This document shows, piece by piece, positions 1-64,000 of a stretch of DNA of 64,000 nt (its first letter is position 1; each line of letters begins with the position of its first letter). Below the pieces are notes generated by a model. That model worked only from the letters and a program-made list of their open reading frames with translations. It was not told the origin of the DNA and searched no databases. A program made the position numbers and the translations under genes. The stretch comes from Oxytricha trifallax (taxonomy: Eukaryota > Ciliophora > Spirotrichea > Sporadotrichida > Oxytrichidae), in the NCBI GenBank assembly GCA_000711775.1, contig ARYC01000234.1, forward strand, positions 1 to 64,000. The letters run 5' to 3'.

Positions 1-1966
1 AGTTCCATTAAATTAGTACTAAATTTGTTTAAATTTAATTAGTACTGGTACTAAATTCGTTTAATTTCAATTGGTACTAATTTAATAGTACCAAAACTTA
101 ATTAGTACCTAGTTTTAAACTAATGAGGTTTTAATGGAAAAGTTCCAATATGGTTCAAAACCTAACTGGTACCAGTACCAACCTCAATTTTTTCTAAGTT
201 GGTACCAAAATTAAAAATATTAAGCATGAATTTAGAAAATTTATAGTTATAAACTTAGTATAAATATGATGTCTAACGCCTAAGAAGCAACCATTGTTGT
301 TGCAGTACCAACTCCTATACAAAGTTACTATAACAAGAGAGGTTATTAAAGCTTTATAATAGAAATTTAAATTTGAATTTAAACATGGCGGCTAACTTAA
401 ATCGCAAAGCAGTCTCTCTTGGCAGTGGATAATCTTAGCTAAACTTTGGATAAACTAAGAAGCAAGAGATCATATACATTGAAAAGGAGCCAGAGCTTAA
501 AGCTCTTGAGTTTGAATCAGAGGTGTTTGTTCTAGAAATAAATATCAGGAAGCAGAGAGCAGAGATAAGTATTTAAACGCTAATCGAAGATGTTGAGGAG
601 TTAAAAGAACATCTCCCACTAGAAAAGATTAAAGAATTCTAATGTCATGAATGCTAAAATTTCTTCTCAACTGATTCGAGCTTGAAGAGGCACATCAAAG
701 AGATGCACTCTGGGAGAGATAAGATATATTTTAAGCACGAAAAGGTCGATGGCAGGTATTAGTGCACGACTTGCATGAAGTCTTACACTCACTCAGCTAA
801 AGTTAAAAGACACATGCAAAAACATCATTTAAGTGAGTTTTAATGCAAGATAAAGAAACATAAATACTTATACCAGCCAAGAGAAAGTCCAATACTGTAG
901 AGTCTTAAAGAGAGCAGGAAGAGAGACTTAAGAAGCAGAAACGTTTTGAGTCAATGAACCAACCAGCTAATGAATTATATATAGCATGCTTGTAAGAGAG
1001 AGCTATGTATATACCTGCATTAAATGCAGTAGATCTCAGTTTTTGCATTGACAACTATTTACATATTGATGTGCCTAACAAGGCAAAACTCATATTAGTT
1101 GATGAGTATGCTTATAAAGTATGTCCTTTCAAATATCTTATTAGGAACGAGCAGTATCAAAATGAGTTTGCCAATGAATACATAATACTAAGAGAGGCTC
1201 ATAAAAGGTAATGCAAGAACTTGCTTAAACTCGATGGAGTTATTCTTGGACATGTTTTTATTGCACTACGACTTAAGAAATTTGAAATGACTCTAAGAGA
1301 TTATCTCTACCATAATAGATACCCAGATGACTTGAATGAGATACTCACGGAAATGACCAAGGGTGTGATAGAGCTGCATGATCTAGGGTATGTTCATAGA
1401 GATTTGAAGCCAGAAAATGTAATGGTAAATCTCTGTCCTTTAGAAATAGTAGTCATTGATTTCAATAGAGCAATAAGGTAAGAAATAGTGACTTTAGCTA
1501 AAGTGCTAGGCACACCTGGGTACTTCCCAATAAGAGAGAAGTGGACTAATGGCTCTGTTTAGTGGGATGTCTGGGCGGTAGCAGCAATTATTTTAAAGTG
1601 CGATATGGAAAGTATGTCGTACTTCGGAACAAAGCAAGAAAAGTAATCAATAAGCATGGCTGTTAAACATAAAAGCAAGAAGATGTATGCACTTAGATTA
1701 AGAAAATGGTTTTGATGATCTTTATAAGAGCTCCAGCATATCCAAGATCATCATTAGAAGATATACTTGAAACATTAAAGAGAGCTAAGTTCAAGAGATA
1801 CCACATAGATAAGCAGATAAAATTTGTTTGAATTAAGAACATTAATACTCATTAAATATTCATTAAAGTCACATAAAACTTGCGTTTTCTCAACTAACCG
1901 CAATAAGACCCCAACTATACCCTACCTACAAATCAAAGCACTTATAAACCTCACTAAGGGGTTTTG
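1..1966 (+). mobile_element. TBE transposon copy A (partial, enters from left edge)
   Basis: Inner part and one end of a TBE element (Tc1/mariner-superfamily DNA transposon of Oxytricha germline). It is homologous over its length to the complete copy at 6277-10394 but in the opposite orientation. The end at about 1880-1966 matches the terminal repeat of the complete copy, except that it keeps a single GGGGTTTT unit instead of two. The flanking ACT at 1967-1969 matches the 3 bp ANT target site typical of TBE. Positions 1-230 correspond to the AT-rich spacer between the kinase gene and the 22K gene; the 22K and transposase genes would lie left of the window. The copy is divergent and its ORF is frame-shifted, so it looks old. 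Confidence 0.9.
385..1831 (+). pseudogene. TBE 57K zinc-finger/protein-kinase ORF, degenerate copy
   Basis: Start ATG at 385 aligns with the start of the intact-looking relative at 7865. The N-terminal third carries two C2H2-like fingers (C-x2-C ... H-x4-H around 638-700 and 760-820). The C-terminal half is a protein-kinase-like domain with the catalytic-loop motif HRDLKPEN near 1395 and a VIDFNRA motif in place of DFG near 1455. TAA/TAG must be read as Gln. Reading the family protein through requires a frame change near 900-950 and another near 1700, and the C-terminus (motif APAYPRSSLEDIL) ends at TGA 1829-1831. It is therefore a broken gene of a DNA transposon. Its role in TBE biology is not established. 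Confidence 0.8.
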
Positions 1967-2022
1967 ACTCATTCTAAGCAACATAAGACCGTATATCCTT
2001 GATATGTATGTTTGATTTTGCA

Positions 2023-2313
2023 TCACGAATGTCTTTTTCTTATATAGTAATCATTAATTAATTTATTATTTAATAGAAAATCACTATTATTATTATTTAT
2101 ACAAATTAATAATGTCAATATTGGCTGCTAATCCAAAAACACATACTTAGAAGCTGCATTCAAGTGATAAAACAATCTATCAATAATAAGTGTAGGGGTA
2201 TCTTCATTTATTAATACTATCTCCAGCGAGGATTTTATTAGAGAGCCCACTATCGCCAAGCGTATGAAAAACTGCAAAAGCTTAGGTCTGGTAAAGTAAT
2301 CACCTATTGCCAT
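2023..2313 (-). CDS. Unknown small membrane protein, probably first segment of a larger gene
   Basis: Open frame of 96 codons from ATG 2313 to TGA 2023 with TAG/TAA as Gln. The first about 60 residues look like a real protein: a charged N-terminus (MAIGDYFTRPKLLQFF) followed by one hydrophobic helix. The last about 35 residues, rich in Asn and Ile, look like non-coding AT-rich DNA, so the true coding segment probably ends near 2130 and continues after an IES. The TBE copy A ends 57 bp beyond the stop, so this gene may be another TBE-interrupted one whose remainder lies left of the window. No family recognised. Confidence 0.45.
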
Positions 2314-2589
2314 TATAATTAATTCAAAATTATTAGTATTAATGATACAATTTGATAGTAAATTACATCATGTTAAGTGTAGTTTGTAATATATTAAAAT
2401 AATTAGATTACTATGAGTGCAATTAGTTAGATTGAAAATATAAGATTCAATTTATTTAAAAACAATATGTTAATTTTTCCCTTTAAAATCACTAATTTCT
2501 AGTGGGACTTAAAGTTTATACTTTTATTTTGTAATAAATAAAATTGCCCTACTATTCACTAGCAATTATAATTAAATTATAAATTATAA

Positions 2590-4857
2590 AATGAGAAATT
2601 TTATGCAAAGCAATGCAGACAAAAATGGTCGATATAATAATGACAATGACTCACGAGCTTCTTCCACTTCCTTTATTTGTAACACCTCTTAATCCATGAA
2701 AATCGCACCTAAGTTAAAATGGGTTTAGGCCTCTGATATTATTGATGATCAGTAAGTGATAGCAAGATAAATACTTAATACTATTCTAATGATTTATAAT
2801 TTCAAATTATCTGAGGTTTTTTATAATGTCTTTATTGTAGTAATAATCAGATACAAACCCCTTAAATTAAGAATCATACTGCAACTTTTAAAATATTTAT
2901 GTAATCTTATACGTTCTATGTTTAATGAAAGATATAAATGATTTTATTTTTAAACTAAGTTTTAAATTAAAATGTGCAACTCTTTATAACAATAAGTTGT
3001 ACGTGTTTGGGGGCTACGACGGCAAAAAGAATCACAGTAATTTGCGTATATTTGACACAGAATCTCTTAACTGGATAAAGCCTAAAAGAGCAGGTGGAAA
3101 TGCGCCACCCGGTCGAAATGGTCATACAGCTACTCTTGTCGGTAAGTTGTATTAAAAAAACCTTACAATCTCGAAATTTCTGATAATCAAAGAACATTTA
3201 AATCGAACTTTAAGGATTTTGTTAAATTCATAATAACAAGAAGATTTACATAATATCTATAGATCATAAGCTATACATATTGGGTGGATGGTTAGGTCAA
3301 GGACCTCTTGCAGCAGATGACTTACACATTTTAGATTTGATAAATTTCCGCTGGCTAGATTTTCAGGCCAAGGGATTGCCTCCTGGGCCCTGCAACATGC
3401 ACACTGCAGATTCCTACAAAAAGAATATTTATGTGTTTAGGGGTGGAGATGGTAAAGACTACTTGAATGATCTGCATTAACTAGATACAGTAGCATTGCA
3501 ATGGACTAAAGTTTAGTAAAATGGAGCTTGCCCTCCTCCAAGAGCAAATCATAGCTCAGCCATTATAAAACAAAATCTGTATATATTTGGAGGATGGGAC
3601 GGATCAAAGCGACTTAACGATCTGTTTATGTTGAATTTAGACACCATGTTTTGGACATAAATTATTGTTGAGGGAGAGAACCCAGCTCCACGAGCAGGCA
3701 TGAGTTTGTGTAATGTTGATGATGAATTGTATTTATTCGGCGGATCAGGACCTCATGCTTATTGCTTTAATGATTTGTATATATTTGATCCAGAGCAAAC
3801 AAGATGGTACTAGTGCGATAATTTCTCTAACCCTGAATAATAACCCAAAGCTAGAGCTGGCCATTCAAAGACTCTTGTAGACAGTCGCTTGTTTATTATT
3901 AATTTCTAATAACATTCTTTGAGTGCTTAGTGATTGTTTGCCAATATTTTAGCTAATTTATAAGGTTTATTATTGGAGGTAGCTATGGCTAAGATTATTT
4001 AAAAGATGTGCATATTTTAGATACAGATCCACAGCCAATTTTCGAATTCGCAAACACCAGCTAAAATAAACTTTTAAAAGGTATCCGAGAATTCACCAAC
4101 AGCCAAGACTTTTCAGATGTCACTTTCTTAGTGGAAGGCAGAAAATTCTATGCTCATAAATTAGTTCTTTCGTTGTTGAGGTAAAAATAACTTCTTCTTT
4201 TTTATAATAAATGATGATTTAGTGAGAAGTTCAGAGCTATGTTTACAAATGGGATGATTGAATCAAAGCAAAAGGAAATAGAAATAAAAAACATAAGTTC
4301 TTAAAATATTTATAATTAAAATTAAGTTACCCAGTATTTTCTTCAATAATGCATTATCTCTACACGGGAGATTTCCACTTTGGAGCAGATACTGAAGGCC
4401 AAGAATTATCTTTAGATTATGTCTGTGAGTTCCTGAGAGTTTCAGACGAATACATACTGGAGGATGTAAGAACTTTATTCTTAATTATATTTAATAGGTG
4501 AAAATGCGATGTGAAGAGTACTTAATTAATAACTTAACTGAGGAGTATTTCCATACTTTTAATCATAAGTTTTTAAATTTACATTAGACATATCAATTTT
4601 TATGAGATTTAATTAATCAGATGGCGGACATGTACAATGGCGAGAGACTGAAAGACTATTGCTAATGGTACTACAGACGGCACTATAGATCTCTAGGGGG
4701 ACTTATGATGGGGGAGAGTGACTCAAATATTGTAACAATTCATGAAGACACAGCTGCAAATGGAAAGGAAGTAATTGTTATGGGAGGGTAAGATGAAATG
4801 ATGGTCATCAACAATTAATCTAACAATAAAAATTTTCAAGAGGATGATGACCAGTGA
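2590..4857 (+). CDS. Kelch-repeat and BTB/BACK domain protein
   Basis: ATG 2590 to TGA 4855-4857, TAA/TAG as Gln. Five to six kelch blades (motifs such as YVFGGYDG, YILGGW, YIFGGWDGSKR, YLFGGSG) are followed by a BTB domain (SDVTFLV, YAHKLVLS, KFRAMF, ISYPVF, YLYTGDFHFG) and a short BACK-like tail. Such proteins usually are Cul3 adaptors or cytoskeletal scaffolds. The frame is broken by GT-AG introns at about 2752-2840, 3142-3262, 4181-4222 and 4466-4497, and by IESs with pointers TGCAACT, GTTTATTATT, TAAGTT and TTAATCA. Each IES removal restores a diagnostic motif, for example ISYPVF of BTB. The first and third introns could instead be IESs with pointers ATCAG and TAAG; both readings keep the frame. 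The gene lies between two inverted TBE copies. Confidence 0.92.
2887..2981 (+). other. IES in kelch/BTB gene, pointer TGCAACT
   Basis: TGCAACT occurs at 2880-2886 and 2975-2981. The intervening 88 bp is AT-rich and would add a stop or a hydrophobic stretch. Removal joins KNHTAT to LYNNKLYVFGG, the start of the first kelch blade. No splice acceptor is present, so this is an IES and not an intron. Confidence 0.88.
3901..3974 (+). other. IES in kelch/BTB gene, pointer GTTTATTATT
   Basis: The 10 bp repeat GTTTATTATT lies at 3891-3900 and 3965-3974. Keeping one copy gives RLFIIGGSYG, a normal kelch blade; leaving the segment in breaks the blade and changes frame. This is the longest pointer in the gene. 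Confidence 0.92.
4300..4328 (+). other. Short IES in BTB domain, pointer TAAGTT
   Basis: TAAGTT at 4294-4299 and 4323-4328 encloses only 23 bp. Removal gives KNISYPVFSSIMHYLYTG, matching the conserved BTB helix region. A splice at the nearby GT...CAG would also stay open, but it would lose the conserved ISYPVF motif. Confidence 0.85.
4566..4619 (+). other. IES in BACK region, pointer TTAATCA
   Basis: TTAATCA at 4559-4565 and 4613-4619. Removal joins EEYFHTF to NQMADMYNGERL in frame; without removal a TGA follows within 20 codons. Confidence 0.88.
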
Positions 4858-4995
4858 GAGTGATTAAATTTCAAAAAATATGAAAGGAATAAGAGGAGTA
4901 ATCAAACAAATGTAATCTAAAAAGTTCTATATATGTTATGTTTTAGCAAAATCACAATAATGGCTAATGCAGATTTAATAAAGTTAAATTTAATA

Positions 4996-7900
4996 TCAAT
5001 CTTAATTTTAAGCATTTAGAGAACTTTCTTTATTTCTAATCCACTCATTCATTATAGCATATATGATTTTTATTTTTACACTATAACAAAATTGCATCTA
5101 ATACTGTAATTCTATGAGCTTCTTATTTTCCTCAAGTACCTACATAAAATCACTTAGCATCTATCTGTAAACTGCATCATAGCGATCTAATTGCCTATCA
5201 AAAGCCTCATTTTCCTTAATTAAATTCTAAATCTAATCATTAATGGGCGTTCTCATTTCATTGAGATTATCGAAAACTTATTGCAATTTTATAAGCAGGA
5301 AGTTTTTCAGACTTTCTAAATCTTAATGTGTGGGTGTCATGGAATTATATTGTGATTAAATCTGTATATTTGGGGAGATATTGAAATTAGACCTTTGGGT
5401 ATGTGTGTAATTGCCGTTATCTTATTAGGTTGATTGGAACATAGGACCTGTCTAGTCTATTGATTAACTTAAAATACTTTGTCCTCCTGTGATTTGTGTA
5501 CTGCCCCCAACTACGGAGTTAAAATTAAGTTTTTGATCTTAAAGTTTCTTTTTGACTAGGTCCATAGTCATTTTGAGGCTCTCTTAATTTACCTCAAATA
5601 CTTTCATTTTGTTCTTATAATAGTCTTTATCTTCATCGTATTGCTTTCTAATTGATATCTGCTCTTTTTCGACTTTCTCCTTCATTTTTTTCATTTCAGT
5701 TACTGATTTCTTCAAATACTGATCTTTAAATAAGACAATATAAATAAAAAACAAATTATCTTTTAGTTTTGCATCGTACGTCTCATGTTCATGCAAACGC
5801 TACTGCAGAGTATCATGGCTTTTCAAAAGACTAAGTAGTTTTGAGTGATGCTCTTGTATGAAATGCAAATGTGGTTTGGCTTCTGAATCTGCTTATTTTT
5901 GTTATTCTTGGATGTCTTTTAAGTTTTAAGACATTAAGTAGAGTTCTCGTTTTAAGTTCTCTAGTTCTTTAAACATTAATATAGAGAGTATATTGATAGA
6001 TTTATATCATACAGCATTGCTTCAATTATAAATTAGGAAATCTTAAGTAATCTCTAAACCATTACCAACCTTTGACTAGAACAACTTAACTTTATGTTTC
6101 TTATATGGTGATTGAGATCCCACTATAAAAAGAACATAAAATTGATTGTATTGAACTTACATCTTGAAAAAGTGTTTCTTAGTGATGAAGCATTTGATAC
6201 CATATCATGTGTGATAGTTTAATTCATAGGCGATCTGTCTTTAACGCTTTCTTATCTGCCATGTCCCTTTGTGACTCAAAACCCCAAAACCCCTTAGTGA
6301 GGTTTATAAGTGCTTTGATTAGTAGGGTAAAGTTGGGGTTTTATTAGGGTTAGTAGAGAAAACGGAAGTTTAATGAGACTTTAATATGTATTTAATGAGT
6401 ATTAGTTTAATTATATCACACGAATTTTACTTGCTTGTCTTTGTTGTATCTCTTGAATCTCGCTTTCTTTAGTGGTTCGAGCATATCGTCTAAGGATTGT
6501 CTTGGATATGCTGGAGCTCTTACTATTATCTTCTCTACAATCTTCTTTATTTCTTAGCAATACATCATCTTGTTTTATGTGCTTCTCAGCTAGATTTATT
6601 GATTATTTTTCATATTTTGTATTAATGTAAGTCATGCTTTCCATATCGCACTCTAATATTATTGCAGCTACTGCCCAAACATCCCACTAAATAGAGCCAT
6701 TAGTCCATTTCTCTCTGATTGGGAAGTAACCTGGAGTACCAAGAACCTTTGCTAAGGTTACAATCTCTTATCTTAAGGCTCTATTAAAATCGATTACAAC
6801 TACTTCTAAAGGGCAAAGGTTTAGCATAACATTTTCAGGCTTCAAATCTCTATGAACGTATCCAAGCTCGTGAAGTTCCTAAACACCCTTTATCATATTA
6901 GATAGAATATCATTCAAGTCATCTGGGTATCTGTTTTAATATAGATAATCTCGGAGAGTCATTTCAAACTTTTTTAGCCTTAGTGCGATGAAACCAAACC
7001 CTAAAATAACACCATCTAGCTTGAGCAAATTCTTGCAATCTTTTTTCTAAGCCTCTCTAAGTACAATATATTCGTTAGCAAACTCATTTTGATACTGCTC
7101 GTTTTTAAGGAGATAGCTGAAAGGATATACCTTGTAGGCATAGTCATCAACCACTATGAGTTTTGCTTTAGCAGGTACGTTTATATGTAAGTAGTTTTCA
7201 ATACAACTGCTAAGGTCTACTGCATTTAGTGCAGGAATATACATGGCTCTCTCTTAAAAGCATGCTAAAAAGACATTACCAGCAGGTTGATTCATTAATT
7301 CTATTCGCTTCTGCCTCTTGAGCTTCTCCTGTTGTTCTTTTTAAGTCTCAAGATTATTAGATTTTCTTTTAGCGGGCACTAATTTCTAAGTCTCTTTATC
7401 TTAAATCAAGAACTCACTTAGGTGATGCTTCTGCATATGTTTCTTAACTTTAGCTGAGTGAGTATAAGACTTCTCACAAGTCGTGCACTAGTACCTGCCA
7501 TCGACCTTATCATGCTTAAAATACACCTTAGCTTTCCCAGAGTGAACCTCTTTCATATGTCTCTTCAAACTGGAATCAGTAGAGAAAAAATTTTAGCAGT
7601 CTTAGCATTCAAAAGTTTTAATCCTTTAAATCTGAAGCTGTTCCTTTTCTTCCTCAACATCTTTTATTAATGTTTAAACTTCTATTTCAGCTTTCTGTTT
7701 CATGTTTTAAACCTATATAATAAAAACTTGTGCTTCAAATTCAAGAGCTCTTAGCTCTGCCTCCCTCTCAATATATATAACTTCTTGTTTCTTGGTTGAA
7801 CCAAAGTTAAGCATTGATTGACCTGCTCCTAAAAGTGCCGCTCTACGATTTAAGTTGACCGCCATGTTTAAATTCAAATTTAAATTTCTATTATAAAGCT

Positions 7901-10900
7901 CTTAAAACCTCTATAGCTATAGCTGGACTATATAGGAGTTGCTACAGCATTAATGATGGTTTGATCTCAGCTCTAAGACTTCATATTTATACTCAGTTTA
8001 TAACTATAATTTTTGTAATTTTGCACTTAATAATTTTGATTCTGGTACCAACTCAGATAAAGTTCAGGTTGGTACTGGTACCAATTAAGTTTTGAACCAG
8101 ATTGGAACTTTTCCATTAAAACCTCACTGGATTAAAACTAGGTACTAATTAAGTTTTGGTACTATTAAATTGGTACCAATTAAACTTAAACGAATTTAGT
8201 ACCGGTACTAATTAAATTTAAACAAATTTAGTACTAATTTAATGGAACTAAATTGATAAAAATGGAGCTCCATCTCTGAAGTTTGTTACAGCTTCTGCGA
8301 ACCTTCTCCACGTATCCTTACAGGGTTGACCTCCTATAAGATGCCCATATTTAATAGTAAGATTTAAAGGATAGGATCCAGAAGTCTATAAATTAAAACT
8401 TGAAATTCATTAATAGGAAGAGGAACAAAGATGGAATCATTCAATGAACAAATGAAAAGGGTTGAGGCTCAAGAAATGATATCAAGATTCAGAAGCAAGG
8501 AGGATCTCTATCGATACCTTACTTAGCATGGTAAAATAAATTGATGTTAATCAACGATGTATACAGTTGGTCTATTCCTTCCAACGATGGAAGGTACTAA
8601 AATATCATTCTTAAAAGCAATACTCTGCGAGGAGAAGAAAGCTTTTAAAAAACATAGAAATCAAACTGATTGAAATACCTAACTACCCAGAGATTTCAGT
8701 CACAAATCTCTACGAGGATGCAATGAAAGATGATGAAGTGGTTATTTACCTTCCTAGCAAGAAGTAACTCTCAAATAAATTGCCTGAAAGAAACTTCATC
8801 TTTGGTGTTCTTGGTACAATCAAAGAGGATTATTTGAGAGAAATTATAGAAGAAGCTCATAAGAAACGCTACTCTATTTCTCCTGAAGATTAAAAGAAGC
8901 AAGGAATACTAATAAGCGAGACGTGGCTAGCAGAGCTTAAGAAGCATCCTTATCTCTCTAGTAAGCTTTGATTTATAACTTTTTAGGGAAACCTGGAACT
9001 GGTATATTTCTAATGAAAGAGAATGCAAAGGTTCACAGAGAGAGAAAGTCTCAGACCATTCATTAAGTTAGCAAGAGACTTTATAATGAAGTTTAAAAGT
9101 CTGATGAAATGAACATTGATGCTGGTGCTGGTACAAAGAGAAGAAAAATGGGTCCTAGTAAAGCACCAGAGGAAGAAAAGAAAGAGAAGCCGAATCCATT
9201 TAAGAGTTCGTTTGATATGTGAAATAATTCATTCATTTAAGTCTAACACTTATTAATAAACATTCATTCTTCCTTTCCTTGCACATATCGTAGTCTAGTC
9301 TTTACCCACTCTCTTGCAACTACTCTGTATTAAGTCTACTGTGTCGATTGGTAGATCATGCATTAGGTGATACAGCAAGAGTTTCTTGTAGTGAGTCTTA
9401 ATCTAACTCCAATAGAATTCGATTCCATTAAATTGAGGACTGTAAGGAACGTTATACACAGGAGTTATCTTTAATTCTTCATAAGCTTTCTTAGATTCCT
9501 TAGTCTTATGAACTGAGAGGTTATCAACAAACAGGATGATCTCTTGATCGTTGTACTTATCTCTTAGCTTATGTAAGAACTCTATATACTGCTCTCGCTT
9601 AATAGAGCGAGGATGAATAACATAAGTTTCTAAGCCTGAATCTTCACTGATACCAGCCAAAATTGCGTGAGTGACAACCTTAACCTTTTAGTCATACACT
9701 TCTATATTATCGTACTTCTTGTACCAAGACTTATTAATAAAGGTGTTGAACGTAAACACAGCTTCATCAGCGTGTATGAACTTGATGTTATTATCAACAG
9801 ACCTCTGCATTTAATCATATATATAGTTTAAATTATTACTATAAAATAGCAGAGTAAAGTCAATCACTCTCTTCACTCTATTGACAGTCTTGAAGGCAAT
9901 ACCGTTCCTTCAATAAATATTTGCGATAGTCTATGGTGAGATACGCATGTCAGGAAACTTGCGATGAAACATCACAGCTCGCTAGTCAAGTGGGAAATGT
10001 GCCCAATACTTAAGAGTCTTAGAATCGCAGAGATATTCAATATGGTGCTAAGAGAACTTTTGTTTTCTTACAGGATGTTATCAAGAACCAGAATTGAAAT
10101 GCTAAACAGCTAACAAGCAATGATACCTAACTGTTGAGGCACTCTTGCGCAGGAGCTTAGCTATAGCAGCATAATTCATAACTGGTTTGAGTTAGTCTAA
10201 ATTAATACTCGCACCATACCTAAGCTTAAGCAGTAAATCTAAATATTTCTCATCATAAATAGACCCCAAAATCGCTAATTTCTATTTCTCATTTTGCAAA
10301 CTGGCCTAATTTCTCTACTAACCCTAATAAAACCCCAACTTTACCCTACTAATCAAAGCACTTATAAACCTCACTAAGGGGTTTTGGGGTTTTGACTCTA
10401 TGGCCCTCACTTTTCTCTGAAATTTCTTTTTCAAAGTGAGTCTTTGAACTGTTTTCAATTCTTAAATTACTTTAAAAATGATTAAAAATTTATGAAAATT
10501 TGCTAATTTATTATTTGCTATGTTATAAATAAATTCTTATCTTATTATTACTAAGCTTAATCTTAACTCCAATTGAAGGCTAAATATCTTAATAGTCCTC
10601 AATTTTTCTCGCAGTTTATATTTGCTTCTCTTATTAAGCTTCTTACAAAGAACTTGTGAATATGTCTATTTAATTTTGTAAACCAGGCCTATTGACTGGA
10701 GTTTTCTGTTGGTTTTAGTTTGGATTAATGGGACTCAAGAAACTCTAGTTATCATTGTGTTTGTGATCTCCACTCTATTTCTTTAAGTTAGCTGTAGTTG
10801 AATTTTTAGCAGATCTATCTTAATCAAATGGTTTAGCATGAGATGATGTTTAGTTTTTGTGGTTATTTTATCGCTTTGATTGTTTGCGAGATATCTTGCG

Positions 10901-12260
10901 AGTTTTCAAATTACTATCAACAAAACTATCTAGAGCTTGTTTTTAGGTCTCTATGATTTGAATAGTGGTGCTGTTCTGTTTTTCTCTCATTCTCATTTCA
11001 TTCGGAATCTTTAAATTTAAATCAATGTTCGCTTCAATCTTTTGATCTTCTTCCAAGTTCATGTCTATTTTGTGATCATCGTGTATCGACTGAGATCTGT
11101 TGTGCTTTTCTTAATCGTCTTTGTTACTAAAAATTTCTTGTTGATCTTAATCGATCGTACTGTTTTTGTCGTTACTCTGGAAGTCCCCTCTTTTGAATCT
11201 TGATGGTCCATAACTGTCAAAAAAATAATTATGCTGCTTTTAAGGCAAGCTAACTATTAAAATTCACTTAGAATATTAACTGCTGTTGTTAACTTAATCT
11301 TTAAGTTCTTCAGAATCAACATCATCATCGAAAGTTTACAAAGAAAATAAACATTATATAGTTCTCTCTTCATTTTCATCATATTCATCGTGATTGGAGT
11401 CCCCGCTTAGGACTTCATGCATGATCATTTCAATTCTCTACACTCTTTCCTGCATCTCTTAAAACGCTGAGATGTCTGCCTTATTTTTCTCTAAGCTTTC
11501 CACATCCGTAGTCTCGGCTTTATGTGATATTTTCTTAATGATCGAGAGATCTATGCTTCCAAGCACCTGAGAGATTTTGAAGTCTGATTCTTTAACTGTG
11601 TCCAGCACGAATTAATAGTTGCTGTTCATTGTTTTTTTACTTGCTTTTTCTTTCAGGCGAGAGAATGATTCTTCCTTGAAATCATTGAGCTGCTTTGTAA
11701 ATTCATCCTGCATTCTTTGGAATCATAATATAATTATTTCATTGAAAAAGGAATAATAAAACACCTTAATTACTTGAATCTTGTTTCAATTTAAGCATCA
11801 ATATGAGTTTGCAATGAATCCATGTAAGATTACAGTCCTGAAGTTGTGACTAATTCATTAGATCTCATGAGCAAAGAAGTCTTATGAAAATTCTCTTCTA
11901 AACTGACCACTCTATCTTTGGCATCTTTGAACTATTAAAATAGAAAATTTTAATCGGTCTCTAGGATATTATCGTAAAAACTGAATATTTGTAATAATTT
12001 TAATTCAAGTTTATCGAGTATCACCTTATGAAACTTACATCTATTAGTAATTTGTAAAATGAACGTTTTACTGATAGGAAATCAGACAATCCATCACCCC
12101 GTCTCAAATTAAATTTTTTCTCAAAATCCTCATTATTTTTATTCGCTATTTCATCAATAGTTACATGTTCATCCTTTTTGTTTCTCTAAATTCCATCATT
12201 TGATGCATGTTTTTATAATGGAGACTGTTCTTCGTCAAAATCATAGCTATATTTGTCCAT
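4996..12260 (-). CDS. Large coiled-coil protein interrupted by a whole TBE transposon
   Basis: ATG 12258-12260, TGA 4996-4998. The N-terminal part (12260-10395) is a hydrophilic, Gln/Ser/Asp-rich coiled-coil protein with GT-AG introns near 11940-12030 and 11700-11770 and an IES with pointer TAACTG (11217-11282). At 10395 the frame runs straight into a TBE. Joining the two flanks with one copy of the ACT target repeat (AGT on the coding strand) continues the frame without a stop through 6273-4996: a Ser/Arg-rich linker, an intron (GTAAG...TATAG, about 6120-6160), a 23 bp IES with pointer TATAA near 6010, then a second coiled coil with a 36 bp IES of pointer AAAGAT near 5740. No enzyme domain is seen. 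Without transposon removal the protein would be cut in two. Confidence 0.85.
6277..6361 (+). repeat. TBE copy B left terminal inverted repeat (85 bp)
   Basis: Begins with CAAAACCCCAAAACCCC and is identical in inverted orientation to 10310-10394. It holds two full C4A4 units, which distinguishes it from copy A (one unit). Confidence 0.97.
6416..7865 (-). CDS. TBE 57K zinc-finger/protein-kinase ORF
   Basis: ATG 7863-7865 (MAVNLNRRAALLG), TGA 6416-6418. Two C2H2-type fingers (CQDC...H-x4-H and CTTC...H-x4-H) occupy about residues 85-145. The kinase-like domain follows, with HRDLKPENVM as the catalytic loop and VIDFNRA where DFG is expected, then GTPGYFPIREKW as an activation-segment/APE-like region and WDVWAVAAII as the F helix. 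The C-terminus with motif APAYPRQSL is in another frame from the kinase core, so one small frame change is present near 6575-6600. The relative at 385-1831 shows the same domain order. The function in transposition is unknown; it is a standard TBE component. Confidence 0.88.
7870..8430. repeat. AT-rich spacer between TBE kinase and 22K genes with GGTACC/AGTACT-type repeats
   Basis: About 560 bp without a gene. Between about 8040 and 8250 the motif GGTAC or AGTACT recurs at 15-30 bp spacing, and the phrase TTCCATTAAA occurs near both ends in inverted orientation, so the segment can fold on itself. The same pattern is at 1-230 in copy A. It contains the divergent start regions of the kinase and 22K genes and is a candidate promoter or origin-like region. 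Confidence 0.6.
8431..9222 (+). CDS. TBE 22K ORF
   Basis: ATG 8431, TGA 9220-9222. The coding sequence contains two GT-AG introns (about 8532-8567 and 8962-8986), unusual for a transposon gene but giving a continuous protein. The product is about 230 residues, hydrophilic, with a strongly basic C-terminus (TKRRKMGPSKAPEEEKKEK). There is a one-base frame change in an A-run near 8650, so this copy may be inactive. No domain is recognised beyond membership of the TBE 22K family; its role is unknown. It is divergent from the kinase ORF and convergent with the transposase ORF, whose stop is 7 bp away. Confidence 0.8.
9229..10292 (-). CDS. TBE 42K DDE transposase (two in-frame TGA)
   Basis: Tc1/mariner/IS630-type transposase. 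The DDE triad is visible: Asp in FIHADEAVF, Asp in LFVDNLSVHKT, and Glu in PQFNGIEFYW. The last two are separated by 34 residues, the classic D34E spacing. An N-terminal helix-turn-helix-like region (AAIAKLLRKSASTVRYH) precedes it. Two in-frame TGA codons occur (rc at 10081-10083 and 9910-9912), and the start region near 10280 needs a one-base shift to reach an ATG. This copy therefore should not yield full-length enzyme unless TGA is read through. The stop is at 9229-9231. Confidence 0.9.
10310..10394 (-). repeat. TBE copy B right terminal inverted repeat (85 bp)
   Basis: Reverse complement of 6277-6361 with no mismatch that I could find, followed by the duplicated ACT target at 10395-10397. 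Confidence 0.97.
11217..11282 (-). other. IES in coiled-coil gene, pointer TAACTG
   Basis: TAACTG at 11211-11216 and 11277-11282 (CAGTTA on the coding strand). Removing 60 bp plus one repeat joins VNNSS to YGPSRF in frame. Confidence 0.85.
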
Positions 12261-12660
12261 TTGCTTTTTTTATTTATAAGAGTATTTATAATTAATTTAT
12301 GAATTTTTTTAAAAAACAAGCTCAATTCTTTTCTTTATCTAACTTATTTAATTTTTATAATTTAATTCTTACTTGTCAATTATTCCAAATTTAAAATATT
12401 AATTTATGAAATGGGATTAAAATTAAATTAATAATAAAATCTTACTAAAGTAAAATCAGCAGCTGTTCATAAAATAAAAAAATTATAAAACTTTTAGATT
12501 TTAAAGCCATTATTTGTTAATATTATTCTTGTTTAAATAATTTATATTAAATGACAACAGTGAATTCCTATTTGACTTTAATTTCAATCGTGATTATTGA
12601 TTTTTAGAGACAAATTAAAATTTATTGTAGGAAATTTTGTAAAATTAAACTTATAATAAA
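12261..12660. other. AT-rich intergenic spacer between divergent genes
   Basis: About 400 bp, over 80% A+T, with no open frame of note. It separates the 5' ends of the coiled-coil gene (-) and the EF-hand gene (+), so it should hold both promoters and the places where telomeres are added to two separate macronuclear chromosomes. No specific motif is evident. Confidence 0.6.
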
Positions 12661-15600
12661 ATGTATTCAGATGCTAAGCAAATCTTGATGGATCGCAGTA
12701 GTTCCACAAACCCTAATAACCCTAAACAGCATAGCATGCAGCCACTATTAAGCAGTATCTCCTAATAAGCCAATAATAGAAATACTATTCAAAATGCCTT
12801 AATGATGAATAACTTCAATATTACCGCAAACATATAGAGTGTTGAATTATAAATTGAGTATTTATTTAATTAAATATAATTATTAAAATAGCAACTACAG
12901 TAGTTAATAGCAAACTAAACGCACAGGGTCTTAAAATCATTAAAGAAATAAATAGCATCATCCGGCTGGCTTGGCCTCTGATTTGAGCAAATAATATAAA
13001 TCATTTGTTGAATATAATGATCACTTGAACTCTTCACATATAATTCAATTATTATTGAAGAAATACATTTGAATTTGGAAAATTAATTATAATTAAATTA
13101 AATATAAATCAAAATCGTGGCAGTTAAAGTTGGCCAATTTGAACGATCTTGGGCTTGTTCGATAGAAAATTCAATATTAGCTGGACTTTATTATTGGCGG
13201 TACTATTTTATCACATCCCTGGAGCGAGATAACTCGACTTTAATGTGAGGAATAATTTAATGAATTAAGATGAGTTTAATTAAAGTCGAGTTATCTCGCT
13301 CCAGGGATGTGATAAAATAGTACCGCCAATAATAAAGTCCAGCTAATTTTGAATTCTCTATCGAATGAGCCCAAGATCGTTTAAATTGGCCAACTTTAAC
13401 TGCCACGATTTTGATTTATATTTAATTTAATTATAATTAATTTTCCAAATTCAAATGTATTTCTTCAATAATTATAATTAGATATATTTTTATAATCAAA
13501 AGTTATTTATCATAAAACATTTTATGATTAATCTATCTATATATTATAACTAAAGTAAGGCAATAGAATTAAATTTCATATAATTGATTATTTAGGTATA
13601 GACAATGCAAATATTTTAAGAAAAAGTCTTAACAAATCGCAGTTACAAACTTAAGCAAATAATTCTCAATAGCAATCCCAATATCCCTTAGCACAGCATA
13701 AATGTAAGATTTTATCATTAAACCCAATTTTCTAATGATTATATGCTTGTAGACATACCAAAATCCATAGAGAATAAGATAAGAGATATTCATACACTGG
13801 TTAATGGCAATACGAAGTAAAAATGTCAGAAAATTGACTGCAAAAAGAGGACATTCAGGAGAGAGTAAGTCCATATTAATCATTATAAAATGTTATAGTT
13901 TTTGTAAGAAGCACTTCCAGAATTAGTTACTCCTGATCTTAAGAAAGGAACTTTATGGAATATTTTCTATTTTGGTATAATGTTTAATATAAAATAAGAA
14001 TAAATAACTTAGAAATGTATACAGAGGCCCTGACAAAGCATACGCATCCATGGATTTCACAGGTATTGGAAGCATATAAGAAGAAGACTTCTTGAATTCA
14101 ATGATAGTCAAAAAGGTCGATATTTCGCTCGAGGAATTCAAAGATTTCTTTTTCCTGACAAATATGATCAACTTATTGTTTAGCATATTGATAAATGTTT
14201 ATGAATTTACTTTAACTATATATCATATGTTCAAATCATCAAATAATGGAAATGGAATGAACTTTGACTCATTTAAGAAGATATTTTTCCCACATCTCTC
14301 TATGATTCAAGATGGAGATGCGGAGAGTGACTAAGAACGAAGGGAAAAACAGGAAAGAATCAATATGTCAAATAATTTATAAAAAACATGAACATTTAAA
14401 CTAATTAGCGATTTTAATGCATTGATATTTTATAAAAATAATAAAGGGAAGCAACCTGAGATAATTCAAGATAGATTAAGAAAGTTAGAGAAGCTGCTTA
14501 AGGAACGATTTTCCAATAATTGGGACTCAGTCAGAAAAGCATTTTATATTATAATAGAAACATTTTTTATGATTCTAATGTACTAACATCAGTATCATAA
14601 ACCTCTCACATTTATTTGTTTATATATCAAAGCATTTCTGGGACTAGACACAGACTATGATGGCTTCATAACAGTAGAAGATATTTTAAGATATTTTGGG
14701 TAGGATAACAAAGAATTTATCTTCAATGATTTGAAGAAACTGATTTTAGAAAAAGACTCAAGTAAATCTGGGAAATTAGGGTACTCGGACTTTTCAAAAT
14801 GGGTTGGCAATAGTATCCATTAGAGTGAAGGGTTTTATTTCAGACATGACTCTGTTAAGAATCCTATTTTTATTCATGAAATAATCTCAGAAGACTCAAA
14901 TTTTAGTGAAAATACAAATTTCATATAAAGCTTGTTAATATTTTAAGTTTTTATCGTTAATCCTTAATTCGAATAGAACTTAGACAACCAAAATGTTTTG
15001 AATGAAATGAAAAAAGGAATATCAACCAATTTGCAGAATGAAGGCCTAGAAAAGACAATTATTGAAAAAATAAAATCTCAATGGAAAACTATAAGAAAAG
15101 CTTTCATAGATTTAAATAAGGAAAAAACTGGATTTATTGAAGCATAGGAGCTGAGATTCTATTTTAAACATTGGGGATTAGACTTGACGGACTAGCAATT
15201 CCAGTTTATATTTAACAAATTTGATTGCGATAAGGATGGCAAAATATCTTATAAGGATTTTCATAAGAGTGTTGGCTCTGAAATACTTTATTTTAAAATT
15301 TATCTGATCATTATAAATTAAACTTTCTGAGGTATTCTTTTGAGTCACTCATTTTTTCATTTATAAAAATACATCCAGGAGAGACATTATACTTCAGATA
15401 AGATAAACCACACATGATGCGTATGAATAAATGCCAACATAATAAATGCTGGTAGCCCACTTAAGGCTATGGAAATTTCTGCCAACTCCACAATAAAATG
15501 TATATTGATCAAGGCATTGAGTATTTTCAATCAATGTTTAAAAAGATTGGCTCAGAGAAATGGCCCTTATTTATTCAAGACATGAAAGACAACTCAGAGC

Positions 15601-18225
15601 ATGATGATCACAGATAAATCTTTTTCGATAAGTTTTGTAAAATTGCCCAGAAATATGCAGTTGTAATGAGTGAACATTAAAAACAACTTCTCCTTGATAT
15701 AGTTTTTATAATTACTTAACATATTAAATTAACTCACTTATAGATTGCATTACATTTTAAGATTGATACGTTTCCAGGAAGAAACGAAGGCGAGAAGTTC
15801 AGGCTTAACATATCAAAACTTTACGAGGTTCGTTACAACGACAAGCTTAAAAAGATTTATGTGAAAATAAAGATGTCCGAAACTGATGACGAAGATGTTG
15901 CTGTAGACACGAGTGGGTATACCGGAAACTTCCATCGACATGTCGATGAGAAAAATTTGAAGCCTTACAGCATGGAGAGACTTGCAGACTTGATTTTTAG
16001 AAATAACCAGCTTGTTGATATATTGACATTTTATAATTAAAAAGTTTATTACCTAAAAGAAGCATCTGTTTAAAGAATAAAATGTAAGTACCATGAAATA
16101 TATAAAGATATAATGAGAGCAATTAAAGATATAGACAAAGAACACAATGGGTACGTTACAGTTACTGAACTAGATGACATTTTGAAAATAAGTTACAAAG
16201 CTGAATTAGCAGATAAAAACCTCAAAGCTATGTTTAAGCCCTATGCTTCCATTCAAAATAAGATTCTTATTGATTATAAAAAGTTTAGAGACTATATCTT
16301 AGAAAAGTTAAAACTCATGAAAAAGCTGTAAAAATATATAATATAAGTAGATATTCCTTGGATAACTCATTTCGTATTTCATTATTTTATATTTAAAGCT
16401 CCAATCAGACAACGAGAATATTAAGAAGCTAAAATTATTAGAAATTTAAAAGAAAGAGCTTAGAGATAAGATCTCTCAAAAGAACTAGAAAATTCGAAGA
16501 ATGTCAAATGAAATATAAAATGAGTATAAGGAATAAGTGTAGAAAAGACAATCACATAATAACAGTACAATACTACATAATTTGTCAATTTAAGATACAT
16601 TAAATGATTAAAAGAATCATAAAGAGAGTAACCTCAATTCAAGTTATTTGTCAATTGAAAGAGACAGAGACTTTATTCTCAAAATCCATTTGATTTGTTA
16701 ATCTTATATTAAAAATGTTTAAGTAAGCAATTAAAGATGGATTCAAAGTTTCCCAATGGTTTGAAAATATATTATCAAGATAATATGTAAAATTAATTAA
16801 AGGATTTTATTGTTTATGCACAAACTTTTTTAAGTAAAGATAGGGTTAAGTTTTGTCAAGAAAGATTGAGAGTCGGAAATCTGATAAAAATAATTTTTAA
16901 TTTATTCTATATCAAATGTAAGGGCATCAGAAATTAATAAAATACTAATTTTTAATTAAAACTTTTAACTTATTCAAGAAAATCATAATTCAAACAATAA
17001 AGATCAAACGTTGATTAAGCATAAATTATAGCAGCTGAGAAGTAAAAGAAACATTCACTATGCGACAATTGACAATCGCTGTAATGAAAATAACGATTAC
17101 AGCTTAAACAACAGTGCTTATATGAGCCAAAGAAATCTAAAAAATAGTGAAGCACAAAGCAGAAGTTTAAGTAAGCGAAGATTAAATGAGCAGACTATTA
17201 AAACTGAAAATGAAGGGTTTATGGGCATTCAAATCCCCCTTAGACCTCAAACTAATCAATCTAAGAATATCTTAAAACATTAGTATTATATAAAAATTTT
17301 GAAAGATATATCCGCAGAGGAGGCATGTATAGCAGCTAGTAAAGATTAAACTAGTCTACTCTTGAAAATTCTTAAATTAATCATTAAGAAAGAAAGCAAT
17401 CACAATCTCCATATATAACTCTAGAATAAATGAAGAATAATAATCATGCAGATAACAATAATTATCAGAAAACACTTTAATAAAAGAAAGGAAACAACAT
17501 GTTTTAGAGAATTTCCAGTTCTTTTGTAAATTAAAACAACATTAATGCTATAAATTTGAACAAATCTATGAATGAAGGCCCAGAGTAAAAGGAACGAGGT
17601 TTACATAACTTATTAAACTCTTAGTATAATCACTCTTCTTCCAGATCATATTAGCAATAGTAAAATTAACTTCAGAGCGCAACAACTCAAAACTTCTTCA
17701 AGCCTTAGTCAAGTAAGTCAATTTTAAAAATATCTTTTTATAACTATTTTGCATAGACTTGCATTAACAGATCCGGTAGAAACTAGAGTATGAATGGAAA
17801 AACATCTACAGATGCTTGAATAACTCAGATTAAAAACAAAATCGTACAATTACCAGAAAGTAATTCGAAGATGCTCTTTCTAAAACTGGGGTGTTCTTGA
17901 GCAATGAAGATGTCAAATGGCTTCAAGATAACTATGGCGACTCACACAAAAATATTCAGTATGATGTTAGTTAACTATCTTCTAATATTTTTGAATATTT
18001 AAAATTACTCATCATTTTTATTTTTAATGATGTGATGTCTTAGAGTTTAGGCCTGCACCAAAATTCTTTCAATCTAATGCGAGAAACTCAATCGAAGATC
18101 AACAGAATAAAAACTGCGAGTTAGTATGGAGGAACAAGCACCTACCAAAATTCAACAATGAGGAGTATGCTTAAAAAATGAATTTTTAATTTATTTTTGG
18201 AATCATATACCAATTTTTATTATGA
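12661..18225 (+). CDS. Long multi-EF-hand protein
   Basis: ATG 12661, TGA 18223-18225. After joining, the product is about 1,300 residues: a Gln/Asn-rich N-terminus, then many EF-hand-like units (for example LDTDYDGFITVEDIL, FDCDKDGKISYKDF, IDKEHNGYVTVTEL, and a degenerate C-terminal unit near 17860-17960). Loops with D-x-D-x-D/N-G fit calcium binding. A low-complexity Ser/Asn-rich region covers 16400-17700. The layout resembles EFCAB6-type ciliary proteins, but that is inference. At least eight IESs interrupt it, most directly between EF-hand halves; introns are also present (near 12855, 13700, 15700). The region 17300-17420 is not fully resolved. Confidence 0.85.
13046..13585 (+). other. 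540 bp IES holding a foldback element, pointer CATATAATT
   Basis: CATATAATT at 13037-13045 and 13577-13585. Deleting the segment joins NSSH to IIDYLGIDNAN in frame. Most of the IES is the foldback repeat 13052-13471, so the eliminated segment contains, or derives from, an inserted inverted-repeat element. Confidence 0.88.
13052..13471. repeat. Foldback element (two about 190 bp inverted arms)
   Basis: The left arm (about 13052-13242) and right arm (about 13280-13471) are near-perfect inverted copies with only a few mismatches, separated by a 38 bp AT-rich loop. The arm tips contain ATTGAAGAAATAC; near the loop lies the palindrome-forming GTCGAGTTATCTCGCTCC. No ORF is present. It resembles a long-hairpin MITE or foldback transposon. 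Transcribed, it would make a stable dsRNA hairpin. Confidence 0.92.
14167..14229 (+). other. IES in EF-hand gene, pointer ATATG
   Basis: ATATG at 14162-14166 and 14225-14229. Removal gives FFFLTNMFKSSNNGNGMNF in frame. The retained segment would insert a hydrophobic stretch into a calcium-binding loop region. Confidence 0.82.
14377..14442 (+). other. IES in EF-hand gene, pointer AAATAAT
   Basis: AAATAAT at 14370-14376 and 14436-14442. Removal joins INMSNN to KGKQPEII and avoids a TGA 7 codons later. Confidence 0.85.
14545..14637 (+). other. IES in EF-hand gene, pointer AAAGCATTT
   Basis: AAAGCATTT at 14536-14544 and 14629-14637. Removal gives SVRKAFLGLDTDYDGFITVED, a canonical EF-hand. Confidence 0.92.
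14866..14964 (+). other. IES in EF-hand gene, pointer AATCCT
   Basis: AATCCT at 14860-14865 and 14959-14964. Removal joins SVKNP to QFEQNLDNQNVL in frame. Confidence 0.85.
15287..15372 (+). other. IES in EF-hand gene, pointer AAATAC
   Basis: AAATAC at 15281-15286 and 15367-15372. Removal gives KSVGSEIHPGETLYF; without it a TGA follows within 15 codons. Confidence 0.88.
16328..16400 (+). other. IES in EF-hand gene, pointer AAAGCT
   Basis: AAAGCT at 16322-16327 and 16395-16400. Removal joins LKLMKKL to QSDNENIKKLKL in frame and continues a predicted coiled coil. Confidence 0.85.
17968..18038 (+). other. IES in EF-hand gene, pointer TGATGT
   Basis: TGATGT at 17962-17967 and 18033-18038. Removal joins HKNIQYDV to LEFRPAPKFF and moves the C-terminus into the only plausible coding frame. 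Confidence 0.8.
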
Positions 18226-18368
18226 AATCTATTATAAATTATATATTTAACTTTACTTAATTTAAATCATTGTTCTTTATTGTAATTAAACTGGCATCAT
18301 ATTAATCTTATATTGTGACGTTTTATGCGTGTTTAGAGTGAAATTTGTTATTATATAAATTACAATAA

Positions 18369-21175
18369 ATGTCTTAAAATATCTATAATTATAATGGCAT
18401 GCATCAGCAACCTCATACTCAAGAGTAGTTTGTATAATCAGACTCAATTATAAATACATAAGAAATGAATATGGAATAAATATTCGATTACTATTCCTAA
18501 TTGCAAGTTGACGGTACCACATATGTGAAATATACAGAATTTTCAGAAGGAAGATAACCAATATTCGATGTCACTACAGGTGGTAAGTTTCCTTATATTT
18601 TACTGAAAAATATACTTATAACCTCAAGAATTACCATTATGAGAATGAGAATCAAGAATTTTCATTGTATATATGAGCTAAACATATGAAATAAATACTT
18701 CAAGATAAATATTGTGAATTAACAAGTTTCTAAATTTTAGTCGCCTTGATATCTAATACTTACCAACCTTAACAATTTAAATAATATTGCTTAAATACAT
18801 TATTTATAATTGCTGTCGACCCTAGTGGATATAGTCTCTATTTCTATTTTTTAGATATTTAGAATTTGAAATGGTAAATATTTGAAAGTGCATTTGCAAT
18901 ATTGATTCTTTATTTTTGAAGAAACTTTAAAAAGTGCATGACATCCACTGAGATGCTACCATAGTCAAGCGTTCATCACCAAAATAATCCGTATCAATAT
19001 CCCTAGACATAAGGGGGAGGGTACCAATAGTTAAATAATCAAAATCCAAACCCATATTAACAAGAGAATGAGTAAATGTATAGGGATAGTCCACCACCAC
19101 CGCCTCATCTACAATAACAGCAGTAAAATCATAATGGTTACAATACACATCATTAAAACAACAAAAACATTCAAAATTATGATAATAGTAATTATAATCA
19201 ATAGCATCACTAATAAAATGGTTATTACAATCCTCCCAGCCATCATAACTAAGGCCAATAATAGTACAACAACAATAACCAAAAAAGCTCAGTAAGTGCC
19301 ATGGGTATGATGAATAACAACTGCTATGATAATCCACCAAACTAAATAAGTTATGGCGGGGTAGGTGGACTAGACCTGAATCCCTGTGAAGACCCTGGCG
19401 ATTTTACAGCACAGCTGAACTAAGCACTACGCTTTAACCAGTCACTGTAAGAGCAATTGAATAATCCTGAATCTTTCAATATCAATCCAAGCATGAATCA
19501 ATTTTCAACTGCAGCTTTTTCATTCAATGGTGGAGGAAATTAGTAACAATAGTAGTAGCAATACCAGTCAAACAATTAAAATTATAATTAGTTTAGTTTT
19601 AATTAAAATTAGGCGCAGAGTAATAACGAATACAATTACTAACAGAATTAGCAGACCGTACCAAGCTATCCTAACTAAAAACAGTATGATAATCAACATC
19701 AGAGAAATGGTTATAACTATTCTTAAAATTAGCATTATAATCAAAGTCTTCATCCTCCTTAAAGTAATGCTGGGAACTTTTAGAATAATAACGCTTAAAA
19801 CTAAAATAATCAATAGATTAACACCCCACCAGTAGACGATGCCTAAACTCAACTTAGACTACAATAATAAGCACAAGAAAACAAATAAATCGAGATAACT
19901 TTGATAGTTGAGTAACTTGGTACTAATGAAAAGTTCTAATTTTGTTACTCTTAATACAGCTGCGATTTGGATATGCTTATAGACGAGATTTGCTTCACAA
20001 AAGGCATAGAAAGAACTGAGGAAATGCGATTGGTTTTAATGCCAGATTTTATAGTTCTAGATATGGACTGTATAGAAGACGGAGATACTATTGTACTGAA
20101 AAATGTGCAGTAAGTTCAAAGTTTAGAGGCAATTGGAGAAATGTAGATGATGCAGCTACACTAACAAAGTGAATAAGCTGTGTAATTTATAAGGCCTAGA
20201 GGTAGAAGGCCATATGTGAGAAGAGCACCTCATTTAGCTCCATTAGGTCCACATCCAGATAGTTAAATGTAGTCTATCATTTAGCACTAATCATTAGACT
20301 CTAACTAAAATTCAGTAGGAGATGGATCTATAATATCTGGAGGATAAATCGGTGAAACTTATATGTAAGGCGGCAAACTAAGAAGAAGAGGTAAACGTGG
20401 TAGACCACCAAAGAATGGCTATACAGATGACAGTCAACCCAAAAATACTTATTATTTTTCAATTAAATAAGCAACTTCTGGATAAGTACCTATTGACTAC
20501 GAGTCACTAATTGAAACACCAGATTTCATGGAATTTGCATTTTTAAGTTCTTCAAGAGATCAATTAATTCACATGTTTAAATCAGTAGCTGCAAAGAAAG
20601 GATTCAAAGCCATCATACCATTTACAGATAGAAACAATAGAATGAGCACATCAACAGCTTTCTGTTGTTCCTTAGCAGGCTAGTCTGCAAGAAAGAAGTC
20701 CACTAATTGTCCTTTTAAAGTGACTTATACCAAGAACTTCTAAGATTAATACTATCGAATGGAAGACAATTTTCAATCACAGCACAATCACGGATTACCA
20801 ATTGAGGACTATTTATTGAACGACAACTCTAATGGAGGTGAAGTTGTGGAGCACGTATTTAAAGAGCAAGAATAGATCATCGAAAAACTTATGTAACGAG
20901 GTAAAAAAGCAGAGAAGAACGCTGAAGAATTTTCTTAACATTCAAGCACTTCAAGTGAATCAAGCAGCCAAGGAAGTAATCACAGTAGAAATTCTAGAGA
21001 TAGTAGAGATGGGGGTGGAAGCAAGAGAAAAAACAAGGAGAAGAAGAAGAATAAGAAGAAGAAAAAGAAGAGCGAGAAGAAAGAGAAAATGCAAATAAAC
21101 TTCGAGTCGATTCGCTCATAAGTCAGTCAGAATTCTCAATCTTCACAGGAAGTCCTTATATTTGATGAGCTTTGA
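18369..21175 (+). CDS. Q-rich protein with WRKY-GCM1-like zinc finger and AT-hook
   Basis: ATG 18369, TGA 21173-21175. One IES near the start (18576-18949, pointer CACT, tentative). A long Asn/Gln/Tyr/Pro-rich low-complexity region (about 18960-19900) uses many TAA/TAG codons. Next comes a short folded region, then an AT-hook core (KRGRPPK near 20400). After that is a segment with Cys pairs followed by CPF and HNH (FCCSLAG ... NCPFKV ... SQHNHGLP, about 20640-20800), the C-x-C-P-F...H-x-H layout of FAR1/FLYWCH/WRKY-GCM1 DNA-binding fingers often derived from Mutator-type transposases. The C-terminus is Ser-rich and then strongly basic (KKKKKSEKKEK). It is probably a nuclear DNA-binding protein; the factor identity is not known. 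Confidence 0.8.
18576..18949 (+). other. Probable IES near start of the Q-rich gene, pointer CACT
   Basis: CACT at 18572-18575 and 18946-18949 in matching codon phase joins PIFDVT to EMLPQSS. The segment is AT-rich and closed by TGA. The short pointer makes the exact edges uncertain, and a GT at 18583 makes a long intron an alternative. Confidence 0.55.
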
Positions 21176-21341
21176 TAAATTATAGTATCTTAATTGATTA
21201 AAATAGACTTGATTATAATTTCGATCTTAGATTAATTTTTTTAACTTTTGATTTTAAAGTCACTTATATAATTTAAGCTATTTTAAGATATTGAATGAAT
21301 GATTGATGAAAAATAGGTTCCACTTAATGTTAATTTATGAT

Positions 21342-24300
21342 TCATTTTATATTTTTTAGATCAAAGCTGACTCTTTTCTTGTCAAAATTTTGATTATTTT
21401 CTTGATGCTAATTTATAACTTAATGAAATTAATCTTGTGTGTTGGCATGTCCAGGTTATGGCGACTTGTCTGTTCTGATGTTAATATTAGACCAAAGATT
21501 GTTTGAGCTGCCCTTTCTTCCTTGTTTATGATTCAATCTCCCTAATGATTGCTTTTCTTGATATGTAGAGGCGAATGACTATCATTTATATTTATGAGCA
21601 ATATGAAATACAAATTTAATAATATAATAAAAATGACTGTAGATTCTCAGAGGTGTTTTGTTTTGAAAATCTGGAAGATATATCATTAGATGAGCTAGAT
21701 TTGGAGAGTGATCCTGATTGATAAGATGAATTTTAGTTTTTGGCATTAGTTGGTGTTCTTGGTTTTATAAATAATTAACTTATATTTGAACTAAAATGTT
21801 TGCATTCGCATTTCTTTCTATTAATCATACAGCTGCAAGAGCAGTTTTGAAGAGCTTGCTCATCTCCTTAACATGTTCTGCATTTTTAAAAAGTCAATAA
21901 TAAATTGTTTGACTGAAAATTATAATTAAAATAAGGCATTTTGATCTGATTGGAGATTTCATAATGAGCTTCTACTTTTATAATATAGAACAATTATCTC
22001 TTTTCTTAATGCTAGGTGACGAAACGGGAATGGTAGTGATGCTATTAACATTAATAACTGGCGGAGCATTATGAGTCTCAACAAATGAAGAGCCGTCTAC
22101 GGTAGAAGTCAAAATAGATTTGTTAATGTTTGTGTCCAGTCTGCTTAGGTAGTTTTGGTTATTGATGGTCGCTGTTGTGTTATTCTATGCTGTACTTTTA
22201 TAAATATGTTTCATGATAGGCATAATTAGAAATATTTCATAAAAGAAAGTAATTTGAGTTTCTCCCATTTCAGAGACGGATCCATTTCTAACTCTTTTCA
22301 GCTGACTTCCCTTAGACTATGGTTTTACAATGACAAGTTCTCTATTGTTTTCTTTCTCCTTTGAATCTCTGGAGTCTTCATCAGTATCCTCGTCATCCCC
22401 TTCATCACTGCTATCTTCGTCATCAACGTCCTTATTCTTCTTGAATATTGAGCTTCTTGGGAGCAGAATCAAATCTATGAAGTTTCTCAGGGGTCTCTCA
22501 CACAATAGATAGAAAGGTATTGCAATTAGGTAAGATAAAATCACTGAGGAGAGTGAAATTTGAAAGATGTAGGTCATTGAGATTATAATGTCTTGCTCTC
22601 TTGAAGCAAAGAACCATACTACTATACTTAAAATAAATAATTATAGATGAAGACTTGTTCCTATTTTTTACTTCAATTATCTTTATAGAAGATAATCAAA
22701 GTTTACTATGAAGTGGATAAGATAAGCCGAATAAGTCAACTCCTCAAGTACAAGCCAAATATGCGAGCTTATCAGTGGTCTTAGAACATTGGACATATTA
22801 ATCAGGCAAGGCAACAAAATCAAGATCTTACCTATGAAATAGAAGTATTATGAAAACACAATGTATATGACTGAACCTGTTTATTTCCAACAATAAGTGA
22901 GAGGCGCGATCTAAGTATCTTTCAATGGGCTTTAATCTTAATTTCATATTCTGAAATAGATTTGTGAAACAAAATAGATCATGAAAATATTTTTATGAAA
23001 ATCAACACAAGAGACATTCCAATATTAAATTAATACTGGAATAGTTACTCCCAATATGCCTACTGTATATAAAATCAACTTGAAGTATTTCTTCTCTTTG
23101 AATTTATCAATGAATTGCTTATGAAAAGGGTAAGTGCCATCATTAAGCTTATCTACGTATTTATACTCAAATTTTATGATTGCAAGAACTACTCCGCATA
23201 TAAAGGCAGGTATCCTGTAGTATATTCTTGATATAATTGCCTCTCCCATTAAGGAGTCTAAGTTAGGATAGGGATTAACATTTTCATCAATGGCCACCAC
23301 AACTGTTGGTATTAAAGAGAAGACCACAGTTATAACTAGGAAGGATACTATAAAAACCTTGCGAAAGGTGTTTTTGTAAAGAGAAAGGAAAATTGGTATT
23401 AGAATTATTGATAACCAAAATTTTAGGTGAAATATAAATGCCTGGATAAATTTTTTTAACCATAATTTGAATATCTTTTCAGAAAACTTTATTAAATTTC
23501 AGGAATATCTTAATTAAAAGCTTATTGTATTCATCGAAAAATTTATAATTATTTTTTTCTTTTCTTTAAAAAGAAAATTCGTTCGCAAAGAACGTTAAGG
23601 CCATTCCGCACTGGTCACTTTACTTCCATGGATAAAAATTGTTGATAATTAGCAAATTTGTCCACCAATAAGTCTTGCAGTTCTTTACAAACATTTCCTC
23701 TGCCATCAGTGCATAAATAGGCCCACTTCCCATAAATGGAAAGAACGCTATCATTACAGATGTAATGTACAGCATACTCAAGAATATAAATAGGAAAGTC
23801 CTTAATATGTAAACAATAAGGTTGAAGTTTGATCTTCTCACATATATTTGTAACAAACTATCATAAGTATTAGAGAACCCACAGTAAAAATAGAGTGATC
23901 CAAAGCCATAAATCTAGCCTTGTACTATTAGCACAGAAACCCAATTAGTTGTGAGGTAGGGGAAATCTTAAAAATTCTTTGGATATGCTTTAAATGCTAC
24001 TCCCATTACAAAACTAAAGCTTATCCATAAGAACCCAAACACTTTAATTGTTCTCATGTACATGACTTTCTTGAAGCTTTCTCTATCGTAGAACAATAGC
24101 ATAGTATTTCTTGGAATTGAAAAACATAGGAAGAAAATACCCCAGATTTTTTTACGATTGAGCAACAGCCTGTCAATCTAGCTGAGTAGCTCTATATACT
24201 GCTCTTTACCTTCTTTCTCAGTGAATTATACTTAAATATTGTGATTTTTCAATTTCAAATCTCCAAAAGTTGTAAAATTCACAATTATTCCAAGTATGCA

Positions 24301-24792
24301 AAGAATTGCAGTTAATATGAAGCAGCCCCACATTACATAAAAAGCAGGCAGAAATATTTCTCTCAGAGTTTTAAGGTCATCACCAGGAATTCTATAAGTG
24401 CTCTTCGACTTATCTCTAATAGTTTCCATTGGACTTTAATAGGAAATTCTATCCATATATTGAATGAAATCGGATGCACATTCATTCATCATGCACTTAC
24501 CAATGGCAAACTAATCACTATTATCATTCATTTTTATAATTTCAAGTGCATAATACTAAGTGTGGTTTGATCCTTGTTCACAATATGAGAACCCACCTAT
24601 TTCATTCAAATATTGGCCATTAGCTCCATAATTGTCTTGATAAAAATCTCCATGATAAATTTTACTATAAATAGCATTTTTACATTTCTTGCTTTCCTCC
24701 ATAGTTGTAGCATCAACGATAAAATTTGAAGAAAGTATAAGGGCAAAGATTAATACAACTAATTGCCCATTATTCAGATATTTTATCATCAT
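21342..24792 (-). CDS. NRF-6-type membrane acyltransferase (acyltransferase 3 family)
   Basis: ATG 24790-24792 (a second Met follows), TGA 21342-21344. There is a signal-like N-terminus, then an extracellular Cys-containing domain (24750-24450) and about ten hydrophobic segments. Family landmarks include NNFYPWK ... DQCG (23640-23600), SRIYYRIPAFICG (23220) and the last pair of membrane segments with LTYSAYLIHF (22720). The NRF-6 family occurs in animals and many protists; its substrates are poorly defined. The tail is long, cytosolic, acidic (SSDEGDDEDTDEDS near 22400), then Ser/Gln-rich. IESs are clear at 21572-21653 (pointer AGAGG) and 21887-21942 (pointer GCATTTT); others lie near 23470-23600, 22880-23030 and 22600-22690. 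Confidence 0.82.
21572..21653 (-). other. IES in acyltransferase gene, pointer AGAGG
   Basis: AGAGG at 21567-21571 and 21649-21653. Removal joins FSKQNTS to TYQEKQSLGRL, carrying the frame through to the stop at 21342. Confidence 0.8.
21887..21942 (-). other. IES in acyltransferase gene, pointer GCATTTT
   Basis: GCATTTT at 21880-21886 and 21936-21942. Removal joins KSPIRSKC to RTCQGDEQAL; retaining it gives a TGA soon after. Confidence 0.82.
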
Positions 24793-24953
24793 TTATAATT
24801 ATATTATAATATCGAATCCCCTTAGTTATAATTATAATTGCTAATGTAATCAAATTGATCCTCTTTCAGAATTTAAAGATTTTAATTTTATTACGAACGA
24901 ATTAATCCTTAAAGTATAATTATAAAGCCGATCCAAGAGAAATAAATTTAAAA

Positions 24954-26822
24954 ATGGCTAATTTGATATCTTCAGCTCAATCAATATAGAATCCAAATTA
25001 CCTTAATATTAAATAATAAAGTTCAGAGTATTACTGCTCACCAGCTATCCAGAATAAATAAATACAGTCCCAGCAGAAATCATAAAATGAAAATAATCAA
25101 ATTTTCGATTTTCAAAGAACTAAGACTTCACTGCTATCTTAGAATTAAAATAGCATCAGTGCCTTGCAAGAGATAGATGGCTCTGCAGTCAAGAGTGAGC
25201 TGTTTGATGCTATTTATAATGGAAAGGTGCCAGTATTTGGATACGCAATGATGAATTTTAGTCCAAAAGATAATCATAAAGGGTTTTGGAAAGTTATAGG
25301 ATCATCCATTACTTAGAAGGAGCAGAGACAGTTTCAAATTAATGATATGGTTATTTAATTTCGATAAGCTCAAGAGGATGAGAGTAAATTGTAAGTATCG
25401 CTTGATTTATTTTGGGATTTAATTGATTATAAATGTAGGTTAAAAGACTTTGCAAAAGGAAGGCAGTTATCACAGAGACTGTTAAAAGAGCAGTATTAAG
25501 AAGAAGATAAGGAAGCCCAAAAAAAGAAAGTAAAAAAGAAAGCTAGAAACAGAAACACTAGCTTGAAAATTCCTAAAGACGCATTAATAAATGTCACTGG
25601 AGAGAGTTAAGAACCAAGCTAGGGGTAAAATAACAGCAGACTTAATAGTCAAAGAAGAATCAGGAAAAATTCATTATCATAAATGAACATTTAAGATAAC
25701 TATGAAGCTAAAAATCTACAAAAAAATGGGCAAAAAAAGATACTTACCTTTAAAACTAACAAGACATAGCAACTTCGAAAGTAAGCTAGTGAAATAAAAA
25801 GCAGAGTGTAGAGTTAAGATTCAGAAGTACAATTAATCAAAAGAAAATTAAGTACTTAAACATCACTTGGGTACTCTGGCTTTAGAAACAAAATGAACAT
25901 AAAATTGCTTGGCTAGTCCACTCTTTCAAATTTTAACAGAGAAGATTCAGTCGATAATATCTTGAATATACAAATACCATAAAATCTAGTAAATACTGAT
26001 TACTAAGATGTAAATAGTGTGCCAAAGCGGAACTTTTACTAAAGACATTAATCACAATCTTTGTCTACAAATAAATCAACTAGGGGTTCGATCTCAAATT
26101 TGAATAATTTACATAGAAAAAACAAACTGTCGCAGTAGTTTTCATTAATTATAGATGAAAATGAAAACTAAGATATCAAGCCAGTATTAGCAAAGAATAT
26201 TAGTTACTAATAGAAATAATAGAGAAGAATGAGTGACACAATAGAGGAATCTATGATAAACTTAAAATCATAAGGAAGTTAAAGAAAAGTTGTTTAAAAA
26301 GATGAAAAATCCATTTATTAAGTAAATAATTGGTTATAAGAACCATAAATTGATCAAGGATAAAACTAGTAAAATATAGACTAAGTCATTATAAATTCTC
26401 CTCCCCGAAGAAACTTGACTCTTAAATCGGCTGCATAACCAGGCAGATTTCAACATAGCAGATACAATTCAAGTTAGCTCCAAACATCAGTTAGCAAGTA
26501 TGCTAGCAATTAAAGATAATCATAAACTGGCATTATGTTAAGTGAATATTCGAAATTGATGAGTATTGAGAACACAGATAATGTCTAAAACACTGTCAAA
26601 AGACTCAAGCTTGATAGAATCAAAGTTCTGGAATAGTAAAACTATCAAAGTGGTCAATAGATACAAACAAGTAGTATTGGGATGGCATAAAGGCAAGGAA
26701 AAAGCAAAAAAAGAAAAAGTACAAGTGTTAAGAAATTCTTATCATTCTTGATCAACCAATACCAGAGAGACGCTTTGTCGTTGCTGCATTAAGTATAATC
26801 TAGATAAAGAAAAAACATTTGA
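24954..26822 (+). CDS. Unknown hydrophilic protein, one intron
   Basis: ATG 24954, TGA 26820-26822, about 605 residues. One canonical intron (GTAAGTATCG...ATGTAG, about 25391-25438) follows a small folded-looking N-terminal domain (25170-25390; motif KVPVFGYAMMNFSPKDNHKGFWKVIGSS). The remainder is Ser/Asn/Gln/Lys-rich and probably disordered, ending in a short helix (LINQYQRDALSLLHQ). I see no IES in 1.87 kb, in contrast with its neighbours. No family is recognised; the N-terminal block is the part worth searching. Confidence 0.78.
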
Positions 26823-26972
26823 TTTCTTAATAAAATTTCTCTTAATTTAAATTAGCATTAAATAAATTTAAATATGAAAAGATGGTTACTAAAAGTTAAA
26901 TTTTATGAGTAAGATAAAGTTTTATCTGAAAGCCGATAATATTATTAAAAATAAAATAAATTTGTCAAATAA

Positions 26973-28017
26973 ATGTAATCTTACGCATCTTCCAGAGATC
27001 ATCATAATTACATGGTGGCTGTTGATGGCTCAGAATCTTCACACGCTGCTTTTGAGGTAGTAACCCAGAGTCTCTTCTAAGAGGCAAACGATATTCTAAC
27101 TGTTGCTCACGTTTTCAACAGACAGAAGCAATTCCTCCCATTCAACATGCAGCCAGATAATATTAGAGCTACTTATGAGTCTTTAATTGTTGGATATGGA
27201 CAGAAGGCAAAATTACTCTGGGAAGAACTTGAAAATAACACTACAACCAAAGAACATGTACTTAATTTGGCTAGAGTCGCAAATGCCGATTTGCTTGTAG
27301 TAGGCATGCATGGAAGAAAAGGACCTAAAGCGTAAAATATTTCGAATTACTAATTTTATATTTAGTGACCCAACAGTCAATAAAATAACATTATCTACAG
27401 ATATGTTATTAAAATGAAAAATATTTTAAGTGCTTGGATCAGCTGTATAGCATTTGTCCTTAAATACAATTTGCCCCGTTCTCATGATCAAGGATAGAAC
27501 TATCCGATCTTAAAAGCCAGGAGGAAAGCTGAGATGGGCTGTTTGTACAGATGGCTCTGAGAAATCTTTAAAAGCTTTCCATGTTCTAGCTAGACTTCTT
27601 GATAAGAGCAGAGATGAAGTCTTAGCCATCACAGTGATAAGCAAGGGAATTGATGTTTCGCACATTCAAGATTTAATCACTGAGCATTTCAAATCGGAAA
27701 ATGTAAGTTAGTTGGGTGATTCATTGGTCATATGACAATTAATTCAATGCCATACTAGCAAAAAATTCATTCTAACCATCACTATATAGGTTTAAGGAAG
27801 TTTCGTTCAAATCAAGAAGCAAAACGATATTGATACTGTTCATTAAACTATAGTGGATTTCCTAATGAACCAGTCAACTGCAGATAACTATATTGATTTC
27901 GTAGCAGTAGGTAACCATGGAGCTGATTTCTCATCTCACTCTGACAAGAAATATCTTGGATCAGTTGCTAATGGAATCATAAGAAACAGTAATCTTAACG
28001 TGCTCTTCATCGCTTGA
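26973..28017 (+). CDS. Tandem universal-stress-protein-like protein
   Basis: ATG 26973, TGA 28015-28017. Two UspA-like halves: the first opens with YMVAVDGSESSHAAFEV and closes with ADLLVVGMHGRKGPK ... VLGSAVQHL; the second opens with RWAVCTDGSEKSLKAF and closes with IDFVAVGNHGADF ... LGSVANGIIRNS. The G-x2-G-x8-G(S) ATP-binding signature is largely preserved (GMHGRKG, LGSAV). Cytosolic, role in stress unknown. A 34 nt intron (27332-27365) and an IES (27378-27431, pointer AGT) lie close together; a second intron (27703-27789, GTAAGT...ATATAG) splits the second half. Confidence 0.9.
27378..27431 (+). other. IES in UspA-like gene, pointer AGT
   Basis: AGT at 27375-27377 and 27429-27431. Removal gives KADPTVLGSAVQHL, restoring the conserved Usp turn; retaining it brings in a TGA. 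Confidence 0.78.
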
Positions 28018-28228
28018 AAATGACGAATTCGCATAAATTTCATATAAACTCGATGCTATATTTCGATAATATTTTCGTTAAAATTTTTCTTTGAATAATT
28101 AATTGACTAGACTTTATATTTAAATATAAATAAATCTTAATTTATCCTCTTGTATGAGATTGGCTTATTTTCATTCTGAAAGGTGTTTAAACAGTTAATA
28201 TATAAAAGTATTTGAAAAAAATATATAA

Positions 28229-28660
28229 TGCTTGAAAAATTTAACTCACCTGAAACATCATAGAACTATCATTGATTTTAGACTTAGGAAACAAATAGAA
28301 GCTAAATGGTCTGCATTTGTACTATTTACTTTTCTCATCCCAAGCGAAGGTGCACAGACCAAATTACAGTGCAGTAAATTTTTACACTGCATACTTTATT
28401 TTCTAGTATCTCTCCTCAATTGTGTCAAATTCGTTATGCTTGTCATCTGCGGATACTTAGTGACCTATAGAATCAAACTTAGCTAATATTATGAATAACA
28501 GAACCTACCTGAGAATTCAGTGTCGATTGAAATGAAATCTGCTAGTTTTATGCTTTCTTCAATTAAAGAGAGTTATTCTCCAAAATTGCCACTTAAAATT
28601 TCCATATAAAATATATTATTTTAATTATTGGACAAAAATTAAAAATAGAATGACTATTGA
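28229..28660 (+). CDS. Doubtful ORF with hydrophobic segments, no ATG
   Basis: An open frame of about 143 codons ending at TGA 28658-28660 in the spacer between the UspA-like gene and the hydroxylase gene. It shows two hydrophobic stretches (around FVLFTFLIP and the Leu/Val-rich block near 28380-28460) and a polar tail. There is no ATG at its start, only TTG. It may be a fragment of a gene whose other segments are elsewhere, or chance. No similarity recognised. Confidence 0.25.
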
Positions 28661-28748
28661 TAAATTTTATCTAATAATATTGAATTTGACTAATATTAAG
28701 AATCAAACTTGATTATAAAAAACATGTAAATCTCAATATTTCAACTCA

Positions 28749-31168
28749 TCAAAAGAATGATTAATCAATACCTCCATATTAAGCAACTTCATTAAAACTT
28801 TAATTCTTAAAATCAACTCCTCTTCTTATCATCTCTTCAATAAATTCTTAATCTTCATCTATGATCAACTTAACTAACTTTTGGCAGTCTTTTTATCTTT
28901 AAGTTCTCTCCATATCTTCTTAATGATCCTCTTTATAAGTAGGCCTGTACTTTCTTTCCCAAAGATGATAAGCAACGGTTTTTGGGGGACTATATAGCGC
29001 ATAGTCTTTCTTGAAGAACTTGTACATTTAGTAAATCTCTTCACCAAAGAACAAGTCGTCAATGAAGTTTTAGTCCTAAGAATTTAAGCTAAAACTATTG
29101 ACAGAGTAGCCACAATCCTAAATCAACTAACCATAAGAGAAACTGAAACCAGCAGCCCAGAAAAGCGATTAGAAAGGTTTCTGAAACATATCTGACTTTT
29201 TAATGACTTTACTACTTAATCTAGGAAGTAAATCTAAAGAGTTGAATTCCTTAAAGCACATAGCTACTGGACCTTAAAGTTCAGATTCTATTTTATTGTA
29301 AGACTCAAAATTCTCAATATTTTAATCATCAATTTTATATGGCCTGGGATAAACTGTTAAAATGCTTTTCTAGGGATTTTAGCATTAACTCAAGTATTTG
29401 ATCAAAAGTTAATCCCAATTTTTCACAAATCTCATATGCGAGTCTATTTGCAGATAATAATTTTCATTTTAGTACATTTATTACACAATTACTCTTGCAT
29501 AATAAGCATTTTTAGCTTCTGTATAGTTTACAGTTTTAACTGTAATTTTAACTCCTTTAGATTAATACGCTTCAATTAACTAAGTTAAATCTATTTAAAT
29601 TTGCTGGTCTAAAGAGTCATCAAGCTTTAGTTAATGAAAAATGCCAAAATGCAAGTTTGATGGATTTTGGAATTCTACGAGCTCTGTCGTCCAGATTATT
29701 CTGGCGAAATGTTGATTTAGGAGGACCTAGGTGATAACAAGACTGGTTTTTTCGGAGTTTTCTACTTCATGACTGCCACGTCACGGAATTTGCCACATCA
29801 ACTCACTCAGATACGTCTACGTCACGACTAAGATTGATGGTTTGATTTTAGTATTAAACAGCGATATGTTAAATTTAATTTGAGATTAATCATTAAACAC
29901 ACACATGGATTTTGACTGTTTTCAATCATATTTTTTACTGTTGGTATCAACTAAGCATCTTATAAAATTAAATTTTATATAGAATTAAATATCTCTATAT
30001 GAGGGTATTCCTATAAAGATTGTCTCTTTTATATATTATTCTGAGCATAAAAAACTCTTTACTTCCTCTTACTATGAATCAATTTCAGTTTTCTTCTACT
30101 CAACTCTATGAGTATGTCTGAACCAAGTTGTTAGAGCGAATCTTTGATAACCCTGAGTAGGTTTGACTTCATGTTCAATCTTTTCACTCTTAAACAATAT
30201 ACATCTACCTATGTGAGGGGTTATATCCACTATCTTATCTTTCAAATACAAGCGAAGTTCTCCAAGTTTTTATTAAATAATTTTCTGACCAAATCTTTAA
30301 TAAATTTAATAAATTTTAAGGAAAAAGTTTGAAGTCTTTGCGAGTTGAGATATTTTGCGATTTTAGTTCAGGATTCAAGTAAATGATTGCTGTTATTTTT
30401 CTTAATCTTTGTCCATCTTGCAAATTGTTTGTGTCTAGTCTAAATGCATCTTTATGCCTCAAATAGTATAAAATATAGTTAAATAAAAGCTATTTAGTAT
30501 TCTCCGCTTCCACTGTACTGAGCAAGCTAAACTTCAAAATCGTCCAACTTCTCATAAGCATTAAGAATAGGATTAAATTTATCTGTTAGTTTTGTCATAA
30601 TCTAAACCAAGCTTCTAAGATGTCCTAAAGATTGTAAGCCTTCTACTTCTTATGTGTTATCATCATTTCTTGTATTTTGTTGATTATCGTCAATAAACTC
30701 TTGAGATTTAATCTTTTTCGCCAGATAAGACAGCCAAATAAACTAATCTCCTCTTACTTTCTTATCTTTCTCGTAGCTCTCACCTTTTCCAAAACCTGAT
30801 TCTTACAGCTTGCCGCTTTAAGCCAATTACACACCTTCTTCTCTGCACTTCAACAAAAACTCATGCATCATTTCATTATCACTTAAGTTCAGAGAATTTT
30901 CCTAAGTTACTAAAGATTTCAAGTCATCAACAATCAAGTAGTCAATTTTATCCTCAATAAGTTATTAAATCTTGTCATCATTCAGTATGTTTTCACTGGG
31001 ATTTAAATCATGAACAGTTACTACTTCTCTCTGGTCTATCATATCTAAGAGCTTAAACTTAGTTTTAGCATCTAGCTTTGTTCCCAAAATTGAAGCTAAT
31101 TGTGCAAAATCAAAAGCTGAAGCATTAGCGGATTTATTTTGAGTTTGCTAAGTTTAATTACTTTCCAT
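28749..31168 (-). CDS. Bifunctional prolyl 4-hydroxylase / Skp1-type GlcNAc-transferase fusion
   Basis: ATG 31166-31168, TGA 28749-28751. The N-terminal half is a 2-oxoglutarate/Fe(II) prolyl hydroxylase of the PhyA/EGLN type: VRGDQFIWL, then EVQLAQYSGSGEYYLRHKDAF (iron-ligand His and Asp), ITAIIYLNPE, GELRLYL, IEHEVKP (third ligand His) and ALTTWF. After a linker (about 30110-30030) the frame enters a PF11397-like glycosyltransferase: ETIFIGIPSYRD, NPSNLHFGIFHQ, YLQIDSHMRF (DxH nucleotide-sugar/metal motif), FWAAGFSFSYG, DDLFFGEE and AYHLWERKYRPTY. These are the first two enzymes of Dictyostelium/Toxoplasma Skp1 modification. IESs at 30470-30500 and 30270-30330 are clear; one junction near 29720-30040 is unresolved. 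No signal peptide, so probably cytosolic. Confidence 0.85.
30270..30330 (-). other. IES in hydroxylase domain, pointer AAGTTT
   Basis: AAGTTT at 30264-30269 and 30325-30330 (AAACTT on coding strand). Removal joins TRKDFKL to GELRLYLKDKIVD, completing the double-stranded beta-helix core. Confidence 0.88.
30470..30500 (-). other. 25 bp-core IES in hydroxylase domain, pointer TAGTAT
   Basis: TAGTAT at 30464-30469 and 30495-30500. Removal gives SGSGEYYLRHKDAFRLD, placing the iron-ligand H-x-D in the proper context. Confidence 0.9.
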
Positions 31169-31304
31169 TTTTGATAAATAATTTTAATGATAATTTTATA
31201 ATTGGTTTATTGATTTATAATTTGTAATTATTTATAATTCTTGATTTTAGCAAGAAATTTATAAATTTATAAATTTTCATATATTAACCACACTTTTTAT
31301 AGGC

Positions 31305-33431
31305 ATCAGCAGTGCAGTTTTTACTACAGCATAATTTCGATTTTAACAAGCCTTTTGGCTGTGCTTTGGTACAACTCATTAAAATTTTAATTTCTAATAT
31401 CTTTAATAGGGCTACTAATAACTGAGCAAGCAAGATGAGCTGTGGTAGAATTGCAAGTACAAAGTAACAAAGAGTTTTCCATCTATAAGATCTTATACTT
31501 CATTGAGTCCAACAAGTGAGAAAAAGCTCGAGGAAATGATGAAAGTTATTGATGAATGGGTTTATGATTCAAATAGTTTCGAGAGATTGGTATTTCAAGT
31601 ATAGTCATACAGTCTTAAAAAAGCACTGTCAAAGTAAGTATATCTACTTTCTTGATTTAGCATATTTAATTTATAATATTCTATAGGGAAGTTGCAAAGA
31701 TATACATGGGCAGGGGAGTTTTTACAGATTACTTCAAGGAATCAACTGAAGTTGTTATTAAAAAGAGCAAAAGTTTCAATTAATGCGAATTTTTACGTTC
31801 AAAAGATAATTAAGCTCCATTCTCATAGTAAGAACAAATTGAAGAGTCGTAGTCTACTTTCGAAAACAACAATAATGAGGATATTGATTAAGAAATGAAA
31901 GATGATTCATAAAGTACTACTGCTTTATAAAAAGAAGAAGAAGGGGTAACGGTGGCACAATCTGATATCAAAATAGAACCAGTTGAAGAATTGAAAAATC
32001 ATATAAAGACTAACAATAATGAAGTGGAATCAAAAACTATGAAGACTGAGAAGGAAACTGCTAATGAGTAACTTCCAATCAAGAAAATGGTTGATGTTGA
32101 AATAGACTATCTCTTCAAGTAAGAATTAGGTTTTAGTAGAGTTATTTAGATGTTGATTGATTGTAAAAAACCAATCATAGGCCATAATATGATGTATGAT
32201 ATGATGTTCACTTACTAATTGTGTATTTCTGATCTGCCCTCTAATTACATAGAATTCTCTCAATATTAATAAATAAATAATATTATATTATTATCTTTTA
32301 CTTTAGGTTCTTAGTTTTAAAGATTAAATTTTATGCAATAATGGCTATCGAGATTTCCATAAACCTATGACACAAAGTCCATTTCTATGAACACCAACAC
32401 CAGTAAACATTCTCAATTCAATTTCCACCAGACTGACTTGAAGACACTCTTCCAAAAATGCTCAACAGATAAGAAACTAAGAAATAACTTGCAAATCACA
32501 CTAGACAAAGAAAAAGATAGTCTCTTTGGATTGTACGAAAATCAAACTAATTGCTAGGAACATGATGCAGGATATGATGCCTATATGACTGGATATGTGT
32601 TTGCATGTATCAGTAAATTCATTGAAATTGGGAAGATACTGGATATGTAGTACGGCAAGAAATCAAGTGAAAATAGCAGTGACATTACAGCAACAGCAGA
32701 CTAAGATACTTAAAATTAATTAGAGAGTAATAAGAGAAAGAAAGCTAGAAAAGGCAAAAAACCTAGAAGCTCTTAAAACAATAATCCAAATGAGTCAGAA
32801 GAAGAGGAGGATGATACAGACGAAGATCTTATGATCATAGATGACATTTACAAACATTAATCCAAATAAAATTAGATATTGCAGTCGATTGATTCACCTA
32901 CTAGACAAATTAAGCATTTTTCTTTGGTGCAGAATAAACCAATTTACTTCACAGATTTGAGAGAATTCCAAAATAAGATAATGATGTGCACTGACTTACC
33001 GAGGTACTTTGCTTTGGATTGTAAGTAAAACACTAAACTTTGCTTATAAATTTGATGCATAGTATAAAAAACTTAATTAGAGCAGTAATATGAAAGGTAG
33101 AAGAGATAAAATGTAATACAGATTGAATTTCAAGAAAATTTCAGTATTTATGAGCTTTCTGAAATATTCAGTGTCTATGGAGATATTAATGTAAGCTACA
33201 AATATTTTAAGTTAAATTTGATCATAAATTGTATTGTAGATTGTAAAAACAACAAAGAACTTGGCATATGTGGAATTTTCTAATGTGGATAATGATATCA
33301 TTAAAACAAACACACTCAAAGAAATTGTAGAAAAAGCTACTGAATAGATTTTAAATAATTACAGGCATATTTTAGTTAAATAAGCTGGCTTTATCACTAC
33401 TTTTGAAAAAGCATAGAGATTTATATCTTGA
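31305..33431 (+). CDS. PARN-like poly(A)-specific ribonuclease, N-terminal segment missing
   Basis: Begins at about 31305 within the family sequence (motif QHNFDFNKPFG) and ends at TGA 33429-33431. The DEDD exonuclease fold is split as in PARN: after an insert rich in charged residues comes KKPIIGHNMMYDMMF (the third catalytic Asp region), LPSNYIEF, FPQTYDTK, and HDAGYDAYMTGY (catalytic His/Asp region). A C-terminal RRM-like segment follows (NLAYVEFSNV). IESs: 31361-31413 (GGCT) and 32261-32311 (TCT). Introns near 31632-31686, 33021-33062 and 33193-33239. The conserved N-terminal block with the first Asp-x-Glu pair is absent upstream, where only AT-rich DNA lies; it must come from another locus or be lost. 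Confidence 0.85.
31361..31413 (+). other. IES in PARN gene, pointer GGCT
   Basis: GGCT at 31357-31360 and 31410-31413 in the same codon phase. Removal joins FDFNKPF to GYQQLSKQDELW. Confidence 0.72.
32261..32311 (+). other. IES in PARN gene, pointer TCT
   Basis: TCT at 32258-32260 and 32309-32311. Removal joins YIEFS to QFQRLNFMQQWL, ahead of the conserved FPQTYDTK motif. The short repeat leaves the edge uncertain by a few bases. Confidence 0.65.
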
Positions 33432-33567
33432 TTCCTATTTAATTAATTTAAAAATGCTAATTTAGAATCAATAATATTTTGTTTAGTTTTACAGTACTTC
33501 TTAGTAAATAGCAAAAAAATGAAGAAATTGATACATTAAATTATAATTAAATAATAAATTAACAAAA

Positions 33568-35799
33568 ATGAGCGAAAAATAAGACTAAAGCTACGGATCA
33601 CAATCATACTCAGAACATTCGGAGAGAAACTCCTTAAATATTTAAAGTGCTCAAGAATAAGCATCTAAACACAATCCAGAGGTTTAAAGCGCCCACTTAT
33701 AGAATAAAGATGATAAAAATTCAAATAATATCAATAAATCATAGTCGATACTTGAGGTAAATATTGACGAAGAAGATAGCAAATAGCAGTAATACGACGA
33801 TTAAAATCAATAATAAGACATTGAATCAGACAGAGAAAATTCACAAATTGACTAAGAGGAGTAATCAGACGAAGATATGTAATAGCAGAATAACTTATCC
33901 AACTCAAAGCAGCAATAGAGCTAAAATCATGCTGGAAATCATAATAATGGCGGTAATATGCGAGAATATATGGGTCAATCTGTAAATAATTTGATATATC
34001 CACCACCTTACGCTTCAAGTTTGTATCAATCAGCTATGTACCCACCTCCAAGGTTATTTTAAACTGGATTTCCAGGAGGTCAACAACCTAATCCATCATA
34101 GATGTAGGGTGCTGGATATTATCCACCATATGCTGCTCCCGCCAATTTTTAGCACCCTGGTTTTTATCCACCACCACATCTTTAAGAAAGAATGTATCCA
34201 CCTCCATAAGCTCAATTATAGCAGTCTTACCAAGCACAGATGTTTGGATCTGCAGCTATGAGCCATTAATAATAACACCCAGCAAGAATGGGCTCATTTG
34301 CATCTGGAGGGGGTGATTTAAGTAATTCAATTACAGAAAAGAATTAACTTACAGACTCTAACAGATAACCAATAGTAACTCCTAGCAATATCTACCCTCC
34401 TCCATTTGCCAGAGCCCCTGGATCTTATCAATACCCATTCCATTAAACTTAAATTATTGTGCCTAATTCTGAAGTTTGTGGTATGTGTGAGAAGCCTGGT
34501 GCAAGCATTCAATGCGCATCTGAATGTAAGAAGTTTTATCACAAGGAATGTACTGAAAAGATGGCAATCAAGACTGTTATCCCATAAGAAAGTACCGCCA
34601 AAGACACTGACTCTTAAAAAGCTGAGATTCCAGGACCCTCTAACAATGGCTCTCCTTAATTCTAAATTCATTGTGAGAACTGTTTGACCAGAATTTAAAA
34701 ATGTTAACATTGTTAATAGCAAGGCTAAATTGATCTATCAATGATTAAATGTGCTGTAGCTGTATGCAATCAATATTTCCATAAGAAGTCTTAGAAAGAG
34801 AGAGAATCATTACCTGATAATGTCAAAGAATAATTAAAATCCCCAGTCTTTATCTGCGGAGGTCATCATTGCCATGGCTGCTCTGAACCATTTAGAACTG
34901 ATGATAGTATAATAAGATGTTTGAAATGCGTTGCCGCTTATCATGAAAAATGCAAGGAAGCAGCAATGACAAAAATATAGTAAATCACACAGAAGCAATT
35001 CATCTGTACTCAACATAACTTAAAAGAAATAGGCTAGAAATCAATAGTTTATGAGACAACAGTTGGTGAAAAAATTGGCAACGAGAGATTAGGACCATAG
35101 CAACCTCATCATTAAGATCAAGTATAAACAGGTTTGGAGGAAGACAATTAAAAACAAGAGGAGCCTAAGGAAAACTAGTCTTCTGTAAGCTACTAAAAAA
35201 TGAGAACCAATCTGAGCAGCATTTTGGAATCTGGAGAATTGATGTAAGTGTAAAGGTAATCCGAGCAAGCCAATCTTAGCACTTAAGTTTTCAAAAATAC
35301 AATGCAAGGTCCACCATAGGGACCTCCTCTATCAACCCAAAGTTTAGGTGTTTGGAAGAAGCTTGACCCAAGCGAGACAATAGTATTGAATCAAAACACC
35401 CTCTAAAAAGTAAACGATTTGCTTTCTTATGAAATTGAGAAACGTCAAAAGTAGCACAGTGAAACTTAACGGAAAGAAGCTGAGGATAAGGATCGTGAGT
35501 AATTATTGGCTAAAAGACAGAGAATAGAAATGGAAATGGAAGATGAAGACGATTATGGAGATGAGGAATAAGAAGAAAATAAAGAAGAAAAACAACTTGA
35601 AGAAATTAATACAAAAATTGCCGAAGACAAACCAGAAACTAAGAAGCCAATAAACTTATCGAAAATATTAAAGAAATGCAGTTAAATTGATAGCATAATC
35701 AAAAGACAAAAAGTATAACAAGAGAAGAAATTTGAGAAATTCTTAAAATATGCAATGGGTGGCATGGACTCCAACATTAGGGTTCATATGTTCGAATGA
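33568..35799 (+). CDS. PHD-type zinc-finger protein with Pro/Tyr/Gln-rich N-terminus
   Basis: A single uninterrupted frame of 743 residues, ATG 33568 to TGA 35797-35799, no IES or intron. Residues 1-150 are acidic and Ser-rich; 150-300 carry repeats of YPPP, GFPGGQ and YYPPYAA type. A Cys/His-rich region (34460-35030) holds several finger modules (CGMCEKPGASIQC ... FYHKEC; CENCLTRIQKCQHC; FICGGHHCHGC ... IIRCLKC ... YHEKC ... FICTQH), close to the PHD/C5HCH layout of NSD-family methyltransferases, but no SET domain is present. The C-terminal third is Lys/Glu-rich coiled coil. Probably a chromatin reader; assignment below that level is uncertain. Confidence 0.85.
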
Positions 35800-35950
35800 T
35801 GAATACTTTTATTTATACTTTCTATTTCAATCTTAATTATTTTTAAATGTGTTATGTGATTAGTATGATTTGTAAAATATGATTTTAAATAAATGAATAT
35901 CATAATTTTATAAGAAAAAATTAAGATAAATAAAAAGAAATTAATATAAA

Positions 35951-36637
35951 ATGAAAGCCAGTGTAGACGTAGTTCTGTTCCTAGTGACTGTGTATGACTA
36001 TTTCTTTAGAAATAATACTGCTTTCTAAGAAATTGGGCAACCTCAACCTGACTAGCCATATCATGATGACATTGAAAACGACTCTGACGGCTACACTAAA
36101 GCTTCATCCCTATTAACAAAAAATGAACGCAAATACAAAAGTGTATAAGGAAATAATGGACCTCAAAGACCTTCACTTTTTGAAGACGATGACTTTGGTG
36201 ATACTGACGCTAACGAGAATCTATGTCTATATTTATTTTTAGCTTTTATTTAATAATAAAATGACCACTACTTATGAATGATAGTTTTATTTAATGGCAG
36301 TTCTTTCCTATCTGGAATGTACACTCGCCTTCACAACGATGAATAAGACTTATAAAGACGCCAAGATTAATCCAACAGTTTAGTTGGCTCTGTGAAAGAC
36401 AGAGTGAGCAGAGTATGGACTGGTGCTTCAGTTATTATGACTAGATATGCCAAACGCAGAAATGAAATGAACAGACAGACTATTGAACAAAGTGAAACAC
36501 TCACTAATGCCAGGGATTTTATCGCATAAAAAAGTGAATAGGTTTAGATGAAAGTTTCTAAACTCATGCATGCTAGGAGAGCTGCCAGTGGACTTAACAA
36601 CTTTAAAACTAGACTTGATGATTTTGCTACATTATGA
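35951..36637 (+). CDS. Unknown small protein
   Basis: ATG 35951, TGA 36635-36637, about 200 residues after joining. The N-terminus contains a moderately hydrophobic start (KASVDVVLFLVTVYDYFFRN) followed by an acidic, Asp/Tyr-rich region. An AT-rich segment at about 36218-36290 (hydrophobic if translated, then TGA) must be removed; a 3 bp AAT repeat joins DANEN to GSSFLSGMY in frame. The C-terminal 110 residues are Arg/Gln/Asn-rich and helical. No family recognised. Confidence 0.7.
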
Positions 36638-36769
36638 GGGGATACAAGGAGAACAGATTCATCTCATAAATTCTTAATAAATTATTACATTGTAAAAAGC
36701 ATTCACTTTTTAGAAAATAAACATGCTGTTTTTATTTATTTTTGATTATATCTTACAAATTTGGAAGTT

Positions 36770-39700
36770 TCATAACAAATATTTGTATTCAATATTTATC
36801 TACTTTTACTGAGCAGCAAATTAATTAACAGACTTAGTTGCTACTGAAATTCCACTTCTTTCACTAAATGCCATATTAGCATTCATATTCAGCTGCATCA
36901 ACTCACTGGTACCATCACCGTCTCCTTCGCCACTTCCATCTTCATTTGATCCCTTTTATTTCCCTCTTATGTCATCCAAGGCTAACTTAAGCTAGTTCTC
37001 AGTATCCTGTGGTATCTTTTCTTTTAAGTTTAATTGTTCTTTCTCTACGCTTGAAACGTTTAGACTCATCCTCTCCTAACCCTTAATCTTGTTTCGTTTC
37101 CCTGTACCTGGCGTGGGGACTCTTTGGAGATCAGTGTCTGAGTTATTTTTTCTTATCGTTTGTCTATTAGTAGTGCTGAATCTAGCAGTTACTTGCAAAT
37201 TCAGGCAACGTTTGAGAATAGTCACATCAATCTAAGTGAAATTCTTGCTCTAATTAAGCAAATACAATACCATAGTATGCTTCAGTAAAAACAAACTTTA
37301 AAAATTATAAGGTAAATTGTGTATTTACATCTTAATATATTTACTAGTGAATTATCATTAGATAGGTAAAGTTGTAAAGTTTTCTCAACACTTAAGAAAT
37401 GAATCATTTGCATTTAATCATATCCATGATGATTCATGAAGGTTTCAACAGTCATCTCTTGTAAAGTAAGTTTTTCCTGTAATTCCTTGAAATTGTCAAG
37501 AATTTACTCATCAGATGGGATGTTCAGAGAGGGTATAAATACTTCTATAAGTTTTTCAATAACATTCTGCATTTCACAGTATTTTGGGTTTAAAGTTAGG
37601 AGATCCTCAAGTATTACCAAGGATTCATACTGTGTGAAATTAAATCTCATCACTAACATATCTAGTTTAATAAAAAAATCATTTAAGGGGAACATTTACA
37701 TTACTTATTTTTACATTTAAATTTTATAATATCTAGAGGAGAGAAGTCTTGCTGTATAGGAATATTGCTCATAAAGAATTTCTCCAATTCACTGGCATCC
37801 TTAATCTGTAAAATAGTTAAGCATCTCTTCAGTCTGGCTTTAATGTCACCCTCAATTAGTTATTTTTACTCATTTAGATCAGTCTCTTTGCCGTTATATT
37901 TCTCTTCAAGCTCTTGCATTTCTTTGATGAGACCATCTAATTATATCTACTAGTTTTCAAACTTTTACTCATATTCTTTGTGTTATTGTTAAAACTCTTA
38001 ATTTTACTTTTTGAATTACTCTATTTATTCTTCTAAATGAGTAGCTACTTTATCTTTATAAGTTACTTGCTTTTTAAGATCTTCAATTTCTTTTTCTATA
38101 TTAGTTAGTATATCTAATTTCTATTATATTTCAAATTAAAGATTCGTGATTTATTCTTAGAGTTTGAGATCATTTTCAATGAGTACCTATTGATTTTACT
38201 ATGTTTGATTTAGTTTTGATTTCTTGGTCAACTCCATAGTTCCATAGTTATCTTGTATCCCACTTATATCTTAGTCGTCTTATGAGTATTCTTCATAGTC
38301 ATCCTATATCACATCTCCACCAATTTGTGCCTTTAGTTCTTTTTAACTTAAAGTTTAAGGCATTGGGGGTTAGTTATTCTCACTCTTTTTGGCATTATTT
38401 AATTTTTCCTACAGTTGACTGATTTTCTCATTCAATTCATTATTTTCCTTCTATAATTCACTCAACTATGATTTAAAATCCTTTACACTAGCTTTTTACT
38501 CGTTAGTCAATATTTCCTTCTCGTTTAATTACTTGTTCAGTAGAAGTACTTCCTGCTAATTGATCATGTCTTTTTGCTCAATCAACTTATTTAAGTCATT
38601 GATTTTATCATTCAGTGTTTTAACTTCACTTTATAGCCTATTGTTTTCCATCTGTATGAATTTAATCTTGGCTTATTCTTCATCAGATTAAGCATTCAGA
38701 TTTTGCTATTTAACTTTAGATTATCCTTCTAGTTACTAGTGTAATTATGTTATATGTTAATCTAATTGCTGCTTTTAATTTTGGATATTCGCCACTGACA
38801 GGTCAGCTTCATGTTTTAAATGCTGTAACTGTTAAAGTTGACTGATCAGCAGTTATTGCTAATTTTCAAAATATTCTTTTGACTCTTTAAGCTAATCATT
38901 TTATTGCTGAAGTGTCTATAGGTCAGTGTTCTAAGTTGTTAATTGCCCTTGCAATTAGTCTATAATCTATGAATATTACTGGATTCTTATCATAAATTCT
39001 TCTTAGATGGCTTTGTCTAAAGTAAAGTATTATAGAATAAAGTTTTATGCTAACTTTCTTGTAATTTGTCAAAGGAAGATTATTGCTGCGGATCTGTTTC
39101 ATTTCTTTAAGAGTGACTGTTTCTATGTGAAGAAAGCCCCTTTGTACTGCTATTTCTTATGTGTCTGGTGCTCACCCCTCTTGTAATCAAGTCCTTGATT
39201 ATCTTGTGTAATCTATAGCTCTCTTACATGTAAGCTTTTCTCTCTTCCTAATATAATGAATTAATATCAAAATAATAAGCTAAAATACTTCCGATTATAA
39301 CCAGCAATTATGATGAAAACCTGTTATTACATGTAACTTACATCAACTTCCCTGAATTTGGTGACTTTACTCTGCTTTTATAGTTGCTTGATTTCAGTCT
39401 CCTTTGCACTGAGTGCTTTCAGTGCATTATCCAGCTCTCTCTTCAGATTCATCAATAGTATCTCATGTTGATTGTTATTCTAATTAATCTGAACTCTACC
39501 TCCATACCCATCTATTTATTGCTGCTGTTACTGTATAGTATTTTTAGTGGCGCTTGTCATTATCAGCTGTTTCAAGAGGTCTTATTGCTTTTCAAGCTCA
39601 TTGTTGAGGAGCTTGTTTTGGGTCTTCTGGAGAAGAATGAATTGGTCTTATTGGTTTAACTTGTTTTTTAGTTGCATGTTTTCATCATATAGTTCCTCAG

Positions 39701-40960
39701 CAGAGGCAGCTATATATTTAAATCATATATGAAATGAATTGGTTTATTAATCTTTAAGATATATGATTAAAATATTACTGGGTCTGATCTTCTTGCGATA
39801 GTATTTATCTTGGAAATCAATTATTACTCTATTATATTGTCTAACTCTTTTCCCGCCTGGTGCTGTTCCAATGCCTTTAGGAGCTGAAGAGTCTCTCTGC
39901 AATTTGAGGTCTGGCTGAAACATCAGTGGTTTAAGTTGCTGATGAGGACCGTTGAGTGTGCTTTTGTTTTCATTAACAGATGGCGGCACATAAACCACAG
40001 TTTGAATAGGCACCTAGGTAATATAATTCTGAATCAATTCATTGGCTTTTCTCTGTTTATTCAAGCTTGCTAACTACTATCTCTGTGTATTGTTTGCTTA
40101 TCTCACTCCATTCTCAGTGAATCTAATTACTTTATTGGACACTAAGAGTTAGCCGTTATTGCCTTCATATATTTGAGTGTTTTAACTTGGATCTTTCTTT
40201 TTGTTTTTTGAAGCAGATCTGTTGTAGGTTGAGTTGAGGTAGTATGGTCTGAATTATTTGTCTAAAACTGTCACTTTTTACTGCATCGATGGACTATAAA
40301 ATATATACTATCATAAAATTTAAACTGTATCTTTCTTGAGTCTTTGAGGCACTCCCACCTGGAAATATATTTCTATTAATTGCACCCTCATTGTTTATGT
40401 TGAAATATAATAGTTAATTTAACCGTAAATTTATTAGATTGCTTATAAGTTGTGGTCTTGCTTGTATTATGAAGGCTGTTAGATTATGCATAATTAGGAG
40501 CATTACTATATATATTATTGTTGTCTGATTATTATTCATGAGTGAGATGAATCTACTATTATTATTGCTGTTGCTAATCAGAATTTGAAGGCCTTTATTG
40601 TCCGAATATTGGTGGTTTACTAGTCTAACTATTGCTGCTATAATTCATGGGAGCATTATAAACATCTCTTTAAGGAGATAAGAAGTCGTTATTTTATTGT
40701 TACTACTGTGTCAGAGTGGTCTGTTTGGAATTATCTGAAGAATCTTGATGATTATTTTGCTGTTGATAGTCATAATCATTCTAATCAAAGTCATCTCTTT
40801 CATATTCATCTGAATCATTGTCATCTCCCTCATCTTATGATTTATTGTCATCGTTGTTATCTTGGTCATCATTGAGTATTTCTTCTGCTCGCTTATGAGC
40901 AAAATCAATATCAAGGCGGTTTTATTTTGTGTCTTAGGCATTCTGTACTTTACTCTGCAT
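36770..40960 (-). CDS. Long coiled-coil protein
   Basis: ATG 40958-40960, TGA 36770-36772. The N-terminus is acidic and Gln-rich (poly-Gln/Asn blocks near 40560 and 40680). A more structured basic segment follows (about 40240-39760; motifs NKVIRFTENGVR, VVYVPPS, APKGIGTAPGGKR). Then come roughly 900 residues of heptad-type coiled coil (39700-37300), and a Ser/Thr/Gly tail (37200-36800). Interruptions include an intron at about 39230-39345 (GTAAGTTACATG...) and AT-rich IES-like gaps near 40270-40400, 39720-39760, 39010-39070, 37690-37740 and 37270-37330. It is probably a cytoskeletal or basal-body/ciliary structural protein; this is inference from composition only. Confidence 0.72.
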
Positions 40961-41084
40961 TTCTATTTTAATCTATAAAATTGCTCTTCTATTTTTATTT
41001 TAATTTAATTTGATATATTTAATTCAATTAACTGTGATTATAACTCAATTTTTATCAATTTAAAATATTATTATTTTTCATTTT

Positions 41085-42518
41085 AAAAGTAGATAAAATA
41101 TCTAAAGAATGTTTAACTTTAGCTGATAGCACAAGCTTTGAACAGTAAATTCCTAAACCTCAGGAATAAACTGCAAATCTTTCACACTAATCAAATTGAA
41201 CATATTTTAGGTGTCGAGGTTGAAGTTATCAAACTACCAGATTTCTTTATTTTACTAAAGTTTCTTTAATTATATTAACAATAATTGGAACGCAAATTTT
41301 TTTTAATGCGTTAAATTAAAGCTTATTAACAATATAAAGCAGTTGAAAGTATTGACATATGAAGATGACACTGAAGAAGATTTGTAGAGTTAAGAAATGA
41401 TAGAAGAAATGCTTATTTAAATTGAAAGTTTATTCACTATTGAAGCACTAGATCAGAAAGTCATCATCCTAAATAAGTTAGTAATCACTAATATTTAAGT
41501 AATTTTACTTATTCAGTAGGAAATTACTGAACTATTTTAAATGTTTAGAAATGGGTCTATAGGCATTTGGATACTAAGACCATTAACTTCCAAAATCAAA
41601 GAAAGGTCTTTAATTTGATGAGTTAGACGTGAAATCAATCAGAATCCTAAACAGAATAGTGTAGCATGTACAGAAGGAAGTAGTGGAATTCCTGAAGAAA
41701 TTCAACATAAACGTTAAAGCCCTAAACAAACAACAAATGCATCAGATCTATACTTAGATCACAGAGAGTGTAGTGTTCAAGGGCTGCCTGACTAAAGTGC
41801 TTCTAAAAGCAAGAAACAAGGAAGAGAAATGTTTCTTAGTCACCACAGAGACATTCTACAAGAGATTGAAGGAGCTTGGCATCAAGCAGTAAACACATGA
41901 GTATGAAAACTTAACTAGATTCCTGTGGATAGATCAGCAATTCCCTCAATATATATTGTTTAAGAAACTCATCAAAACTGTTGAGATACTACAATCTAAT
42001 GCCTACTGTAGAGCTATTGGCATCAAGAAAATTCTTTAAATTTTACGTTTACTTCTTAAATAGGTTTGGAAGATCAAACAATCGTGGTAAAATCATCATA
42101 GTTTAACTCCAGACAAAATCTTTCAAGCATTAGTAAGCATTCAAAATTATTGCAAAATGAACATTCTTTTAATCTTAATGATAATAACAGCAGATTTGCA
42201 AGCAATTAACCTCCATATTAGCAATAAAAATTAAGTGTTAAAAAATAATTACTCCAATTTATTTTAATTAAATGAATGTACATTAATGATATATATATAT
42301 ATAGAAAATTAAAGTTTACTTGTTAATTATTTAATTTCCCTAGTCTATATACATTTTAAAAGCTTTAGCATGTACAAGATAAGCCATATGATGGAATAAA
42401 TAACAATTATAATAAAGATGACGAAAGAGGATATGATGGATAACAGAACAATCATATTGACGAAGAATCCTATTATGATGAGGAATCCAAGAGACAGGAC
42501 TAGGATGAAGTTCAATGA
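41085..42518 (+). CDS. EF-hand-like protein without a visible start codon
   Basis: Coding frames run from about 41085 to TGA 42516-42518. The clearest block (41620-42040) reads VEFLKKFNINVKAL ... CFLVTTETFYKRLKELGI ... LFKKLIKTVEIL, with the helix-loop-helix hydrophobic pattern of divergent EF-hands but without a canonical calcium loop. It continues, after a short intron or 17 bp IES near 42048-42065, into a Ser/Asn-rich stretch and an acidic tail (DEESYYDEESKRQ). Two gaps near 41190-41330 and 41490-41620 look like IESs. No in-frame ATG is found upstream, so the first coding segment is probably elsewhere. The edges are approximate. Confidence 0.6.
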
Positions 42519-42658
42519 AGAAGATTTAGAAGAGTCTGAAGATCTCTTCTGAGTTAAATCAACATCAATTTAATTTATGATTTCATTAAATTTCTCCAAT
42601 TTCAATATACTCTCATCATTATAATCTGATTATTAAATTAAAATCATTAATAACAAAT

Positions 42659-45166
42659 TCATTGTGATCTGTGATTATTAAGTGCAGGTAGCTGACTACT
42701 ACCATTATTAATCTACTTCCTAATACTCTATGTAAAAGCTCTGATATCACTCTGTTCTTACTACTAAATAGCAGTACTGTTATTTTTATCATCAATAAAT
42801 AAATCTTAGATATTCTTGTACAACCACTATTCTTAATTGAACAAAGGCTTTCTTGTGTTTCTTTGCTTATAATTATTAATTTTTTAATCTTATTTTTGTT
42901 GTTATTATTGCTACATTTAAGTGAATTTGTATTTATGGATAGGTTACGGGCTGTCTTCATATGCTTATCTTGGGAAGTTATTGTTGTTCTAGTAATTGTT
43001 TATATTATTATTGACATTTTATGATTAATCAGTATGTTTACTAATGCTGGTATTAGGACTTAATACTTCATTTTCATCAAATTTCTGTATATTTTAATTG
43101 GACAAGTTGTACTTGTGATTTGAGTATATCTCTGAGTTATTCTGTCTGGAGGTGTATTTACTATTAGTTTGAGGATGTTTGTTAGGTGATTATTAAATAA
43201 TTTGATTTTAATGCATTTAATTACTCATCCACTCACCATCATACTGTGTCCTATTAAATGTGGAATGTAGATCTTAAGATATCTATTTCTAGTGTTTATG
43301 TATATTCCCCAGCTGATTCATTTAATTCCGCATAATTTTGATCTTTTTAATGCTATTATTGAGGGATTTAGGCATTTTATTGGCTAAGCTCTTTGAAAAG
43401 CCCTGTATCATGGTATCTTCGTGGTTATTATCATCTTCAGTATTCTCATCTAAATTATTGTAGTAAAACCCTTCATCTTCATCTTGAGAGTGGTTAAGTT
43501 TCTATATTTTCTGCTTTAATCTCTCAAAGTGGAAGTTGGTCTGCTTCATTGGATCTTGCTTCTTCTGTTTTCTGTCTTGGAGTTTGAGTTATCTAGGATC
43601 TCTTAAGAATTGGGAGCTGGTATCGTTTGGAGGAAAATCATTTCTCAATTCAGGAATGTCAATACTACCCATATTTACTAAACTTATAATATCTAATATA
43701 AGTATAAGCAATTGGAATATAATAGTGTAATAATAGAAGTTTATGAACAAATCGTTAAGTTATGGAAGCATCTGCTTCTGTTTATTTTTAATCATATTTT
43801 ATCTCTACTACTAAGGTTTTTATTGATTGTAATTCATACCATCGCTCAATCTTCTTTATTAACCATAATTCAATGATTAATCCTCATTGTTTTTAGCATA
43901 ATTAGCCTGAGTTTATCGAAAATTATCATTATATGTAAGTTATTCTTAATTATAATTTTGTTGCTACTACATATATAGAGAATCATTTCTTTTCACACTC
44001 ATTGATTGGTTTTGTTTAGTAAATTGATTTTATGTCTTTATATTATTTGGCTTAAATGATGTCTAATAATTTTTACTATTAATTTGAGGAATTTGATGCA
44101 GATTTTATTGCTTACTGGAGTTATCAAGCACTATACTTTAAATTGTATCCTCTAATTCTTAGTATTTGCTTTTATATTAATTAATTTCTTGCAAGTAATT
44201 ATTTGAATTCTAAAGATTGAAGTTATTGCTCTAACCTTGGGAATTATTCTGCTTTTTATGCTGAATATAGTTTTAATCTTAAATATAGTTTTAATTTTAA
44301 TTGTTTCTCAAATTTCGTGGCAATATAGACTATTTTTCATTTTATTAAGAAATGTTGATACTTTCAAAGTGATTTTGAAAAGCAGATGGGTCCACTCTGA
44401 TTTTGGAAATTCGATTATTTTAGGATGGTATGTTATCATGTTTTATGTGCAAAGTCTCACCAATCTTATGAATTCGTTTATGGAGATATTACTACTACTA
44501 CTACTGCGAATTCACTTCTCTAAAATTATTTTGCAATTGATAATCTTAATTATCATTACTGTCTTATTCTGAGTATATATTTCACTCATCTTATGTTTCC
44601 CGCTTTTAAGAGTATTTATATTTCTTTCCATAATCAGAATTCGCATGAAATTACTGATGTAAATTGCTAATCGTAATTTTTAATTTATTAATATCTTTAT
44701 TTTGCTACAAATCCACTTTATTCTTAAGTTACTTGGCATTTTGGATAAACTGAGATAGACCTACTAAATATACATTGAAAGTTGAAATGCTTTCAAGATT
44801 ATTATCTTGTGATAAGGGGGTGTAGGGGCTTAAGAGGTCTTCTTCGTTTATGTCCCAGATTTATTGAACTTACTGATAAATCTATGCTAAGTTTATTGGT
44901 TTCTACGATTATATGTTATTGATATCCGTTTTTGAGTATTAATCATAAAAATGATCACAATTATCATCTTCCCCATCTGATTAAGGATTTCCTTAGATCT
45001 ATGGAAATATTGTATAGTTTTATAAGGCAGAATCATCTTGAATTCGTTAAGATTTGCGGAATGATTAATTAATTAATGCACCACTATCTTAGTTGTCTGA
45101 TTATTAGGAGGGTGTCTAAGAGTTATAGGAATTTAGACTTTGTATATCACTTAACACACTCTTCAT
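42659..45166 (-). CDS. Large Q/N-rich low-complexity protein
   Basis: ATG 45164-45166, TGA 42659-42661. The N-terminal 160 residues (45166-44700) are polar with the motif DINEEDLLSPYTPLS and a short helix. After an AT-rich gap near 44560-44690 the frame runs nearly unbroken to 42659, dominated by Gln, Asn, Ser and Tyr with most Gln encoded by TAA/TAG. One internal hydrophobic stretch near 43680-43740 is likely an IES. A conserved-looking island (43640-43380) holds GSIDIPELRNDFPPNDT, then QLKLQDRKQKKQDPMKQT and HFERLKQKI. No family recognised; probably disordered, prion-like composition. Confidence 0.65.
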
Positions 45167-45695
45167 TCTTTTTTAATTTATTTTTTATAGATATATTTTT
45201 CACTTTATATGATTATATAAAAAACAAGTCATAAAGCAATTTATTTTACTATAATTATTTAAATATTCTACAATATTTTAACAAACAAAAGAATTAATTA
45301 CTTGTATATAAATTTTCATGCTTATATAATAATTTAATTAAGATAAAGATGAAATTAAAAATTAATTTTTAGTAATTTTAAATCATATGATTTATGGTAA
45401 AAAATATTTAAAATAGAGGATTTATATATTATCTTACTTACTATGAATATATATTATTTTTAATGCGACAAAATATGGTTATATATAATACTCCCTGAAT
45501 AATTACGAATATTAAAATCACGACACAAAATGAATATTAAAATTTAATACTTAATTTTATATTATTTTGATACACTTTCTTGATTAAATCAATAAATTAA
45601 TTTCATAATGCATTAAAATATTTTGAAATTGAACTCTCTAAAATCAGATAAACTACTATCCAGTATACATTGTCTAATATTTTTTTTTAATTTTA
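45167..45695. other. AT-rich intergenic spacer
   Basis: About 530 bp, more than 80% A+T, no gene found. It lies between the 5' ends of two divergent genes, so it should contain both promoters and chromosome-end formation sites. Nothing distinctive seen. Confidence 0.6.
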
Positions 45696-47816
45696 ATGGA
45701 GAAGAAACTATTGAAACAATTAGAGCAAAGCTTTAACAGAACACTGGAAGTAGATGTACCAGGGCTCAATGCTGCAGCAAACCACCTCAAATCTGATTTA
45801 AAAATCTAATTCTACTCACTTTATTTCATAATCAAACCATTTTAATTATTTACATATACTTTCAAATTACTTTTATTCTAAAGAGAGCAATTTATCTTTT
45901 AATTGTCATTTTAAACATAGAATTAAATAAAAATGTTCAATGTGTACAAACATGAAAGGCTAACGACTGAGGAGGAGTTACAAAACTCAACTATGGATAA
46001 GATGCAGAAGAGATCTATCAGCCTCAAAAGTAAAAAACATACCTTAATTTATAATTCCAAGTATTATAGAAAGAAATGACTAGTTGTCTCAAAACTACAA
46101 GCTTAGAGTCGGGTAATTTATAAAAAAGGTAGAGCTTTCTCAATTGATGTTAAACGAAATTTTATAGATGTTAGCAGAACCCATTGTAGAAAATGATAAT
46201 TATAATCCTCATTAATATGAAGATTAGAATAGCTATCTAGGAGATAAAAGTTTTCGATTCACTTCTAATAATTTAGAGAGAATTTAGGTAAATCGATAGA
46301 ATTAATTATTTAATCAATTATAGGAGAGCGTGAGAAGAAACTCTGGGGGGAAGTTTCCTGCACTCGAGGTTTTATCCTACACTTTTTTTTATTTTATGTA
46401 AAATTTAATAAATTTAATATAAATCATAAAATTAAAATTATTTATAACTCACTAATACTAAGAGGATATTTAAACATCATTTAAGTAGTTCAAAAAGTAT
46501 AGTTTAACTTTTTATAGGTATTGAAAGAACATAATAAATTGAATTAAAATTTCAATAACAATTGGGTAAAATACTTAAAATTACTTTGAAAAATGAGAGG
46601 ACAATATAATGGCTAAGATGCAATAACCAACAAATACCATATGAATAATATCAGATATTGGAATCTAAAAAGAGATATTGACTAATTGATTAATAAATTA
46701 AGTTTAATTAAATTAATAAAATCAGTTCGGAAGTTGCTTTATAATTATAATAAAAATTATTTTTATAGAGAAAATCTTTTTTTTTAAAAAAGTGCAGAAA
46801 ACTTCCCTAAAATTTTTTTTATCATAAACCGGTGCAGGAAACTTCCCCCCCCTAAACTCTATATACGAAACAAATCCAACTTAATTGTGTTAGGGTAAAA
46901 CTCAAGAGCAACTTATGAATCTGAGGCCTAGAGAAATAGAAAAAGAGTTGGGACCTCCCTCGTTTAGATACGGAAATAAATCAACCATAGAAAGAATCTA
47001 TGAAACACTAAGCAAGCGAAATAATTCCATTATGGAGTAAGGAGAGATACTTGAAAAGAAAACTTTAAAATAACTGAAAAACAGACAGGATACAAGCAAC
47101 CAAAATAATCAATCACACAATAATTCACTAATAAACTAATCAATAACAGTGGGCACAAATTAATATAGATCAAGGTAGTAACCAAGTGATTTATTTCCTG
47201 AAATTGTGAAACCTACAGATTTGATGTCAAAATTACATAATAAAACACACTTCAAAGCAGCTCAATCTATATTTATGAATCTTTAAGGCAGTTTGGAGGA
47301 CTAAGATAAAACTTTAGAAAAGGTTTTGAATGATTTTACTGTTAAAAGAAATTTACAGTAAATTTTAAGTCAACCATAAAAAGCAGAAAACTTTAGAATT
47401 AAGTTTAAAAATACTAAAACACCAGATCCCACTAGAAATAGAACGAACTACATGTCAACAAGGAATACTTTTTTAACTATTAGTTTATACTACATATTCA
47501 TTAGGATTAAGTCAAGCAAATGTCACGATGAATACAATCAATACTCAAGACAATAACATCTCCAACCTAAAATCAATGATTGAACAGGAAGGCAGAACCA
47601 TAAGCCCAAATTTAGTAACTCAATAAATGCTGCTTAACTGTAAAGTAATAAGAATGAAAAACACATCAGTGCAACCTCTCTAAGCTAAGTCTAAAATTAC
47701 AAGTAATTTACTATTGAAAAATGGATTAGTTTAAATTAGAAAAATCAAAATGGAAGAAAAATAAAAGTAAGAGAGAAAAAATGAATTCAGTGATATTAAT
47801 TTATGATTTTCTCCAA
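45696..47816 (+). CDS. Unknown coiled-coil/disordered protein carrying a TIR element in an IES
   Basis: ATG 45696, TGA 47814-47816. The short first segment (MEKKLLKQLEQ) joins through an IES with pointer AAAAAT (45807-45934) to MFNVYKHERLTTEEELQ. Introns of 43 and 36 nt follow (near 46030-46073 and 46289-46324). The IES 46345-46860 (pointer AACTCT) contains an inverted-repeat element. After it the protein continues (YETNPTQLC, LRPREIEKELG, then Asn/Lys/Gln-rich helix-forming segments), with a final IES 47470-47545 (pointer AATACT). No enzymatic motif. Converges on the Rieske/AIF gene; the 3' ends nearly touch. Confidence 0.72.
45807..45934 (+). other. IES near gene start, pointer AAAAAT
   Basis: AAAAAT at 45801-45806 and 45929-45934 in the same phase joins HLKSDLK to MFNVYKHERL. 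The second ATG could be the real start, in which case this segment would simply be 5' flank. Confidence 0.55.
46345..46860 (+). mobile_element. About 510 bp TIR element occupying an IES, pointer AACTCT
   Basis: AACTCT flanks it at 46339-46344 and 46855-46860. The ends are inverted: GGGGGGAAGTTTCCTGCAC at 46345-46363 and its complement ending in a C-run at 46832-46852. A second partial copy, GTGCAGAAAACTTCCC, lies at 46792-46807. No ORF is present. It resembles a non-autonomous DNA transposon with a 6 bp target duplication. Removal with one AACTCT joins ESVRRNS to IYETNPTQL in frame. Confidence 0.8.
47470..47545 (+). other. IES, pointer AATACT
   Basis: AATACT at 47464-47469 and 47540-47545. 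Removal joins MSTRNT to QDNNISNLKS; retaining it ends at TGA soon after. Confidence 0.8.
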
Positions 47817-47835
47817 ATAACATCTATTTCAACAA

Positions 47836-49595
47836 AAAAATATAATGCCTCCAAGCAAGTCATGATTGCATCACTTTTAAACAAGCCTGAGGCAGCCAAA
47901 ACTTTGTCATTTTAGATATAGTAAGCAATGAAAGGTTCGCCTTTTTCCACATTTCCTTAGACATGAACTTCGTCAAAAGCTGTAGCATACCCAACATATT
48001 GAATACTCTAATTGTAATGTATAAGTAATTTATGTTTATTTATTATATGTCTAGTCCAGAAGAAAGGCACTCTGTTATAAGCTTTGTTTAATCCAAGCAT
48101 ATTGAAAGCAGCAAATGCACCTTAATCCATTGCAGTAATGTAATGCTCAATTCTTACTTTCTGATTTGAATGAGGATAAGGAAAAACTACAGCATCCCCA
48201 GCAGCAAAAATATCGTTATGATTAGTTTAAAGGTATGAATCTGCAAAAATTGCTCCTTTATCATCTAAATTTAGGCCTGTATTATTAAGGAACTATGTGG
48301 AGGGTAATACTCCAGCACCAATTATAACAAGATCAGACTTAATAATTGAACCATCATTCAGAAGTACACCAGTTGCATTTTTTCCATCATCTGATAGTAT
48401 TTCGACTACCATTTTATTCATATTCAGGCTAACTCCATTTTATTCATGCTGGTTCTTCAAAGCCTAACCAACTTACAGACCAAACTATCTTTACATTGGG
48501 ACCTAATCAGCATGAATCAAATGGATTTGCTTTTTGTCTCCATATTGCATTTTCAAAGCAGCGGCACTTTCTGATCCAATGAAGCCTGCACCTATAATTG
48601 CTATGCTTTGAGCATTTAATGCTTTTTCCTTGATATTTGTTTAATCCAAGTGATCTCTCAATAAGTAAACATTTTGAAGATCTATTCCCTTAATAGGTGG
48701 TTTAGTTGCATAAGTCCCAGAAGCTATGCATAATTTATCAAATTACTAAAAAGTTTGATTAGTTTTGTAAAATGTATTACCATATCAACATCTTTACCAT
48801 ATTATTGAATAGTTAAGGTTTTATTTTGACTATCTACTCTTGTGACTCTTGAGTTTAAATGCATGTCAATGTCTGCTTCTCTTAGATATGCTTAATCTCT
48901 TAATGAGAACGCACTACCAGATCCAATCTATATTTGTGACTTAAACAAAAATACCAAATATTTACTGCTTTGCTTAAGCCAGTTCTATCATAAGGAGCAA
49001 TACTTTCTGCAGATACCAAAGAAATAATTAATTAAAATATATTACTATAAATTTCACCTGTAAATCCAGCTTATCTTAAAGTTTCAGCACAGCTTAGTCC
49101 TGCAGGTCCACCCCCAATAACAACATATCTACTTTTATTTTGAGGATTTCTCTTGGCTAAATATGGTTGTTCATTTTTCTTGATAGTTTCTGGAACATTT
49201 ACAAAATGCTGAGTGCCCTTCTCAACCACTTCATACTTAGGTACTCCGTCAAGCCCTGGTGCTCCATCAATAAACCCATTTTCAATGCTAAACGAAGCAG
49301 AGTGCCAAGGGCAGAATACCTTATCTTAGTAAAGAGTACCTGTATGTAATGGTGCTCCAAAATGAGTGCAATAATTGCCGATTGAATGTAATTTACCGTT
49401 ATGTTTAGCAATCAAGACTAGATCATCTTCCAATGGACCAACTTTAAGAGGTTTCATCTCTCCGTTCTTTAACTCAGAGGCAAATGGGATCTCGATCATT
49501 CTTAGAGGTTATTAGGCTGTTGAGAATAATGGGTAAATATGCTAGGATCTAGCTATAGATTGAAGCTAAAAGGAATATCTTTTTAGATTTTACAT
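47836..49595 (-). CDS. Rieske-domain AIF-type FAD/NAD oxidoreductase, mitochondrial (AIFM3-like)
   Basis: Start ATG 49593-49595, chosen because it gives an Arg/Ser-rich amphipathic leader (MQNLKRYSFQLQSIARS), typical of mitochondrial import. A Rieske [2Fe-2S] domain follows with C-T-H (NYCTHFGAPL) and C-P-W-H. Then the FAD site GGGPAGLSCAETLRQ near 49090 and an NAD site GAGFIGSESAA near 48560-48610. Order and length match AIFM3/AIFL. Short AT-rich interruptions near 48740-48790, 48940-48990 and 49020-49070 look like introns or IESs. The C-terminus is near 47836; no TGA is met in frame at the expected place, so the last segment boundary is uncertain. It is a paralog of the next gene. Confidence 0.88.
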
Positions 49596-49911
49596 TTATT
49601 AAATTATAATATAGGTGAAATAGTAATAATTAGAAATTATGCGATAAAAATTGGAAATACCTACTTCTTCATTTATTTTTGGATGAAATTGAGTTGTTTG
49701 TGGACATTTAGATAAAAACTAAAAAAGAATTTGATACATTCAATGTAAAATAAATTTGTACAAAATGTTTATATAAATTTAATTAATTGACAAAATATTT
49801 TGACAATATAAAAATGACATTCTGAAACAAATCTTATAGTTAAATATAATTAAATTACGTAATCGCATTAATTAACAAAGCATTTAAGTTGAAAATCAGA
49901 CTCATTAAATA

Positions 49912-52712
49912 TATTTATTATTAATAGTTTCTTCTCCGGATTTGATTTTGGAAGCAGATGGCATGACATTCTACTATAATGCCTCCTAATAAGTTATAAT
50001 ATCTAATGATCTGCTAGCACCAGCAACTGCAAGCACCTAATCACCCTTGCCAATATAGAAAGCCAAAAATTCTTGATCCTCTAAGCTTCCTTATATATAA
50101 ACTTCATGAAATTCAAAAGCGTAACCCACATATTATATTGCTTAGCCGTAGTGCTCAGTCCATAAAAATGGAATATTTCCGTATGGGATACGCTTATTCA
50201 TCATATTGAAAGCGATTAAATAAAAAAATAGATTAGTTATACAAAAGCTGCATGAGACCCTTAGTCTTAAGCCGTACCCCAGTGTTCCATTCTCACTCTT
50301 TAACCAGTTGGCCAATATGGGAAAGAAGCAGAGTCTCCAGCTGAAAATATATCCTCAACTGAAGTTTTCAAAAATGGATCACAAATTATACCTCCCCAGT
50401 TATCTATAAAAATTATATTTATTAACTATCCATTTCCAGACCAGATCCTTTCAAAAATTAAGTAGCTGGAAACACACCAGCACCAAGGAGAAGCAAGTCA
50501 GCCTATATGATAGTGCCATCATCCAATACCACACTATGTGCTTTATTGTTTTCCCCTCTTATTTCCACAACTTTTTTACTCATGTGCATCTTGATATCGT
50601 TCTTAATGTGCTAATTGTAGATCACAGAGCCAACATCTTTACCAAATTATCGCTCAAGTGGTACGCTTTCCATGCTTATAACTTCAATATTTATTTCATC
50701 TTCATATTTAGTTTTCAAGGAAGCTGCGACTTCTGAACCTATAAAGCCCGTGCCCATAATGACTAAGTTTTTAATATCTCCCTTGCTTAATAATCCCTTG
50801 ATTTTCTCCACATCTTTGTAAGTTCTTATTGGCAATACATTTTCTTAATCAATTCCGGGGATTCTGGGCTTGAATGGTGATGCACCTGGAGAAATACATA
50901 ATTTATCATAGTGAAGAGTTTCACCAGAGGATAAAATTAGTTGCTTATTTTAAACATCTAAGGATTCAACTCTTGAACCTAATTTAAAATCTATGTCTGC
51001 GTTTTAAATGTATTATTCATCTCGTACAAGAATATCCTTGACTTAAACTCTAGGCAAATTTAATACCATAAAATGAATAATACTTATAATTTTTTGTAAG
51101 TTATGTTCTGTCGTAAGAGATTATATCTTCAGCTGTTAGCACAATAATTTCCCCAGTAAAACCAGATTGTCTTAATGTTTCTGCACAACTCAATCCTGCT
51201 GGTCCTCCACCAAGAATGACGTAGCGAGTTTTGTCATTGATGTCACGTTTAACCATGGGAACAGGTTCTGCTTTCTTGATATTCATAGGTACTTTAGTTA
51301 GTTAGTTTTTAGCCATTGAATTAATTTACGGGAGGTTATCAACCGTTTATATGAATTAACATCAAACCTTTCAAAGTACTCTCGGACTAAAACACGACTT
51401 TCTGAATCCCCATGCGCTTTGTAGTAAGGGCATTTCTACATTGGCCCAAACCCCAGGTTATCTTGGTTTTATGCAACTTCCAATTGCCCCCTCCGGGAAT
51501 GTTTGTGTTCTGTTTGGCTGATTGTTCTTTTGTCCTTCTCTTTTAGTTCTCTGTTTCTAAAAACCCCGGCTAGTTAGCTTCACAGGGAAAATCCACAGCA
51601 GTTTTTACCCATGCTTAGTTTTTCTTTCTGGGATGTAGGGTCCCACTTTCCAAGCACAGTAGACTCATTATGGGTTCAAGGCATGACCCTAGTCGTAGCA
51701 CCATGGCCCCTTGAGAGGACAGTCACTCCTTGTGATAGGCACGTGGTGGGAACTTTAGTTTTAACACGACTTAAGTTCAGTTCGGTCGATTTTTTTATTG
51801 GCGTGGTCCTCCTATACCTTGCCTGACGTATTCTGAGTAACTCCTCAGATCCGAGACTTACCCTGAAAAACCAGGTGCTACTGCGGTTTCGAACCCTCCG
51901 GGGTACCGGAATTAGTCGAGCTGGTTACCGACTTACTAGTAGGTCGAAACCTCATAGGTATTTTAACAAAGCTCTTTCCGTCTTGATTTTCAATTATTTG
52001 ATAACTTGGTATCCCATCGACACTTGGAAATTACTCCAAAGCTCCACTTTTAATATCGAATTAGGCTCCATGCCAAGGACAAACTACTTTATCATTGATC
52101 AGCATTCCAGTGTTTAAAGCTGCTCCTTAATTAAACTCTTATTTTATGAAATAATACAATAAAATTATTTAGAATTTCCTTTTGCAATTCTTTGAATTCT
52201 TTTGATTTTTTAATCAAGTAGAGCAAAAATTATTTAATAGAAATTTCAGATTTTTAAAAATGTGGGCAAGTATTTCCAACTGCATACAATTTATTTTGAT
52301 ATTTAGCAATAAGGATCTTTTAATTACCATGTACTGATATAGTACGCATTTCCCCATCTTTAATGTCCTTTGCATCTTTAATTTCATAAAGCATGTGATT
52401 ATCCAATGACTGTTTATCATTATTATCTTCCATTTATGACATGTTATTAGTATGACTTAAGGCATAAAAACCCAATAAAATACCTGTTAAATATCTGTAA
52501 TTTTTGTTGTTTTTACTATTCTAGTTGCTATTACTTTGTCTTGATTGATTGAATTTACTATAATTTGTAGAATTGACTTGGTTAAGTTGCTGAAAATTGA
52601 TGGGATTTGGATTGATTGCAAAATAGCTTGTAGATTTAGAGAGGGTAGTAGGGAGATATCTTTTGAGTTACCTCTTTAAAGAGGCATTATAGAGTGAAGT
52701 AAAAGTATTCAT
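49912..52712 (-). CDS. Second Rieske-domain AIF-type oxidoreductase (AIFM3-like)
   Basis: ATG 52710-52712, TGA 49912-49914. A long leader rich in Ser, Arg and Asn plus one hydrophobic helix (YLTGILLGFYAL near 52460) precedes the Rieske domain, suggesting mitochondrial membrane anchoring, unlike its neighbour. Rieske ligands: NTCPHF and VVCPWHG. FAD motif GGGPAGLSCAETLRQ near 51200; NAD motif MGTGFIGSEVAASLK near 50740. IESs: 52131-52257 (pointer TTAA) inside the Rieske domain, and 51302-51960 (pointer TCATAGGTA) between the Rieske and FAD domains. Other AT-rich gaps lie near 50200-50250, 50400-50450 and 51060-51100. Tandem, same strand as its paralog, 316 bp apart: a local duplication. Confidence 0.9.
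51302..51960 (-). mobile_element. 659 bp GC-rich IES with tRNA-like pol III box B (SINE-like?)
   Basis: The 9 bp pointer TCATAGGTA lies at 51293-51301 and 51952-51960; removing the segment joins SFVKIPM to NIKKAEPVPM. The inner part (about 51345-51955) is near 48% G+C, far above its surroundings. On the minus strand it carries GGTTCGAAACC, an exact match to the pol III box B consensus, about 35 nt after TAGTAAGTCGG, a box-A-like string. No long ORF and no recognisable protein. A tRNA-derived SINE or a germline satellite unit are the main alternatives. Confidence 0.6.
52131..52257 (-). other. IES inside Rieske domain, pointer TTAA
   Basis: TTAA at 52127-52130 and 52254-52257 in the same phase. 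Removal joins NTCPHF to QGAALNTGML, bringing the two Rieske ligand pairs to normal spacing. Confidence 0.78.
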
Positions 52713-53148
52713 AGTTAATTATACTATTTATTAACTTAATTCTTTTTAATACTATTTTACATAATTTTGTAAAACTATTATTATTAAGATTGCCAAAATT
52801 CAATCTTTAAAGAATTTATGACAATTTAATATACTTCTTATGAGTTAATATGCAAGAATTTGTTGTTTTTTTTTCCAATAGAGTTTAATGTAAGATTTTA
52901 GATTAAAGACTTATTTAATTGTTTACTCTCTTAATATAACATAATATAATATTACCTTGGATTTATTATGCTTTCATAGAAGTATAGCCTTAACCAAAAA
53001 ATAAAAAAATTAAAAAGAACTATTTAAAATAGTTATTAATAAATTTAAATCTTCTTTTTCCCAAAATATTTTATCATATTTTATTCTGAAATTCCTAAAA
53101 AATGTTTAATAAAATTATTTGATAAATTAATTATACAATATTTATAAA

Positions 53149-53655
53149 ATGAGACATAGACGAAACAAATCAAGTAGTAGCAGTTAAATTAATATAAAAA
53201 ATATAAATAATATAAATTGTATACTTTTTAATTATTTTATGAGTGATTCTGATAGCAGCAAAAGAAGCAGATCATCATCCTCTGATTTATCTGAAAAATC
53301 AAAGGATCATAGAAAAGAACGTGGCAGAAGCCAATCCTCAACTAAAAAATCAAAATCTCACAGCAGAGATAAGAGGTAAATAAAGAACGATGTATTAATT
53401 TCCATTATTGTAGATCCCATAGCAGTGACAGAAAAGATAGGAAAGTCAGAAGCAGTAGAAGTCATAGAGATAGTAGAAAGGAAAGATCAAGGTATAAACA
53501 TATAATTCACTAACATATCAAATAGAGATAAAAATCATAGACACTCACATCACCACAAATCTCATCATGCCTAGTTACTATTTTCTTGTTATTAGGTACA
53601 TATGTAATCGTTGTTAGAATTAATTAAGAAATCATAAAGAATGAGTTCATCTTGA
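53149..53655 (+). CDS. Small Arg/Ser-rich (SR-type) protein
   Basis: ATG 53149, TGA 53653-53655, about 130 residues after processing. An IES (53185-53244, pointer AGT) lies 12 codons in; two short GT-AG introns follow (53376-53415 and 53492-53527). The product is almost all R/S/K/D/H dipeptides (DSDSSKRSRSSSS, RKVRSSRSHRDSRKERS) with a His-rich stretch (HRHSHHHKSHH), typical of splicing-associated RS domains. No RRM is present. Its 3' end overlaps the convergent gene by 9 bp. Confidence 0.75.
53185..53244 (+). other. IES in SR-type gene, pointer AGT
   Basis: AGT at 53182-53184 and 53242-53244. Removal gives NKSSSSSDSDSSKRS, continuous RS-type sequence; the removed 57 bp is almost pure A+T. 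Confidence 0.75.
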
Positions 53656-54477
53656 GTTTGACCTTGATCTTGATCTATCACTAGCAAATGGGGATTCCTA
53701 ATTGTGCTTATCATGCAACCATCTATTTTGATCTCTTTCCTCTGTATAAAATATTAGAATGAATTTTTTATTCTTACTTGAACTCGCTTTATGTCTCAGT
53801 CTCTCCACACTCGATCCTCTAGATTAATGCTGCTTCTCCATCATTTCAATATCATCATGAATAGTGGGTTTTACTGGCTCTTCCTTCTTAATTGGCTCTG
53901 TAACCTTTTCTTGTCTGTTTCTTCCTGATAATTTCTCAGCAATACATTCAAACAATAGAATAAAGTACTTGTAATATTTTTATTAGCAAGATCCTTGAGT
54001 TTCTTTTGGTTTTGGTCGTAATCATCTTCTTCCCAACCTCTCATTGCTGTGTTTGCATTCATTCTCATGAAACCTCTGCCTTTCTTGACTTTATCGGCTT
54101 CTCTTCTCCTTCTGTCATCTCTCTCCCGAGATTCCCTATCTCTACCTCTCTCTCTGTCAAAAACAAATAATAAACATTTATTTTCATGGTCATCCCTCTT
54201 ATATCTGCTATACTCGTTTTTGTGATGGTGTCTGTATCTGTCTCTGTCATTTACATTTTCTCTGTGTCTATCATTAGATCTTGACCTTGAAATTTGGCGT
54301 CTAGATTTATCTTTATCATCTTGATTATGCTTAGGAGAGGCTGATATTTTTCTAGAACTGTAAAATATTTATAGATATTAAAATCTTAGTCTTACTGATG
54401 AGATTCAAAGATATAGTATGATTGGAAATACTAGAAAAGTGTGGGTGATGGAATTGTTTTGAATTAATTGTAAACAT
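53647..54477 (-). CDS. Arg/Ser-rich probable splicing-associated protein
   Basis: TGA 53647-53649; ATG 54475-54477 if an IES with pointer CAGT (about 54365-54410) is removed. A GT-AG intron at the same place also keeps the downstream frame but leaves no ATG. The product has an RS/RD/RE-rich half (DRHREN, DRDRYRHHHK, RERGRDRESRERDDRRRRE), a short conserved-looking basic motif (KVKKGRGFMRMN) and WEEDDYDQNQKKL, then LFECIAEKLSGRNRQEK and a Ser/Arg tail. AT-rich gaps near 53930-53980 and 54150-54185 and an intron near 53745-53780. The exact splicing factor is not identified. Confidence 0.7.
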
Positions 54478-54496
54478 GATTTATACAGAAATTAAC

Positions 54497-58542
<4,046 letters not shown>

Positions 58543-58783
58543 TCATAAAAAATAAAAAATTGTATTAAATATATAAAAGAATTAAGTATTATGGATTTTT
58601 AATGAGATTATAATTCCTTAATGATTAAATTGATTTATAATTATGTAATTCAAAGATATGATTTATACATAATGTTTTTATTGTTAAGGAATTGTAAAAA
58701 TAGAATATGATGCAATCTGTTAAACAAAAATTATTGAGTATATCCAATTGAAGATTATATATAAATCTTACTAGCTGATTTGA

Positions 58784-61620
58784 TCAGTGAAGGGAGACAG
58801 TTTAGTTAGCTTTAGGTGTGATTTAGATTCCTGTACCGAAAGCATCGTCTTAATAATCAAAATGCACTTTGTAATCGAAAGTGTTGAACTTTGGGAGAGT
58901 TGGCTTAAGTGCCTTGATAAATTCGTTGGCTGAACCCTCAACTGCCTCCATAATTGTGTTAAGTCTGGTCTTTATGCCTTCTTCATCGCTTTTAACTCCA
59001 CAGTTGTCGATAGTAACATTGAAATTAGTTAATTCCAAAGTTTCAAACATCAATTGAATTGTGTTATTTCCATCGTCAGCGATTTGCAAGTTAAGGTCAG
59101 CTTCTAAATCCCAAATGGCTTAGAAGGCAAGCTTGGTTGAGTTATCTGCTTCTACAATTATGAAGTCAACAAGGGTTTTAATGTGTGCATCAGTTGTCTT
59201 GTTATCGTTGCTCCAGTGGATCTCAGTTCCTGTTATTGGAGTGAATACTAGATTTAAGTCCTTAGAACCGAAGTTATAGAAGAGTTCTGGGATAATAACT
59301 AACATCAAAGTTGTTGTAAGCTCAATGCCAATAAGACTTTTAACCAAGGTGTGATCGATTGGGAGAACAACAAGTCCAGTCTCAAGCACGGTTTCAATGA
59401 CTTAGTTGGTTGAATAACTTGAAAGAACAAGTTGTACAGTGGAATCGGCTTCTTAGAATCTCATTGGAGAAGTGGGTGACTTGAAAGTTTTACCATGATT
59501 CTTGAAATAGATAGCTGCATCAGTAAAGGTGTCCATAGTGTGATCGTTAAATTGTGGGTTTTCTGGTAGAGTTATATCAACCACAAGACTATCGGTCAAG
59601 TTTCCTAACTTAAAGCCTGGAATTGTGATCAGACCATTATCAAGAAAATCTGGGATAATGATATCGTTTATGATGAAGTTTACTCCTGGTTGAAGGAATA
59701 AATCTATCAAGACTTGAAGGGGGTACTTCAACAACAAATTAGTGAACCAACTGATTAGGTACATGATAAAGTTACCGCTCATCCTGTAGTAAGAATCATT
59801 AAAATATAAACAATATATAAATCACCTAGATCAAGACTAGTTTCATAAAGGGTCAAACTTGGGGCACCAGTCAATTCATCACATATTGTTATTACTGATA
59901 GCGAATAAATAATATGGGAAATTTTTTATTAAATGTTCTAAAATAATTTGAAAACTATATTAAGTGATACTTTTCCTAAAAAATAAATGTGATGCTTGTT
60001 CTGTGAGAAATCAAAATAAATGGACAATCATAATTTATAATTAATTTCAATAACTAATTATTAAATTATAATCCAAGTTAGTGGAACATAAGAGCGAAAT
60101 GCCCAACTTCTCGACCTACACAAAAAACTTCATTCAAACCCTCATCCGAGGATCTAGACTCAAAGACATCATTGACACCATCATCACTGAGTCTATGAAC
60201 AACGATTGGGGACACCTTACCATTCAGAAAGTTATCTACATAGCCAAAAAAGTCGCTCAGATCAACCCTGCCCTAATCTTCAAACTTAGAAATGAAGCCA
60301 AAATCAGAGCCAACAACCAGAACAACCACTACATTGCTAATTGGTTAGAACTCTTAGCCTAGTCGCTTTACCTAGTCCAAGTTAACAACAAATGGATCCC
60401 TAAAACTTAATAGCCAGCTACTGATTTCGGAAACCTCAACTCCTCTTCACCGGAGTTCATTCCAAAGCCTTCCTCTCCCACTAACACCAAAATTGACTTC
60501 CAACTTACTAGCGAACTTACATAGTTCCATAACAAGTTCACTCATCAAGAACTTTAGAATCTTAACTAACAGTTCATACAGGAAGAGCAGGAATACTTAG
60601 CTTCCTAATGCGCCATCCTTTAAGCGCCAATAGACAAGTCTAGTTCTCTAGACTATGATTCTGAAGCTGACATCTCCTTCTATGAAGGAGGTGAATAATC
60701 TTTGACGCACTCAAGTGCGTCATCAATAAAGCTTCCTATCTAATAGGAACTTTTAACTCTTATTGAGGAATCACCCTTTAATAAGATTTCTGACAAGGAA
60801 TAATTAAAACAAGATTCCTAATTAATAATAAAATACTAATCATTATTAAATATGAGTGAACACAGAGACGCCCAAATGAAAGACAAGTCCTCGGTCAAGT
60901 TCAAAGACCTCCCAGACTTCTACACAACCAACACCGACATAGCATTCAAAACCCTAGTCGAAGAAGCCAACAATGGCACCAAAGTCTCAGCTAGAACTCT
61001 CTTTAAAGCCCTAGAGCTTAAAGAGCAAATTGTCTCCCTTAAAATCTAAGCAGCAACTCAAGGACTTTCCAACACAATTGCTTACTACTTCGAACAGATC
61101 GAAGACATCCTTGAAAGAGACACTAAAGCCTAGCATACTATCGCTAACAGCATGGACACCCCTAAGCAAATCAGAACCTTTCTCAAGACCATTGACAAAC
61201 TTAGGTCTTACAACTAAGACGTGATCATGTACTGCGATACTGACCAAGACTTCATGCTCAACACAAACACTATTAGATTCAAAACTCCTTGGAACTTCTC
61301 CAAGAACCTTTCAACCGACATCATCTTCTTCATGAAAGAAAATTTTAAATCTCTTATTTCCCTTGGTCTTATTAAATTCTCTGTTAAAATCTTATAAGTC
61401 TAATCACCCATTAAATATAAACACGTAGGCGACGATGCAGTCACCATCCTAAGACAAGACAGAAGAAGATAAAACTAATTCACTGGTAGAAAACCCAACA
61501 ACAAACAAAGACAACCCAAGAAACCCAGAAAAAACAACAAAAAGAGAAGAAACAACCAAAGGAACTGAGTTCCTTATAATTGATATGCTCAGGGGGGCTT
61601 CGACCCCTCGATGCGAGTTA

Positions 61621-61662
<42 letters not shown>

Positions 61663-62536
61663 TTCAATTAAACTTTATACCTTTAAGATGTGAAAACACA
61701 AAAATTGAATAGTTATTCATTTATATTAAAATTTCCTTAAAACACATGTACAAATTTTGAATATAAATGACAAAGTTGGTTGCATTAAAATTCTCCAGCT
61801 TTGATATAGATCATTAATAATCTTAAAAACATAATTATTTTAATTAAGTGTGAGAGTTGCCAGTGATTGTGAATCCATTTCAAGAAAAACGTCCTTAAGA
61901 TAGATATCAATGTCCCAGCTAATAGCAATAAACCAGAAGATTCCAAATCTCACGTGAGTGTGGAGATGATAGTTGATTAATTTAGCCCAGTTGAGCTTGA
62001 TACCGTGTCTTTTCTGATCGATAGAGAAGTTGGTTTCATAATTAATATTTATATTTGTTAATAATTTAAATATATCATTATTCAAAATAATATTTAACCA
62101 GCAGACTTATATTTTTTCGCAGAGTGAAAAGAGGTACTTTAATAAAAATATTTCATTAAGCAATTCAATATCTCAGATAAAGAATGGATGAGGCAGGTCT
62201 GATGATTTAATTACTTAAAAGTATTCTATTTGCCCTATAGAAGTTTCTCTTTTTATTAGTTTTTAATCTAATATTTAAGTTGGCACTTGAAGGATCTATT
62301 TAGAAGTCTGAAAACTTAATATCTGAGAATTTAACATTCAATATTTAGAATTACTTTGGCAAAATTTCGTCTACTTTCTCCATAATTGCAGGTAAAACGT
62401 AGAAAAACTCGTCTGTGAAGATTTGAAGAAAATCTTCTTCGACTCTTAACTGGAGTCCCGGGTACATTTGAACATCTGAAGTGCCTGAAAGGGTAACAAG
62501 ACCCAGTAAGGTGATCAATAAAGCTTTATAATTCAT
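58784..62536 (-). CDS. BPI/LBP-like secreted lipid-binding protein split by a large insertion
   Basis: ATG 62534-62536, TGA 58784-58786. There is a clear signal peptide (MNYKALLITLLGLVTLSG). The N-terminal domain is in segments 62530-62150 (PGLQLRVEEDFLQIF, KFSDIKFSDFQI) and 62060-61840. The end of that domain and the C-terminal domain lie at 59900-58784 (LETSLDLG-type strands, LITIPGFKLGNLTDSLVVDI, ISWFTNLLLKYPLQVLIDL). The two-domain, beta-rich pattern and size fit the BPI/LBP/PLUNC/CETP superfamily, though no single invariant motif proves it. The segment about 59905-61850 between domains is an IES-like region holding a 1.6 kb retroelement-like insertion. A small IES near 59785-59830 (pointer GGT) is also inferred. 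Confidence 0.75.
60099..61568 (+). CDS. 489-residue ORF of the insertion, basic C-terminus, unknown family
   Basis: ATG 60099, TGA 61566-61568, with TAA/TAG as Gln, so it is adapted to the ciliate code. Residues 1-200 are helical and polar (motif YIAKKVAQINPAL). A linker encoded by AT-rich, hairpin-forming DNA spans about 60690-60850, and a second helical half begins at MSEHRDAQMKDK (60852), which may be the start of a second protein. The C-terminus is strongly basic (RKPNNKQRQPKKPRKNNKKR), suggesting nucleic-acid binding as in LINE ORF1 or nucleocapsid-like proteins. Codons are rich in AAC, TTC, ACC and CTC, unlike host genes here. Origin and function are unknown. Confidence 0.7.
60674..60749 (+). 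promoter_or_regulatory. Three consecutive perfect hairpins in the insertion ORF
   Basis: CTCCTTC/GAAGGAG (60674-60690, 3 nt loop), TGACGCACT/AGTGCGTCA (60703-60722, 2 nt loop) and TTCCTAT/ATAGGAA (60733-60749, 3 nt loop) follow each other within 76 bp, at the boundary between the two halves of the ORF. Possible RNA-level role (pausing, processing, internal initiation); function not known. Confidence 0.6.
61619..61660 (+). repeat. (ATT)n microsatellite tail
   Basis: About 14 uninterrupted ATT units directly at the 3' end of the insertion, preceded by a GC-rich hairpin (GGGGCTTCGACCCC-like, about 61590-61612). Typical of a LINE-type 3' end. Confidence 0.9.
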
Positions 62537-62967
62537 TGCTTATATTTATTATAATTAATAAATCTATGAAGCGAATCCTCCTATTTTATCTGAAAAAGGA
62601 TGATTTTAATAAAATTTATTGAATTAAAAATTAATGCAATTTAATATTATATATTTTCCTTGATTTTTATTCAGAAATTTATAATTAATGGTTCTAAAGC
62701 TCTATAATTTTATTTAATTTTATAGGATTTAATATCTTAATTTTATAATTAAAAAATGTTAAAATTCTTAATAATTAAATCCAAATACATTAAATAAAAC
62801 TAGGTCTGAATAAATGAATATTATCAATATTATAATATGATTGAAGAAAGATTTTATAATAAGAATTCGAAATTTAATATTCTAAATAAATCTGCATTGA
62901 CATGAATATCCTATAAGTTAGAATCTAAGTTGTAATCTCAGTTTCTGAGGAACAAGTATTTGTTTTT
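62537..62967. other. AT-rich intergenic spacer
   Basis: About 430 bp, over 85% A+T, between the 5' end of the BPI-like gene and the 3' end of the leucine-rich-repeat gene. No ORF, RNA gene or repeat recognised. Confidence 0.6.
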
Positions 62968-64000
62968 TCAAATTTGTTTAGTTGCAATATAATCATCTTA
63001 AGGAGCAAATCCAGTAGAATTTTAATCATTTTCTTTGTAACTAGAATTCTAGTCATTTGCACTTTTGTTTGCAATTTAATCATTTCCAATGCTGTTACCA
63101 GTTAAGCCATTAGCATTATTGTTTGTGTTTTGAGTTAAAGATATGACAGGATTGACAGAAACGGTAATCTACTAAGGTTAGTTTTATTTCTAGGCAGCTA
63201 AGTCCTGTTATTGCTTAATAAGTTGAATTTGCTCCTAATATTCCTTTTTCTGTTCTTCAAGAATCTACTTTCTCAGCTCTTCAGCCACATTGTTAGCATA
63301 ATTCTCATACTTTCTGTGTTTGAAGATATTCTTAGAAGCCTGAGCGAAAAGGAGGTTATTTTCAGTCTTCTTCACTCTGCTTTTTGCAGCTTCCAATAGT
63401 GAACTATCAACCTTGGAGTTTGCTACACTGTTGTAGCAACTGAAGGTACAGCAATAGCAGTACCTTTTAGTGAATGTATGGCACCAAGGACGAAAGTTTC
63501 TTTGATTGCCATCAATACAAAACACCTCAAGACGTGGTTTATAACCACAAAGAATAATAATTGAGTTCAAAGCGTCATAGAAGATCCTATTGTTGCTGAT
63601 ATCTAAGTGCTGAAGAGGACATAATTGAAGAATTTCCAATAACTGCTCTGCGCTTTAATCACCTAGCTTGTTGTTTGAAAGAACCAATTTGTTTAGGTAA
63701 ATCTTCTATTCAATGTTTCTAGCTAAGGATTTCAATAATATTGCGCCATCTTGATCACCGAGTCTGCAATCATCAAGAATCAGTACTTAGAGAGATTTAT
63801 TGGAGTCAAATAAATCTTCAAAGAAATTTATCAAAAATTAAAATAAATTGAGATTTAAAGAATTCAATGTTTTAAGTTTAGATTATTTTTATAAAGTTTT
63901 ATGAATCATGAAAAAATTATTTTAAAAAAAGTAATGCAAAGATAAAAGATTTAAGTAATTTTATAATTAAAAGAAATTTCTTCCTTATTAATTACTGCCA
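62968..64000 (-). CDS. Leucine-rich-repeat protein, 5' part beyond window
   Basis: TGA 62968-62970; the frame is coding up to about 63870, beyond which AT-rich DNA (probable IES) runs to the window edge. LRR units of the ribonuclease-inhibitor type are visible: LQVLILDDCRLGDQDGAILL, LNKLVLSNNKLGDQSAEQLL, LQHLDISNNRIFYDAL. After the repeats comes a Cys-rich short region (KRYCYCCTFSC), then a Lys/Glu/Gln helix and a Gln/Asn-rich tail. LRRs of this class bind proteins such as GTPase regulators or axonemal partners; which applies here is unknown. Confidence 0.8.

Follow-up and report, generated by a model that had tools for sequence, protein, structure and literature searches.

A germline gene of an oxytrichid ciliate predicted to encode a PhyA-type prolyl 4-hydroxylase fused to a Gnt1-type GlcNAc-transferase

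In a window of 64,000 nucleotides, the whole stretch of DNA analysed here, we found a minus-strand gene, running from 31168 to 28749, that carries the active sites of a prolyl 4-hydroxylase and of a GlcNAc-transferase in one fused reading frame. Our most probable reading (about 0.8 in our estimate) is a germline copy, in an oxytrichid, of a gene that encodes a bifunctional Phgt-type enzyme of the cytosol, most likely acting on Skp1. The PhyA-type domain would use O2, Fe(II) and 2-oxoglutarate to form 4-hydroxyproline, most likely on Skp1, and the Gnt1-type GT60 domain would transfer GlcNAc from UDP-GlcNAc onto that hydroxyproline, whereby the assembly of SCF ubiquitin ligases could respond to oxygen. 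Enzyme activity, the Skp1 target and a hand-over between the domains are what we infer by analogy with the known enzymes.

The presence of a TBE-like transposon, the use of the ciliate code and the pointer-flanked internal eliminated sequences (IESs) indicate that the window is oxytrichid micronuclear DNA, in agreement with the ciliate germline source claimed in an earlier note on this DNA. The transposon (about 6276-10395) has inverted ends of ~80 bp that start with CAAAACCCCAAAACCCC, resembling C4A4 telomeres, and contains on the minus strand an IS630/DDE_3 transposase ORF (9229-9876) and a zinc-finger/kinase-like ORF (6276-8051). The gene next to the fused frame (31430-33055, plus strand) looks by eye like a PARN-type ribonuclease (GHNMMYDMMFTYQ) and has a GTAAGT..TAG intron near 31633-31688, which is unlike the IES ends.

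The raw translation of the fused gene jumps between frames. Reading it with NCBI code 6 (TAA and TAG as Gln), we found five unscrambled germline segments (MDS1 to MDS5), separated by four IESs that are each flanked by direct repeats. Removal of IES1 to IES4 at these repeats leaves 2049 nt, i.e. a single ORF of 682 codons plus stop, from the ATG at 31168 to the TGA at 28751-28749. MDS1 (30496-31168) is a code-6 ORF that holds the start codon, an N-terminal extension and the helical part of the PHD domain with the RGDQFIW motif, and it is followed by IES1 (30465-30495; 31 bp, pointer ATACT, extendable to ATACTA), whose removal restores the frame. MDS2 (30325-30464) runs from YYLRHKDAF to YLNPE...KDFK, and IES2 (30264-30324; 61 bp, pointer AAACTT) separates it from MDS3 (29991-30263), where the two domains join. 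IES3 (29957-29990; 34 bp, pointer AGAT) precedes MDS4 (29905-29956), which encodes AQLIPTVKNMIENSQNP of the transferase and aligns without gaps to prokaryotic GT60 proteins. IES4 (29660-29904; 245 bp, 10-bp pointer CAAAATCCAT) is followed by MDS5 (28749-29659) with the remaining GT60 domain; the ORF holding MDS5 by itself matches PF11397 with E 8e-38. The boundaries were placed from repeats and homology only. None of the four IES lengths is divisible by three, and no clean GT..AG pair bounds them, IES4 excepted. Every excision brings back the alignment to known families, a result not expected from chance repeats.

IES4 starts with GTGTGT, and a GT..AG reading of it is possible and in frame. 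Such an intron would add QFQNP at a position where the GT60 family has no insertion (NPSNLHFGI versus, for example, HPENLHVGI), whereas excision at the 10-bp repeat gives a gap-free alignment to GT60s; we therefore read it as an IES. The conclusion that the domains are fused is independent of this choice. The base composition of IES4 (62% AT, 38% GC) is unusually rich in GC compared with the other three IESs (87%, 87% and 94% AT in IES1 to IES3; 6-13% GC). IES4 might derive from a mobile element that has decayed, although the window contains no second copy of it that is clear or convincing. An insertion of ~13 aa before the GEE motif of the transferase may contain a hidden in-frame IES.

Residues 214-320 of the joined protein match PF13640 (2OG-FeII_Oxy_3) with E 4.7e-16. 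Among solved structures, the hydroxylase part matches 4iw3 (E 5e-11), 6t8m (E 2e-9, the best eukaryotic match, deposited as 'Prolyl 4-hydroxylase subunit alpha'), human PHD2 (E about 1e-4) and 6ey1. We take 6t8m to be the hydroxylase PhyA of Dictyostelium (DdPhyA), 4iw3 the Pseudomonas PPHD and 6ey1 the Trichoplax PHD. Alignment to PPHD and DdPhyA, which also covers MDS1, reveals a complete HxD...HxV...R site, consisting of H228-K-D230, H302-E-V304 and R312. All five residues described as critical in PHD-type hydroxylases (HxD, HxV and K/R; PMC6437050) are thus present in this PHD-related 2OG-Fe(II) oxygenase domain. These matches support the assignment of the N-terminal domain as a putative PHD/PhyA-type prolyl 4-hydroxylase.

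The C-terminal part matches PF11397 (GT60) with E 6.9e-46, the best stretch being residues 414-655. This match comes together with the motifs by which we recognised a Gnt1-type GT60 enzyme, namely YRD (360-362), the DxH motif as DSH (452-454), the distal GEE (585-587) and the H..R pair (H611 and R615), of which the last three lie on MDS5; all are invariant among the prokaryotic GT60 relatives. The predicted class of a Gnt1-type GT60 GlcNAc-transferase is thereby supported. The N-terminal segment opens with MESNQTQQTQNK, and by inspection of the joined sequence no hydrophobic signal anchor is visible.

The fusion itself is carried by a code-6 ORF on the minus strand (30374-29922), which contains the C-terminus of the hydroxylase through ALTTWF (PF13640 E 5e-8) and the transferase opening IFIGIPSYRD. 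From the end of the hydroxylase at TTWF (319) to the start of the transferase at IFIGIP (353), a linker of 33 residues (320-352) runs within MDS3 as a single uninterrupted frame, with no stop and no Met. Codon usage scored 2.9 for these 33 codons alone, against a gene mean of 7.7+-3.3, and the other frames reach 1.1 and 3.5. The in-frame passage from hydroxylase to transferase on one segment, as claimed before, is borne out, and so is the pairing of a PhyA-type with a Gnt1-type domain, since PF13640 and PF11397 match the same protein and both score better on the joined protein than on the separate pieces. The earlier note had also placed all iron ligands on the fusion segment; this holds for H302, which lies on MDS3 with R312 and the transferase start, but H228 and D230 lie on the preceding MDS2. 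At the level of the reading frame we consider the fusion confirmed.

Two separately expressed genes, one for PhyA and one for Gnt1, could in principle lie head to tail here. In Dictyostelium and Toxoplasma the same two activities act in sequence but belong to separate proteins, and oxytrichid macronuclear chromosomes usually carry one gene each. Such an arrangement is nevertheless very improbable, as the hydroxylase end and the transferase start share one uninterrupted segment, with merely 99 nt between the domains, no stop and no in-frame ATG. Downstream of the joint no Met occurs before residue 372, by which point the invariant YRD has already been passed, and a standalone transferase would either lack its first strand and this motif or need a non-ATG start, with no room for untranslated regions. 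Equally improbable is a germline-limited or decayed copy that gives no working macronuclear gene: the gene is known here from germline sequence alone, but after IES removal it retains a full frame from start to stop and all catalytic motifs.

An unlikely, though less remote, alternative keeps the same fused architecture and assigns it a hydroxyproline protein other than Skp1 as substrate. Among PHD relatives, the targets include HIF, EF-Tu or proteins linked to translation (PMC6437050, PMC7864055), but a protist PhyA that is fused to or co-occurs with Gnt1 has been taken as a signature of Skp1 modification (PMC6437050), and Skp1 is the target in Dictyostelium, Toxoplasma and Pythium (PMC7864055, PMC9485057). 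A search of the window for a Skp1 motif gave no match. We favour a Phgt-type enzyme acting on Skp1; as for a hand-over between its domains, the 2019 Pythium study of van der Wel, Gas-Pascual and West reportedly obtained kinetics without evidence for processivity.

No relative turned up when viral and genome contigs were scanned with single proteins, and the matches of a profile scan were prokaryotic or viral GT60s only. Prokaryotic and jumbo-phage GT60 proteins (e.g. ORF334 of Xanthomonas phage XacN1) show about 21-32% pairwise identity and the same YRD, DSH, GEE and H motifs. We found no Skp1-type hydroxylase beside them using tblastn and a small iterated HMM, a weak negative, as the sole oxygenase matches were the two domains that had seeded the HMM. 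Both belong to a 2009-aa ORF of a Rickettsiales MAG (L165:1994-8020), in which several GT60 stretches are followed by two 2OG-Fe(II) oxygenase domains and which also has an AhpC/TSA domain. This fusion, the only exception among these GT60s, is bacterial and has the opposite domain order to the ciliate protein. Three bacterial GT60 genes (L003, L005 and L006) lie next to genes of type VI secretion (tssG, fimbrial, RHS) or to a DUF4255 gene, and two jumbo-phage copies (L001 and L002) precede a ~2.3-kb gene annotated as a carbamoyl transferase in XacN1.

Fusions of PhyA with Gnt1 have already been reported for the oomycete Pythium and for many PhyA genes, according to passages of PMC6437050 and PMC8724618 and the title of van der Wel 2019. 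Pythium Phgt is described as a single polypeptide that likewise unites a hydroxylase of the PhyA type with a GlcNAc-transferase of the Gnt1 type (van der Wel, Gas-Pascual and West 2019, Glycobiology 29:705); we liken the ciliate protein to this oomycete enzyme by these described domains. The ciliate fusion thus adds to a known kind and is no new kind of enzyme. PHD-fold homologues are also found in the ciliate/aconoid B4 clade of PHYb-like proteins, which lack one or more of the HxD, HxV and K/R residues (PMC6437050), whereas the fused oxytrichid protein keeps all of them. Moreover, its catalytic domain begins near residue 73, and the ~72 residues upstream could not, as judged by length only, accommodate the 120-aa D2 domain that directly precedes the catalytic domain in PHYb (clade B) but not in PhyA (clade A). 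A catalytically complete ciliate hydroxylase would be a modest extension, and Table S2 of PMC6437050 may already list such genes.

We tentatively suggest, with more doubt than confidence, that stichotrichs keep a complete fused O2-dependent Skp1 hydroxylase/GlcNAc-transferase although the described ciliate B4 homologues lack active-site residues; the fusion could stem from an alveolate-stramenopile ancestor or have arisen independently, and its target is possibly other than Skp1. Overall, a ciliate would join the protists whose Skp1 pathway of oxygen sensing begins with a fused step, and its hydroxylase, catalytically complete by its motifs, may be compared with the degenerate ones of the B4 clade.
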